Program-made: the position numbers and the translations under genes
The notes under the pieces: generated by a model
Seen by the model: only the letters and a program-made list of their open reading frames with translations
Told to the model about the DNA's origin: nothing
The model's database searches: none
Shown: positions 1 to 43,571 of the stretch, piece by piece
Position numbering within the stretch: position 1 is the first letter of the stretch
Layout of the letters: the number at the start of each line of letters is the position of its first letter
From: Gammaproteobacteria bacterium
GTDB lineage: Bacteria > Pseudomonadota > Gammaproteobacteria > Steroidobacterales > Steroidobacteraceae
DNA: 43,571 nt
Assembly: GCA_019247195.1 (NCBI GenBank)
Contig: JAFAPI010000165.1
Location: 1-43,571, forward strand
Direction of reading: 5' to 3'

Positions 1-211
1 CGACAGCGACTTCGAGGGACAGCAGTGCGGCTTCTAGGAGCTGGCGGTTGTGCACCAGCTGGCCGTACCATGCGGTCGAGAATCCGCCCCACACGTTCAC
101 CAGTGGCGAGGCGTTGAAGGAGTAGCCGATCAGCACCAGGATCGGCAGGTACAAGAGCGCAATGCCGGCGAACAGCACCGTCTGCAGCGCGAACGGAGAA
201 CGGCGTGCCAT
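1..211 (-). CDS. PotC-type ABC transporter permease, N-terminal part (cut by window edge)
   Basis: The reverse strand starts with ATG at 211 and reads open to the window edge, giving about 70 residues. It begins with a short basic N-terminus (MARRSPFALQ), followed by a hydrophobic segment and the YSFN/WY pattern seen near the start of PotC-like inner-membrane permeases. It lies 6 nt after the stop of the PotB-like permease gene, so the two are clearly co-transcribed and would pair as the two membrane subunits of one importer. Homology of this family is to spermidine/putrescine-type importers, but the substrate cannot be read from the sequence. The EAA loop that contacts the ATPase would lie beyond the window. 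Confidence 0.85.
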   Translation of the reverse strand, partial: MARRSPFALQTVLFAGIALLYLPILVLIGYSFNASPLVNVWGGFSTAWYGQLVHNRQLLEAALLSLEVAV

Positions 212-217
212 CGGCGG

Positions 218-1108
218 CTAGGTCTCGAGCTGACGCACGTTGTAGTACTGGTAGATGGCGATCGGCCCGACCAGCAGCAGCAGAAACGCGATGGCGACCG
301 CGGCGGCGACGGGCCAGTCGTGATTACCAAAGAACTCATCCCACAGCACGCGCCCGATCATCAGGTTGTTAGGGCCGCCAAGCAGCGAGGGAATCACAAA
401 TTCGCCGACCGCGGGAATGAACACCAGCATCGAACCTGCCACCATGCCGGGGACGGAGAGGGGCAGGGTGATGTCCAAGAAGGCGCGCCGCGGCGTGCTG
501 CCCAGGTCGCCCGCGGCCTCGAGCAGCGTGGGGTCGAGCTTCTCCAGGGTGGCAAACAGCGGCAGCACCATGAACGGCAAGTAGGAATAGACGATGCCGA
601 TGTATACCGCCAGGCTCGTGCGCATGATGTGCAGCGGATGGTGGATCAGACCGAGGTGCAGCAGCACCGTGTTCAGAAAGCCGTTATCGCGGATGATGCC
701 CTCGAGGGCGTAGACGCGCAGCAGGAACGAGGTCCAGAACGGTAGCATGATGATGAGCAGCAGCACGTTCTGGCTGGACTTCGGGCTGCGCGCGATCGCA
801 TAGGCCATCGGATAGCCGATGAGCAGACAAATCAGGGTCGACAAGAAGGCCGTGCGCAGCGAGTACAGGTAGGCGACCCCGTAAACCTCGTCGGTGAGCA
901 GGTAGCGGTAGTTGCCGAGGTGGACCGCGAGCCGCAAATGATGCTCGGGGGTGAAGGAGATCACGTCGGTGAAGGGCGGTACACGCGGCACCGCCTCCGC
1001 GAAGCTGATCTTGAAGGCGAAAAGGAATGGGATCAGGAAAAAGACCAGCAGGAACAGCAGCGGCGGCAGAATGATCAGCCAGCGGCCCGGTCGCCAGTTT
1101 AAATGCAT
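218..1108 (-). CDS. PotB-type ABC transporter permease
   Basis: Inner-membrane permease of a binding-protein-dependent importer, 296 aa from the ATG at 1108. That start gives the usual short cytoplasmic tail (MHLNWRPGRW) before the first membrane segment at about residues 11-30; an open frame continues upstream to 1267 but that stretch is not permease-like. About six hydrophobic segments follow, and the EAA loop that docks on the ATPase is clear at about residues 197-217 (EAAGDLGS...ITLPL). Length is normal for PotB. The matching ATPase gene is not next to it but at 9775 on the other strand, and no periplasmic binding protein is in the window. Substrate is inferred to be an amine because of the neighbouring demethylation genes; the family alone only suggests polyamine-like compounds. 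Confidence 0.88.
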   Translation of the reverse strand: MHLNWRPGRWLIILPPLLFLLVFFLIPFLFAFKISFAEAVPRVPPFTDVISFTPEHHLRLAVHLGNYRYLLTDEVYGVAYLYSLRTAFLSTLICLLIGYPMAYAIARSPKSSQNVLLLIIMLPFWTSFLLRVYALEGIIRDNGFLNTVLLHLGLIHHPLHIMRTSLAVYIGIVYSYLPFMVLPLFATLEKLDPTLLEAAGDLGSTPRRAFLDITLPLSVPGMVAGSMLVFIPAVGEFVIPSLLGGPNNLMIGRVLWDEFFGNHDWPVAAAVAIAFLLLLVGPIAIYQYYNVRQLET

Positions 1109-1122
1109 GCGGTCTGCCGCAT
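1107..1122. repeat. Inverted repeat over the potB-like start codon
   Basis: ATGCGG and CCGCAT are perfect 6-bp arms around a 4-base spacer. In the minus-strand mRNA the arm nearest the gene contains two bases of the ATG at 1108-1106, so a hairpin here could occlude translation initiation. It could also be a protein site in the divergent promoter region between the permease operon and the TetR-fusion gene. The rest of this 103-base intergenic region shows no other clear repeat and no copy of the palindrome found at 3915. Confidence 0.35.
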
Positions 1123-1211
1123 CTGTGCCCCCCGGCCTATTGTGCGCGATAAACTCCGGTACAGTGTAGACCCGCGCACCGTAGCGTCGGTGGCCTCGAG
1201 GTCCGGGTAAC

Positions 1212-2738
1212 GTGCGCGCGCAACGCAGCTCCAAGGTCGATTCCTCGCCGGGCAACGGTTCGCGCACCCGTCAGCGCCAGCGCCAGCGGCTCATCGAGGC
1301 GTGCATTTCGGCGCTGCACATCTACGGGCCTTCGCGTACCACGGTCGAGAAGGTAGTGGCACTGGCCGACCTGTCGCCGGGGATCGTGCGCTTTTACTTC
1401 ACTTCGAAGGCGGCCATGCTGGTGGCCTCGCTGGCCTACCTGGCCGCCGAGTTCGACGAACGCGTCCTCAAGCCGGTCGCGCAGTTGCGGGAGGCGCCAG
1501 TGCAGGCTCTGCGCCTGCTGGTGGATCTGTATCTCGATGCGGATATCGCCAGCCCGCGCAAGGTTTCGGTGTGGTATGCATTCTGGGGCGAGGCTAGCTC
1601 GCGGCAAGAATACTACGACATTTGCGGCAAGAAGGACGATGACTTCGCCGAGCTGGTGCGCGATCTCATCAGCCGGCTCATCGGCAGCAGCGGTGCGCGG
1701 CATCTAGATGCCGACGCGGTGGCATTGGGCCTCATCGGCGTACTCGAGGTCCTGTGGCAGGGTTTTGCCTTCCAGAGTGAAGCGAACATCGACCGAGCGG
1801 CTGCGGTGCAGCGCTCGCTCGCTTACTTGCGCTCTGTCTTTCCGACCGAATTCCGCGACGCCGTGGTGCCGGTGCCGGCCAGCGTTGCACTACCCACCGA
1901 TGGCGCCCGGTTGGCCGCCGCGGCGTATGCCAGCCCACCTCTCCTGGCCGCGGAACGTGAGCGGTTGCTGCGCTCGGCTTGGCAGATGATCGGGCACGAG
2001 GGCGAGCTGCGCCGGGCCGGGGACTATCTGACCGGGGATCTGGGCGGTGAGCGCGTGTTGGTGGTGCGGGCCGAGCGCGCGCGCCTCCACGCCTTCCGCA
2101 ATACCTGTCGACGCAGCCCACACGCGCTGCTTAGCGAGCGGCGTGGCCACCTGCAGAGCGCGATTCGCTGCGCCGCCCACGACCTTACATACACCTTCGA
2201 TGGACACCTCGTGGAAGGCCGGACCAGCGGCGACCTGCTGGCACTACCGCTGCGTTGCGAGGACGGCCTGATCTTCGCGCGTGCCGAGGGGGGAGCCGCG
2301 GCTGCGGCGCTGTCCCCCGCGTGGCGTGAGGTGGGAGCTCTGCGCCCTGGGCCGGTGAGTGATTTCGACGTGGGCGCCGATTGGAAGGTGTTGATCGAAC
2401 AGTGGCTCGAACGCAGCCTGCCGAACTGCGATTTCCTGCCACCCAACCAATTGCTGCAGCGCGAGGGCGACGCCGCGGTAGTCCTGCAGGTCATGCCGCT
2501 CGCGCCCGGCAGTGCACGCGTCCGCCGTTTCGAACTGACCCCCAGCGGGCGTGCTGCCGGTACCCGCACCGCGTGGCAGCGCCGACTCGATCACTGGCTG
2601 AGGAGCGAGCTGGCGCTGGCTACTTCGACCCAAGCCGGACTGCTGAGTGGCGCGCCCGCCGAGGAAGCGGGCCCGGTAGGCAGCGCGCTCGTCGAGTTTC
2701 GCCGCTCGATCGCGGCCTTGCTGCGCGCCGTCAGTTGA
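1212..2738 (+). CDS. BetI-like TetR regulator fused to a degenerate Rieske oxygenase domain
   Basis: A 508-aa open frame with a GTG start at 1212. Residues about 20-70 are a TetR helix-turn-helix (RTTVEKVVALADLSPGIV, then YFTSKAAML), and about 85-210 match the BetI-type ligand domain (SPRKVSVWYAFWGEASS). Residues about 245-360 are a Rieske domain close in sequence to the oxygenase encoded next door, and about 385-505 are the remains of its catalytic domain. Of the four [2Fe-2S] ligands, C299, C320 and H323 are kept, but the first His is R301 (a His sits at 304). In the catalytic remnant the acid E400 is kept, but both iron-binding His are replaced (L403, F408), and roughly 100 residues are missing. 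It therefore cannot act as a normal oxygenase. I infer a DNA-binding sensor whose former enzyme domain binds the pathway substrate or senses redox state. Its 3' end overlaps the convergent oxygenase gene by 8 bp. Confidence 0.85.
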   Translation: MRAQRSSKVDSSPGNGSRTRQRQRQRLIEACISALHIYGPSRTTVEKVVALADLSPGIVRFYFTSKAAMLVASLAYLAAEFDERVLKPVAQLREAPVQALRLLVDLYLDADIASPRKVSVWYAFWGEASSRQEYYDICGKKDDDFAELVRDLISRLIGSSGARHLDADAVALGLIGVLEVLWQGFAFQSEANIDRAAAVQRSLAYLRSVFPTEFRDAVVPVPASVALPTDGARLAAAAYASPPLLAAERERLLRSAWQMIGHEGELRRAGDYLTGDLGGERVLVVRAERARLHAFRNTCRRSPHALLSERRGHLQSAIRCAAHDLTYTFDGHLVEGRTSGDLLALPLRCEDGLIFARAEGGAAAAALSPAWREVGALRPGPVSDFDVGADWKVLIEQWLERSLPNCDFLPPNQLLQREGDAAVVLQVMPLAPGSARVRRFELTPSGRAAGTRTAWQRRLDHWLRSELALATSTQAGLLSGAPAEEAGPVGSALVEFRRSIAALLRAVS

Positions 2739-3894
2739 AGCGTGCCGGCGCCGTGGCCAGTCGCGCTTCCGGAATGCGCTCGCGCAGCAGGTTGTGGAAC
2801 TCAAGCATCCAGTGCTCGATTGAGGACAGCGGCCCGGGCTCGTAGCTGTCGGAGGCCAGCCCCTGCTGCACTCGCTCGCACAGGAACTGATCCTCGCGCT
2901 GGACCTGACGGTTGATACGCCCTCCGAGGTAGCGCGCGATGCGCATCTCCCGTCTCGTATCGGGCAGACCGTAGACCGCTCCACGCACGGTGCATTTTCC
3001 CGGGCCGCGGGGCAGGACCTGAAAGTAGTCCATTTGCTCCGGGAAAACGTCGATGCCAAGGTTCGGCAATACGCTGTAGAAGCTCCAGCGACGGCGTTCG
3101 CGCTCCGGCAGGTGCGTAGCCACACTCCCGATCAGCTGTTGGTACATGCGCTCGGTCCAGCGGCTGGAGGGCTGTGCGCGCAGCCAGCTCGCGCCGCGCG
3201 CGACTCCGCTGTGCAGGCGGCGCTGATCGTCATAGTCCGGCGTGAAGGTGCGGTATAGCCCGGGGTGCCCGATCGGAACGTGGTAGGACTCGAGGTAATT
3301 GTCGATAGCAACCTTCCAGTCACACTCCCAGTGCTCCACGTATTCACTGAGCAGCTCCATCTCCTCGAAACGGAACGGCAGGAACTCTTCGGCAACCTCG
3401 GCTAGCACCTGGTCAATCGGCGGCGGTGTGCCGGCGACACAGACGAAGACGAAGCCGAGGAAGATCTGCAAGCGCACCGGTTTGAGGCCGAGCTGCGCGC
3501 GCTCCAGCGGCGGGAAAGTGTCGCGGGCGGGAATGCCCAACAAATCACCGCTGTGGCGGTACGACCAGCCGTGATAGGGGCACGTGATCGCACCTGGACA
3601 GTTACCGTGGCCAGCGAGAAGGCGCGCGCCGCGGTGGCGGCAGACGTTATGAAAGGCGCGGACTTCGCCGTGCGAGTCGCGGACCGCGACGATGCTGTCG
3701 CGGCCCATGTCGAGCGTCACGAAATCCCCCGCGCGGCGCAGCTGACTCAGGTGGCATACGACCTGCCAACTGGGCTTGAGGATGCGCTCGTACTCCAGGC
3801 GCGCCATCTCGGGGTGGTTGTAGACCCAGGCTGGCAGGGCACGCGCCATCGCGGGGGCGGGGGGCTCAACCGGACGGACGAGGGGTGAGCTCAT
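2731..3894 (-). CDS. Rieske-type aromatic-ring-hydroxylating/quaternary-amine oxygenase, alpha subunit
   Basis: A 387-aa terminal oxygenase of the GbcA/CntA/stachydrine-demethylase type. The Rieske cluster ligands are C85, H87, C105 and H108 (CRHRG...CPYHGW). The mononuclear iron site is H205 and H210 in ESYHVPIGH, with D335 (EDQF) as likely third ligand. The electron-bridging acid is Glu (E202) rather than the common Asp, as reported for carnitine oxygenase CntA. These enzymes hydroxylate an N-methyl or adjacent carbon of a quaternary amine, releasing formaldehyde or trimethylamine. The start at 3894 is preceded by GGAGG. It is divergent from the aminotransferase operon and convergent with the regulator fusion. 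No ferredoxin or reductase partner gene is in the window, so electrons must come from elsewhere. Exact substrate unknown; O-demethylation is a weaker alternative. Confidence 0.88.
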   Translation of the reverse strand: MSSPLVRPVEPPAPAMARALPAWVYNHPEMARLEYERILKPSWQVVCHLSQLRRAGDFVTLDMGRDSIVAVRDSHGEVRAFHNVCRHRGARLLAGHGNCPGAITCPYHGWSYRHSGDLLGIPARDTFPPLERAQLGLKPVRLQIFLGFVFVCVAGTPPPIDQVLAEVAEEFLPFRFEEMELLSEYVEHWECDWKVAIDNYLESYHVPIGHPGLYRTFTPDYDDQRRLHSGVARGASWLRAQPSSRWTERMYQQLIGSVATHLPERERRRWSFYSVLPNLGIDVFPEQMDYFQVLPRGPGKCTVRGAVYGLPDTRREMRIARYLGGRINRQVQREDQFLCERVQQGLASDSYEPGPLSSIEHWMLEFHNLLRERIPEARLATAPARFN

Positions 3895-3914
3895 AGCAGA
3901 GCCTCCGCGTGGGG

Positions 3915-3928
3915 TATATGAACATATA
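3915..3928. promoter_or_regulatory. Operator-like palindrome, copy 1
   Basis: TATATGAACATATA is a 14-bp inverted repeat with 6-bp arms and a 2-base centre. It sits just downstream of a possible minus-strand -10 (TAGAAT, plus positions 3929-3934), where transcription of the oxygenase gene would start. It is AT-rich in an otherwise GC-rich region and nearly identical to the second copy at 3946. Length and symmetry suit a TetR-family dimer; the obvious candidate binder is the fusion regulator at 1212. Confidence 0.7.
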
Positions 3929-3945
3929 ATTCTAGCCGAAAAAAT

Positions 3946-3959
3946 TATATGATCATATA
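3946..3959. promoter_or_regulatory. Operator-like palindrome, copy 2
   Basis: TATATGATCATATA is a perfect 14-bp palindrome, differing from copy 1 at one position. The centres of the two copies are 31 bp apart, about three turns of B-DNA, so two dimers would sit on the same helix face. It contains TATGAT (3948-3953), a plausible -10 for the plus-strand operon, so occupancy would block both divergent promoters. No further copy was found in the window. Confidence 0.7.
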
Positions 3960-3978
3960 GACTGTACCCGGGAGCGAT

Positions 3979-4010
3979 GGTAACTTGGCGCCGTCGTTAC
4001 CTTTTTTTTT
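3979..4010 (+). terminator. Hairpin plus T9 in the operon leader (attenuator-like)
   Basis: GGTAAC (3979-3984) and GTTACC (3996-4001) form a 6-bp stem with an 11-base loop containing GGCGCC, and nine T follow directly (4002-4010). This is the layout of an intrinsic terminator, yet it lies between the operators and the ribosome binding site (GGAG, 4012-4015) of the first operon gene at 4022. The stem is short, so it may act as a weak attenuator, or the U-tract may simply help ribosome binding. Confidence 0.5.
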
Positions 4011-4021
4011 CGGAGATCACC

Positions 4022-5350
4022 ATGGCCCGCACCCTCACGCGCAATCGAGAGCATTTTCGGCGGGCCCTGCAGCGTCTGCCGCTCGGTGTCGCGTCCAATT
4101 TCCGATTCTGGGGTGAGGATCGCACCATTTATGTGAAACACGGGCGCGGCGCACGGGTCACCGACCTTGATGGCAACGTGTACGTGGACTACCGCATGGG
4201 GTACGGGCCGTCGATCCTCGGCTATGCCGATCCGCGCGTGGACGCCGCGGCGCGCGCCGGGATGGAGGTGGGCGGTGTCTTCGCGCTCTCCACCGAGCGC
4301 GAGCTGAGCGTGGCCGAACGCATTTCGCAGATGGTGCCGGCAGCGGAACTGGTGCGGTTTTCGAACTCGGGCACCGAAGCGGTGATGGCGGCGCTGCGCC
4401 TGGCACGCGCCTACACCGGCCGCGACAATTACGTGATTCTCGAGGGCAGCTATCACGGCCTGTTTGACGCCGCCATGTGGTACACGCCGATGGAGAAGTG
4501 GGCCGAGGTGGGCGACCCGGTCGTCTACCCCTACAGCGAGGGCGTGCCGCTCGCCACGCGCAACTTCGCGCATTTCGTGCAGGCCAACGATGCCAACCAG
4601 CTCGAGGACGTCCTGAAGCGCCACGGCCACAACATCGCGTGCCTGCTCATCGAGCCCATCATGGGCAACTGCCTGGGGATCGCCGCAGAACCAGCGTACG
4701 TGCGAGCTGCGCGTGAGCTATGTGACCGGTACGGCGTGGTTATGATCATCGATGAGGTCAAGACCGGCTTCCGCGTGGCACGCGGCGGCGTGCAGGAGCT
4801 CTACGGCGTGCGAGCCGACCTCTGCACCTTCGCCAAGGCGGTGGCGAATGGTTATCCGATCTCGGTCCTGGCGGGTCGTGAGGAGATCATGCGCAAACTC
4901 GGTAAGGGTGTCGCCCACGGCGGTACCTACACTGCGCATCCGGTGTCGCTCGCGGCCGCGGAGAAGACCCTGCAGATCCTGGCGGAGACCGATGCCCTCG
5001 AGCGCCTGGCTGCTTATGGTACGCGGCTGCGCCAGGGCAAGAGCGCGATTCTCAAGGCGCGGGGCATTGCACACAGTTTCGTCGGCCATCCCTCCATGAG
5101 CGGGCTGTATTTCGCACATGAGCCGCCCCGCACCTACCGGGATTGGAAGCGCAGCGACTACACGTTCTACGACGCCGTCGCCAGAGTGCTGCACGACGAG
5201 TGCATACTGTGCGAACCAGACTCGCGCGAGCCTTGGTTCATGTCAGCTGCGCACGACGATGCCTGCCTGCGGGACACCCTGAGCGCTTTCGAGATCGCGG
5301 TCGACCGCACGCTCGACGCGCTCGGTAGCACCCGTCGGGTTCCGGCCTGA
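4022..5350 (+). CDS. Class III PLP-dependent aminotransferase (glutamate-1-semialdehyde aminomutase-like)
   Basis: A 442-aa fold-type I PLP enzyme. The ATG at 4022 follows GGAG at 6-base spacing and is preferred to an upstream in-frame ATG at 3977 that would lie inside the leader hairpin. SNSGTEA (residues 114-120) contacts cofactor phosphate, EGSYHG is at 141-146, D244 (IIDEV) binds the pyridine nitrogen, and K272 ([11 protein letters not shown]) forms the Schiff base. It resembles HemL, but the context is catabolic and not tetrapyrrole synthesis. I infer transfer or removal of an amino group on an omega- or beta-amino acid intermediate of the island pathway. It is the first gene of a plus-strand operon that continues to the TonB receptor. 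Confidence 0.85.
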
Positions 5351-5373
5351 CGCGCGCAGGCGCTACCGCGCAC

Positions 5374-6975
5374 ATGAGTTCCACCGGTCGCAGCCGCTAC
5401 GACGCCATCGTCATCGGGGCCGGCCACAACGGCCTGGTCAACGCCTGTTATCTGGCGCGCGCCGGACTGCAGGTACTGGTACTCGAGCGCAATACCTTCG
5501 TCGGTGGCGCCGCCGTCAGCCGCAAGCTCTACGACGGCTTCACCTATTCGAATTGCTCGTATGTGTGCAGCCTGCTGCGCACCGAGATCATCCGTGCGCT
5601 GGAGTTACCGCGCTTTGGCCTGCAAATCATTCCCTACGAAGGCGGTTGTACTCTCATGCGGAATGGCGAGCACCTCGCCATATACGACAATCACGACGCA
5701 CTGCGCCGCGAAATCGCCCGTCACTCGCGTCACGATGCCGAGGCATACGAGCGTTACGTACGCGACATGCTGCGGCACTGCCGCTTCATCAAGCCGTTGC
5801 TGATGCGCGAGCCGCCCGATCCGACCTCATTCAGGCCGCGGGACATCCGCGAGTTGCTGTTCCTCGCCCGTCATTTCCACGGCCTGGGGGAGGCGCGGAT
5901 GTACGACACGCTGCGCTTCTACACCATGAGCTGCGCCGACATGCTCGAGGAGTATTTCGAAAGCGAGATCGTAAAGGCGCACCTGGCTGGCAGCTCGATC
6001 ATCGGCACCGCGCTCGGACCGCGCTCGCCGGGTTCGGCCTACGTCCTGCTGCACCACTACATGGGCAGCATCGACGGTGCGGTGGGAGCATGGGGCTTCG
6101 CCCGGGGCGGGATGGGTGCGATCACCCAGGCGCTGGCGAGCTCCCTGCAGGCGAGCGGTGGCGAGATCAGGACGGGCGCCCCGGTCGAAGAGGTGCGAGT
6201 GCAAAGCGGCCGTGCCACCGGCGTCGTGCTCGAAAGCGGGGAGGAAATTACAGCGCGTGTGGTGGTCTCCAATCTCGACGTGAAACGCACCTTTCTCAAG
6301 ACGGTGGCAGCGGCGCACCTGCCGCCTGAGTTCCTCGACAGGGTACGCAAGTTCAAGATCCGCGGCTCCTCCGGCAAGCTCAACATCGCGCTCGACGGGC
6401 TGCCGCAGTTTCCGGCCATTCCGCAGGGCTCGCCCGCCACCCGCGGCGACATGCACATCACGGATACGCTCGAGATGGTTGAGCGCGCTTACGATGACTG
6501 GAAGGAAGGGCGCTGGTCGAGCGCTCCGTACGTCGACATGCTGATTCCGACGCAGATCGATCCGACCATGACACCGGATGGAAAACACTACATGTCGGTG
6601 TTCGTGCAGTACTGCCCCTACCAGCTCGCCGATGGCGATTGGACCGCCGCCAAGCGCGAGGCCTTCGGCGCCACCGTCATCGACGCCATTGCCCGGCACA
6701 GCCCGGACTTCAAGGAGCTGATACTGCACGCGGAGATTCGCACGCCGCGCGAAATCGAGGCCGAGGTGGGCCTTACGGAGGGCAACATCTTTCAGGGCGA
6801 GCTGACCTTCGATCAACTCCTTTTCAACCGCCCGCTCCCTGGCTACGCGCAGTACCGCGCTCCGGTACGCGGCATGTACATGTGCGGCTCCAGCACTCAC
6901 CCTGGCGGCGGAGTCATGGGTGCACCGGGTGCCAACGCCGCCGCCGCAATCCTGCGCGACCTCGGGCGTACGTGA
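5374..6975 (+). CDS. FAD-dependent oxidoreductase, phytoene-desaturase-like (first of a pair)
   Basis: A 533-aa flavoprotein of the COG1233/amine-oxidase-like superfamily. The dinucleotide-binding motif is GAGHNG (residues 15-20), with the acidic residue E38 at the end of the second strand and a GG doublet (VGGAA, 43-47). The C-terminal FAD motif HPGGGVMGAPGANAAAAIL is intact. Members include carotenoid desaturases and PYROXD2-like proteins; no carotenoid gene is nearby, so a role in oxidising an amine or carbon skeleton of the island substrate is more likely. Its last bases overlap the start of a paralogue of nearly equal length (GTGA overlap at 6972), which suggests equal production and perhaps a heterodimer. 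Reaction unknown. Confidence 0.82.
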   Translation: MSSTGRSRYDAIVIGAGHNGLVNACYLARAGLQVLVLERNTFVGGAAVSRKLYDGFTYSNCSYVCSLLRTEIIRALELPRFGLQIIPYEGGCTLMRNGEHLAIYDNHDALRREIARHSRHDAEAYERYVRDMLRHCRFIKPLLMREPPDPTSFRPRDIRELLFLARHFHGLGEARMYDTLRFYTMSCADMLEEYFESEIVKAHLAGSSIIGTALGPRSPGSAYVLLHHYMGSIDGAVGAWGFARGGMGAITQALASSLQASGGEIRTGAPVEEVRVQSGRATGVVLESGEEITARVVVSNLDVKRTFLKTVAAAHLPPEFLDRVRKFKIRGSSGKLNIALDGLPQFPAIPQGSPATRGDMHITDTLEMVERAYDDWKEGRWSSAPYVDMLIPTQIDPTMTPDGKHYMSVFVQYCPYQLADGDWTAAKREAFGATVIDAIARHSPDFKELILHAEIRTPREIEAEVGLTEGNIFQGELTFDQLLFNRPLPGYAQYRAPVRGMYMCGSSTHPGGGVMGAPGANAAAAILRDLGRT

Positions 6976-8540
6976 GCGCCGCCGCCGCTTACGACTGTGT
7001 GGTGGTCGGTGGCGGCCACAACGGCCTCGTGTGCGCCACTTACCTGGCACGGGCGGGCCGTTCCGTCCTGGTACTGGAGGCGGCACCGTCGCTCGGAGGA
7101 GCCGCCATTACGCGCGAATTTGCTCCCGGATTCAGGGTCTCTGCCTGTGCGCACCTGTTGCACCTCATGCCACCGGCGCTCATGCGCGAGTTGCAGCTTG
7201 AGCGCCATGGCTTGGCCTGGGCCGCGCGCGAGGTCGGCACGCTGGCGCTCGACCCTTCCGGCTCACCGCTGCACCTGGCGCAGGGCACTCTCACCGAGCT
7301 GTCATCCGGAGCACCGGCGCCGGACAGCGCGGCATTTCAGGAGTGGCGTGCGCTGCTGCGCCGTTTTACCGCGGCACTGCACCCGGTACTCAACCAGACG
7401 CCGCCGCGGCTAGGGACTGGTGCGTGGCGTGACCGCGGTGCTCTCCTCAGCCTCGCCTTGCGCATCCGGCGTCTGGGGCGCACCGATCTGCGCGAGCTGC
7501 TGCGCATCGGCGGCATCTGCATCCACGACGTGCTCGAGGAGCGCTTCGCATCGCCGCTGCTCAAGGGCGCGCTCGCGCTCGATGCGGTGCTTGGCACGAA
7601 TTACGGCCCGCGCTCACCGGGTACCGTGCTGTCGCTGCTGTACCGCAGCGCCGCCGGCGCGGGGGCAGAGCGGCTTGCGCTGCCGCGCGGCGGCATGGGC
7701 AGCTTGACCCAAGCGCTGGCCGAAGCGGCCAGGGCTGCCGGGGTAAGGCTGCGCACCGATGCGACGGTGGAACGGATCCTGGTGCATGAGGACCGCGTGC
7801 AGGCAGTGACGCTGGCGGGCGGGGAGACGGTGCGGGCACGAGCCGTGATCTCCAGTGCGGATCCGAAGACGACGCTCCTGCAGCTGCTCGGCAGCGAGCA
7901 CCTGGATGCCGGCTTTACGCGCCGTGTGGCGCAGCTGCGCACGCGCGGGCTGGCAGGGAAACTGCACCTTGCCCTCGATGGCCTGCCGGTCTTTCGCGGT
8001 GTGCCGGCCTCGTGCTTGCGGGACCGGCTGTTGCTGGCGCCCTCGGCCGATTACATCGAGCGGGCCTACAACCATACGAAATACCGTGAGTACTCGGCTG
8101 CTCCGATGATGGAGGTCACCGTGCCCAGCGTGGCCGATCCGTCGCTGGCTCCGTCCGGTCAGCACGTGCTGTCTGCCATCGTGCAGTACCTGCCGTACGA
8201 GGTCGCGGGTGGCTGGGAGGAGCAGCGGCCGCGCCTGCTACAGACCCTGCTGAGCACGCTCGCGGCCTATGCGCCCGACCTGCCGCAGCGGGTGCGCGCC
8301 GCCGAGTTGCTGGCACCGCCGGACATCGAGCGCGAGTTCCGCATCGGTGGGGGTCACTGGCATCACGCCGAGCTCGCGCTCGACCAGTTCTTCCTGGTGC
8401 GCCCGGTACCGGGGGCCACGCAGTACCGAGCCCCGGTGGCCGGCCTCTATCTGTGCGGCGCCGGCTGCCATCCGGGAGGCGGTGTCATGGGGCTCGCCGG
8501 GCGCAACGCCGCGCGCGAAGTGCTGCGGGAGGCTGCCTGA
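6972..8540 (+). CDS. FAD-dependent oxidoreductase, phytoene-desaturase-like (second of a pair)
   Basis: A 522-aa paralogue of the preceding gene. The GTG start at 6972 overlaps the previous stop by three bases and puts the FAD motif GGGHNG at residues 13-18; the open frame upstream is only the shadow of gene one. It shares with its neighbour the patterns GPRSPG, RGLAGKLHLALDGLP and CHPGGGVMG...NAAREVL, in the same order. The divergence between the two is large, so this is an old duplication rather than a recent repeat. The stop TGA overlaps the ATG of the next gene by one base. It is likely to work with its neighbour on the same or consecutive substrates; the reaction is not known. Confidence 0.82.
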   Translation: MSAAAAYDCVVVGGGHNGLVCATYLARAGRSVLVLEAAPSLGGAAITREFAPGFRVSACAHLLHLMPPALMRELQLERHGLAWAAREVGTLALDPSGSPLHLAQGTLTELSSGAPAPDSAAFQEWRALLRRFTAALHPVLNQTPPRLGTGAWRDRGALLSLALRIRRLGRTDLRELLRIGGICIHDVLEERFASPLLKGALALDAVLGTNYGPRSPGTVLSLLYRSAAGAGAERLALPRGGMGSLTQALAEAARAAGVRLRTDATVERILVHEDRVQAVTLAGGETVRARAVISSADPKTTLLQLLGSEHLDAGFTRRVAQLRTRGLAGKLHLALDGLPVFRGVPASCLRDRLLLAPSADYIERAYNHTKYREYSAAPMMEVTVPSVADPSLAPSGQHVLSAIVQYLPYEVAGGWEEQRPRLLQTLLSTLAAYAPDLPQRVRAAELLAPPDIEREFRIGGGHWHHAELALDQFFLVRPVPGATQYRAPVAGLYLCGAGCHPGGGVMGLAGRNAAREVLREAA

Positions 8541-9757
8541 TGCTCACCGAGAGCGCACCGCACTACCGGCAACCCCTGCTGAAGACTCCGTTCCATGAGC
8601 GCGCACGCGAGTGGAGTCAGCTGGATAGCTTCGTGCCATGGAGCGGTTACAGCACGGTCGACGTTTTTACCAGCGTCGAGCAGGAATACTTCGCCATCCG
8701 CAACGCTAGCTCGCTCTACGATCTCACGCCGATGGTGAAGTACCGCATCTGCGGGACGGACGCACTGCGCTTTCTCAACCGACTCGTCACGCGCGACCTG
8801 AGCAAGCTCGGGCCGGGCAAGGTCGCCTACGTCGTATGGTGCGATGATGCAGGTCAGCTCATCGATGACGGCACCGTGTTCTGCATTGGTGCGCAGGAGT
8901 ACCGGCTGTGTACTGGCGAGCGGCAGCTCGACTGGCTGCGGGCTTCGGCCATCGGCTTCGCGGTCGAGATCCAGGAGATCACCGAGGACATCGCAGCGCT
9001 GGCGGTGCAGGGTCCCACCTCGTGTGCACTGCTGCTGCGTGCGGGGCTGACCGGCATCGAACGGCTGCGTCCGTTCGAGCACGGCGAGTTCACGCTGACC
9101 CGCGCCGGCCGCGAGCCGATGAGCTTGATGGTCTCGCGCACGGGTTTCACTGGCGATCTGGGTTACGAGTTGTGGTTGCGCCCGGCGGATGCCGAACCGG
9201 TGTGGGACGTGCTGCTGGAGGAGGGCAGTCCCCGGGCCGTGCGGCCGGTCGGCTCGCGCGCCCTCAACATGGCGCGCATCGAAGCGGGTTTCCTGCTGCC
9301 TAACGTCGATTTCATCTCGGCGGCCCATACCCTGTACGTCGGTACCGAACGCTCGCCCCTGGAGTTGGGACTGGGCTGGCTGGTGGACTTCGGCAAGGGC
9401 CACTTCACCGGACGCCGGGCGCTGCTCGCCGAACAAGAGCGCGGGCCGCGGCGACAGCTGGTTGGTCTTGACGTGGACGGCAACAAGCCCGCCCACAACG
9501 CGCTCCTCTACAGCGATCGAAGCGCGCGACGCGAAGTGGGCAGCGTCAGCTCCGCAACCTGGTCCCCGACCTGCAAGCGCAATCTCGCCCTGGCCATGGT
9601 CGAGGCGGCCTACGTGTCCGTCGGCAGTACCGTGTGGGCAGAGATTTATCTCAATCGCGAGCTCACTTGGCAGCGACGCGTGGTGCGCGCGCGCGTAGTC
9701 GAGCGTCCATTCTTCGCGCCGGCTCGCCGGCGCAGCACACCGCCTGCGCTCTACTGA
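8540..9757 (+). CDS. GcvT-like tetrahydrofolate-dependent methyl/aminomethyl transferase
   Basis: A 405-aa protein of the glycine-cleavage T-protein superfamily. The N-terminal folate-binding part runs to about residue 285 (YDLTPMVKYRI; LIDDGTVF with the conserved Asp pair at 109-110; SRTGFTGDLGYELWL), followed by the C-terminal beta-barrel domain. The family includes DMSP demethylase DmdA, O-demethylase LigM, and the C-terminal halves of sarcosine and dimethylglycine dehydrogenases, all passing a one-carbon unit to THF. No gcvH or gcvP gene is close, so the glycine cleavage system proper is unlikely. I infer that it takes a methyl or methylene group from the island substrate. The start ATG overlaps the previous stop (TGATG), giving translational coupling. 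Confidence 0.83.
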   Translation: MLTESAPHYRQPLLKTPFHERAREWSQLDSFVPWSGYSTVDVFTSVEQEYFAIRNASSLYDLTPMVKYRICGTDALRFLNRLVTRDLSKLGPGKVAYVVWCDDAGQLIDDGTVFCIGAQEYRLCTGERQLDWLRASAIGFAVEIQEITEDIAALAVQGPTSCALLLRAGLTGIERLRPFEHGEFTLTRAGREPMSLMVSRTGFTGDLGYELWLRPADAEPVWDVLLEEGSPRAVRPVGSRALNMARIEAGFLLPNVDFISAAHTLYVGTERSPLELGLGWLVDFGKGHFTGRRALLAEQERGPRRQLVGLDVDGNKPAHNALLYSDRSARREVGSVSSATWSPTCKRNLALAMVEAAYVSVGSTVWAEIYLNRELTWQRRVVRARVVERPFFAPARRRSTPPALY

Positions 9758-9774
9758 CGCATAATCCCGCGCGC

Positions 9775-10920
9775 ATGATCGCCTCACAGCTCAAGCCTCT
9801 CGCGGATCGCCCCTGGCTCGACCCGACGGCGCAGCCGCAGATCCGCATCGAGGCGGTGAGCAAGAGCTACGGGACGCAGGTGGCGGTCGACGCGGTGACG
9901 CTGCACATCTACAAGGGCGAGATGTTCGCTCTGGTCGGTGCGTCAGGTTGTGGCAAGACGACGCTGCTGCGTATGCTGGCCGGGTTCGCGCACCCCACCA
10001 GCGGGCGGCTGTTCATCGATGAACTGGAGCTTGGGCCGGTGCCCCCGCACGAGCGGCCGGTCAACATGATGTTCCAGTCTTACGCGCTTTTTCCCCACAT
10101 GACGGTAGCCGACAATGTCGGCTATGGTCTGCGCCGCCTGTCTCTGCCGGCCGCCACCAAGCGGCAGCGTGTGCAGGAGGCGCTCGACATGGTGCAGCTC
10201 GGGGCGCTCGGCGGGCGCAAGCCCCACCAGCTCTCGGGCGGTCAACGCCAGCGCGTGGCACTGGCGCGGGCGCTCATACGTCGCCCGAAGGTACTGCTGC
10301 TCGATGAGCCGCTGTCGGCTCTCGACAAGAAGCTGCGTGAGCAGACGCAGTTCGAACTCATGGACCTGCAATACAAGCTCGGAATCACCTTTATCGTGGT
10401 CACGCATGACCAGGATGAGGCCATGGCGCTCGCGACCCGCATCGCGGTGATGAATCAGGGGCAGGTGGTGCAGGTGGGTACGCCGGCGGAGATCTACGAG
10501 TTTCCACGCAGCCGCTTCATCGCCGACTTTGTCGGTACCACAAATCTGTTCGAGGGCACAGTGTGTGCCTGTGAGCCCGGGCTGATACGCGTGCAGTGCA
10601 GCGAAACCGGTGGCGAGCTGCTGGTGGATGAGACCGGCGTATTCAATGTGGGGCAGCGGGTGTGGGTCGCGCTGCGCCCAGAGAAGGTGCGACTCGCCAA
10701 GGAGCCGCGGGACGGGAACCGCATCAATCAGCTGCGTGGCACGGTATGGGAACTCGGCTATCTCGGCAACCGTTCCACTTACCGCGTCCGCACCACGAGC
10801 GGCAAGCTGGTGACGGTGTTCGCGCAGAACGAGCGTCGCACCTCCGAGGCCACGATCGACTGGAGCGATGAAGTCTTCGTCAGCTGGAGTGCCGACGCGG
10901 CTGTGCTGCTGCAGTCCTGA
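9775..10920 (+). CDS. PotA-type ABC transporter ATPase
   Basis: ATP-binding subunit of 381 aa, from the ATG at 9775; an open frame upstream overlaps the GcvT gene and is rejected. Walker A is GASGCGKT (55-62), the Q-loop is Q101, the signature is LSGGQ (153-157), and Walker B is VLLLDE (173-178), followed by the H-loop in VVTHDQDEA. The last 100 residues form a TOBE domain, typical of PotA/FbpC-like importers. It most likely drives the PotB/PotC-like permeases at 1-1108, although those are on the other strand and almost 9 kb away. CATAAT at 9760-9765 could be a -10 placing a transcript start at or next to the ATG. Confidence 0.9.
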   Translation: MIASQLKPLADRPWLDPTAQPQIRIEAVSKSYGTQVAVDAVTLHIYKGEMFALVGASGCGKTTLLRMLAGFAHPTSGRLFIDELELGPVPPHERPVNMMFQSYALFPHMTVADNVGYGLRRLSLPAATKRQRVQEALDMVQLGALGGRKPHQLSGGQRQRVALARALIRRPKVLLLDEPLSALDKKLREQTQFELMDLQYKLGITFIVVTHDQDEAMALATRIAVMNQGQVVQVGTPAEIYEFPRSRFIADFVGTTNLFEGTVCACEPGLIRVQCSETGGELLVDETGVFNVGQRVWVALRPEKVRLAKEPRDGNRINQLRGTVWELGYLGNRSTYRVRTTSGKLVTVFAQNERRTSEATIDWSDEVFVSWSADAAVLLQS

Positions 10921-10947
10921 GGCACGGCCGGGACAAAGGGGAGAAAA

Positions 10948-13467
10948 ATGGCTATCTGGATCGCGAGGGGATTGGGCGGGAAGCGTGTCATGGCGGCGGC
11001 TCTGCTATGCGCCGCGGCGGCCCACGAGCCGCTGTTCGCGCAGCAGGCCACGGAGGCGGGCGCGAGCGCCGCGGAGGCGAACCGCGGCGGACTGCAGGAA
11101 GTGGTGGTGACTGCCACGCGGCACGAGGAAGCATTGAGCCGCGTGCCGGTCAGCGTCACGGCGCTGACCCAGGAGTCGATGGACCAGCTCGGCATCAAGG
11201 ACTTCCAGGACGTCGCGCGCTTCACCCCCGGCGTCAACATCGACACCTCGGGCACCAATGCGATCTCGATCCGCGGCATCTCCTCCTCTGGTGGCGCCGG
11301 GACCACCGGCATCTATATCGACGACACGCCTATCCAGATGCGCTCGGTGGGTTTCAACCCTGACGATACCTTGCCCAAGACCTTCGACCTGCAGCGGGTG
11401 GAGATCCTGCGCGGCCCGCAGGGGACGTTGTTCGGCGCGGGCTCCGAGGGCGGGGCGGTGCGCTATATCCTGACGCCACCCTCCGCGACCACCGTGGACA
11501 CGTACATCCGCACCGAGGGCTCCTACACCCAGTACGGTCAGCCTAACGCCGAGTTCGGCATCGCGCGCGGGCAGCCGCTGGTCGACGGAGTGTTCGGGGT
11601 GCGCGGCAGCCTCTGGTACCGCTATGACGGGGGCTGGGTGAACCGCGTCGATCCGACCACCGGTGCAATGGTGGAACGCAACATCAACTTCTCCAACTCG
11701 GTCATGGCCCGACTGGCGGGGGTGTGGCAGCCGACGGGCAATTTCAGCGTGACACCGAGCGTTCTCTATCAGAAGCAGGACAAGCACGACGATTCCACCT
11801 TCTGGCCGGCGTACTCCGATCCGGCCCGCGGGCGCTTCAATACGGCGACCCCGGAGCGCGTCGGCGGCCCCGATGACTATGTGTTGCCGGCGCTGAAGGT
11901 GCAGTGGGATCTGGGGGGAAGTCAGATCATCTCCAATACTTCTTACTTCCATCGCAAGCAGATCACCGCCTACCAGGGCACGGTTTACGATCTGGCTTAC
12001 TACCAGGGCCTATCGGGGTGCACCTCGAGCCAGGACCCGGGGTGTGCGTGGTTTCCGCTGCTGGACGCCAACGGCATACACCTGCCGGCTGGATTTACCA
12101 ATTTCCAGACGCCGAACACGATGACCAACCGCCAGCAGAGCTACACGCAGGAGGTGCGCTGGCAGTCCAGCAATGAGGATGCGAAGTGGCGCTGGACGGC
12201 GGGCCTGTTCTGGCAGCTGGCCAAGGAGGGCAGCATCGAGGAATTGAAGGACACGCAGATCGAGCAATTCTTCTCGACGGTGCTCGGCTTCACGCCCGAG
12301 AGCTACTACGGCGGTGTGTTTTATTCGTGCCCCACCAACGCCGCTTATCCCGCCATTCCGGCCTGCGACATCTACTACAACAACAACACGACCTTCGACC
12401 GGCAGATCGCCGCGTTCGGCGAACTCAGTTACGCCCCGGTGGACTGGTTCCGCCTCACAATCGGCGAGCGCGTGGCGCGCACCTCGTTCACGCTCTCGCA
12501 CTATGCGGACGGGTACGAGAACTTCGGACCGAGCCCGGCCCAGGCCAGTCAGAAGGAGACTCCAAACACGCCCAAACTCACGCTGGCCTTCCAGGTGGAT
12601 CCGCGCGACCTCTACTACTTCACCTACGCGAAGGGCTTCCGGGTCGGCGGCGGCAATGCCCCGCTGCCACCGTTCTGCAACGCGGACCTGGCGGCGGCCG
12701 GGTACCCGAACGGCGCGCCGCTCACTTACCGTTCCGACTCGACGCAGAACTTTGAGGTCGGCTCCAAGAACGCCTTCGGCAGCTGGCTCAAGCTCGCCCT
12801 GAGCGTCTATTACATCAAGTGGAACGATATCCAGCAGAGCTTGTACGTTGCCGGCAACTGCGGGCTGCAGTTCACCGACAACCTCGGTACGGCGGTTGCC
12901 AAGGGATTTGACCTGCAAGCGCAGATGCAATTCGATGCTCTGCACATCGATCTGGCGGGTGGCTATACCAGCGCGCGTTACACCAAAGACTCTCCGAGTG
13001 GCTGCGAGACCCAGGTAGGGATCCCGGTCATTCCCTGCAAGAGCAGCGACGGTGACGCCATTTCGGGCCAGGCGGCGATCGACTACGCACCGGGCAGCAT
13101 CGCGCCGTGGACTACGGCGCTCGGCGTGGAATACGCGTTGCGCCTCGGCCAGCGCGATGCTTTCGTGCGCGCCGACTGGGAATACGAGAGCCGCAATCCC
13201 TGGCTGGCCGCGGTGCAGGACCCGCACAACCAGGCGGTGTACAACCCCTACAGCTACACCCCCAGCGCCAACAGCTTTGTGTCGCTGCGCGCCGGCGTGA
13301 ACCTCGGCGACTGGCTGGTGAGCGCTTTCATGGACAACGTCTTCGATTCGCACACGGTGCTCAACTACGCCCTCGTGCAGCCCACGCCGGGGGTGCTGCC
13401 GCAGCAGAATCAGTACACGTTCCGGCCGCGCACGATCGGCATCACCGCCACCTGGCACGCGCACTGA
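10948..13467 (+). CDS. TonB-dependent outer-membrane receptor
   Basis: An 839-aa outer-membrane receptor with a strong ribosome binding site (AGGGGAG) before the ATG at 10948. A signal peptide ends near residue 31 (...AHEPLFAQ). The TonB box-like VVVTATR lies just before the plug domain, which includes SIRGISSSGG, YIDDTPIQ and RVEILRGPQGTLFG. The beta barrel fills the remainder, with the usual YAKGFRVGGGNAP and TYRSDSTQNFEVGSKN patterns. The last residue is His, not the usual aromatic. It is 27 nt after the ATPase gene and probably the last gene of the operon. I infer that it takes up the same substrate as the Pot-like importer, which would then be too large or too dilute for porins. Confidence 0.92.
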   Translation: MAIWIARGLGGKRVMAAALLCAAAAHEPLFAQQATEAGASAAEANRGGLQEVVVTATRHEEALSRVPVSVTALTQESMDQLGIKDFQDVARFTPGVNIDTSGTNAISIRGISSSGGAGTTGIYIDDTPIQMRSVGFNPDDTLPKTFDLQRVEILRGPQGTLFGAGSEGGAVRYILTPPSATTVDTYIRTEGSYTQYGQPNAEFGIARGQPLVDGVFGVRGSLWYRYDGGWVNRVDPTTGAMVERNINFSNSVMARLAGVWQPTGNFSVTPSVLYQKQDKHDDSTFWPAYSDPARGRFNTATPERVGGPDDYVLPALKVQWDLGGSQIISNTSYFHRKQITAYQGTVYDLAYYQGLSGCTSSQDPGCAWFPLLDANGIHLPAGFTNFQTPNTMTNRQQSYTQEVRWQSSNEDAKWRWTAGLFWQLAKEGSIEELKDTQIEQFFSTVLGFTPESYYGGVFYSCPTNAAYPAIPACDIYYNNNTTFDRQIAAFGELSYAPVDWFRLTIGERVARTSFTLSHYADGYENFGPSPAQASQKETPNTPKLTLAFQVDPRDLYYFTYAKGFRVGGGNAPLPPFCNADLAAAGYPNGAPLTYRSDSTQNFEVGSKNAFGSWLKLALSVYYIKWNDIQQSLYVAGNCGLQFTDNLGTAVAKGFDLQAQMQFDALHIDLAGGYTSARYTKDSPSGCETQVGIPVIPCKSSDGDAISGQAAIDYAPGSIAPWTTALGVEYALRLGQRDAFVRADWEYESRNPWLAAVQDPHNQAVYNPYSYTPSANSFVSLRAGVNLGDWLVSAFMDNVFDSHTVLNYALVQPTPGVLPQQNQYTFRPRTIGITATWHAH

Positions 13468-13506
13468 CTCGCGCGTCGCGGCTGCGGGTGGTAGCGTGAC
13501 GGCCCG

Positions 13507-15138
13507 ATGTCAGAGGGCGAGACAGCGGCGGCGACGGCCGCCACGGCACAGCAGCGTGCCGCGCGGCTAAACACGCGCGCCGCAGGCGTTGTCGGCCTCG
13601 CGGTGCTGTGCAGCCGCGTGCTGGGATTGGCGCGCGAGCAGATCTTCGCGGCTATCTTCGGGGGCGGACGCGTGATGGATGCGTTCACCATCGCCTTCCG
13701 CATCCCCAACCTGCTCCGTGACCTGTTCGCCGAGGGCGCACTCTCCACTGCTTTCGTGACGGTATTCACCCGCACCGCCACCGCGGCAGATGCGGCGGCC
13801 GCCTGGCGCCTCGCCAACAAGGTGGTGACCCTGACCCTCGTTACCCTCAGCGCCATCACCCTCGCCGGTATTCTTACCGCCCCGTGGCTGGTGCACGCGC
13901 TCGCGCCGGGATTCGACCCGGCGAAGGCACAGCTGACCGTGACCCTCACCCGCATCATGTGGCCCTTTATCCTGCTGGTATCCCTCGCCGCGCTCGTCAT
14001 GGGGGTACTGAACGCGCGCAACGTGTTCGGGGTGCCGGCGATGGCCTCGAGCTTCTTCAACCTCGGGTCGATCGTCGCCGGCGCCGCACTCGGCTACTGG
14101 CTCGATCCGCACTTCGGCTCGCGTGCCATCCTCGGTCTCGCCGTGGGGACGCTGGTGGGCGGCGCGCTGCAGCTGCTGGTGCAGCTGCCGAGCCTGCATC
14201 GCGCGGGGTATCGCTTCCGCGCCGACTGGCAGTGGCGCGATTCGGGCGTGCGCGCGCTGCTGCTGCTGATGGGCCCTTCGGTGATTGCCGCCAGCACCAC
14301 CCAGGTGAACGTGCTCATCAACTCCGTTTTTGCCTCCGAGCTCGGCGACGGCCCGACCTTCTGGCTCACCGTGGCCTTCCGTCTCATGCAGCTGCCGCTC
14401 GGCGTATTCGGCGTGGCGTTGAGTACGGTGGCCCTGCCGCTGCTGGCGCGTATGGCGGCGCTCGGAGAGTTGGCGGCCTTCCGCCGCGAGCTCGCGCACG
14501 GGCTGCGCCTGACGCTCATCATGACCATTCCCGCCAGCGTCGGGCTCATGGTGCTCGCCGAACCGATCATCTCGGTGCTCTACCAGCACGGTCGTTTCGG
14601 CGCCTACGAGACCGGCCAGTCCGCTGCTGCCCTGCGGCTCTATGCCATCGGACTTTGCGGTTACGCCGCGCTCAAGATCCTGGTGAACGCCTTCTACGCC
14701 CTCGAGCGCCGCAAGACCCCTATGGTGGTCAGCTTCACCGCGGTGGGTCTCAACCTGCTGCTGAACCTGCTCTTTACCCGCTACCTCGGCTGGGGACATC
14801 GCGGGCTCGCGTTCTCGACCGCGTGCGTGGCAACCAGCAACTTTGTGTTGCTGTACTTACTCATGCGCGCGCACCTGGGAGGACTCGAATCGCGGCTGAT
14901 GCTCGGTCTGCTGGGGCGCCTGACAGTCGCCTCCGGCGTGCTGTACCTCATCGCCGCAGCCGGTGCCCGCTGGCTGCTCAGCGACTGGGCCGTGCAGGAT
15001 TTCTGGCCCAAATGCGTCAGCCTGCTGCTGGTTATCGCGGTCGCGGGAAGCGCTTTCTTCGTGACCGCTCGCGCCCTAGGCATTGCCGAGGTGCGCGAAC
15101 TCGGGGCCGGGGTGGCGCGACGGTTGCGCCGCCCTTGA
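13507..15138 (+). CDS. murJ: Lipid II flippase MurJ
   Basis: A 543-aa polytopic inner-membrane protein of the MVF/MOP superfamily. It carries the family N-terminal signature (SRVLGLAREQIFAAIFG, then DAFTIAFRIPNLLRDLFAEG) and the region EPIISVLYQHGRF typical of MurJ. About 14 hydrophobic segments are visible. MurJ moves lipid-linked peptidoglycan precursor to the outer face of the membrane and is normally essential. The ATG at 13507 has no clear ribosome binding site. It is 39 nt after the receptor gene and faces hutG tail to tail across 9 nt. Its place beside the catabolic island seems accidental. Confidence 0.95.
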   Translation: MSEGETAAATAATAQQRAARLNTRAAGVVGLAVLCSRVLGLAREQIFAAIFGGGRVMDAFTIAFRIPNLLRDLFAEGALSTAFVTVFTRTATAADAAAAWRLANKVVTLTLVTLSAITLAGILTAPWLVHALAPGFDPAKAQLTVTLTRIMWPFILLVSLAALVMGVLNARNVFGVPAMASSFFNLGSIVAGAALGYWLDPHFGSRAILGLAVGTLVGGALQLLVQLPSLHRAGYRFRADWQWRDSGVRALLLLMGPSVIAASTTQVNVLINSVFASELGDGPTFWLTVAFRLMQLPLGVFGVALSTVALPLLARMAALGELAAFRRELAHGLRLTLIMTIPASVGLMVLAEPIISVLYQHGRFGAYETGQSAAALRLYAIGLCGYAALKILVNAFYALERRKTPMVVSFTAVGLNLLLNLLFTRYLGWGHRGLAFSTACVATSNFVLLYLLMRAHLGGLESRLMLGLLGRLTVASGVLYLIAAAGARWLLSDWAVQDFWPKCVSLLLVIAVAGSAFFVTARALGIAEVRELGAGVARRLRRP

Positions 15139-15147
15139 GGCGCCCCG

Positions 15148-15981
15148 TCAGGAGTCGCGCGCGAAGCGCAGGCACGCCTCGAGCACCCGCTCCAGGAGCA
15201 GCTGCAGCGGCCGGGCGAAATCAGCGTCCCAGGGGCACGGCCAGTTTTCCGGATCGAGCTCACCGCTGGGCTCGCGCAGGTAGCCGCGGCAGGCAAGCTC
15301 CATCTGCAGCGCGTGGACACCGTGCGCCGGCCGACCGTAGTGCCGCGTGGTGTAGCCACCCTTGAAGCGGCCATCGGTGACGCGCGTGTAGCCCGGCGCG
15401 TCGCACACCGCCTCGACGGCCCGCGTCAGGCGCGCATCGCAGCTCGCCCCGGAGTATGTCCCGATGTTGAAGTGCGGCAGCAGGCCGGGGAACAGCCGCG
15501 GCACCCGCGAACGGATCGAGTGACAGTCATACAGCACCACGCGCGGATACGAGCTCCGCAGCCGCTCGAGCTCGGCTGCCACCGCGGCATGGTAAGGCCG
15601 GAAGTATGCAGCGCGGCGCGCCTCGATGTCGGCGGCCGCAGGCGCCTGCCCGCTGCGATACAAGGGTTCGCCGTCGAAGGTGGTGGTCGGGCACAGCTCG
15701 GTCGTCGTCTGCCCGGGGTAGAGTGAGGCGCCGCTCGGGTCGCGGTTCGGGTCGATCACGGTTCGCGAGATGCGCGTGCGCACCACGCTCGCCCCGAGCC
15801 CTTGGGCGGATTCGTAAAGGCGCTCGACGTACCAGTCGGTGTCCTTGCGTGCGCGCCATCCGGAGGCGAGCGCCGGCTCGCAGTGGAGCGGAATCTCGGT
15901 ACCGGTATGCGGCATGCACAGCAACAACGGCGCGTTGCGCGCTTGCACCTCCAGCCACGGGGGGCGGGATCCTGAGCTCAT
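15148..15981 (-). CDS. hutG: N-formylglutamate amidohydrolase (deformylase)
   Basis: A 277-aa cytoplasmic hydrolase that converts N-formylglutamate to glutamate and formate, the last step of the five-step histidine pathway. Family patterns are CMPHTGTEIP near residue 23, DTDWYVERLY, TVIDPNRDPSG and LYDCHSIRSRVP, which carry the likely metal-binding and catalytic Asp, His and Glu residues. The length is typical. The start ATG at 15981 faces hutF across 55 bases, so the two share a divergent promoter region in which I saw no clear HutC-type operator. hutU, hutH and hutI are not in the window. Confidence 0.92.
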   Translation of the reverse strand: MSSGSRPPWLEVQARNAPLLLCMPHTGTEIPLHCEPALASGWRARKDTDWYVERLYESAQGLGASVVRTRISRTVIDPNRDPSGASLYPGQTTTELCPTTTFDGEPLYRSGQAPAAADIEARRAAYFRPYHAAVAAELERLRSSYPRVVLYDCHSIRSRVPRLFPGLLPHFNIGTYSGASCDARLTRAVEAVCDAPGYTRVTDGRFKGGYTTRHYGRPAHGVHALQMELACRGYLREPSGELDPENWPCPWDADFARPLQLLLERVLEACLRFARDS

Positions 15982-16036
15982 CGCCGGAACACCTCACCGG
16001 CTGCGCCCGACGCAGCGATCATCAATAATGTAGTGT

Positions 16037-17389
16037 ATGACGATGTGGTTCGAGTGGGCGCTACTGCCGCAAGGTTGGGCCGCCCACGTGCGTATAAGCT
16101 CCGCGCAGGGCCGTATCGTGGCAGTGGAGACGGGGGTACCCCCCGCGGCGACGGACGAGCGCCATGCCAACGCGCTGCCGGGGCTGCCCAATCTGCACAG
16201 CCACGCCTTCCAGCGGGGTCTGGCGGGGCGTACCGAGCAACGCGGTTCGCAGGCGGACAGCTTCTGGAGCTGGCGCGGGCTCATGTACCGCTTCGTCGAG
16301 CGGCTTGACCCGGACAGCTTCGAAGCGCTGACCGCCTTTGCCTTCGCCGAGATGCTCGAGGCGGGATACACCCGCGTGGGCGAATTTCATTATCTGCATC
16401 GCGACGAGCGCGGGCAGTCCTATACCGATCCCGCGGAACTGTGCGCGCGGGTTGCGGCCGCGGCCAGTGACAGCGGAATTGCCCTCACGCTGCTGCCCGT
16501 CTTCTACGCGCACGCCGGTTTTGGCGGTCTGGCGCCGAGCGAGCGGCAGCGCCGCTTCATCACCGACCCCGAGGGCTTCGCCGTTGTGCTGGACGGGGCG
16601 CGCCAGGCGCTGCACACCCTGGCCGGGGCGGTCCTGGGCGTGGCGCCGCACAGCCTGCGCGCAGTGACCGCCGCGGAACTGCGCGCGGTGCTCGAGCTGG
16701 TCCCCGACGGGCCGGTGCACGTGCACATCGCCGAGCAGATGCAGGAGGTCACGGAGTGCGTCGCCTGGTGCGGGCGCCGGCCGATCGAGTGGCTGCTCGC
16801 CGAGGCTCAGGTCGGTGAGCGCTGGTGCCTCGTGCACGCCACTCACGCGACGGCCGCCGAGCTCGCCGGGATCGCCCGCAGCCGCGCGGTGGTCGGCCTT
16901 TGTCCGAGCACCGAAGCCAACCTGGGTGACGGAATTTTTCCGGCGGCCGAGTTCAGCGCGTTGGCGGGGCGCTACGGGGTCGGCAGCGACTCGAACGTGC
17001 GCCTGGACGCGGCGGAGGAGCTGCGGCTGCTCGAGTACTCGCAGCGTCTCGCCGTCCGCTGCCGCAACGTCCTCGCCGCGCCCGGTGCGTCTACCGGACG
17101 CAGCCTCTTCGATGCCGCGCTGCGCGGTGGCACGCAGGCGCTGCGCGGAGCCGGCGTTCCGGCGGGACTGCAGGTGGGCGCTCCCTGCGACCTGCTCACG
17201 CTGCGCTCCCTCGATGGAGTCGCGGGGAGGGGCGATGAGCTCCTCGATGGTTGGATCTTCAATGGCGGCCGCGCGGCGGTGGACAGCGTATGGTGCGCCG
17301 GGGTAAAGGTCGTGAGCGGCGGGCGTCACTACGCCCGCGAGCGGTTGCAGGCCCGCTACGCCAAAGCCCTGCGCCAGCTGAGCGGTTGA
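16037..17389 (+). CDS. hutF: Formimidoylglutamate deiminase
   Basis: A 450-aa amidohydrolase-superfamily enzyme that turns N-formimidoyl-L-glutamate into N-formylglutamate and ammonia. The metal ligands begin with LPNLHSHAFQRG (HxH), with HIAEQ and VHATHAT further on and the active-site Asp in GSDSNVRLDAAEEL. It supplies the substrate for HutG, which is encoded divergently. Two in-frame ATGs (16037 and 16043) are possible starts, and neither has a strong ribosome binding site. It ends 10 nt before cstA, so the two may be co-transcribed, which would fit growth on amino acids. Confidence 0.94.
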   Translation: MTMWFEWALLPQGWAAHVRISSAQGRIVAVETGVPPAATDERHANALPGLPNLHSHAFQRGLAGRTEQRGSQADSFWSWRGLMYRFVERLDPDSFEALTAFAFAEMLEAGYTRVGEFHYLHRDERGQSYTDPAELCARVAAAASDSGIALTLLPVFYAHAGFGGLAPSERQRRFITDPEGFAVVLDGARQALHTLAGAVLGVAPHSLRAVTAAELRAVLELVPDGPVHVHIAEQMQEVTECVAWCGRRPIEWLLAEAQVGERWCLVHATHATAAELAGIARSRAVVGLCPSTEANLGDGIFPAAEFSALAGRYGVGSDSNVRLDAAEELRLLEYSQRLAVRCRNVLAAPGASTGRSLFDAALRGGTQALRGAGVPAGLQVGAPCDLLTLRSLDGVAGRGDELLDGWIFNGGRAAVDSVWCAGVKVVSGGRHYARERLQARYAKALRQLSG

Positions 17390-17399
17390 AGGGAAAGGC

Positions 17400-19460
17400 A
17401 TGCGCGCCAGAATCCTCGGGATAGGGCTCGCGCTGCTGGGCGCGGCGGCAGTGGCGGTCATAGCGTTATCGCGCCGCGAGCCCGTCAATGCGCTGTGGTT
17501 CGTGACCGCGGCGGTGTGTACCTACCTGCTCGGCTATCGCTTCTACGCGGCGTGGATCGCCGCGCGGGTGCTGTGCGTCGACCCCACGCGCGCCACGCCC
17601 GCCGAGCGGCTCAACAACGGCCGCGACTTCGTGCCCACTCACCGCGCTATCGTCTTCGGCCACCACTTCGCGGCGATCGCAGGTCCGGGGCCGTTGGTCG
17701 GTCCGACGCTGGCCGCGCAGTTCGGCTATCTGCCCGGCACGCTGTGGATCTTGGTCGGCGCGGTGTGCGGCGGCTGCGTACAGGACATGACGATCCTGCT
17801 GTTATCGACGCGCCGCGATGGGCGCAGCCTGGGCCAGATGGCGCGCGAGGAGCTCGGACCGCTCGGCGGCGCCGCGGCGCTCCTCGGCACCCTGCTGATC
17901 ATGGTGATTCTGAGCGCGGTGCTCGGCTTGGTGGTCGTGAACGTCATGAAGCACAGCCCGTGGGCGACCTCCACCGTGCTGGCGACCATTCCGGCGGCGG
18001 TGCTGGTCGGCCTGTACCTGCGCTGGTGGCGTCCCGGCCGCGTGCTAGAGGCGACGCTGCTCGGGGTACTGCTGGTATTGGCGGCGCTCCTCGGGGGCGG
18101 CTGGATTGATCATCAGCCAGTGCTGCGGACGTGGTTCGACTACGCGGCGCTGCCACTCGCCGGGCTCATCATCCTCTACGGGTTTGGGGCGGCGATCCTG
18201 CCGGTGTGGCTGCTGCTCGCGCCGCGGGACTACCTCTCCACCTTCCTCAAGCTCGGCACCGTCTTGCTCCTGGCCCTCGCCATCGTACTCACCCACCCAC
18301 AGATCAAGATGCCGGCCATCACCCCGTTTGTGGCGGGCAACGGGCCGCTCTTCGGCGGCAAGGTATTTCCGTTCGTCTTCATCACCATCGCCTGCGGGGC
18401 CGTGTCGGGCTTTCACGCGCTGATCGCGAGCGGGACGACGCCAAAGCTGATCAGCAACGAGCTCGACGTACGGCTGGTGGGCTACGGCAGCATGGCGCTC
18501 GAGTCATTCGTGGCCATCATGGCCATGATCGCCGCGACGCTGCTCGACCCCGGGGTGTTCTTTGCCATCAACAGCGCGGCCGGCGTGGTCGGCGCCACGC
18601 CGGAGGCCGCGGTGCGCACCATCAGCGGCTGGGGTTTTCCGGTCAGTGTCGAGCAGATGCGCGCACTGGCGCAGGCCATGGGCGAGCAGACCCTGTTCGC
18701 GCGCACCGGTGGCGCTCCGTCGCTCGCGGTCGGCATGGCGAGCATCTTCGGCTCGACCTTCGGGCGGGGGCTGCTGGCCCTCTGGTACCACTTCGCCATC
18801 ATGTTCGAGGCAGTGTTCCTGCTGGCGACACTCGACGCCGGCACCCGCGTCGGACGCTTCATGGTGCAGGACGTGCTGGCGCGGCTCTGGCCGCCGCTCG
18901 GCCGCACCTCATGGTATCCGTCGGTGCTGCTGGCAAGCGCACTCATCGTCGGCGCCTGGGGTTATTTCCTTTACATCGGCGTCATCGACCCCAATGGCGG
19001 CGTCAACATCCTCTGGCCGCTGTTTGGTATCGCCAACCAGATGCTCGCAGCCATCGCCCTCTCGATCGCGACCGGGATCATCATCAAGTCGGGCCGGCGG
19101 CGCTACGCCCTCGTCACCCTGGTGCCGCTCGCCTGGCTGGCGGTGGTGACGACTACTGCCGCGTGGCAGAAGGTGACGAGCGGGGATGTGCGCATCGGCC
19201 TGTTCGCGGCCGCCAACGACATGGCAGCCAAACTCGCCGCGGGACTGTTGCCCGCGGAGCGCGCGGCGGTCGCTCCACAACTCATCTTCAATCAGCGTCT
19301 CGACGGCTGGCTCACCATCCTGCTCACCGCCATCCTCTGGCTGGTGATTCTGGACATGGCGCGGATCTGCCACCGCCGTCTGCGCGGCCTGCCGCTGCCG
19401 GCCAGCTCGGAGGCGCGCCACCACCCGACGCGCCTGCGTGCCGTACGGGCCGAGCCATGA
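17400..19460 (+). CDS. cstA: CstA-family carbon starvation transporter (peptide/pyruvate)
   Basis: A 686-aa inner-membrane transporter with about 16-18 hydrophobic segments. The CstA family patterns are clear: LNNGRDFVPTHRAIVFGHHF (about residues 71-90), the glycine-rich IAGPGPLVGPTLAAQFGYLPG, and GLYLRWWRPGR. E. coli CstA is of similar length and, with its paralogue BtsT, has been linked to peptide and pyruvate uptake. The stop overlaps the next small gene by an ATGA, as expected for the conserved cstA-ybdD pair. Substrate here is inferred from the family only. Confidence 0.93.
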   Translation: MRARILGIGLALLGAAAVAVIALSRREPVNALWFVTAAVCTYLLGYRFYAAWIAARVLCVDPTRATPAERLNNGRDFVPTHRAIVFGHHFAAIAGPGPLVGPTLAAQFGYLPGTLWILVGAVCGGCVQDMTILLLSTRRDGRSLGQMAREELGPLGGAAALLGTLLIMVILSAVLGLVVVNVMKHSPWATSTVLATIPAAVLVGLYLRWWRPGRVLEATLLGVLLVLAALLGGGWIDHQPVLRTWFDYAALPLAGLIILYGFGAAILPVWLLLAPRDYLSTFLKLGTVLLLALAIVLTHPQIKMPAITPFVAGNGPLFGGKVFPFVFITIACGAVSGFHALIASGTTPKLISNELDVRLVGYGSMALESFVAIMAMIAATLLDPGVFFAINSAAGVVGATPEAAVRTISGWGFPVSVEQMRALAQAMGEQTLFARTGGAPSLAVGMASIFGSTFGRGLLALWYHFAIMFEAVFLLATLDAGTRVGRFMVQDVLARLWPPLGRTSWYPSVLLASALIVGAWGYFLYIGVIDPNGGVNILWPLFGIANQMLAAIALSIATGIIIKSGRRRYALVTLVPLAWLAVVTTTAAWQKVTSGDVRIGLFAAANDMAAKLAAGLLPAERAAVAPQLIFNQRLDGWLTILLTAILWLVILDMARICHRRLRGLPLPASSEARHHPTRLRAVRAEP

Positions 19461-19657
19461 GGGCCGGGCCGTTCATAGCGTCGCAGGCCTTGGTGCGCGC
19501 GTGGGCTTGGTTGCGCACACTCGCGGGCGATGATGCCTACGAGCGGTACCTCCACCATCGTGCGCTGCGTCATCCCGGTGAGCCCACGCTCGGGCGCGCC
19601 GCGTTCTGCGCCGCCGAAGTGCGCCGCAAGTGGGAAGGCGTCAATCGCTGCTGTTGA
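19457..19657 (+). CDS. YbdD/YjiX-family small protein
   Basis: A 66-aa protein whose ATG overlaps the cstA stop (ATGA at 19457-19460). It has the YbdD/YjiX pattern: an aromatic-rich start (ALVRAWAWLR), DDAYERYLHHRALRHPGEP in the middle, and FCAAEVRRKWEGVNRCC at the end, only a little different from the usual RYxxGxxRCC tail. Members are nearly always encoded right after CstA or BtsT and are thought to be needed for transport activity. It is too short to stand out in a plain frame search. Confidence 0.9.
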   Translation: MRAGPFIASQALVRAWAWLRTLAGDDAYERYLHHRALRHPGEPTLGRAAFCAAEVRRKWEGVNRCC

Positions 19658-19723
19658 GCGTGCTAAACTTGCCGGCTTTTCCGCTCCGGGCGATGTCCCG
19701 CGCGCGAGGGCAAGAGGACGGCT

Positions 19724-20782
19724 ATGGCACTTAAGATCATGATCCTGGGCGCGAACGGCTTCATCGGCAGCGCTCTCACCAGCGCGATCCTGCGCGAGCG
19801 CGACTGGGAGGTGTACGGCATCGACCTTGCCGACAATAAGCTCGGCGCCCTGCCGCAGAACCGTCGCTTCCACTTCGTCGAGGGCGACATCACCATCAAT
19901 AAGGAGTGGGTCGAGTATCACGTCAAGAAGTGCGACGTGGTGGTCCCGCTGGTGGCCATCGCCAACCCCGCGCAGTACGTGACGCATCCGCTGCGGGTGT
20001 TCGAGCTCGACTTCGAGGCCAACATCGACGTCGTGCGTCACTGCGTGAAGTATCAGAAGCGGCTGGTGTTCCCCTCCACCTCGGAGATCTACGGCATGTC
20101 GCCGGACGCGGTGCTGGACGAGGAGAACAGTCCGCTGGTGTACGGGCCCATCAACAAGCAGCGCTGGATATACGCAGCCTCCAAGCAGCTGTTGGATCGG
20201 GTCATCTATGCCTACGGCGTCCGCGACCACCTCGATTACACCCTGTTCCGACCGTTCAACTTCATCGGTCCCAACCTCGACAACGTCGAGGAACCGAAAG
20301 AGGGCAGCTCGCGCGTCTTCACGCAGTTTCTGTCAAACGTGCTGTACCGCCGTCCCATCAAGCTCGTCGACGGCGGCAGTCAGAAGCGCTCCTTCACCTA
20401 CATCGACGATGCCATCGAGTGCCTGCTGACGATCCTGGAGAACAAGAACGGCTGCGCCACGCGGCGCATCTTCAACATCGGTAATCCGGGCAACTGCATC
20501 TCGATCCGCGACCTGGCTGAGCGCACCATCCGCATCGCCCAGGAATTTCCCGTGCTGCGCGAGGCGGCGCAGGCCACCGAGATCGTGGACATCTCGGCCG
20601 GCGAGTACTACGGCAAGTACTATCAGGACATCCAGGTGCGCGTGCCCAACATCGAGGCGGCGCGGCGCGATCTCGGCTGGCAACCCCGCACCCAGATGGA
20701 CACGGCCATCCGCCGCACCATCGAGTTCTACGTCAACCAGGAAGGCTTCGGCACGCGCGCCGCGGCGCAGGCGCCGCTCTAG
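19724..20782 (+). CDS. arnA: UDP-glucuronate decarboxylase/dehydrogenase, stand-alone ArnA C-terminal domain
   Basis: A 352-aa short-chain dehydrogenase/epimerase-type enzyme equal to the second half of E. coli ArnA. It oxidatively decarboxylates UDP-glucuronate to UDP-4-keto-arabinose. The NAD-binding motif is GANGFIG near residue 9. Catalytic patterns are STSEIYG and the YxxxK in IYAASKQLLD, with FRPFNFIGPNLDN as a typical ArnA stretch. In enterobacteria this domain is fused to a formyltransferase; here the formyltransferase is a separate gene at 24927. The ATG at 19724 follows AGAGGA, and TAAACT (19664-19669) is a possible -10. First gene of the arn operon. Confidence 0.92.
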   Translation: MALKIMILGANGFIGSALTSAILRERDWEVYGIDLADNKLGALPQNRRFHFVEGDITINKEWVEYHVKKCDVVVPLVAIANPAQYVTHPLRVFELDFEANIDVVRHCVKYQKRLVFPSTSEIYGMSPDAVLDEENSPLVYGPINKQRWIYAASKQLLDRVIYAYGVRDHLDYTLFRPFNFIGPNLDNVEEPKEGSSRVFTQFLSNVLYRRPIKLVDGGSQKRSFTYIDDAIECLLTILENKNGCATRRIFNIGNPGNCISIRDLAERTIRIAQEFPVLREAAQATEIVDISAGEYYGKYYQDIQVRVPNIEAARRDLGWQPRTQMDTAIRRTIEFYVNQEGFGTRAAAQAPL

Positions 20783-20793
20783 GACCGCGCGGC

Positions 20794-22416
20794 TTGACGC
20801 TGGGTAACGCTGCCGGGCGCACCGCGACCGCGCTCGGCGCGGCGGGCTGGCTGCTGCTCGCGCTCGCCTGGTTCGCCACCACGCCGCTGCGCGCGTTGCT
20901 GGACCCGGACGAGGGCCGCTACGCGGAGATCCCGCGCGAGATGCTGCAGAGCGGTGATTGGGTGACGCCGCGCCTGAACGGCCTTCTGTACTTCGAGAAG
21001 CCACCGCTGCAGTACTGGGCGACCGCCGCGGCGTATCGGCTGTTCGGCACGCATCCGTGGAGCTCGCGCCTGTGGGCGTTCGCGCTCGCCTTCCTTTGCC
21101 TGGCGCTGGTGGCAGCCTGCGCGCGACGCCTGTACGGGCCGGGCGCCGCGCTCGCCGCCGTGCTCGCCCTCGCCACCAGCCCTTTTTTCGTCCTGGTCGG
21201 TCACCTCGACCTCCTGGATCAGGGCTTCACGCTGTGGCTGTGCACCGCAGTGCTCGGCTTTGCCTGTGCGCAGGGCTTGGCACCAGCGGCGCAGCGGCGC
21301 GTGATGCTTTTCGTGTGGGGCGCGGCTGCGCTCGCGGTGCTGTCCAAGGGCATCGTGGTCGGGGTGCTGGGCGGCGCCACGCTGTTGCTGTATTCGCTGC
21401 TGGAGCGTGACTGGCGTCCGTGGCAACGCCTGCACCCGGTCGCCGGTGTGGCCATTTTCCTGCTGCTGAGCGCGCCCTGGTTTGTGCTGGTGTCGTGGCG
21501 CAACCCCAGCTTCCCCGCGTTCTTCTTTGTGCACGAGCACTTCGCCCGCTTCCTCACGACGGTGCACCAGCGCTACGAGCCGTGGTACTACTTTCTGCCG
21601 CTGCTGGTGCTCGCGGTTCTCCCGTGGAGCGCGGCGCTCGCCCGCGGTGTGCGGCGGGCCTGGCGCGAGCCGGCCGGCGCGGGTGAGTTCCGACCGGCTC
21701 GGTTTCTGCTGCTGTTCGCCGCGGTCACGCTGCTGTTCTTCTCCGCTTCCGGCTCGAAACTGGCCCCTTATATCCTGCCGATGCTGCCACCTCTGGCGGT
21801 GCTCGCGGCCGCGGCCACCGACCCTGCGCGGCTGGCTCGCGGGACCGCGCGCATCGGTGCGCTGCTCGTGCTGCTGGTGGCGGTTGGCCTGTTGCTCTAC
21901 AGCGCACGCCGCAACAGTTATGTTCCGCACGCTGCGCTCTGGTGGAGCAGCGGGGCGGTGGCCGCAGCGCTGCTGGCCGTGCCGTTGAGCGCGGTGCGGC
22001 CGGTGCGGCTTGCGGCCTTGGCCGCCGCGCTCGGCGGCATCCTCGCATGGCAGTGCCTGCTGTGCGCGTACAGCGTCATTCCGCCGGCTCGCTCGGCGGC
22101 CGGACTCGCGGCTGCGCTGCGGCCGTTTGTCGCTGCGCAGACGCGCCTGTACAGTGTCGGACAGTACCGCGAGACGCTTTCCCCCTACCTCGGCCGGACG
22201 CTGCAGCTGGTCGATTTCGAGGGGGAGCTGCAGTTTGGGCTGACGCAGGAGCCGCAGGAAAGGATGAGCTTGCAGCAGTTCTTGGCGCACTGGCGTCGCG
22301 AGCCCGGTGCCATCGCCTTTGTCGATCCCCGCCGTTGGGAGCAGCTGCGTCAGGCGGGCATGCGCGGCACGGTGCTGGCGGCGGACGACGACACCGCGGC
22401 GGTGATGGCGCCGTGA
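20794..22416 (+). CDS. arnT: L-Ara4N transferase ArnT
   Basis: A 540-aa integral membrane glycosyltransferase (GT83) that moves 4-amino-4-deoxy-L-arabinose from undecaprenyl phosphate to lipid A in the periplasm. Signatures are LDPDEGRYAEIPREML and GDWVTPRLNGLLYFEKPP in the first periplasmic loop, then about 12 hydrophobic segments and a C-terminal periplasmic domain. The start appears to be TTG at 20794, 11 nt after the preceding stop, because no ATG or GTG lies before the first conserved segment. Ara4N addition lowers the negative charge of lipid A and protects against cationic peptides and polymyxin. Confidence 0.93.
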   Translation: MTLGNAAGRTATALGAAGWLLLALAWFATTPLRALLDPDEGRYAEIPREMLQSGDWVTPRLNGLLYFEKPPLQYWATAAAYRLFGTHPWSSRLWAFALAFLCLALVAACARRLYGPGAALAAVLALATSPFFVLVGHLDLLDQGFTLWLCTAVLGFACAQGLAPAAQRRVMLFVWGAAALAVLSKGIVVGVLGGATLLLYSLLERDWRPWQRLHPVAGVAIFLLLSAPWFVLVSWRNPSFPAFFFVHEHFARFLTTVHQRYEPWYYFLPLLVLAVLPWSAALARGVRRAWREPAGAGEFRPARFLLLFAAVTLLFFSASGSKLAPYILPMLPPLAVLAAAATDPARLARGTARIGALLVLLVAVGLLLYSARRNSYVPHAALWWSSGAVAAALLAVPLSAVRPVRLAALAAALGGILAWQCLLCAYSVIPPARSAAGLAAALRPFVAAQTRLYSVGQYRETLSPYLGRTLQLVDFEGELQFGLTQEPQERMSLQQFLAHWRREPGAIAFVDPRRWEQLRQAGMRGTVLAADDDTAAVMAP

Positions 22417-22784
22417 AGCTGGCCGACTTCCTCATCCTCTGCACCGGCGTGCTGCTGAATGCGCTCGCGCAGCTGGGTCTGAAGGCAGCCACCCGCGTGA
22501 GCGGGCCGCTCACCGCCGGCGGCGCGCATCTGTGGCAGCGCAGCCTCGAGTTACTCACCGTGCCGGCGCTATGGGCCGCGGTGCTCGCCTATGGCGTGAG
22601 CCTGATCGTCTGGCTGGGCGGCCTGTCGCGGGTGCCGGTCAGTCAGGCCTATCCCTTGCTCTCGCTCGGCTATGTCATCAACATCGCCCTTGCCTGGTGG
22701 CTGCTCGGGGAAGTGCCCAACCTGCAGCGCGTCGCCGGCATCGGAGTCATCGTGATAGGTGTCGTACTGGTGGCGCGCTCATGA
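22413..22784 (+). CDS. arnE: ArnE-like SMR-family flippase subunit
   Basis: A 123-aa small multidrug-resistance-type membrane protein, from a GTG overlapping the arnT stop (GTGA at 22413). Four hydrophobic segments are visible, with LNALAQLGLKAA in the first and SQAYPLLSLGYVINIALAWWL in the third, as in ArnE and EmrE. With ArnF it is thought to move the Und-P-Ara4N carrier across the inner membrane. No arnF is present in this operon, so the protein may work as a homodimer. Its stop overlaps arnB (ATGA). Confidence 0.85.
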   Translation: MKLADFLILCTGVLLNALAQLGLKAATRVSGPLTAGGAHLWQRSLELLTVPALWAAVLAYGVSLIVWLGGLSRVPVSQAYPLLSLGYVINIALAWWLLGEVPNLQRVAGIGVIVIGVVLVARS

Positions 22785-23929
22785 ATGCCCTGCACAAACA
22801 CACCCCACCCCTGCTGCCGTTCACCCGTCCGCTGATCGACGAGGAGACCATCCAGGCGGTGGCCGAAGTGCTGCGCTCGGGCTGGCTTGCGAGCGGCCCC
22901 AAGGTGGCCCAGCTCGAGGCGGAGTTGTCGCGTTACTGTGGCGGCCGGCCGGTACGGGTCGAGACCTCGGCGACCGCGGGATTGGAGATGGCGCTGCTCG
23001 CCTGTGGCATCGGCGCCGGCGACGAGGTAATCACCCCGGCACTGAGCTTCGTCGCGACCGCCAACGTCATCCGCCGCGTCGGCGCGCATCCGGTGTTCGT
23101 CGACGTCGGGCTGGACTCGCGCAACATCGACCTGCAGGCCGCGGCGGCGGCCATCACGCCGCGCACGCGCGCCATCCTGCCGGTGCACTTCGCCGGTCTG
23201 CCGTGCGACATGGACGCCTTGTACGCGCTGGCTTCGCGCCACAGGCTACGCGTGATCGAGGACGCTGCGCACGCCATCGGCTCGAGCTGGCGCGGTCGGC
23301 GCATCGGCAGTTTCGGCGACCTGGTGGTGTTCAGCTTCCACCCCAACAAGAACATGACCACCATCGAGGGCGGGGCCATCTGCGGCGGCTCCGCCGAGGA
23401 GCTCAAGCTCATCGAGCTGCATCGCTGGCATGGTCTGGTCAAGTCCGGACCGGACGCATTCGATGCCCTCCTGCCCGGGGGCAAGTCGAACCTGTCCGAC
23501 GTGGCCGCCGCGGTCGGCCTCGGGCAGCTGCGCCGGCTGGAGGAGTTCAACGCCAAGCGCCGCGAGCTGGTCGCCCGCTACTACGAGTGCTGGGGGACGG
23601 AGGCGCCGGTGCGGCTGCCTGAGCGCGGTGACGCTGGACACAGCTGGCACGTATTCACGCCGCTGTTGCCGCTCGAGGAGCTGCGCATCTCCCGTTTCGA
23701 GTTCATGGAAGCCATGAAGGAGCGGGGGATCGGCGTCGGGGTGCACTATCCGGCTATCCATCTCTACAGCGCCTACCGCGCCCTGGGCTACCGCGCGGGG
23801 CAGTTTCCCAACGCCGAGCGCATCGGGCGCGAGACGGTCACGCTGCCACTCTTCCCGGCCATGCAGCTGAGCGACGTCGAGCGCGTGGTGAGCGCCGTCG
23901 AGGCAGTGTTACGCGGAGCACGCCGATGA
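22781..23929 (+). CDS. arnB: UDP-4-amino-4-deoxy-L-arabinose aminotransferase
   Basis: A 382-aa DegT/DnrJ/EryC1-family PLP enzyme that aminates UDP-4-keto-arabinose, using glutamate as donor. Start ATG 22781, overlapping the arnE stop. Patterns are LASGPKVAQLE, the VIEDAAHAIGSSW stretch with the Asp that holds the PLP nitrogen, and FSFHPNKNMTTIEGGAI with the Schiff-base Lys. Length is normal for ArnB. It acts directly after the decarboxylase at 19724 and before the formyltransferase at 24927. Confidence 0.93.
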   Translation: MNALHKHTPPLLPFTRPLIDEETIQAVAEVLRSGWLASGPKVAQLEAELSRYCGGRPVRVETSATAGLEMALLACGIGAGDEVITPALSFVATANVIRRVGAHPVFVDVGLDSRNIDLQAAAAAITPRTRAILPVHFAGLPCDMDALYALASRHRLRVIEDAAHAIGSSWRGRRIGSFGDLVVFSFHPNKNMTTIEGGAICGGSAEELKLIELHRWHGLVKSGPDAFDALLPGGKSNLSDVAAAVGLGQLRRLEEFNAKRRELVARYYECWGTEAPVRLPERGDAGHSWHVFTPLLPLEELRISRFEFMEAMKERGIGVGVHYPAIHLYSAYRALGYRAGQFPNAERIGRETVTLPLFPAMQLSDVERVVSAVEAVLRGARR

Positions 23930-24930
23930 CACCGGACGTCTCGGTGGTAGTGCCCGTCTACAACGAGGAGGAGGGGCTGCCGCTGCTGTTCGACCGGCTG
24001 TACCCGGCGCTCGACGCGCTGCAGCGCCCCTACGAGGTCGTGTTTGTCGATGATGGCAGCAGCGATCGCTCGGTAGCCGAGCTGCGCGCGCAGTTTCAGC
24101 GGCGGCCGGACGTGACGCGCGTCATCGTGCTGGCGCGCAACGCCGGGCAGCACATGGCCATCCTCGCCGCCTTCGCGCAGACCCGCGGCACCTACGTCAT
24201 CACGCTCGATGCGGATCTGCAGAACCCGCCGGAGGAGATCGCGCGCCTGGTGGCGGCCATGGACGCCGGTGCGGACTATGTAGGCACGATCCGCCTGCGC
24301 CGCCAGGACGTGTTCTGGCGCAAGGCGGCCTCGCGTCTCATGAACCGGGTGCGCGAGCGCACCACCTCGATCCGCATCACCGACCAGGGCTGCATGCTGC
24401 GCGGCTACCACCGCAGCGTGATCGACGCGGTGAACGACTGCACCGAGGTGAGTACCTACGTGCCCGCGCTCGCCTATACCTTCGCCCGCAACCCGGTCGA
24501 GATCGAGGTCGCGCATGCCGAGCGCACGGTCGGGCAGTCCAAGTACTCGCTCTATCATCTCATCCGCCTCAACTTCGACCTGATGACCGGTTTCTCGGTG
24601 GTGCCGCTGCAGTTCTTCTCCATGGCTGGCGCCGGCATCGCACTCATCTCGCTGGTGCTGGTGGTGGTACTGGCGGTGCGACGCTTCATCGTGGGCCCTG
24701 AGGCTGAGGGCCTGTTCACCCTTTTCGCTATCGCATTCTTCCTGATCGGCGTGGCGCTGCTTGGTCTCGGGGTGGTGGGCGAGTACGTGGGGCGCATCTA
24801 TGAACAGGTGCGACAGCGCCCGCGCTACACCGTCGCCGCCATCCTGCAGCAGCCGGAGGGAGGGCGTGAGCGCGGCGCCGGGGCGGCCAGCCGCCTGTCG
24901 CTGCCACAGGCGACCGGAGCGCATGAGTGA
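23926..24930 (+). CDS. arnC: Undecaprenyl-phosphate 4-deoxy-4-formamido-L-arabinose transferase
   Basis: A 334-aa GT2-family membrane glycosyltransferase. The N-terminal catalytic domain begins SVVVPVYNEEEGLP, with FVDDGSSD and LDADLQNPPEEI carrying the metal-binding Asp residues. Two hydrophobic segments at about 225-250 and 260-285 anchor it in the inner membrane. It moves Ara4-formyl-N from UDP to undecaprenyl phosphate. ATG at 23926 overlaps the arnB stop, and its own stop overlaps the next start, so translation of the whole operon is chained. Confidence 0.93.
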   Translation: MTPDVSVVVPVYNEEEGLPLLFDRLYPALDALQRPYEVVFVDDGSSDRSVAELRAQFQRRPDVTRVIVLARNAGQHMAILAAFAQTRGTYVITLDADLQNPPEEIARLVAAMDAGADYVGTIRLRRQDVFWRKAASRLMNRVRERTTSIRITDQGCMLRGYHRSVIDAVNDCTEVSTYVPALAYTFARNPVEIEVAHAERTVGQSKYSLYHLIRLNFDLMTGFSVVPLQFFSMAGAGIALISLVLVVVLAVRRFIVGPEAEGLFTLFAIAFFLIGVALLGLGVVGEYVGRIYEQVRQRPRYTVAAILQQPEGGRERGAGAASRLSLPQATGAHE

Positions 24931-25856
24931 GCCGCGCGCGCGCGGTCGTCTTCGCCTATCACGATGTCGGAGTGCGCTGCCTGAAGGTGCTGCTGTCGGG
25001 CGGGGTCGAGGTACCCCTCGTCGTCACGGTGGCCGATGACCCGCACGAGCAGCGCTGGTTCGAGAGCGTCGCCGCGACCGCGGCGGACTACGGCCTGCCC
25101 TGTATCGCGCCGGCGTCTGCCGATGATGCGGCGCTCATCGATGAAGTTCGGCGATTGCGACCGGACTTCGTGTTCTCCTTTTATTACCGCGCGCTCCTCG
25201 GCGCACCGCTCCTGGGCGCCGCCACGCGCGGCGCGCTCAACATGCACGGCTCGCTGCTGCCGCGCTTTCGCGGCCGCGCCCCGACCAACTGGGCGATTCT
25301 CAAGGGCGCGCGCGAGAGCGGGGCGACGCTGCATTACATGGTCGCGCGCGCGGATGCCGGCGACATCGTCGACCAGCAGGCGGTGCCGATTCTCGAAGAC
25401 GATGATGCGCGCGAGGTCTACCGTAAGGTGACCGTCGCGGCGGAGATCGTGCTGGCCCGTTCGCTGCCGGCGCTGCTCGAGGGGCGGCCGCCACGGCGCC
25501 CGCAGCCACTGCTGCCGGGTGAGTACTTCGGGCGACGTCGACCGGAGGACGGCCGCATCGACTGGCGCTGCGCTGCCCGTGAGATCCACGACCTGGTGCG
25601 GGCGGTGGCCCCCCCCTTTCCCGGAGCGTTCGCCGCGGTCGGCGGCGAGCGCTGGGACATCCACCGCACGCGCCTGGGCGGTCCCACGCCACCACCCGGG
25701 GCCGGACCGCGCCTCTTCGGCCGCGACGGCGCGGTCTACGCCGCGTGCGGCGACGGTTCGGTGCTGCGCCTGCTGCGGGCGCAGCGCGCCGGCGCAGAGC
25801 TGGATCTCGCCGCGGCGGCTGCGGCTCTCGAGAAGCAGCCGGTCACGCTCGCCTGA
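24927..25856 (+). CDS. arnA: UDP-Ara4N formyltransferase, stand-alone ArnA N-terminal domain
   Basis: A 309-aa 10-formyl-THF-dependent formyltransferase equal to the first half of E. coli ArnA. The catalytic Asn-His-Asp set is visible in LNMHGSLLPRFRGRAP and ADAGDIVDQ. It starts with GTG at 24927 overlapping the arnC stop. It formylates the 4-amino group of UDP-Ara4N before transfer by ArnC. The tail ends near residue 309 without a dehydrogenase domain, and the following gene is arnD in another frame, so this is a true separate gene and not a frameshift of a fused ArnA: the other half lies five genes upstream. Confidence 0.92.
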   Translation: MSRARAVVFAYHDVGVRCLKVLLSGGVEVPLVVTVADDPHEQRWFESVAATAADYGLPCIAPASADDAALIDEVRRLRPDFVFSFYYRALLGAPLLGAATRGALNMHGSLLPRFRGRAPTNWAILKGARESGATLHYMVARADAGDIVDQQAVPILEDDDAREVYRKVTVAAEIVLARSLPALLEGRPPRRPQPLLPGEYFGRRRPEDGRIDWRCAAREIHDLVRAVAPPFPGAFAAVGGERWDIHRTRLGGPTPPPGAGPRLFGRDGAVYAACGDGSVLRLLRAQRAGAELDLAAAAAALEKQPVTLA

Positions 25857-25858
25857 GC

Positions 25859-26755
25859 ATGCCCCTCGTCGCGCTCAAGGTCGACGTCGACACCCTGCGC
25901 GGCACGCAGGAAGGCACGCCACGCCTGGCGGCGCTCCTGGAGCGGCTCGCCGCGCGCGCCACGTTCCTCTTCAGCCTCGGGCCCGATCACACCGGCCGGG
26001 CGCTGAAGCGCATCTTTCGGCGCGGCTTTCTCGGCAAGGTTCGTCGCACCTCGGTGCTCAAGCACTACGGCCTGCGGACCCTGCTCTATGGGGTAGTGCT
26101 GCCGGGACCGCACATCGGACGACGCGCCGCGCGGGCGATGCAGCAGGTCGCGGCCGCCGGCTTTGAGGTAGGTGTGCATACCTGGGATCACGTGCGCTGG
26201 CAGGACCACGTGGCGGCGGCGGACGACGCCTGGACGCGGCGCGAGCTCACCTTGGCGCGCGACCAGTTCGCAGAGGTGTTCGGTCGCATGCCGCAGGTGC
26301 ACGGCGCGGCCGGGTGGCAGATGAACGACTATGTGCCCGGCCTGGAGGCGCAGCTCGGTTTCCGCTATGCCTCCGACACGCGAGGCACGGGGCCCTTTCT
26401 GCCCCAACTGGCGATGGGCGTCGCGGGGGTGCCGCAGCTGCCCACGACGCTGCCGACCCTCGACGAGCTGATCGGCCGCGAGGACCTGCAGGGTGAGGAT
26501 CCTGTGGATCACCTGCTGCGTCTGTGTGCCCTCAACCCCGGAGATCAGGTTTTCACCCTGCACGCAGAGCTCGAGGGCGGGGCGTACCTGCCGGCGTTCG
26601 AGCGGCTGCTGGCGGGCTGGCGCGCTCGGGGCTACGAGCTGACCGACCTTGGCAGCTACGCGCAGCGGCTGCATCTGAAGAGTCTGCGGCCGGCGCGCAT
26701 CGCGCGCGGAACGGTACCGGGCCGCTCCGGAACTCTCGCCGTACAGGCGCCGTAG
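25859..26755 (+). CDS. arnD: 4-deoxy-4-formamido-L-arabinose-phosphoundecaprenol deformylase
   Basis: A 298-aa NodB-like polysaccharide deacetylase that removes the formyl group from the Und-P-linked sugar, giving Und-P-Ara4N. Family patterns include LKVDVDTLRGTQEGTPRL at the start, TFLFSLGPDHTGRALKRIF, and EVGVHTWDHVRWQD with the metal-binding His residues. The start ATG at 25859 is 2 bases after the formyltransferase stop. It is the last recognised gene of the arn operon; ugd, which makes UDP-glucuronate, is not in the window. Confidence 0.93.
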   Translation: MPLVALKVDVDTLRGTQEGTPRLAALLERLAARATFLFSLGPDHTGRALKRIFRRGFLGKVRRTSVLKHYGLRTLLYGVVLPGPHIGRRAARAMQQVAAAGFEVGVHTWDHVRWQDHVAAADDAWTRRELTLARDQFAEVFGRMPQVHGAAGWQMNDYVPGLEAQLGFRYASDTRGTGPFLPQLAMGVAGVPQLPTTLPTLDELIGREDLQGEDPVDHLLRLCALNPGDQVFTLHAELEGGAYLPAFERLLAGWRARGYELTDLGSYAQRLHLKSLRPARIARGTVPGRSGTLAVQAP

Positions 26756-26780
26756 CCGTGCCGCGCTAGAATTCCGGACG

Positions 26781-27392
26781 ATGTCCGCCTCCGGCCTGTT
26801 CGTCTTCTTCGCCGTCTACGCGCTCGCGGTCGCCACGCCGGGCCCGGCGGTGGCCGCGGTGATCGCGCGGGCCCTGGCCCGGGGTGCGCACGGGGCGCCG
26901 GCCTTCATCGCCGGCTTCATCCTCGGCGATCTGGCGTGGTTCGCTTGCGCGGCGCTCGGCCTGGCCGTGCTGGCCCAGCGCGCCTACGCCGTGTTCCTGG
27001 TCGTGCGCTATGCCGGCGCGCTTTACCTCCTCTACGTCGCGTGGCGGCTGTGGCGCACACCGGTGCGCGCGCCCGGTGCGGACGGTACGCGACGCGAGGG
27101 GCGGCTGCAGGTCTTCGCCGGCTCACTCGCCCTCTCCCTCGGCAACCCGAAAACGATGATCTTTTTCCTCGCCGTGCTGCCGACGGTGGTGGATCTGCGC
27201 CATCTCACAGCGGGCGGCTTCGCGCTCGTGGCCGCGGTGATTCTCGGTGTGCTGCCGCTCGTCATGGGCACCTACACGCTCTGCGCGGCACGCGCCCGCG
27301 GTTCACTGGCGCATCCGCGTGCGACGCGCTGGCTACAGCGCGGCACCGGCGCGTTGATGGCGGGCGCCGCGCTCGCGGTCGCCACGCGCTGA
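26781..27392 (+). CDS. LysE/RhtB-family amino acid exporter
   Basis: A 203-aa inner-membrane protein with about six hydrophobic segments and the family motif TPGPAVAAVIARALARG near residue 20, plus SLGNPKTMIFFLAVLP in the middle. Such proteins export amino acids or similar small solutes. TAGAAT at 26767-26772 could serve as a -10 and would put the transcript start at or within three bases of the ATG, with no ribosome binding site visible, so a leaderless or almost leaderless message is possible. It is 25 nt downstream of arnD but is not an arn gene. Confidence 0.87.
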   Translation: MSASGLFVFFAVYALAVATPGPAVAAVIARALARGAHGAPAFIAGFILGDLAWFACAALGLAVLAQRAYAVFLVVRYAGALYLLYVAWRLWRTPVRAPGADGTRREGRLQVFAGSLALSLGNPKTMIFFLAVLPTVVDLRHLTAGGFALVAAVILGVLPLVMGTYTLCAARARGSLAHPRATRWLQRGTGALMAGAALAVATR

Positions 27393-27436
27393 TCCGCGCG
27401 GTTGACGTCCCCGGCCACGGCACTCACCATCCGCCC

Positions 27437-28429
27437 ATGACTGAGGCGGCGAGCATGATGGCGATCGAGATCCGCGAACCGGGCCCGCCGCAGGTGCTGC
27501 GCCCGGTGCAGCGGCCGATGCCGCGGCCAGGGCCCGGCGAGGTCCGCATCCGGGTCGTCGCCGCCGGCGTCAACCGCCCGGATGTCCTGCAGCGCAAGGG
27601 CGCATACCCGCCGCCGGCGGGCGCGAGTGACATCCCGGGGCTCGAAGTGGCGGGCGAGGTCGTCGAGCTCGGCAGCGGCGTCTCGCAGCCGGCACAGGGG
27701 GCGCAGGTCTGCGCCCTGGTCTCAGGCGGCGGTTACGCGCAGTACGTGACTGTCCCGGCGGTGCAGTGCCTGCCGGTCCCGGCGGGGCTTGCGGTCGCGG
27801 ACGCGGCCGCGCTGCCGGAGACCTTCTTCACCGTGTGGCTGAATATCTTCGAACGCGCGCGGTTGCAGAGGGGCGAGACCTTGCTGGTGCACGGCGGCTC
27901 GAGCGGCATCGGCACCACGGCGATTCTGCTCGGCAAGACGTTCGGGGCCCGGGTACTGGTCACCTGCGGCAGCACGGCGAAGTGCGCCGCGTGTCGCGAG
28001 CTCGGCGCCGAGGTCGCGATCAACTACCACGAGATGGATTTCGTGGAAGCCACGCTGCGCGCCACGGACGGGCGCGGCGCCGACGTGATCCTGGACATGG
28101 TGGGTGGGGACTACCTGGCGCGCAACGTTGCGGCGGCGGCACTCGAGGGACGCATCGCCCTCATCGCCACGCAGGGCGGCACGCAGTCTGAGCTCGACCT
28201 GCGCCCCATCCTCGGCAAGCGCCTCACGCTCAGCGGCTGCCTGTTGCGCCCGCAGACGGTTGCGACCAAGGGGCGACTCGCGGCCGCGCTGCAGGAGAAG
28301 GTGTGGCCCCTCTTTGCGCAGGGCCTGCGGCCGGTGATCCACGCGAGATTCCCGCTCGCCGACGCTGCGGGCGCGCACCGGCTGATGGAGTCCGGCGCGC
28401 ACATCGGCAAGATTCTCCTCACTACCTGA
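27437..28429 (+). CDS. NAD(P)H-quinone oxidoreductase, zinc-free MDR family (PIG3-like)
   Basis: A 330-aa medium-chain dehydrogenase/reductase. The GroES-like N-terminal half carries VNRPDVLQRKGAYPPPAGAS, and the Rossmann half has LVHGGSSGIGTTAI, which is the NADPH-binding loop of quinone reductases and TP53I3/PIG3-like proteins. The zinc ligands of alcohol dehydrogenases are absent. It likely reduces quinones or enones in the cytoplasm. ATG 27437 is chosen; ATGs at 27455 and 27458 are also possible. No functional link to neighbours is apparent. Confidence 0.88.
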   Translation: MTEAASMMAIEIREPGPPQVLRPVQRPMPRPGPGEVRIRVVAAGVNRPDVLQRKGAYPPPAGASDIPGLEVAGEVVELGSGVSQPAQGAQVCALVSGGGYAQYVTVPAVQCLPVPAGLAVADAAALPETFFTVWLNIFERARLQRGETLLVHGGSSGIGTTAILLGKTFGARVLVTCGSTAKCAACRELGAEVAINYHEMDFVEATLRATDGRGADVILDMVGGDYLARNVAAAALEGRIALIATQGGTQSELDLRPILGKRLTLSGCLLRPQTVATKGRLAAALQEKVWPLFAQGLRPVIHARFPLADAAGAHRLMESGAHIGKILLTT

Positions 28430-28459
28430 GCGCGGTCGCGGCGCGCCCGGTGCGCGTTC

Positions 28460-28465
28460 TACAAT
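28460..28465 (+). promoter_or_regulatory. Possible -10 element for the desaturase gene
   Basis: TACAAT matches the sigma-70 -10 consensus in five of six positions and lies 35 bases before the desaturase ATG. No good -35 was seen at 16-18 bases upstream. Confidence 0.3.
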
Positions 28466-28499
28466 CCGCCCGCCCCCGGGCGCACAAAGGAAGTCGGGC

Positions 28500-29666
28500 A
28501 TGTCCTTCTCGCCGAACGGTCTGATCCCGCTGCCCTGGTGGGGCTACGTGCTGGTCACCTTCGGCACCATCCAGAGCATGTTTCTGGGCATCACGCTTTA
28601 CCTCCACCGCGACCAGTCGCATGGGGGCCTGATCCTGCATCCGGTCCTGCGCCACCTGTTCCGCTTCTGGCTGTGGTTCAGCTCGGCCTCGGTCACCCGC
28701 GAATGGGTCGCCGTGCACCGCCGCCATCACGCCCACGCCGATCAGGAGGGGGACCCGCACAGTCCCGTCATCTTCGGCCTGCGGCGCGTGCTCTTGGAGG
28801 GTTACGAGCTTTATGGGGCCGCGGCCCGCGACCCGCACACGCTGCGCACCTTCGGCCGCGGCACGCCCGATGACTGGCTCGAGCGCCGCGTCTACGCCGC
28901 GCACCCGTACCTGGGCATCGTGGGTTTTGTGGCTGCGCACCTCGTCCTCTTTGGCGTCGCCGGCATCATCATGGTGGCCGTGCACCTCGCTGCGCAGCCG
29001 TTCTTCGCGGGCGGGGTCATCAATGGCCTCGGCCACGCGCTCGGTTACCGCAGCTTCGAGATGCCCTCGCGGGCCACCAACCTCCTGCCCTGGGGCCTGC
29101 TGTTGGGCGGCGAGGAACTGCACAACAACCACCACGCTTTTCCGCGCTCGGCACGCTTTGCCGTGCAGCGCTGGGAGCTCGACGTCGGCTGGTTGTGGAT
29201 CCGACTGTTCGTCGCGCTGCGCCTGGCGCGGGTGCGGTGGGTGGCCCCCCGGCCGCGCTACGCGGTCCATCCGGGGCCGCTCGACGCCGCCACCCTGGAC
29301 GCGCTGTTCGTGCAACGCGTGCACGTCCTGCGCGCCTACGCGCGCGGGGTGGTCGTGCCGGTATGCCGCGAGCTGGCGCGGCTCGAGCCGCGGGCGCTAC
29401 CGCGCGGCACGGCGCGACTGCTCATCCGCCATCCGGCCTTGCTCGCCGACGAAGCGCGGCGCCGCCTGCGGGAGCTGCTCGAGCGCCACGAGGCGCTGCG
29501 GCGGGTGATCGATTCACGCGAGGCGCTGCAGCAGCTGTGGAACGAGGCGGCCGCCAACCGCGGCCGTGCACTACAGCTGCTGCGGGACTGGTGCGCCCGC
29601 GCCGAGGGCAGCGGCATCGCCGCGCTGCGTGAGTTTGCGCAGCGGCTGCCGGCTTACGCGCGCTGA
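28500..29666 (+). CDS. Membrane acyl desaturase (delta-9 type)
   Basis: A 388-aa membrane di-iron fatty-acid desaturase. All three histidine boxes are present: HRDQSH, HRRHHAHAD and HNNHHAF, spaced as in stearoyl-CoA/acyl desaturases such as DesC/DesB. Hydrophobic segments flank the boxes. After about residue 245 there is a 140-residue Arg/Leu/Ala-rich helical extension, which related proteobacterial desaturases also have. It introduces a double bond into acyl chains to adjust membrane fluidity. AAAGGAAG precedes the ATG. The 3' end overlaps the convergent Lrp gene by 13 bp. Confidence 0.9.
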   Translation: MSFSPNGLIPLPWWGYVLVTFGTIQSMFLGITLYLHRDQSHGGLILHPVLRHLFRFWLWFSSASVTREWVAVHRRHHAHADQEGDPHSPVIFGLRRVLLEGYELYGAAARDPHTLRTFGRGTPDDWLERRVYAAHPYLGIVGFVAAHLVLFGVAGIIMVAVHLAAQPFFAGGVINGLGHALGYRSFEMPSRATNLLPWGLLLGGEELHNNHHAFPRSARFAVQRWELDVGWLWIRLFVALRLARVRWVAPRPRYAVHPGPLDAATLDALFVQRVHVLRAYARGVVVPVCRELARLEPRALPRGTARLLIRHPALLADEARRRLRELLERHEALRRVIDSREALQQLWNEAAANRGRALQLLRDWCARAEGSGIAALREFAQRLPAYAR

Positions 29667-30136
29667 GCGGGCGCGGCACGCATCGGCAACGCACCCGCGC
29701 GCGTCACGGTGCGCATGGCGAAGCTCGAATGCACCCGCGCCACGCTCGGCAGCCGCGTCAGGTGCTGGCTGTGGATGCGCTCAAAGTCCCCCATGTCCGC
29801 CACTACCAGGCGCAGCAGGTAATCGTGCTCACCGGTCATGAGATAACACTCCATCACCTCCGGCACCTGACGCACGGCACTCTCGAAAGCCTCCAGGCCC
29901 GCCTGACTCTGCCGATCGAGCGTAATGCTCACGAAGACATTCACCGGGTACCCCGCCTGCTGCTGATCGATGAGGGCGGTGTAGCCCTGGATCAGCCCAC
30001 TCTCCTCGAGTGCGCGTACCCGTCGCAGGCAGGCGGACTCTGAGAGGCTGACCTTCGCCGCGAGCGCGGTATTGGTGATGCGGGCGTCCTTCTGGAGCAG
30101 GCGGATGATGGCGTGATCGAAGCGGTCAAGGTCCAT
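29654..30136 (-). CDS. Lrp/AsnC-family regulator (linked to alanine dehydrogenase)
   Basis: A 160-aa feast/famine regulator, start ATG 30136; an upstream open frame to 30556 is antisense to ald and rejected. The N-terminal helix-turn-helix is DRFDHAIIRLLQKDARITN...LSESACLRRVRALEESGLI, and the C-terminal RAM ligand domain includes VMECYLMTGEHDYLLRLVV. It is divergent from alanine dehydrogenase, a common arrangement in which the regulator activates the catabolic gene in response to an amino acid. Likely ligand is alanine or leucine (inference). Confidence 0.92.
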   Translation of the reverse strand: MDLDRFDHAIIRLLQKDARITNTALAAKVSLSESACLRRVRALEESGLIQGYTALIDQQQAGYPVNVFVSITLDRQSQAGLEAFESAVRQVPEVMECYLMTGEHDYLLRLVVADMGDFERIHSQHLTRLPSVARVHSSFAMRTVTRAGALPMRAAPAQRA

Positions 30137-30170
30137 CGGCGCATGATTCCATTGTGAAAGCCGAAGATCA

Positions 30171-30184
30171 GGCAAGATTCTGCC
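30171..30184. promoter_or_regulatory. Short inverted repeat in the lrp/ald divergent region
   Basis: GGCAAGATTCTGCC has 4-bp GGCA/TGCC arms and lies 35 bases upstream of the regulator start, within the 132-base lrp-ald intergenic region. It resembles the stronger GGCAATATTATTGCC site in front of the second Lrp gene at 36386, so both may be Lrp/AsnC-type operators. The rest of the region shows a possible -10 (TAGGCT, 30238-30243) but no clear -35. Confidence 0.3.
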
Positions 30185-30268
30185 ACAAGGGGGCGTACCC
30201 CGGGTCATTTCGCAAGCCGGCGCCGCGGCGCGCGCCCTAGGCTGTCCCTCCCAGCGGAGAAGAAGAAC

Positions 30269-31402
30269 ATGCGTATCGGCGTACCACGCGAAATCAAGGT
30301 CCACGAGTACCGCGTCGGGCTCGTGCCCGCGGGCGTGCGCGAGCTGGTGGCCGCGGGCCACGAGGTGCTGATCGAGACCCAGGCGGGGCAGGGCATCGGG
30401 GTCGCCGATGCGGAGTACACCGCCGCCGGCGCGGCCATCGTCGCAAACGCCGCCGAGGTGTTCGCCCGCGCCGAGATGGTCGTGAAGGTGAAGGAACCGC
30501 AGCCCGCCGAGTGCGCCATGCTGCGCGAGGGACAGCTGCTCTTCACCTACCTGCACCTCGCCGCCGATCCCGTCCAGGCGCAGGGGCTGATGCGCTCGGG
30601 GGCCACCGCCATTGCCTACGAGACGGTGACGGCGCCCAACGGTTCACTGCCGCTGCTGACGCCGATGAGCGAGGTGGCGGGCCGCATGTCGATCCAGGTC
30701 GGTGCCGCCAGCCTGCAGAAGGCGAACGGCGGGTTTGGGGTGCTACTCGGCGGGGTGCCGGGCGTGCCGCCGGCGAAGGTCGTCATCCTCGGCGGCGGCG
30801 TGTCGGGCACGCACGCTGCGGAGATGGCCGTCGGCATGCGGGCGGACGTGACCATCGTCGACCGCTCGGTCAACCGGCTGCGCGAGCTCTCCGGCCTGTT
30901 CGGCCCGGCGCTGCGCACCAGCTACTCGACCACCGAGACCATCGAGCGCCTGGTGCGCGATGCCGACCTGGTCGTCGGCGCGGTGTTGGTGGCGGGAGCT
31001 GCTGCACCCAAGCTGGTGACGCGGGCCATGGTGAAGACCATGAAGCCCGGCGCGGTACTGGTGGATATCTCGATCGATCAGGGTGGCTGCTTCGAGACGA
31101 GCCACCCGACCACCCACGCGGAGCCGACCTTCGTGGTCGACGGGGTGATCCATTATTGCGTCGCGAACATGCCCGGCGCCGTGCCGCGAACCTCAACGCT
31201 GGCGCTGACCAATGCGACGCTGCCGTACGTGCGCGCGTTGGCGGATCTGGGCTGGCAGGCCGCCTGCCGCCGCGATCCGGGCCTCGCCGCCGGGCTCAAC
31301 GTGCACGAGGGTGCGATTACGCACGGGGTGGTGGCCGATGCGCTCGGTCTGCCGGCGAAGCCGTTCCGCTTCGAGGGCGCGGCTGCCCACAAAGGTAGGT
31401 GA
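30269..31402 (+). CDS. ald: Alanine dehydrogenase
   Basis: A 377-aa NAD-dependent enzyme converting L-alanine to pyruvate and ammonia, and the reverse. It begins with the diagnostic MRIGVPREIKVHEYRVGLVP, has the substrate-binding KVKEPQPAE with its Lys, the Rossmann motif ILGGGVSGTHAAEMAVG, and the catalytic-region stretch VANMPGAVPRTSTLALTN. Length is typical (E. coli lacks it; Bacillus and Mycobacterium forms are about 371-378 aa). GGAGAAGAAG precedes the ATG. Probably controlled by the divergent Lrp protein. Confidence 0.96.
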   Translation: MRIGVPREIKVHEYRVGLVPAGVRELVAAGHEVLIETQAGQGIGVADAEYTAAGAAIVANAAEVFARAEMVVKVKEPQPAECAMLREGQLLFTYLHLAADPVQAQGLMRSGATAIAYETVTAPNGSLPLLTPMSEVAGRMSIQVGAASLQKANGGFGVLLGGVPGVPPAKVVILGGGVSGTHAAEMAVGMRADVTIVDRSVNRLRELSGLFGPALRTSYSTTETIERLVRDADLVVGAVLVAGAAAPKLVTRAMVKTMKPGAVLVDISIDQGGCFETSHPTTHAEPTFVVDGVIHYCVANMPGAVPRTSTLALTNATLPYVRALADLGWQAACRRDPGLAAGLNVHEGAITHGVVADALGLPAKPFRFEGAAAHKGR

Positions 31403-31404
31403 CC

Positions 31405-31422
31405 GCCGCCCGGCGGGGCGGC
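31405..31422 (+). terminator. GC-rich hairpin after ald
   Basis: GCCGCC and GGCGGC form a 6-bp stem around a CGGCGG loop, 2 bases after the ald stop. There is no T-run, so termination is uncertain. The next gene starts 34 bases further on. Confidence 0.3.
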
Positions 31423-31455
31423 TAGGCTACGTCCCCCTCAATCGGAGAATTGTCC

Positions 31456-32031
31456 ATGACGAAGATCCTGCTGTTGCCGCTCCTGGCCGGGCTCGCGGGA
31501 GCCGCGCTCGCCGCGCCCGCCACCTATCAGATCGACCCGGCACACACGTTCCCCAGCTTCGAGGCCGACCACTTCGGTGGCCTGTCGGTGTGGCGGGGGC
31601 GCTTCGACCACACCTCCGGCACGATCGTCCTGGACGCGGACGCGAAGAGCGGCAGCGTGGAGGTGAGCGTGGACACCGCCACGGTCGATTTTGGCAATCC
31701 CAAGCTCAACGAGCACGTCAAATCCGCCGAGATGTTCGACGTCGCACAGTATCCGACCGCGACCTACAAGGGGACCCTCGCCAACTTCAAGGATGGCGCG
31801 CCGACCGAGGCCCACGGCCAGTTCACGCTCCACGGCGTTACCCACCCCCTGGATCTCACCATCCGCTCCTTCAAGTGCATCGTGAACCCGATGAGCAAGA
31901 AGCAGGTGTGTGGCGCGGACGTGACGGGCGTCTTGAATCGCGCCGATTACGGCATCAGCTACGGCGAGAAGTTGGGCTTCAAGATGGACGTGAAGCTGCT
32001 CATCCAGGTGGAGGCGATCCGCGCCGAGTAA
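31456..32031 (+). CDS. YceI-family periplasmic lipid-binding protein
   Basis: A 191-aa exported protein. The ATG at 31456 follows CGGAG with good spacing and is preferred over an in-frame TTG at 31450. A signal peptide ends at about residue 20 (LAGAALAAP). The YceI lipocalin-like fold is shown by YQIDPAHTFPSFEADHFGG, SVDTATVDFGNPKLNEHVKS, TLHGVTHPLDL and the C-terminal NRADYGISYGE. Members bind long polyprenyl or other amphiphilic molecules, for example ubiquinone-like lipids. Two Cys residues in the FKCIVNPMSKKQVCG loop may form a disulfide. Confidence 0.92.
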   Translation: MTKILLLPLLAGLAGAALAAPATYQIDPAHTFPSFEADHFGGLSVWRGRFDHTSGTIVLDADAKSGSVEVSVDTATVDFGNPKLNEHVKSAEMFDVAQYPTATYKGTLANFKDGAPTEAHGQFTLHGVTHPLDLTIRSFKCIVNPMSKKQVCGADVTGVLNRADYGISYGEKLGFKMDVKLLIQVEAIRAE

Positions 32032-32046
32032 GCGCGCCCGCGCCGC

Positions 32047-32071
32047 GGGCGGCCGCCGTGGGCGGCTGCCC
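32047..32071 (+). terminator. Strong hairpin between yceI and the beta-oxidation gene
   Basis: An 11-base arm at 32047-32057 pairs with 32061-32071 around a GTG loop, with a single G-U pair. It sits 15 bases after the yceI stop. There is no T-tract after it, so it may be a Rho-independent-like terminator of the GC-rich type or an mRNA 3'-end stabiliser. Confidence 0.5.
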
Positions 32072-32082
32072 GGTTCCCCCGC

Positions 32083-32088
32083 TAGAAT
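32083..32088 (+). promoter_or_regulatory. Possible -10 element for the beta-oxidation gene
   Basis: TAGAAT lies 18 bases before the GTG start at 32107, with GCGGAGG as ribosome binding site between them, so a very short leader would result. No clear -35 is seen because the hairpin occupies that place. Confidence 0.3.
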
Positions 32089-32106
32089 GCGCCGCGCGGA
32101 GGCGCC

Positions 32107-34182
32107 GTGGGCGAAGTCCTGTACCGTCTCGAGGGGCACGTCGCCGTGCTCACCCTCTCCAATCCCCCGGTCAACGCGCTCAGCCACCCGGTACGGGCGG
32201 CGCTGCGCTCGGCACTGGAGCGCGCCGCGGCCGATCCCGCGGTGCGCGCGCTCGTGCTCGCGGGCGCGGGCGGCACGTTCGTCGCCGGGGCGGACATCAA
32301 GGAGATCGTCTCGGGGGCAGTGCTCGAGTCACCGATCACCCGCGAGCTGCAGGCGCAGCTCGAGGCCCTGCACAAGCCGGTGGTCGCCGCGCTCGAGGGC
32401 GTCGCGCTCGGCGGCGGTCTGGAGCTCGCGCTCGCCTGTCACTGGCGCATCGCCGGCGCGCACTGTCAGCTTGGCTTGCCGGAAGTGAAGCTCGGGCTCA
32501 TTCCGGGGGCGGGCGGCACCCTGCGCTTTCCGCGCCTGGCCGGCGCGGCGGCGGCGCTCGAGCTTATCCCCACCGGGACCCTGCTCGGCGCGGAGCGCGC
32601 CCTCACCCTCGGCCTGGTGGATGCGATCGCCGATCCGGTGCTGCCGGCCGCGCTGCGCCACGCCGCCGAGGCGGCCGCCGCCGGCTGGCCGCTGCGGCGG
32701 GCGAGTGAGCTCACCACGCGCATCGCCAATACCAGCCCGGAGCTGTTCGCGGAGTTTCGGCGCAAGCTGAAGCTGAAGATGCGCGGCCAGCTGGCTCCCG
32801 GCCGCGCGGTGGATGCGATCGAGGCCGCGTGCCTGGGTGAGAAGGAGGAGGCGCTGCGGCTCGAGCGGCAGTTCTTCCTCGAGTGTCGGGCGAGCCCGCA
32901 GCATCGCGCGCTGGTGCACGTGTTCTTCGCCGAGCGTGAGGCGCGGCGCATACCCGATGTGCCGGCTGAGTTGACAGCGCGGCCCGTGCGCCGCGCCGGT
33001 GTGGTGGGCGCGGGCACGATGGGCAGCGGCATCGCGACCTGCTTCGCCCGCGCCGGCATCCCGGTGGTGCTCCTCGACGCCTCCGCGTCGGCTCTGGCGC
33101 GCGGACTCGAGACGCTGCGGCGCAATCTTGAGTCCGCCGCCGCGCGCGGCACGCTCGCGGCCGGGGAGGTCGCGTCCGCCCTCGAGCGGGTACGCCCCGC
33201 GCACGGCCCCGAGGCGCTCGCCGAGGCCGACCTGATCGTGGAGGCGGTCGTCGAGGATCTGGCGGTGAAGCGCGAGGTATTCGCCCGCGCCGACGCCTGC
33301 GCCGCCCCGCACGCCATCCTCGCGAGCAACACCTCGACGCTCGATATCGATGCGCTGGCGGCGAGCACCCGCCGCCCGCAGCAAGTGCTCGGCCTGCACT
33401 TCTTCAGCCCCGCGCACGTCATGCGGCTGCTGGAGGTGGTGCGCGGAGCACAGACCGCGCCCGCGACGCTCGCCACGGCGATGGCGCTCGGCCGCACCCT
33501 GGGCAAGGTGACGGTGCTGGCCGGCAACTGCGACGGCTTCATCGGCAACCGCATGCTCGGCTACTACGGGCGCGAAGCCGAGTACCTGCTGGAGGAGGGG
33601 GCCACTCCCGCGCAGATCGACCGGGTGATCGAGGCATTCGGCTTCGCGATGGGGCCGCTGGCCGTGCGCGACCTTGCCGGCAACGACGTCGGCTGGGCGA
33701 TTCGGCAGCAGCGGCGCCTGCCGAGCGGCGAGCGCTACTCGCCGATCCTCGAGCGGCTGGTGCAGCAGGGCCGTCTTGGCCAGAAATCCGGCCGCGGCTT
33801 CTACCGCTACGAGGGGCGCGCCCGACAGGAGGATCCGCAGGTGATGGAGCTCATCGAGTCGGTCTCGCGTGAGCTCGGCATCGCGCGCCGCCCGATCCCC
33901 GATGAGGAGATCCTCGATCGACTGCTGCATCCGCTGGTCAACGAGGGCGCGCGGGTGCTGGAAGAGGGCGTCGCCCTGCGCAGCGGCGACATCGATGTCG
34001 TCTACGTGAACGGTTACGGCTTTCCCGCCTGGCGCGGCGGCCCGATGTACTGGGCCGCGCAGCAGGGACTCGAGCGCGTGGTGCGCACAACCGAGGCGCT
34101 GGCGCGCACCCACGGCGCGCGCTGGGGGCCCGCCCCGCTCTTGCTGCGCAGCGCCGCCGGCGGCAAAGGGTGGGCGCTGTGA
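32107..34182 (+). CDS. Bifunctional enoyl-CoA hydratase / 3-hydroxyacyl-CoA dehydrogenase
   Basis: A 691-aa two-domain beta-oxidation enzyme with a GTG start at 32107. The N-terminal crotonase domain (about 1-190) has AGADIKEI for the oxyanion hole, GVALGGGLELALACH, and EVKLGLIPGAGGT with a catalytic Glu. The C-terminal dehydrogenase has the NAD motif VGAGTMGSGIATCFARAG near residue 300, the catalytic His region LGLHFFSPAHVM, and NCDGFIGNRM. It hydrates enoyl-CoA and oxidises the product to 3-ketoacyl-CoA. It is shorter than FadB/FadJ and resembles the approximately 700-aa peroxisomal-type class. No thiolase gene is adjacent. Its stop overlaps the next gene (GTGA). Confidence 0.93.
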   Translation: MGEVLYRLEGHVAVLTLSNPPVNALSHPVRAALRSALERAAADPAVRALVLAGAGGTFVAGADIKEIVSGAVLESPITRELQAQLEALHKPVVAALEGVALGGGLELALACHWRIAGAHCQLGLPEVKLGLIPGAGGTLRFPRLAGAAAALELIPTGTLLGAERALTLGLVDAIADPVLPAALRHAAEAAAAGWPLRRASELTTRIANTSPELFAEFRRKLKLKMRGQLAPGRAVDAIEAACLGEKEEALRLERQFFLECRASPQHRALVHVFFAEREARRIPDVPAELTARPVRRAGVVGAGTMGSGIATCFARAGIPVVLLDASASALARGLETLRRNLESAAARGTLAAGEVASALERVRPAHGPEALAEADLIVEAVVEDLAVKREVFARADACAAPHAILASNTSTLDIDALAASTRRPQQVLGLHFFSPAHVMRLLEVVRGAQTAPATLATAMALGRTLGKVTVLAGNCDGFIGNRMLGYYGREAEYLLEEGATPAQIDRVIEAFGFAMGPLAVRDLAGNDVGWAIRQQRRLPSGERYSPILERLVQQGRLGQKSGRGFYRYEGRARQEDPQVMELIESVSRELGIARRPIPDEEILDRLLHPLVNEGARVLEEGVALRSGDIDVVYVNGYGFPAWRGGPMYWAAQQGLERVVRTTEALARTHGARWGPAPLLLRSAAGGKGWAL

Positions 34183-35930
34183 GGCCCCGCGGGACGGCCT
34201 GGGCCGCGCTGGGCGTCGCCCTGCTCGCCGCGGGCGCGCCTGCGGCGCCGCTGCAGATGCCGTCGCTCCCGGACTCCGTCGCCGCCTGGGCGGGGGGTGC
34301 GCAGCTTTTCGGCGGCCTTGGCGACTATCACCGTGCGGTCACGACCTCCTCGCCAGCGGCGCAGCAGTTCTTCGATCAGGGTATGCGGCTGCTGTGGGCG
34401 TTCAATCACGATGAGTCCACGCGCTCCTTCGCCGCGGCGACGCAGCGCGATCCGCGGTGCGCCGCCTGCTTCTGGGGCGTTGCCCTCACCGTCGGTCCCA
34501 ACTACAACCTGCCCAGTGCCGCCGCGCCCCGTGCCCGGGTGGCGTGGGAGGCGCTGCAGCGCGCGCGGCAGCTCGCGCCGCAGGCAAGCCCCGTCGAACG
34601 CGCGCTGATCGATGCGCTCGCGCACCGCTACCCCACGCCGGACGCCCCGGCGAGTGCGGACCTGGAGACCATCCTGTCTGACTATGCCACGGCGATGGGC
34701 GAGGTCGCGGACCGCTTCGCGGGGGATCTGGACGTGCAGGTACTGACCGCGGAAGCGCAGATGACCGTGCACGCCTGGAAGCTCTGGACGCCCGCCGGCG
34801 AGCCGGTCCCGGGCACCGCCGCCATCGTGGCGCGGCTCGAGTCGGTGCTGCGCCGGGATCCACAGCATCCGGGCGCCAATCACTACTACATCCACGTCAT
34901 GGAGGCCTCGCCGAGGCCGCAGCAGGCGCTCGCCGCGGCCGAGCGGCTGCCGGGGCTCATGCCCGCGGCCGGGCATCTGGAACACATGCCCGCGCACATC
35001 ATGCAGCGGGTGGGCCGCTACGAGTCCGCGGCGGAGGCGAACCGCCGGGGTATCCAGGCCGACCGGGCTTACCTCGCGGCCACGACCGCGCCGGACTATT
35101 ACCCCGCCATGTACTTCGCGCACAACCAGGCCTTCCTGGCCTACTCGGCGGCGATGGAGGGGCGCAAAGCCGAGACCTTGAGCGCGGTGCACGAGCTCGG
35201 GGAGGCGGTTCCGCTGCCGATGCTCCTCGCGATGGGGGACTCCGGCTGGGCCCTCAGTCCGCAATACGCGGCGCTGCTGCGCTTTGGACTGTGGGATGAG
35301 ATGCTGGGTGTGCCGCCACCCCCCGCTGGCGCCCCCGGTCTCACCGCCGGCTATCTCTACGGGCGCGGGGTCGCCCTCGCCGCCCGGGGCAGGGTGAGCG
35401 AGGCGCGCGAGGTCGAGCAGGCACTCACGCAGCTCGGTGAGCGCACTCCCGCCGAGGCGGCGGCCGGCTACAACCGCCTACGGGACGTCATCGACGTCGC
35501 GCGCGGGGTGGTTGCCGCGCGCATCGCTGCGACGGAGCACCGCATGGATGCGGCGGTCGCGGCGCTGCGCACCGCGGTTGCCGCCGAGGACCGCCTCGCC
35601 TACGACGAGCCCGCCGACTGGTTCTTTCCCGTCCGGCAGCTGCTCGGGGCGCAACTGCTCATCGCGCACCGGCCGGCCGCCGCGGCGGCGGTATTTGCAG
35701 AGGACCTGCGGCGCAATCCGGAGAACGGCTGGTCGCTCGAGGGCCTGGTACGCGCCGCCCAGGCCCAGGGGCAGCTGCGCACGGCGGCGCGCTGGGCCGA
35801 GCGGCAGCGGCGCGCCTGGCGGCACGCCGACGTGCGCCTGCCGGGCGCCGCTTACTGGTTCTCCGGCGCGGACAGCGCGGCCTGCGAATGCCAGCACCTG
35901 GCTGCGCTCACAACGGCAGGCGGGTCGTGA
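34179..35930 (+). CDS. Exported TPR-repeat protein with Cys/His motifs
   Basis: A 583-aa protein starting with GTG at 34179, overlapping the previous stop. A signal peptide ends near residue 22 (AAGAPAAP). Helical TPR-like repeats fill the rest (FDQGMRLLWAFNHDESTRSFAAATQRDP, then later AAAVFAEDLRRNPENGW). A CxxC pair lies at 94-97 (CAAC), a His-rich stretch GHLEHMPAHIMQRVG in the middle, and CECQH at about 569-573 near the C-terminus. These could hold a metal or form disulfides in the periplasm. Homologues are common in proteobacteria but I know of no established function. The 3' end overlaps the convergent Lrp gene by 23 bp. Confidence 0.75.
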   Translation: MRPRGTAWAALGVALLAAGAPAAPLQMPSLPDSVAAWAGGAQLFGGLGDYHRAVTTSSPAAQQFFDQGMRLLWAFNHDESTRSFAAATQRDPRCAACFWGVALTVGPNYNLPSAAAPRARVAWEALQRARQLAPQASPVERALIDALAHRYPTPDAPASADLETILSDYATAMGEVADRFAGDLDVQVLTAEAQMTVHAWKLWTPAGEPVPGTAAIVARLESVLRRDPQHPGANHYYIHVMEASPRPQQALAAAERLPGLMPAAGHLEHMPAHIMQRVGRYESAAEANRRGIQADRAYLAATTAPDYYPAMYFAHNQAFLAYSAAMEGRKAETLSAVHELGEAVPLPMLLAMGDSGWALSPQYAALLRFGLWDEMLGVPPPPAGAPGLTAGYLYGRGVALAARGRVSEAREVEQALTQLGERTPAEAAAGYNRLRDVIDVARGVVAARIAATEHRMDAAVAALRTAVAAEDRLAYDEPADWFFPVRQLLGAQLLIAHRPAAAAAVFAEDLRRNPENGWSLEGLVRAAQAQGQLRTAARWAERQRRAWRHADVRLPGAAYWFSGADSAACECQHLAALTTAGGS

Positions 35931-36372
35931 ATTTCTTGGTTCGCAGCACGAAGCTCGTGTTGACGGAGCGGACCGCGCCGAGCTGCAGCAGCTGCGTCGA
36001 GAGGAAATGCTCGTACGCCTCCATGCTCGCGGCGACGATGCGAAGCAGGTAGTCGTTGGTGCCGCTGACCGCGTGGCACTCGAGCACCTCGGGCCGCGCG
36101 CTCACCAGCCGGTCAAACTGCGCCACCGATTGCGGAAGATGGTTCTCCAGCGACACGAGCGCGTAGGCGAGGATCGGCAAGCCGATCGCCGCGCCACGCA
36201 GCAGGGTCGCGTAGCCGGCGATGTAGCCGCGTTGCTCGAGGCGGCGCAGCCGCCGCCAGCAGGGCGCAGGCGACAGCCCCACCCGCTTGGCGAGCTCCTG
36301 GTTCGAGATGCGGGCATCGGCCTGCAGCTCCTCGAGAATGCGCCGGTCGAGCCGGTCGAGAGTCTCGGCCAT
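35908..36372 (-). CDS. Lrp/AsnC-family regulator (BkdR-like position)
   Basis: A 154-aa regulator; start ATG 36372, because an upstream ATG at 36402 adds residues unlike the family and would overlap the operator. The helix-turn-helix region is LDRRILEELQADARISNQELAKRVGLSPAPCWRRLRRLEQRGYI, and the RAM domain includes VLECHAVSGTNDYLLRIVA. It is divergent from the branched-chain 2-oxoacid dehydrogenase operon, the same layout as BkdR in Pseudomonas, which activates bkd genes in response to branched-chain amino acids. The function here is inferred from that layout. Confidence 0.92.
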   Translation of the reverse strand: MAETLDRLDRRILEELQADARISNQELAKRVGLSPAPCWRRLRRLEQRGYIAGYATLLRGAAIGLPILAYALVSLENHLPQSVAQFDRLVSARPEVLECHAVSGTNDYLLRIVAASMEAYEHFLSTQLLQLGAVRSVNTSFVLRTKKFTTRLPL

Positions 36373-36385
36373 GAGCCCTCCATTC

Positions 36386-36440
36386 GGCAATATTATTGCC
36401 AACTATGGCCATTGCCGTGGCACCACGCAAGGAAATTGCC
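36386..36440. promoter_or_regulatory. Cluster of ATTGCC sites between lrp and the bkd operon
   Basis: GGCAATATTATTGCC (36386-36400) is a perfect inverted repeat with 6-bp arms and a 3-base centre, 14 bases upstream of the regulator start. Two further ATTGCC half sites follow at 36411-36416 and 36435-36440. Spaced repeats of this type suit the multimeric binding of Lrp-family proteins. The region is only 113 bases long and lies between the two divergent starts. Confidence 0.5.
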
Positions 36441-36485
36441 CTCCGGCGCGCATAGACTGTGCCGACCAGTGCCGCAGGATGACCG

Positions 36486-38567
36486 ATGTCCGGAATGGCG
36501 GAAGCGCGAACCCGTCGCGCGAAGCACACCCAGGTCGATTGGGAACGCGCCGCCCGGCTTGCCCTGGAGTCGCGCGCCCTCGATGAGCTCGAGGAGACGC
36601 GCCTGCTGCCGGAGCGGCAGATCCTCTATCAGTTCTCCGCGCGCGGCCACGAGCTGGCGCAGGTGCTGCTCGGCCAGCAGCTCACCGACCCGCACGATGC
36701 CGTGGGGGTCTATTACCGCTCGCGGCCGCTGCTGCTCGCCCTCGGGACGCCGCTCGAGGATCTCGCGTCCGGTCCCCTGGCCCGCACGGGGGCCTTCAGC
36801 GGCGGACGTGACATCGGCGTGGTCTTCAACCGGCCCGGGGACGGTGGCGCGAGCGTGCTGCCCGCCTGCGGCGGGGTAGGCGCACAGTACACCCCGAGCG
36901 CCGGCTGGGCGCAGGCGCTGCGCTACCGCCACGAGGTCCTCGGCGATCCAAGCTACGCTCGCTCGATCGCGGTGGCGCACGGGGGCGATGCCTCGACCGC
37001 GACCAATGGCTTCTGGTCGGCACTCAACATCGCGACCACGCTGCGCCTGCCGCTGCTCTTCTACATCGAGGACAACGGATTCGGCATCTCCGTCCCCGCG
37101 CAGCTGCAGACGCCCGGCGGCAACATCGCCGCGAACCTGCGCGCCTTTGGCGGCCTGGCACTCCTCGAGGGTGACGGCACCGAGCCCGACGCCGCGGCGG
37201 CACTGATCGGCGAGGCTGTCGCGCGCGTGCGCAGCGAGCGCGCACCCGTGCTGCTGCGGCTCACCATGCCAAGGCTCTCCGGACACTCCGGCCAGGACAC
37301 CCAGACCTACAAGACACCCGCCCAGGTCCAAGACGAGCAGGCGCGCGACCCCCTGGCGCGCCTGCGCAGTTACCTCGTGCCCGGATTGTGCACTGAAGCG
37401 CGCTGGCAGCAGCTCCGCCGGGCGGCAGAGGCCGCGGTCGGCACCGCGGTTCAGGGCGCGCTCGCCCGTTCGCAACCCGACCCCGCGACCCTGACGGAGC
37501 ATGTGTTCGGATCCCGGCAGCCGCAGCAGCAGGGCGGACTCCTGCCCGAAGGTGTGCACTGGCCCGCACCCGCGGAGACTGCCGCGAGGGCCGGTCCGCG
37601 CATCAACATGCTCACCGCCATCCGGCGCACGCTCGATGTCGAGCTGGCGCGCGAGCCGCGCCTGCTCGTGTTCGGCGAGGACGTGGGGCCCAAGGGTGGA
37701 GTTCACGGCGCGACCCTCGGCCTGCAGGCGAAATACGGTGTGGCGCGGGTCTTCGACACGAGCCTGTCCGAAGAGGGGATCATCGGCCGCGCGGTAGGCA
37801 TGGCGCTCGCCGGGCTGCTGCCGGTCGCGGAGATCCAGTTCCGCAAATACGCAGATCCGGCGGCGGAGCAGCTGAATGACTGCGGTACGCTGCGCTGGCG
37901 CACCGCCAACCGCTTCGCGGCGCCGCTCGTGGTGCGCATGCCCGGCGGCTTCTTCAAGTGCGGCGACCCCTGGCACAGCCAGACCAACGAAGTCGCCTGG
38001 GTACACGGCACCGGCTGGCGGGTGGCGGTGCCCTCGAATGCGGCGGATGCGGCCGGCCTGCTGCGCGCCGCAGTGCGCGGCAACGATCCGGTCATCTTTT
38101 TCGAGCATCGCGCCATGCTCGACGGCGCCTGGGCACGGCGCCCGTATCCGGGCGATGATTACCTGCTGCCTTTTGGGCGCGCGCACCTCGTGCGGGCCGG
38201 CAGCGAGGTGAGCGTCATTACCTGGGGCGCAATGGTCGAGCGTTGCGAGCAGGCGGCGGTCCACTCGCAGATCGACGCCGAAGTGCTCGATCTGCGCACC
38301 CTGTCGCCCTGGGATCAGGAGGCCGTCGTGCGCTCGGTGCAGAAAACGCGCCGCTGTCTCATCGTTCACGAGGACACGCTGACCGGTGGCTTCGGGGCGG
38401 AGATCGCCGCCACGCTTGGGCGCGACTGCTTCTTCAGCCTCGACGCGCCGATTGAGCGGCTCACCATGCCGGACATCCCGAGTCCCCACAGCCCGGTGCT
38501 GCTCGAGGCGGCCGTGCCGAGCGTGGCGCGCATCAGCGCGGCGCTGCGTGCGCTCGCGAGCGTCTGA
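36486..38567 (+). CDS. Branched-chain 2-oxoacid dehydrogenase E1, fused alpha and beta subunits
   Basis: A 693-aa thiamine-diphosphate enzyme that decarboxylates 2-oxoacids such as oxoisovalerate. Residues about 1-330 are E1 alpha, including YQFSARGHELAQVLLG and the cofactor motif from HGGDAST to ATNGFWSALN, with YIEDNGFGISVP. Residues about 370-693 are E1 beta, including VFGEDVGPKGGVHG, DTSLSEEGIIGRAVGMAL and IVHEDTLTGGFGAEIA. Most proteobacteria have the two as separate genes; a class of fused enzymes is known. The motif reads GDA instead of GDG at the magnesium-binding turn. ATG at 36495 is an alternative start. E2 follows directly; no E3 gene is in the window. Confidence 0.92.
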   Translation: MSGMAEARTRRAKHTQVDWERAARLALESRALDELEETRLLPERQILYQFSARGHELAQVLLGQQLTDPHDAVGVYYRSRPLLLALGTPLEDLASGPLARTGAFSGGRDIGVVFNRPGDGGASVLPACGGVGAQYTPSAGWAQALRYRHEVLGDPSYARSIAVAHGGDASTATNGFWSALNIATTLRLPLLFYIEDNGFGISVPAQLQTPGGNIAANLRAFGGLALLEGDGTEPDAAAALIGEAVARVRSERAPVLLRLTMPRLSGHSGQDTQTYKTPAQVQDEQARDPLARLRSYLVPGLCTEARWQQLRRAAEAAVGTAVQGALARSQPDPATLTEHVFGSRQPQQQGGLLPEGVHWPAPAETAARAGPRINMLTAIRRTLDVELAREPRLLVFGEDVGPKGGVHGATLGLQAKYGVARVFDTSLSEEGIIGRAVGMALAGLLPVAEIQFRKYADPAAEQLNDCGTLRWRTANRFAAPLVVRMPGGFFKCGDPWHSQTNEVAWVHGTGWRVAVPSNAADAAGLLRAAVRGNDPVIFFEHRAMLDGAWARRPYPGDDYLLPFGRAHLVRAGSEVSVITWGAMVERCEQAAVHSQIDAEVLDLRTLSPWDQEAVVRSVQKTRRCLIVHEDTLTGGFGAEIAATLGRDCFFSLDAPIERLTMPDIPSPHSPVLLEAAVPSVARISAALRALASV

Positions 38568-38569
38568 CC

Positions 38570-39763
38570 ATGCCGACCATCGACATCATCGCGCCGACGG
38601 AACAGACCGAGGGGACCCGCTCGCAGCTGCTGCGCTGGCTGAAGCGGGAGGGCGAGAGCGTGGAGCACGACGAGCCGCTGGTGGAGCTGGAGACCGACAA
38701 AGTCACGGTCGAAGTCGCCGCGCCGGCAGCGGGCGTGCTGCGCGAGATCTTCAAGCAGGAACAGGAGGAGGTCGCCCCGGGCGAGCGGCTCGGAAGCATC
38801 GAGGCCCGGGCGGCCGATGCGAGGCCGCCACCCGCTCAGGTGGCGCCCGCGCCCGTCGCTGCCCCCGCGCCCGGCCCGAGCGGCAGCCACGCTGCCCTGA
38901 GTCCCGCCGTGCGCCGCCTCCTGGCCGAGCGGGGCCTCACGGCCGCGCAGGTGTCCGGAAGCGGTCCGGGCGGACGTCTTACCGTCGATGACGTGCTGAG
39001 CGCGGCGCGCCCCGCCGCAGCAGCCGCGCCGGTCCGCACGCAGGCTGCGGCGAGCGAGTCGGACCTGCCGGGCCGCCGTATCCCGCATACACCGGTACGC
39101 AAGCGGATCGCCGCGCACATGGTGCAGAGCCTGCTGCACACCGCGCCGCACGTCACGACGCTGTTCGAGGCGGATCTGGGCGCGGTGCTCGAGCACCGCG
39201 ACCGCGAGCGCGAGTCCTTCGCGCGGGAAGGCGTGACGCTCACGCTCACCGCCTATTTCGTGCAGGCCTGTGTGACCGCGCTGCAGGCCGTGCCGGAGGC
39301 CAACAGCCGCTGGAGCGAGGATGAGCTGACGGTGTATGACGTCATGCACATCGGCATCGCGACCGCCGTCGAGGGCACCGGGCTGATCGTGCCGGTGCTG
39401 CGCGATGCCCAGAGCCTCGATCTGCGCGCCACTGCGCGCGCACTGGAGGACCTGACCACGCGCGCGCGGAACGGACGGCTCACCCCGGCCGAAGTGCGCG
39501 GCGGCACCTTCACCCTCTCCAACCACGGGGTCAGCGGCAGCCTGTGGGCCGCGCCCATCATCATCAACCAGCCGCAGTCCGCCATCCTCGGCGTGGGCAA
39601 GCTCGAGCGCCGTCCGGTCGTGCGCGGGGAGGGGGCCGCGGAGTGCGTCGTGGCGCGTCCGCGCTGCTATCTCACCCTGACGCTGGACCATCGCGTGATG
39701 GACGGGCACCGCGCCAACCGCTTCATGAGCACCCTTGTCGAGCGCCTCGAGCACTGGTCCTGA
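38570..39763 (+). CDS. Dihydrolipoamide acyltransferase E2 of the branched-chain complex
   Basis: A 397-aa E2 subunit. A single lipoyl domain at the N-terminus carries the lipoylated K44 in VELETDKVTVEVAAP. A Pro/Ala linker (about 82-106), a peripheral subunit-binding domain (about 109-143, SPAVRRLLAERGL...GPGGRLTVDDVL) and the catalytic acyltransferase domain follow, with DHRVMDG at 373-379 as active site. It moves the acyl group from E1 to CoA. The gene starts two bases after the E1 stop. The convergent phosphatase gene ends 6 bases away. Confidence 0.93.
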   Translation: MPTIDIIAPTEQTEGTRSQLLRWLKREGESVEHDEPLVELETDKVTVEVAAPAAGVLREIFKQEQEEVAPGERLGSIEARAADARPPPAQVAPAPVAAPAPGPSGSHAALSPAVRRLLAERGLTAAQVSGSGPGGRLTVDDVLSAARPAAAAAPVRTQAAASESDLPGRRIPHTPVRKRIAAHMVQSLLHTAPHVTTLFEADLGAVLEHRDRERESFAREGVTLTLTAYFVQACVTALQAVPEANSRWSEDELTVYDVMHIGIATAVEGTGLIVPVLRDAQSLDLRATARALEDLTTRARNGRLTPAEVRGGTFTLSNHGVSGSLWAAPIIINQPQSAILGVGKLERRPVVRGEGAAECVVARPRCYLTLTLDHRVMDGHRANRFMSTLVERLEHWS

Positions 39764-39769
39764 GCGGCG

Positions 39770-40447
39770 CTAACCTGGCGCGAGCCTGACGAGGCTGTCG
39801 ATGAGCGCATCGGGTTGCGCCGTGCGCAAGCCTTCGCCGCCATAGCCGTAGGTGACGCCGACCACGCGGCACCCGGCAGCGCGCGCGGCTTGCACATCGA
39901 GCGCGGAGTCACCGACGTACAGGAGCTCGGCCGGCATGAGGCCGAGCCGTTCGCAGGCGCGCCGCAGCAGGGCGGGGCTCGGCTTGCGCTCGGCGGGCGC
40001 GCCAGGGCTGAGGAGCAGGGCAAAGTGGGCGCGCAGTCCGGCGCGCTGCAGCAGGCTCTCGGCGTAGTCGTCCAGCTTGTTGGTCAGGCAGCACAGGAGG
40101 AGACGGCGCGCCTGCAGCGCGCGCAGGCCGGTCCGCACCCCCGGGTACACCCGACTGCGCTCGAAGAGCTGGGCGGCATAGGCACGGCGGAAATGCTGCC
40201 GTGCCGTGCGGCGTTGTGCGTCCGCGGGTGCGTGGCCGCCGCTGTCCTGCAGCGCGTCATCCATCAGCGCGTCCATCCCACGCCCGATGAACTGCAGGAT
40301 GCGGCTCGCCGGCAGCTCGGGCAGCCCCACCTCGCGCAGCGCCGCGTTGGCCGCGGCGGCGAGGTCCGGGGCGCTGTCGATCAAGGTGCCGTCCAGGTCA
40401 AACCCCACGGCGCGCGCCCCTGCCAGCATCTCTTCCGCAGGGAGCAT
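39770..40447 (-). CDS. gph: Phosphoglycolate phosphatase-like HAD hydrolase
   Basis: A 225-aa haloacid-dehalogenase-superfamily phosphatase. The nucleophile motif is GFDLDGTLIDSAPDLAAAANAAL near residue 13, the Thr motif is CCLTNKL, the Lys is in ERKPSPALL, and motif IV is YVGDSALDVQAARAAG. This pattern fits Gph, which clears 2-phosphoglycolate formed in DNA repair. The ATG at 40447 overlaps the stop of the PaaX-like gene (TGATG), so the two are co-translated. It could act on another small phosphate ester. Confidence 0.87.
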   Translation of the reverse strand: MLPAEEMLAGARAVGFDLDGTLIDSAPDLAAAANAALREVGLPELPASRILQFIGRGMDALMDDALQDSGGHAPADAQRRTARQHFRRAYAAQLFERSRVYPGVRTGLRALQARRLLLCCLTNKLDDYAESLLQRAGLRAHFALLLSPGAPAERKPSPALLRRACERLGLMPAELLYVGDSALDVQAARAAGCRVVGVTYGYGGEGLRTAQPDALIDSLVRLAPG

Positions 40448-41394
40448 CAGCGTCGCGTGCCGCGCACCCGCGGGCGCCGCGGAGCGTTGCCGAAGCGGTA
40501 GCGCGCGCCGAGCGCGGCGGGCGGCAGCGGCCGGCGCAGCCGTCGGCCGTGCTCGCCGAGGTAGCGCTCCGCGGGTCGGTAGAGGCGCGCATACAACCGC
40601 GCCGCGAGATCGAAGGCGCGGCCGCCCACCCAGGGGCTCGGCAGCAGCCGCGCGGGCAGCTGCGGATCCTGCAGATGGATCTTGCGGTACTCGTGGACCA
40701 GGAGCGTCCGCACGATGAAGGCGGTGCGCGACGGCACCGCGCCACGCGAGAGCGCGCGCTCGACCGCTCCGAAGCGCCGCAGGAAACGCCGGTAGCGCAG
40801 CGTCAGCTCGCGCAGACTCCAACCGCGGGCCACCAGGCGCCGCTCGGTGGTCGCGGCGCCGGTGGCCCGCAGCAGCAGCGCCCCGTGTGCCCTCGCCAGC
40901 CGCGCCAGCGAGGCCTCGTCCTCGAGCGCGGGATGCGCCCACAAGCGGGGCTGGATCGCTCCGAAGCCGCGCCAGCGCAGCTCGGTGCGCAGCGTCGCGC
41001 TCACCGCGCCGCGCGCGGGCAGCACGAGCAGCGTCCACGCGCTTTCGGCCCCGGCGGGCGGGCCGCGGCCATAGATCTGCCGGGTGGCCTCGCGAAAACG
41101 CTGTCGACCGCCTGCGGTCAAACGGTATTCGCTGCGTCGTCCGGCGCGCCGCGTGGCGAACCACCCGAGCTGCGCGAGGCGCGCGGCCGAGGTGCGCACC
41201 AGGCGCTCGCCGACCCCGAAGGGAGCACACAGACGGATGAGACTGCCGAGGGTAGCGGCACCGCCGCGCGGCGCGATGGCATCGCCGAACACGGTCACCA
41301 ACAGCGAGCCGGCGCGCAGCGGCCGCTGGCGGCGCAGCGCGCGCAGCAGGGCTCGAACCGCCGCGGGTAGCGAGGCGTCCGTCGACCGTCGCAT
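40447..41394 (-). CDS. paaX: PaaX-family transcriptional repressor
   Basis: A 315-aa regulator from the ATG at 41394; a TTG at 41418 would extend it into the operator. The N-terminal winged helix ([50 protein letters not shown]) and the middle and C-terminal PaaX domains ([30 protein letters not shown]) are clear. PaaX represses phenylacetate degradation genes and is released by phenylacetyl-CoA. It is divergent from paaABC, with a good inverted repeat between them. It is joined to gph downstream, which is unusual. Confidence 0.92.
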
Positions 41395-41401
41395 CGGGGG
41401 A

Positions 41402-41444
41402 TTGTGACACAGAACCAACGACTTATATGGTATTCTTGTGTCAC
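41402..41444. promoter_or_regulatory. paaA promoter with PaaX-type inverted repeat
   Basis: GTGACACA (41404-41411) and TGTGTCAC (41437-41444) are perfect 8-bp arms separated by 25 bases. Between and overlapping them are a -35-like TTGTGA (41402-41407) and a -10-like TATATG (41424-41429). A bound repressor would cover the whole promoter. The ribosome binding site AGGAGG (41449-41454) stands 8 bases before the paaA ATG. Confidence 0.65.
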
Positions 41445-41462
41445 GAACAGGAGGCCACGCGC

Positions 41463-42443
41463 ATGTACACGCAGGCGCTCGACAGTCACGGCAAGGAGCC
41501 CGTCCCGGCGCCGACGGAGCCGGCGGCCGCGCACTTCCAGGCGCGCATCGACGCGGATGAGAAGATAGAACCCAAGGACTGGATGCCGGATGCCTACCGT
41601 CACACCTTGGTGCGGCAGATCTCTCAGCATGCGCACTCGGAGATCGTCGGCATGCTGCCCGAAGGCAACTGGATCACCCGGGCCCCGAGCCTGCGTCGCA
41701 AGGCCGTGCTGATCGCCAAGGTGCAGGACGAGGGTGGCCACGGCATGTACTTGTACGGCGCCGCGGAGACCCTCGGCGTAGAGCGTGCCGAGCTCATCGA
41801 GCAGCTGCTCGCGGGCACCGCGAAGTACTCCAGTATCTTCAATTATCCGACCCTGACCTGGGCCGACGTGGGCGCTATCGGCTGGTTGGTCGATGGCGCG
41901 GCGATCATGAATCAGATACCGATCTGCCGCTGCTCCTACGGACCGTACGCGCGCGCCATGGTGCGCATCTGCAAGGAGGAAAGCTTCCACCAGCGCCAGG
42001 GCTTTGAAATCATGCTCACGCTGGCGCGCGGCAGCGCCGCGCAGCAGGCGATGGCACAAGACGCGCTCGACCGCTGGTGGTGGCCCTCGCTGATGATGTT
42101 CGGCCCGAGCGATGCGGACTCCAAACACACCGCGCAGTCGATGCGCTGGAAGATCAAGCGCTTCAGCAACGACGAGCTGCGCCAGAAGTTCGTCGACATC
42201 ACCGTGCCGCAGGCGCAGTTCCTCGGACTCACGATTCCGGATCCGGCGCTGCGCTGGAACGAGGGGGCGCAGCACTTCGAGACTGGCCCGATCGACTGGC
42301 GCGAGTTTCAGGCGGTGCTGCAGGGCAACGGCCCCTGCAACCGCGAGCGCCTTGCGGCACGCCGCGCGGCGCACGAAGCCGGCCAATGGGTGCGCGAAGC
42401 CGCCGCCGCCCACGCCGACAAGGCGCGGCGCCGCGCCGCCTGA
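41463..42443 (+). CDS. paaA: 1,2-phenylacetyl-CoA epoxidase, catalytic subunit A
   Basis: A 326-aa ferritin-like di-iron oxygenase subunit. The ATG at 41463 follows AGGAGG. PaaA patterns are [41 protein letters not shown] and [18 protein letters not shown], which hold the Glu/His iron ligands. With PaaB, PaaC, PaaD and the reductase PaaE it epoxidises the aromatic ring of phenylacetyl-CoA. The first gene of an operon that leaves the window. Slightly longer than the E. coli protein (309 aa), mainly at the N-terminus. Confidence 0.97.
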
Positions 42444-42456
42444 GCAGGAGCACCCC

Positions 42457-42756
42457 GTGTCAACTCCCGTGCCACGCCAGGACTGGCCGCTCTATGAGGT
42501 ATTCATCCGCTCGCGGGCGGGACTTGAGCACAAGCACGTCGGCAGCGTACACGCGGCGGACGCGCGCATGGCGCTTGAGCATGCGCGCGATGTCTACACG
42601 CGTCGCATGGAGGGGGTCAGCATCTGGGTCGTTCCGGCCGTCCAGATCGTCGCCTCCGACCCGGCGGAGGCCGATGCGCTCTTCGAGCCTGCGCGCGACA
42701 AGGTCTACCGGCACCCGACCTTCTACGCGATCCCGGACGAAGTGAAGAACCTGTGA
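42457..42756 (+). CDS. paaB: 1,2-phenylacetyl-CoA epoxidase subunit B
   Basis: A 99-aa small subunit from a GTG at 42457 preceded by GCAGGAG at 6-base spacing. PaaB patterns are WPLYEVFIRSRAGLEHKHVGS, DARMALEHARDVYTRR and EGVSIWVVP. PaaB bridges the PaaA-PaaC dimers and is needed for activity. The open frame continues upstream into paaA in another frame, which is a shadow. The stop overlaps the paaC start. Confidence 0.95.
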   Translation: MSTPVPRQDWPLYEVFIRSRAGLEHKHVGSVHAADARMALEHARDVYTRRMEGVSIWVVPAVQIVASDPAEADALFEPARDKVYRHPTFYAIPDEVKNL

Positions 42757-43541
42757 GCGCCGCAGCCGCTGCCGCACCGGCCGAGGCGCTCGAAGCGGCG
42801 CGGCTGCAGTTCGTGCTGTGCCTCGCCGACACGAGCCTGGTCCTGGCGCAACGCCTGGGTGCCTGGGTGGGGCACGCACCGGCTCTGGAGGAGGATCTCG
42901 CTCTGGCCAACCTCGCGCTGGACCTGCTCGGCCAGGCGCGGCTGCTCCTCTCGTACGCCGCCGAACTCGAGGGTGCCGGACGCGACGAGGATGCGCTGGC
43001 CTTCCTGCGCGACGCTCCCGAGTTTCGCAACCTCACCCTCGCCGAGCAGCCCAACGGGGACTTCGCACACACGATCGTGCGGCAATGGCTGATCGACGGC
43101 TGGCAGCTCGAGGTCTACGGCGCGCTCGAGCACTCGAGCGATGCACGTCTGGCGGCGATCGCGGCCAAGGCCCTGAAGGAGACCCGCTACCACTACCGCT
43201 TCAGCAGTGGCTGGCTCGAGCGGCTCGGCGACGGCACCGTGGAAAGTCACGCGCGCGCGCAGGCTGCGCTCGAGGCGCTGTGGCGTTTTACCGCGGAGCT
43301 GTTCAGCGCCGACGAAATGGATATGGCGCTCGCCGCCGCCGGCGTGGGCGGCAACCTCGAGGCGCTGGCACCGGCCTGGTCGGCGCGCGTCGATGCCGAC
43401 CTGGCGCGGGCAACCCTGCGCCGTCCGTCTCCCGCGATGCATCCCTGGCACGGCAAGCGCGGCGTGCACAGCGAACATCTCGGTCACCTGCTGGCGGAAA
43501 TGCAGCACCTGCCGCGCGCGCTGCCGGGCCTGAAATGGTAG
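42753..43541 (+). CDS. paaC: 1,2-phenylacetyl-CoA epoxidase subunit C
   Basis: A 262-aa structural, ferritin-like partner of PaaA, from the GTG at 42753 that overlaps the paaB stop (GTGA). Typical stretches are LADTSLVLAQRLGAWVGHAP, EEDLALANLALDLLGQARLLL, LAEQPNGDFAHTIVRQW and ALKETRYHYRFSSGWLERLG. PaaC lacks the iron site and shapes the substrate pocket of PaaA. Complete in the window. Confidence 0.95.
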   Translation: MSAAAAAAPAEALEAARLQFVLCLADTSLVLAQRLGAWVGHAPALEEDLALANLALDLLGQARLLLSYAAELEGAGRDEDALAFLRDAPEFRNLTLAEQPNGDFAHTIVRQWLIDGWQLEVYGALEHSSDARLAAIAAKALKETRYHYRFSSGWLERLGDGTVESHARAQAALEALWRFTAELFSADEMDMALAAAGVGGNLEALAPAWSARVDADLARATLRRPSPAMHPWHGKRGVHSEHLGHLLAEMQHLPRALPGLKW

Positions 43542-43550
43542 CGGTAGCGC

Positions 43551-43571
43551 ATGGGCCCGGGTCCGCGCAGA
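43551..43571 (+). CDS. paaD: Probable start of paaD (cut by window edge)
   Basis: An ATG at 43551, 9 bases after the paaC stop, opens a frame of seven codons to the window edge. Position in the operon suggests PaaD, the [Fe-S] maturation-type factor normally following paaC. The seven residues alone carry no proof. Confidence 0.35.

Follow-up and report, generated by a model that had tools for sequence, protein, structure and literature searches.

A BetI-type TetR regulator fused to a degenerate Rieske oxygenase that keeps four Cys/His residues

Why should a transcriptional regulator carry the body of an oxygenase that appears to have lost its active site? The question is raised by a contig of a Gammaproteobacteria bacterium assigned to the Steroidobacteraceae (JAFAPI010000165.1, assembly GCA_019247195.1; all 43,571 nucleotides, hereafter the window), in which one uninterrupted frame of 508 codons at positions 1212–2738 (+ strand, GTG start as listed) joins a BetI-type TetR regulator to a degenerate Rieske-oxygenase alpha subunit. 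A first-pass annotation of the window had proposed this reading and regarded the architecture as undescribed. Our literature searches for TetR-Rieske fusions, Rieske pseudoenzymes and TetR regulators with an oxygenase domain, in which subscription papers were partly covered, found nothing relevant and no description of it.

The fusion gene and its neighbourhood

Both parts of the protein were recovered by the domain search that the first-pass annotation had suggested. A Pfam scan gave TetR_C_6 at aa 96–210 (E 2.6e-13, 50.6 bits against a cut-off of 27) and the Rieske domain PF00355 at aa 257–339 (E 9.3e-10, 38.7 bits against a cut-off of 20.3); TetR_N at aa 38–72 scored 21.8, slightly below its cut-off of 24, and Ring_hydroxyl_A gave no match in the fusion protein. 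The N-terminal part (aa 18–216; 1263–1859, +), supported by profile matches and a match to the TetR-regulator fold, combines a helix-turn-helix, for which TetR_N is sub-threshold, with the C-terminal domain of BetI-type members of the TetR family, and its DNA-binding helices are nearly invariant across the family. It is not a BetI equivalog, reaching 70.1 bits against the TIGR03384 cut-off of 201 (NCBIfam).

The C-terminal tail (aa 216–508; 1857–2735, +) is 35% identical to the neighbouring oxygenase across 127 aa, which agrees with the relationship proposed at first pass. Structure prediction of the Rieske part had also been recommended then; the AlphaFold2 model, whose input alignment held 56 rows, some of them fusions with all catalytic residues, has a mean pLDDT of 91.3. 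Using VIA-align, the tail matched stachydrine demethylase Stc2 (Z 26.7–26.9) and CntA (Z 26.2) over the whole domain (278–292 residues), with salicylate 5-hydroxylase at Z 27.0, so that the tail fold matches tie within 1 Z. The TetR half matched TetR regulators with Z up to 19.8 (3e7q). The tail is predicted to retain a complete but shortened Rieske-oxygenase alpha-subunit fold, and it is by its Rieske domain together with this predicted fold that we class it as an alpha subunit.

A frameshift or misassembly was rejected as the origin of the fusion. Collinear single-frame fusions were found in the same genus and family in a search of 196 relatives, and a GTDB genome scan yielded 80 loci. After alignment, the degenerate fusion was present in 56 species, in the same two-domain order, in one frame and from independent assemblies, and 13 genomes carried a TetR fused to an oxygenase in which no cluster or iron ligand is missing. 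Among records of the window's genus, some bear the label Steroidobacteraceae (e.g. L072).

The fusion gene is divergent from a gene for a PotH-type permease (218–1267, −; profile match) and convergent with a gene for an intact, group V-like Rieske oxygenase of 387 aa (2731–3894, −), which has Rieske and Ring_hydroxyl_A domains, resembles GbcA and has all cluster and iron ligands. On the other side of the oxygenase gene lies a divergent operon on the + strand. It begins with a class III aminotransferase (4022–5350; the ORF is listed from 3977, with 4022 the likely start), followed by a CrtO-like FAD oxidoreductase (5374–6975; profile match), a second FAD oxidoreductase (6639–8540; start inside the listed ORF), a GcvT/demethylase-like protein (8453–9757; likely start about 8540) and a PotA/PotG-type polyamine ABC ATPase (9634–10920; profile match). 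A TonB-dependent receptor (10948–13467, +; profile match) comes next and is conserved in the cluster. The order PotI/PotH, fusion, oxygenase, aminotransferase, both FAD oxidoreductases, GcvT-like protein and PotG recurs in relatives, often with the TonB receptor, and an opposite-strand oxygenase lies within 6 kb downstream in 42 of the 48 fusion loci with enough flank (within 60 bp in 22). Genes for an aminobutyraldehyde dehydrogenase, a beta-keto acid cleavage enzyme, an ADP-forming CoA ligase, PotF and a thioesterase resembling that of carnitine 3-dehydrogenase are added in relatives. From this content we infer that the cluster breaks down a quaternary or N-methylated amine.

Two further features of related loci were observed. 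A second, more distant Rieske-type protein (about 25–31% identical to the query) stands beside the main oxygenase in L093, L095, L098, L101, L109, L118, L132 and L133. Many relatives encode a small protein near the pot genes (L057:11994-12587, L058:6153-6731), the L057 copy of which has weak MIOX/HD-domain matches and no NCBIfam match.

The lost active site and the four Cys/His residues

The first-pass annotation had reported that both mononuclear-iron histidines are lost, being replaced by L403 and F408. The loss stands; the replacement does not, since the segment itself is missing. The interval between W391 and P411, both of them conserved (2382–2444, +), spans 19 residues in the fusion versus 81–83 in intact enzymes, and by this spacing a deletion of about 64 residues removed both histidines in the window's lineage. 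Other pseudo-fusions keep a 74-residue segment in which both histidines are replaced. With the 2-His-1-carboxylate iron site lacking both of its histidines, the tail, judged from its sequence, cannot be an oxygenase. The canonical C-x-H ... C-x2-H ligand set is likewise incomplete (C299, R301, C320, H323). A published account treats the cluster and iron ligands as a feature by which members of all five Rieske oxygenase groups are recognised (PMC10952381); judged in that way, the fusion protein is not one of them.

The half of the tail corresponding to the catalytic domain is also its least conserved portion, with a column entropy of 2.0–2.2 versus 0.35–0.96 in the TetR part. This bears on one of the two models offered at first pass, that the pseudo-catalytic pocket binds the pathway substrate; spelled out, the degenerate oxygenase pocket would bind the quaternary amine of the pathway and signal to the TetR part. 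Among the closest folds are the quaternary-amine enzymes Stc2 and CntA, and enzyme-derived effector domains occur in MocR/GabR and PutA. However, because the active-site segment is deleted in the window protein and the catalytic half is so poorly conserved, this is the weaker of the two models; moreover, the best-conserved residues of that half look like fold core and are found in active enzymes too, and the highly conserved BetI-type domain of the TetR part can itself serve as ligand pocket. We consider a substrate-sensing tail unlikely.

The other model, a metal or redox site, is favoured by the pattern of conservation around the Rieske ligand positions. C299, C320 and H323, together with R301 and the candidate substitute ligand H304, were found where they had been reported. 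C299 (2106–2108, +), H304 (2121–2123, +) and C320 are invariant among the 56 degenerate fusions, and H323, which forms the CxxH motif with C320 (2169–2180, +), is kept in 54. Position 301 (2112–2114, +), that of the canonical first His ligand, varies: only 8 of 56 have His there, the others having R, Q, V, E, A, S, N, K or I. When the 274 tail positions are ranked by conservation, the top 26 include C299, H304, C320 and H323 and no other Cys or His. The earlier mention of H304 as a possible site residue was thus a good hint. The preceding Pro303 occurs in 54 of 56 degenerate fusions versus none of the 13 fusions with all catalytic residues and none of 60 neighbouring oxygenases; H304 is present in 11 of the 13 versus 0/60. 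Two pseudo-fusions labelled as alphaproteobacteria, L116 and L123, carry Asp instead of H323. In one species (L031/L099) loop 1 and C320 are gone and the rest is kept.

The +5 position held by H304 is taken in bc1-type Rieske proteins by the loop-bridging cysteine beside the cluster, and H304 is for this reason plausibly near the metal; a literature search on this +5 cysteine found no paper. Taken together, we infer that a C-x4-H ... C-x2-H metal site replaces the Rieske C-x-H ... C-x2-H arrangement. Retention of H304 could also be structural, because the residue occurs in CntA as well and was already there in the fusions that have all catalytic residues. Still, dozens of related species keep four residues of metal-binding type unchanged, which suggests that the degenerate tail is kept as a sensor and is not mere wreckage.

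Constraint, loss and descent of the tail

We compared close pairs of loci by the method of Nei and Gojobori, with synonymous sites near saturation in several of the pairs listed. The dN/dS ratio was 0.03–0.17 for the TetR part, 0.17–0.61 for the tail and 0.06–0.47 for the neighbouring oxygenase. By this measure the tail is constrained, with dN/dS below 1, yet its rate of evolution is several times that of the TetR part; tail identity falls to 29–40% in pairs whose oxygenases keep 74–80%. Stand-alone regulators (L120/L122/L124, L126-L130 and others), as well as truncated ones, fall inside the fusion clade of the TetR tree. At least about five lineages therefore appear to have lost the tail, or to retain a badly truncated one, and in these it is dispensable. 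Remnant tails are seen in L136 and L137.

Such observations would fit a decaying leftover without a sensing role, the TetR part doing all regulation: stand-alone species have repeatedly lost the tail while keeping the operator described below, the tail evolves faster than the TetR part, the site is damaged in L031/L099, and L136/L137 hold remnants. Against this, the frames remain open in 56 species even where tail pairs share 29–45% identity, dN/dS stays below 1 and a complete fold is confidently predicted. Plain decay would not spare just four Cys/His residues while neighbouring residues changed. A tail that is only a leftover therefore seems improbable to us.

A third possibility is that the tail pairs with the adjacent oxygenase or its reductase and senses enzyme level or electron supply by contact. 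Rieske oxygenases form alpha3 rings in which cluster-to-iron contacts cross subunits, the whole alpha-subunit fold is predicted to be kept, and an oxygenase gene is the neighbour in 42/48 loci. The deleted segment and the fast divergence of the tail relative to the oxygenase oppose a conserved interface, however, and we regard an assembly domain as very unlikely.

The trees used here are quick trees with SH-aLRT support only, and the placement of the long-branched tail is moderate evidence. With the longest branches removed, the degenerate tails formed one group with 11 of the fusions with all catalytic residues (SH-aLRT 97.9). The TetR parts of the fusions were split from all added stand-alone BetI-like regulators but one (L157; support 98). 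These groupings, less firmly on the TetR side, and the H304 character suggest an origin of the degenerate form from TetR-oxygenase fusions in which every catalytic residue was present. Copying of the tail from the neighbouring oxygenase is disfavoured by this grouping and by the distribution of H304 (11/13 versus 0/60); derivation from the neighbour thus goes unsupported, less firmly so in that a grouping of the tails with the neighbouring oxygenases was not rejected (AU p 0.30). A single origin of all TetR-Rieske fusions was also considered. It was rejected on the Rieske side, where L147 and L152 represent a separate fusion (AU p 0.012), and not on the TetR side (p 0.39).

Among the 13 fusions that have all catalytic residues are those of Inquilinus limosus, of a Hyphomicrobiales MAG and of four genomes from the same order as the window; in the three that were scanned, TetR_N, TetR_C_6, Rieske and Ring_hydroxyl_A were all above cut-off. 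The fusions of Inquilinus limosus (L144:10010-11788, L142:10010-11788, L150:1725-3497) have all catalytic ligands and lie near Pot transporter genes. The L142 record is named 'Mycobacterium sp. KBS0706', but its fusion is almost identical to that of Inquilinus limosus and groups with it, and the name looks wrong. On sequence grounds the Inquilinus limosus fusion is a candidate oxygenase-repressor from a cultured organism. In L151 (1453-4797; G314) a second complete Rieske oxygenase gene lies behind a fusion with all catalytic ligands, in the same orientation, possibly an intermediate preceding decay of the fused copy.

Predicted operator and proposed function

A motif, TATATGNNCATATA, occurs twice, 31 bp apart, between the divergent oxygenase and aminotransferase operons, as TATATGAACATATA at 3915–3928 and TATATGATCATATA at 3946–3959. 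Allowing up to two mismatches, these are the only two copies in the window, versus 0.11 expected; elsewhere in the 3.18-Mb genome neither the motif nor a reversed control was found at up to one mismatch. The motif is present at 44 of 47 homologous intergenic regions, 39 of them with up to one mismatch, and is retained in species whose TetR has lost the tail. It is absent from the tetR/potH promoters, that of the window included, within two mismatches, and from L053 and L067, aminotransferase/FAD cluster loci with other TetRs; at L055 it was not found within the stretch read. It is also absent at L116. Assignment of the motif to the fusion regulator is indirect but strong, and action of the regulator on these paired predicted sites between the oxygenase gene and the aminotransferase-FAD-FAD-GcvT-PotG operon is well supported. 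The fusion gene adjoins the intact oxygenase gene, as the first-pass annotation had reported, and probably controls it. In tail-less loci (L062:10940-12812, L126-L130) tetR lies behind the oxygenase gene in the same direction, hence downstream of the operator, and may have become self-regulated. For 7 of 12 fusions that have all catalytic residues, TNAAYGNNCRTTNA dyads lie upstream, versus 0.13 expected; the pattern was chosen after the sequences had been viewed.

We judge it somewhat probable that the protein is a repressor of a quaternary/N-methyl-amine catabolic cluster whose TetR pocket senses the inducer and whose tail provides a second, metal or Fe-S, input. The regulator would bind the paired sites and repress the oxygenase gene and the divergent operon in both directions, and the conserved BetI-type pocket would release DNA upon sensing the quaternary or N-methylated amine of the pathway. 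As second input, C299, H304, C320 and H323 would bind an Fe-S cluster or another metal and report iron, cluster supply or oxygen, so that the Fe-S-requiring oxygenase would be made only when its maturation is possible. The trees and the H304 character point to a history that would begin with the joining of an oxygenase to its own regulator. A separate gene would then have taken over catalysis and the copy in the fusion would have degenerated into a sensor, a tail that several lineages afterwards discarded. More tentatively, we propose that a TetR-fused Rieske oxygenase lost catalysis and became a sensor: with an Fe-S cluster or other metal at its rewired C-x4-H ... C-x2-H site, the regulator would read directly whether the oxygenase under its control can be built or kept intact. 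The relatives with all catalytic residues would then be PutA-like oxygenase-repressors.

The locus shares features with several known systems. Like BetI-type repressors (TIGR03384, PF13977), the fusion has a TetR fold with a BetI-type C-terminal domain and sits in a quaternary/N-methyl-amine gene cluster with a dyad operator, predicted here, at a divergent promoter; it differs from BetI in its low equivalog score and in adding an oxygenase-derived tail of roughly 290 aa. With the group V Rieske oxygenases CntA, Stc2 and GbcA the tail shares the alpha-subunit fold (Z about 26–27), the loop 1 Cys and the loop 2 CxxH, and with CntA the +5 His equivalent to H304; in contrast to them, it lacks the canonical first His ligand and both mononuclear-iron histidines and is fused behind a DNA-binding domain. 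In MocR/GabR an enzyme fold is reused as effector domain of a transcription factor, there a GntR regulator with a PLP-aminotransferase fold for which cofactor binding was shown, whereas here TetR is joined to a Rieske oxygenase and the cofactor is putative. PutA unites a catabolic enzyme and a DNA-binding domain in one chain under autogenous control (PMC5293562). It resembles the fusions with all catalytic residues, some of which have dyads upstream of their own gene, although its folds differ (ribbon-helix-helix and flavoenzyme). All ligands are present in the enzyme part of those 13 relatives; the window's lineage has a dead enzyme part, and its predicted operator stands in front of other genes, with no TATATGNNCATATA in the tetR/potH intergenic region of the window.

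Reuse of an enzyme fold in a regulator is known from PutA and MocR, and the TetR-Rieske version seems new; we found no report of an enzyme-derived sensor in which the enzyme is a Rieske oxygenase or the partner a TetR regulator. What look like steps in its making survive in living species, from fusions with all catalytic residues, one with a second oxygenase alongside, to dead fusions and regulators without the domain. The predicted operator and the four fixed residues make its function directly testable, and in cultured Inquilinus limosus a tractable form is available whose catalytic residues are all present. If the tail binds an Fe-S cluster, this would be a case of a Rieske-fold site serving gene control with an altered set of ligands.
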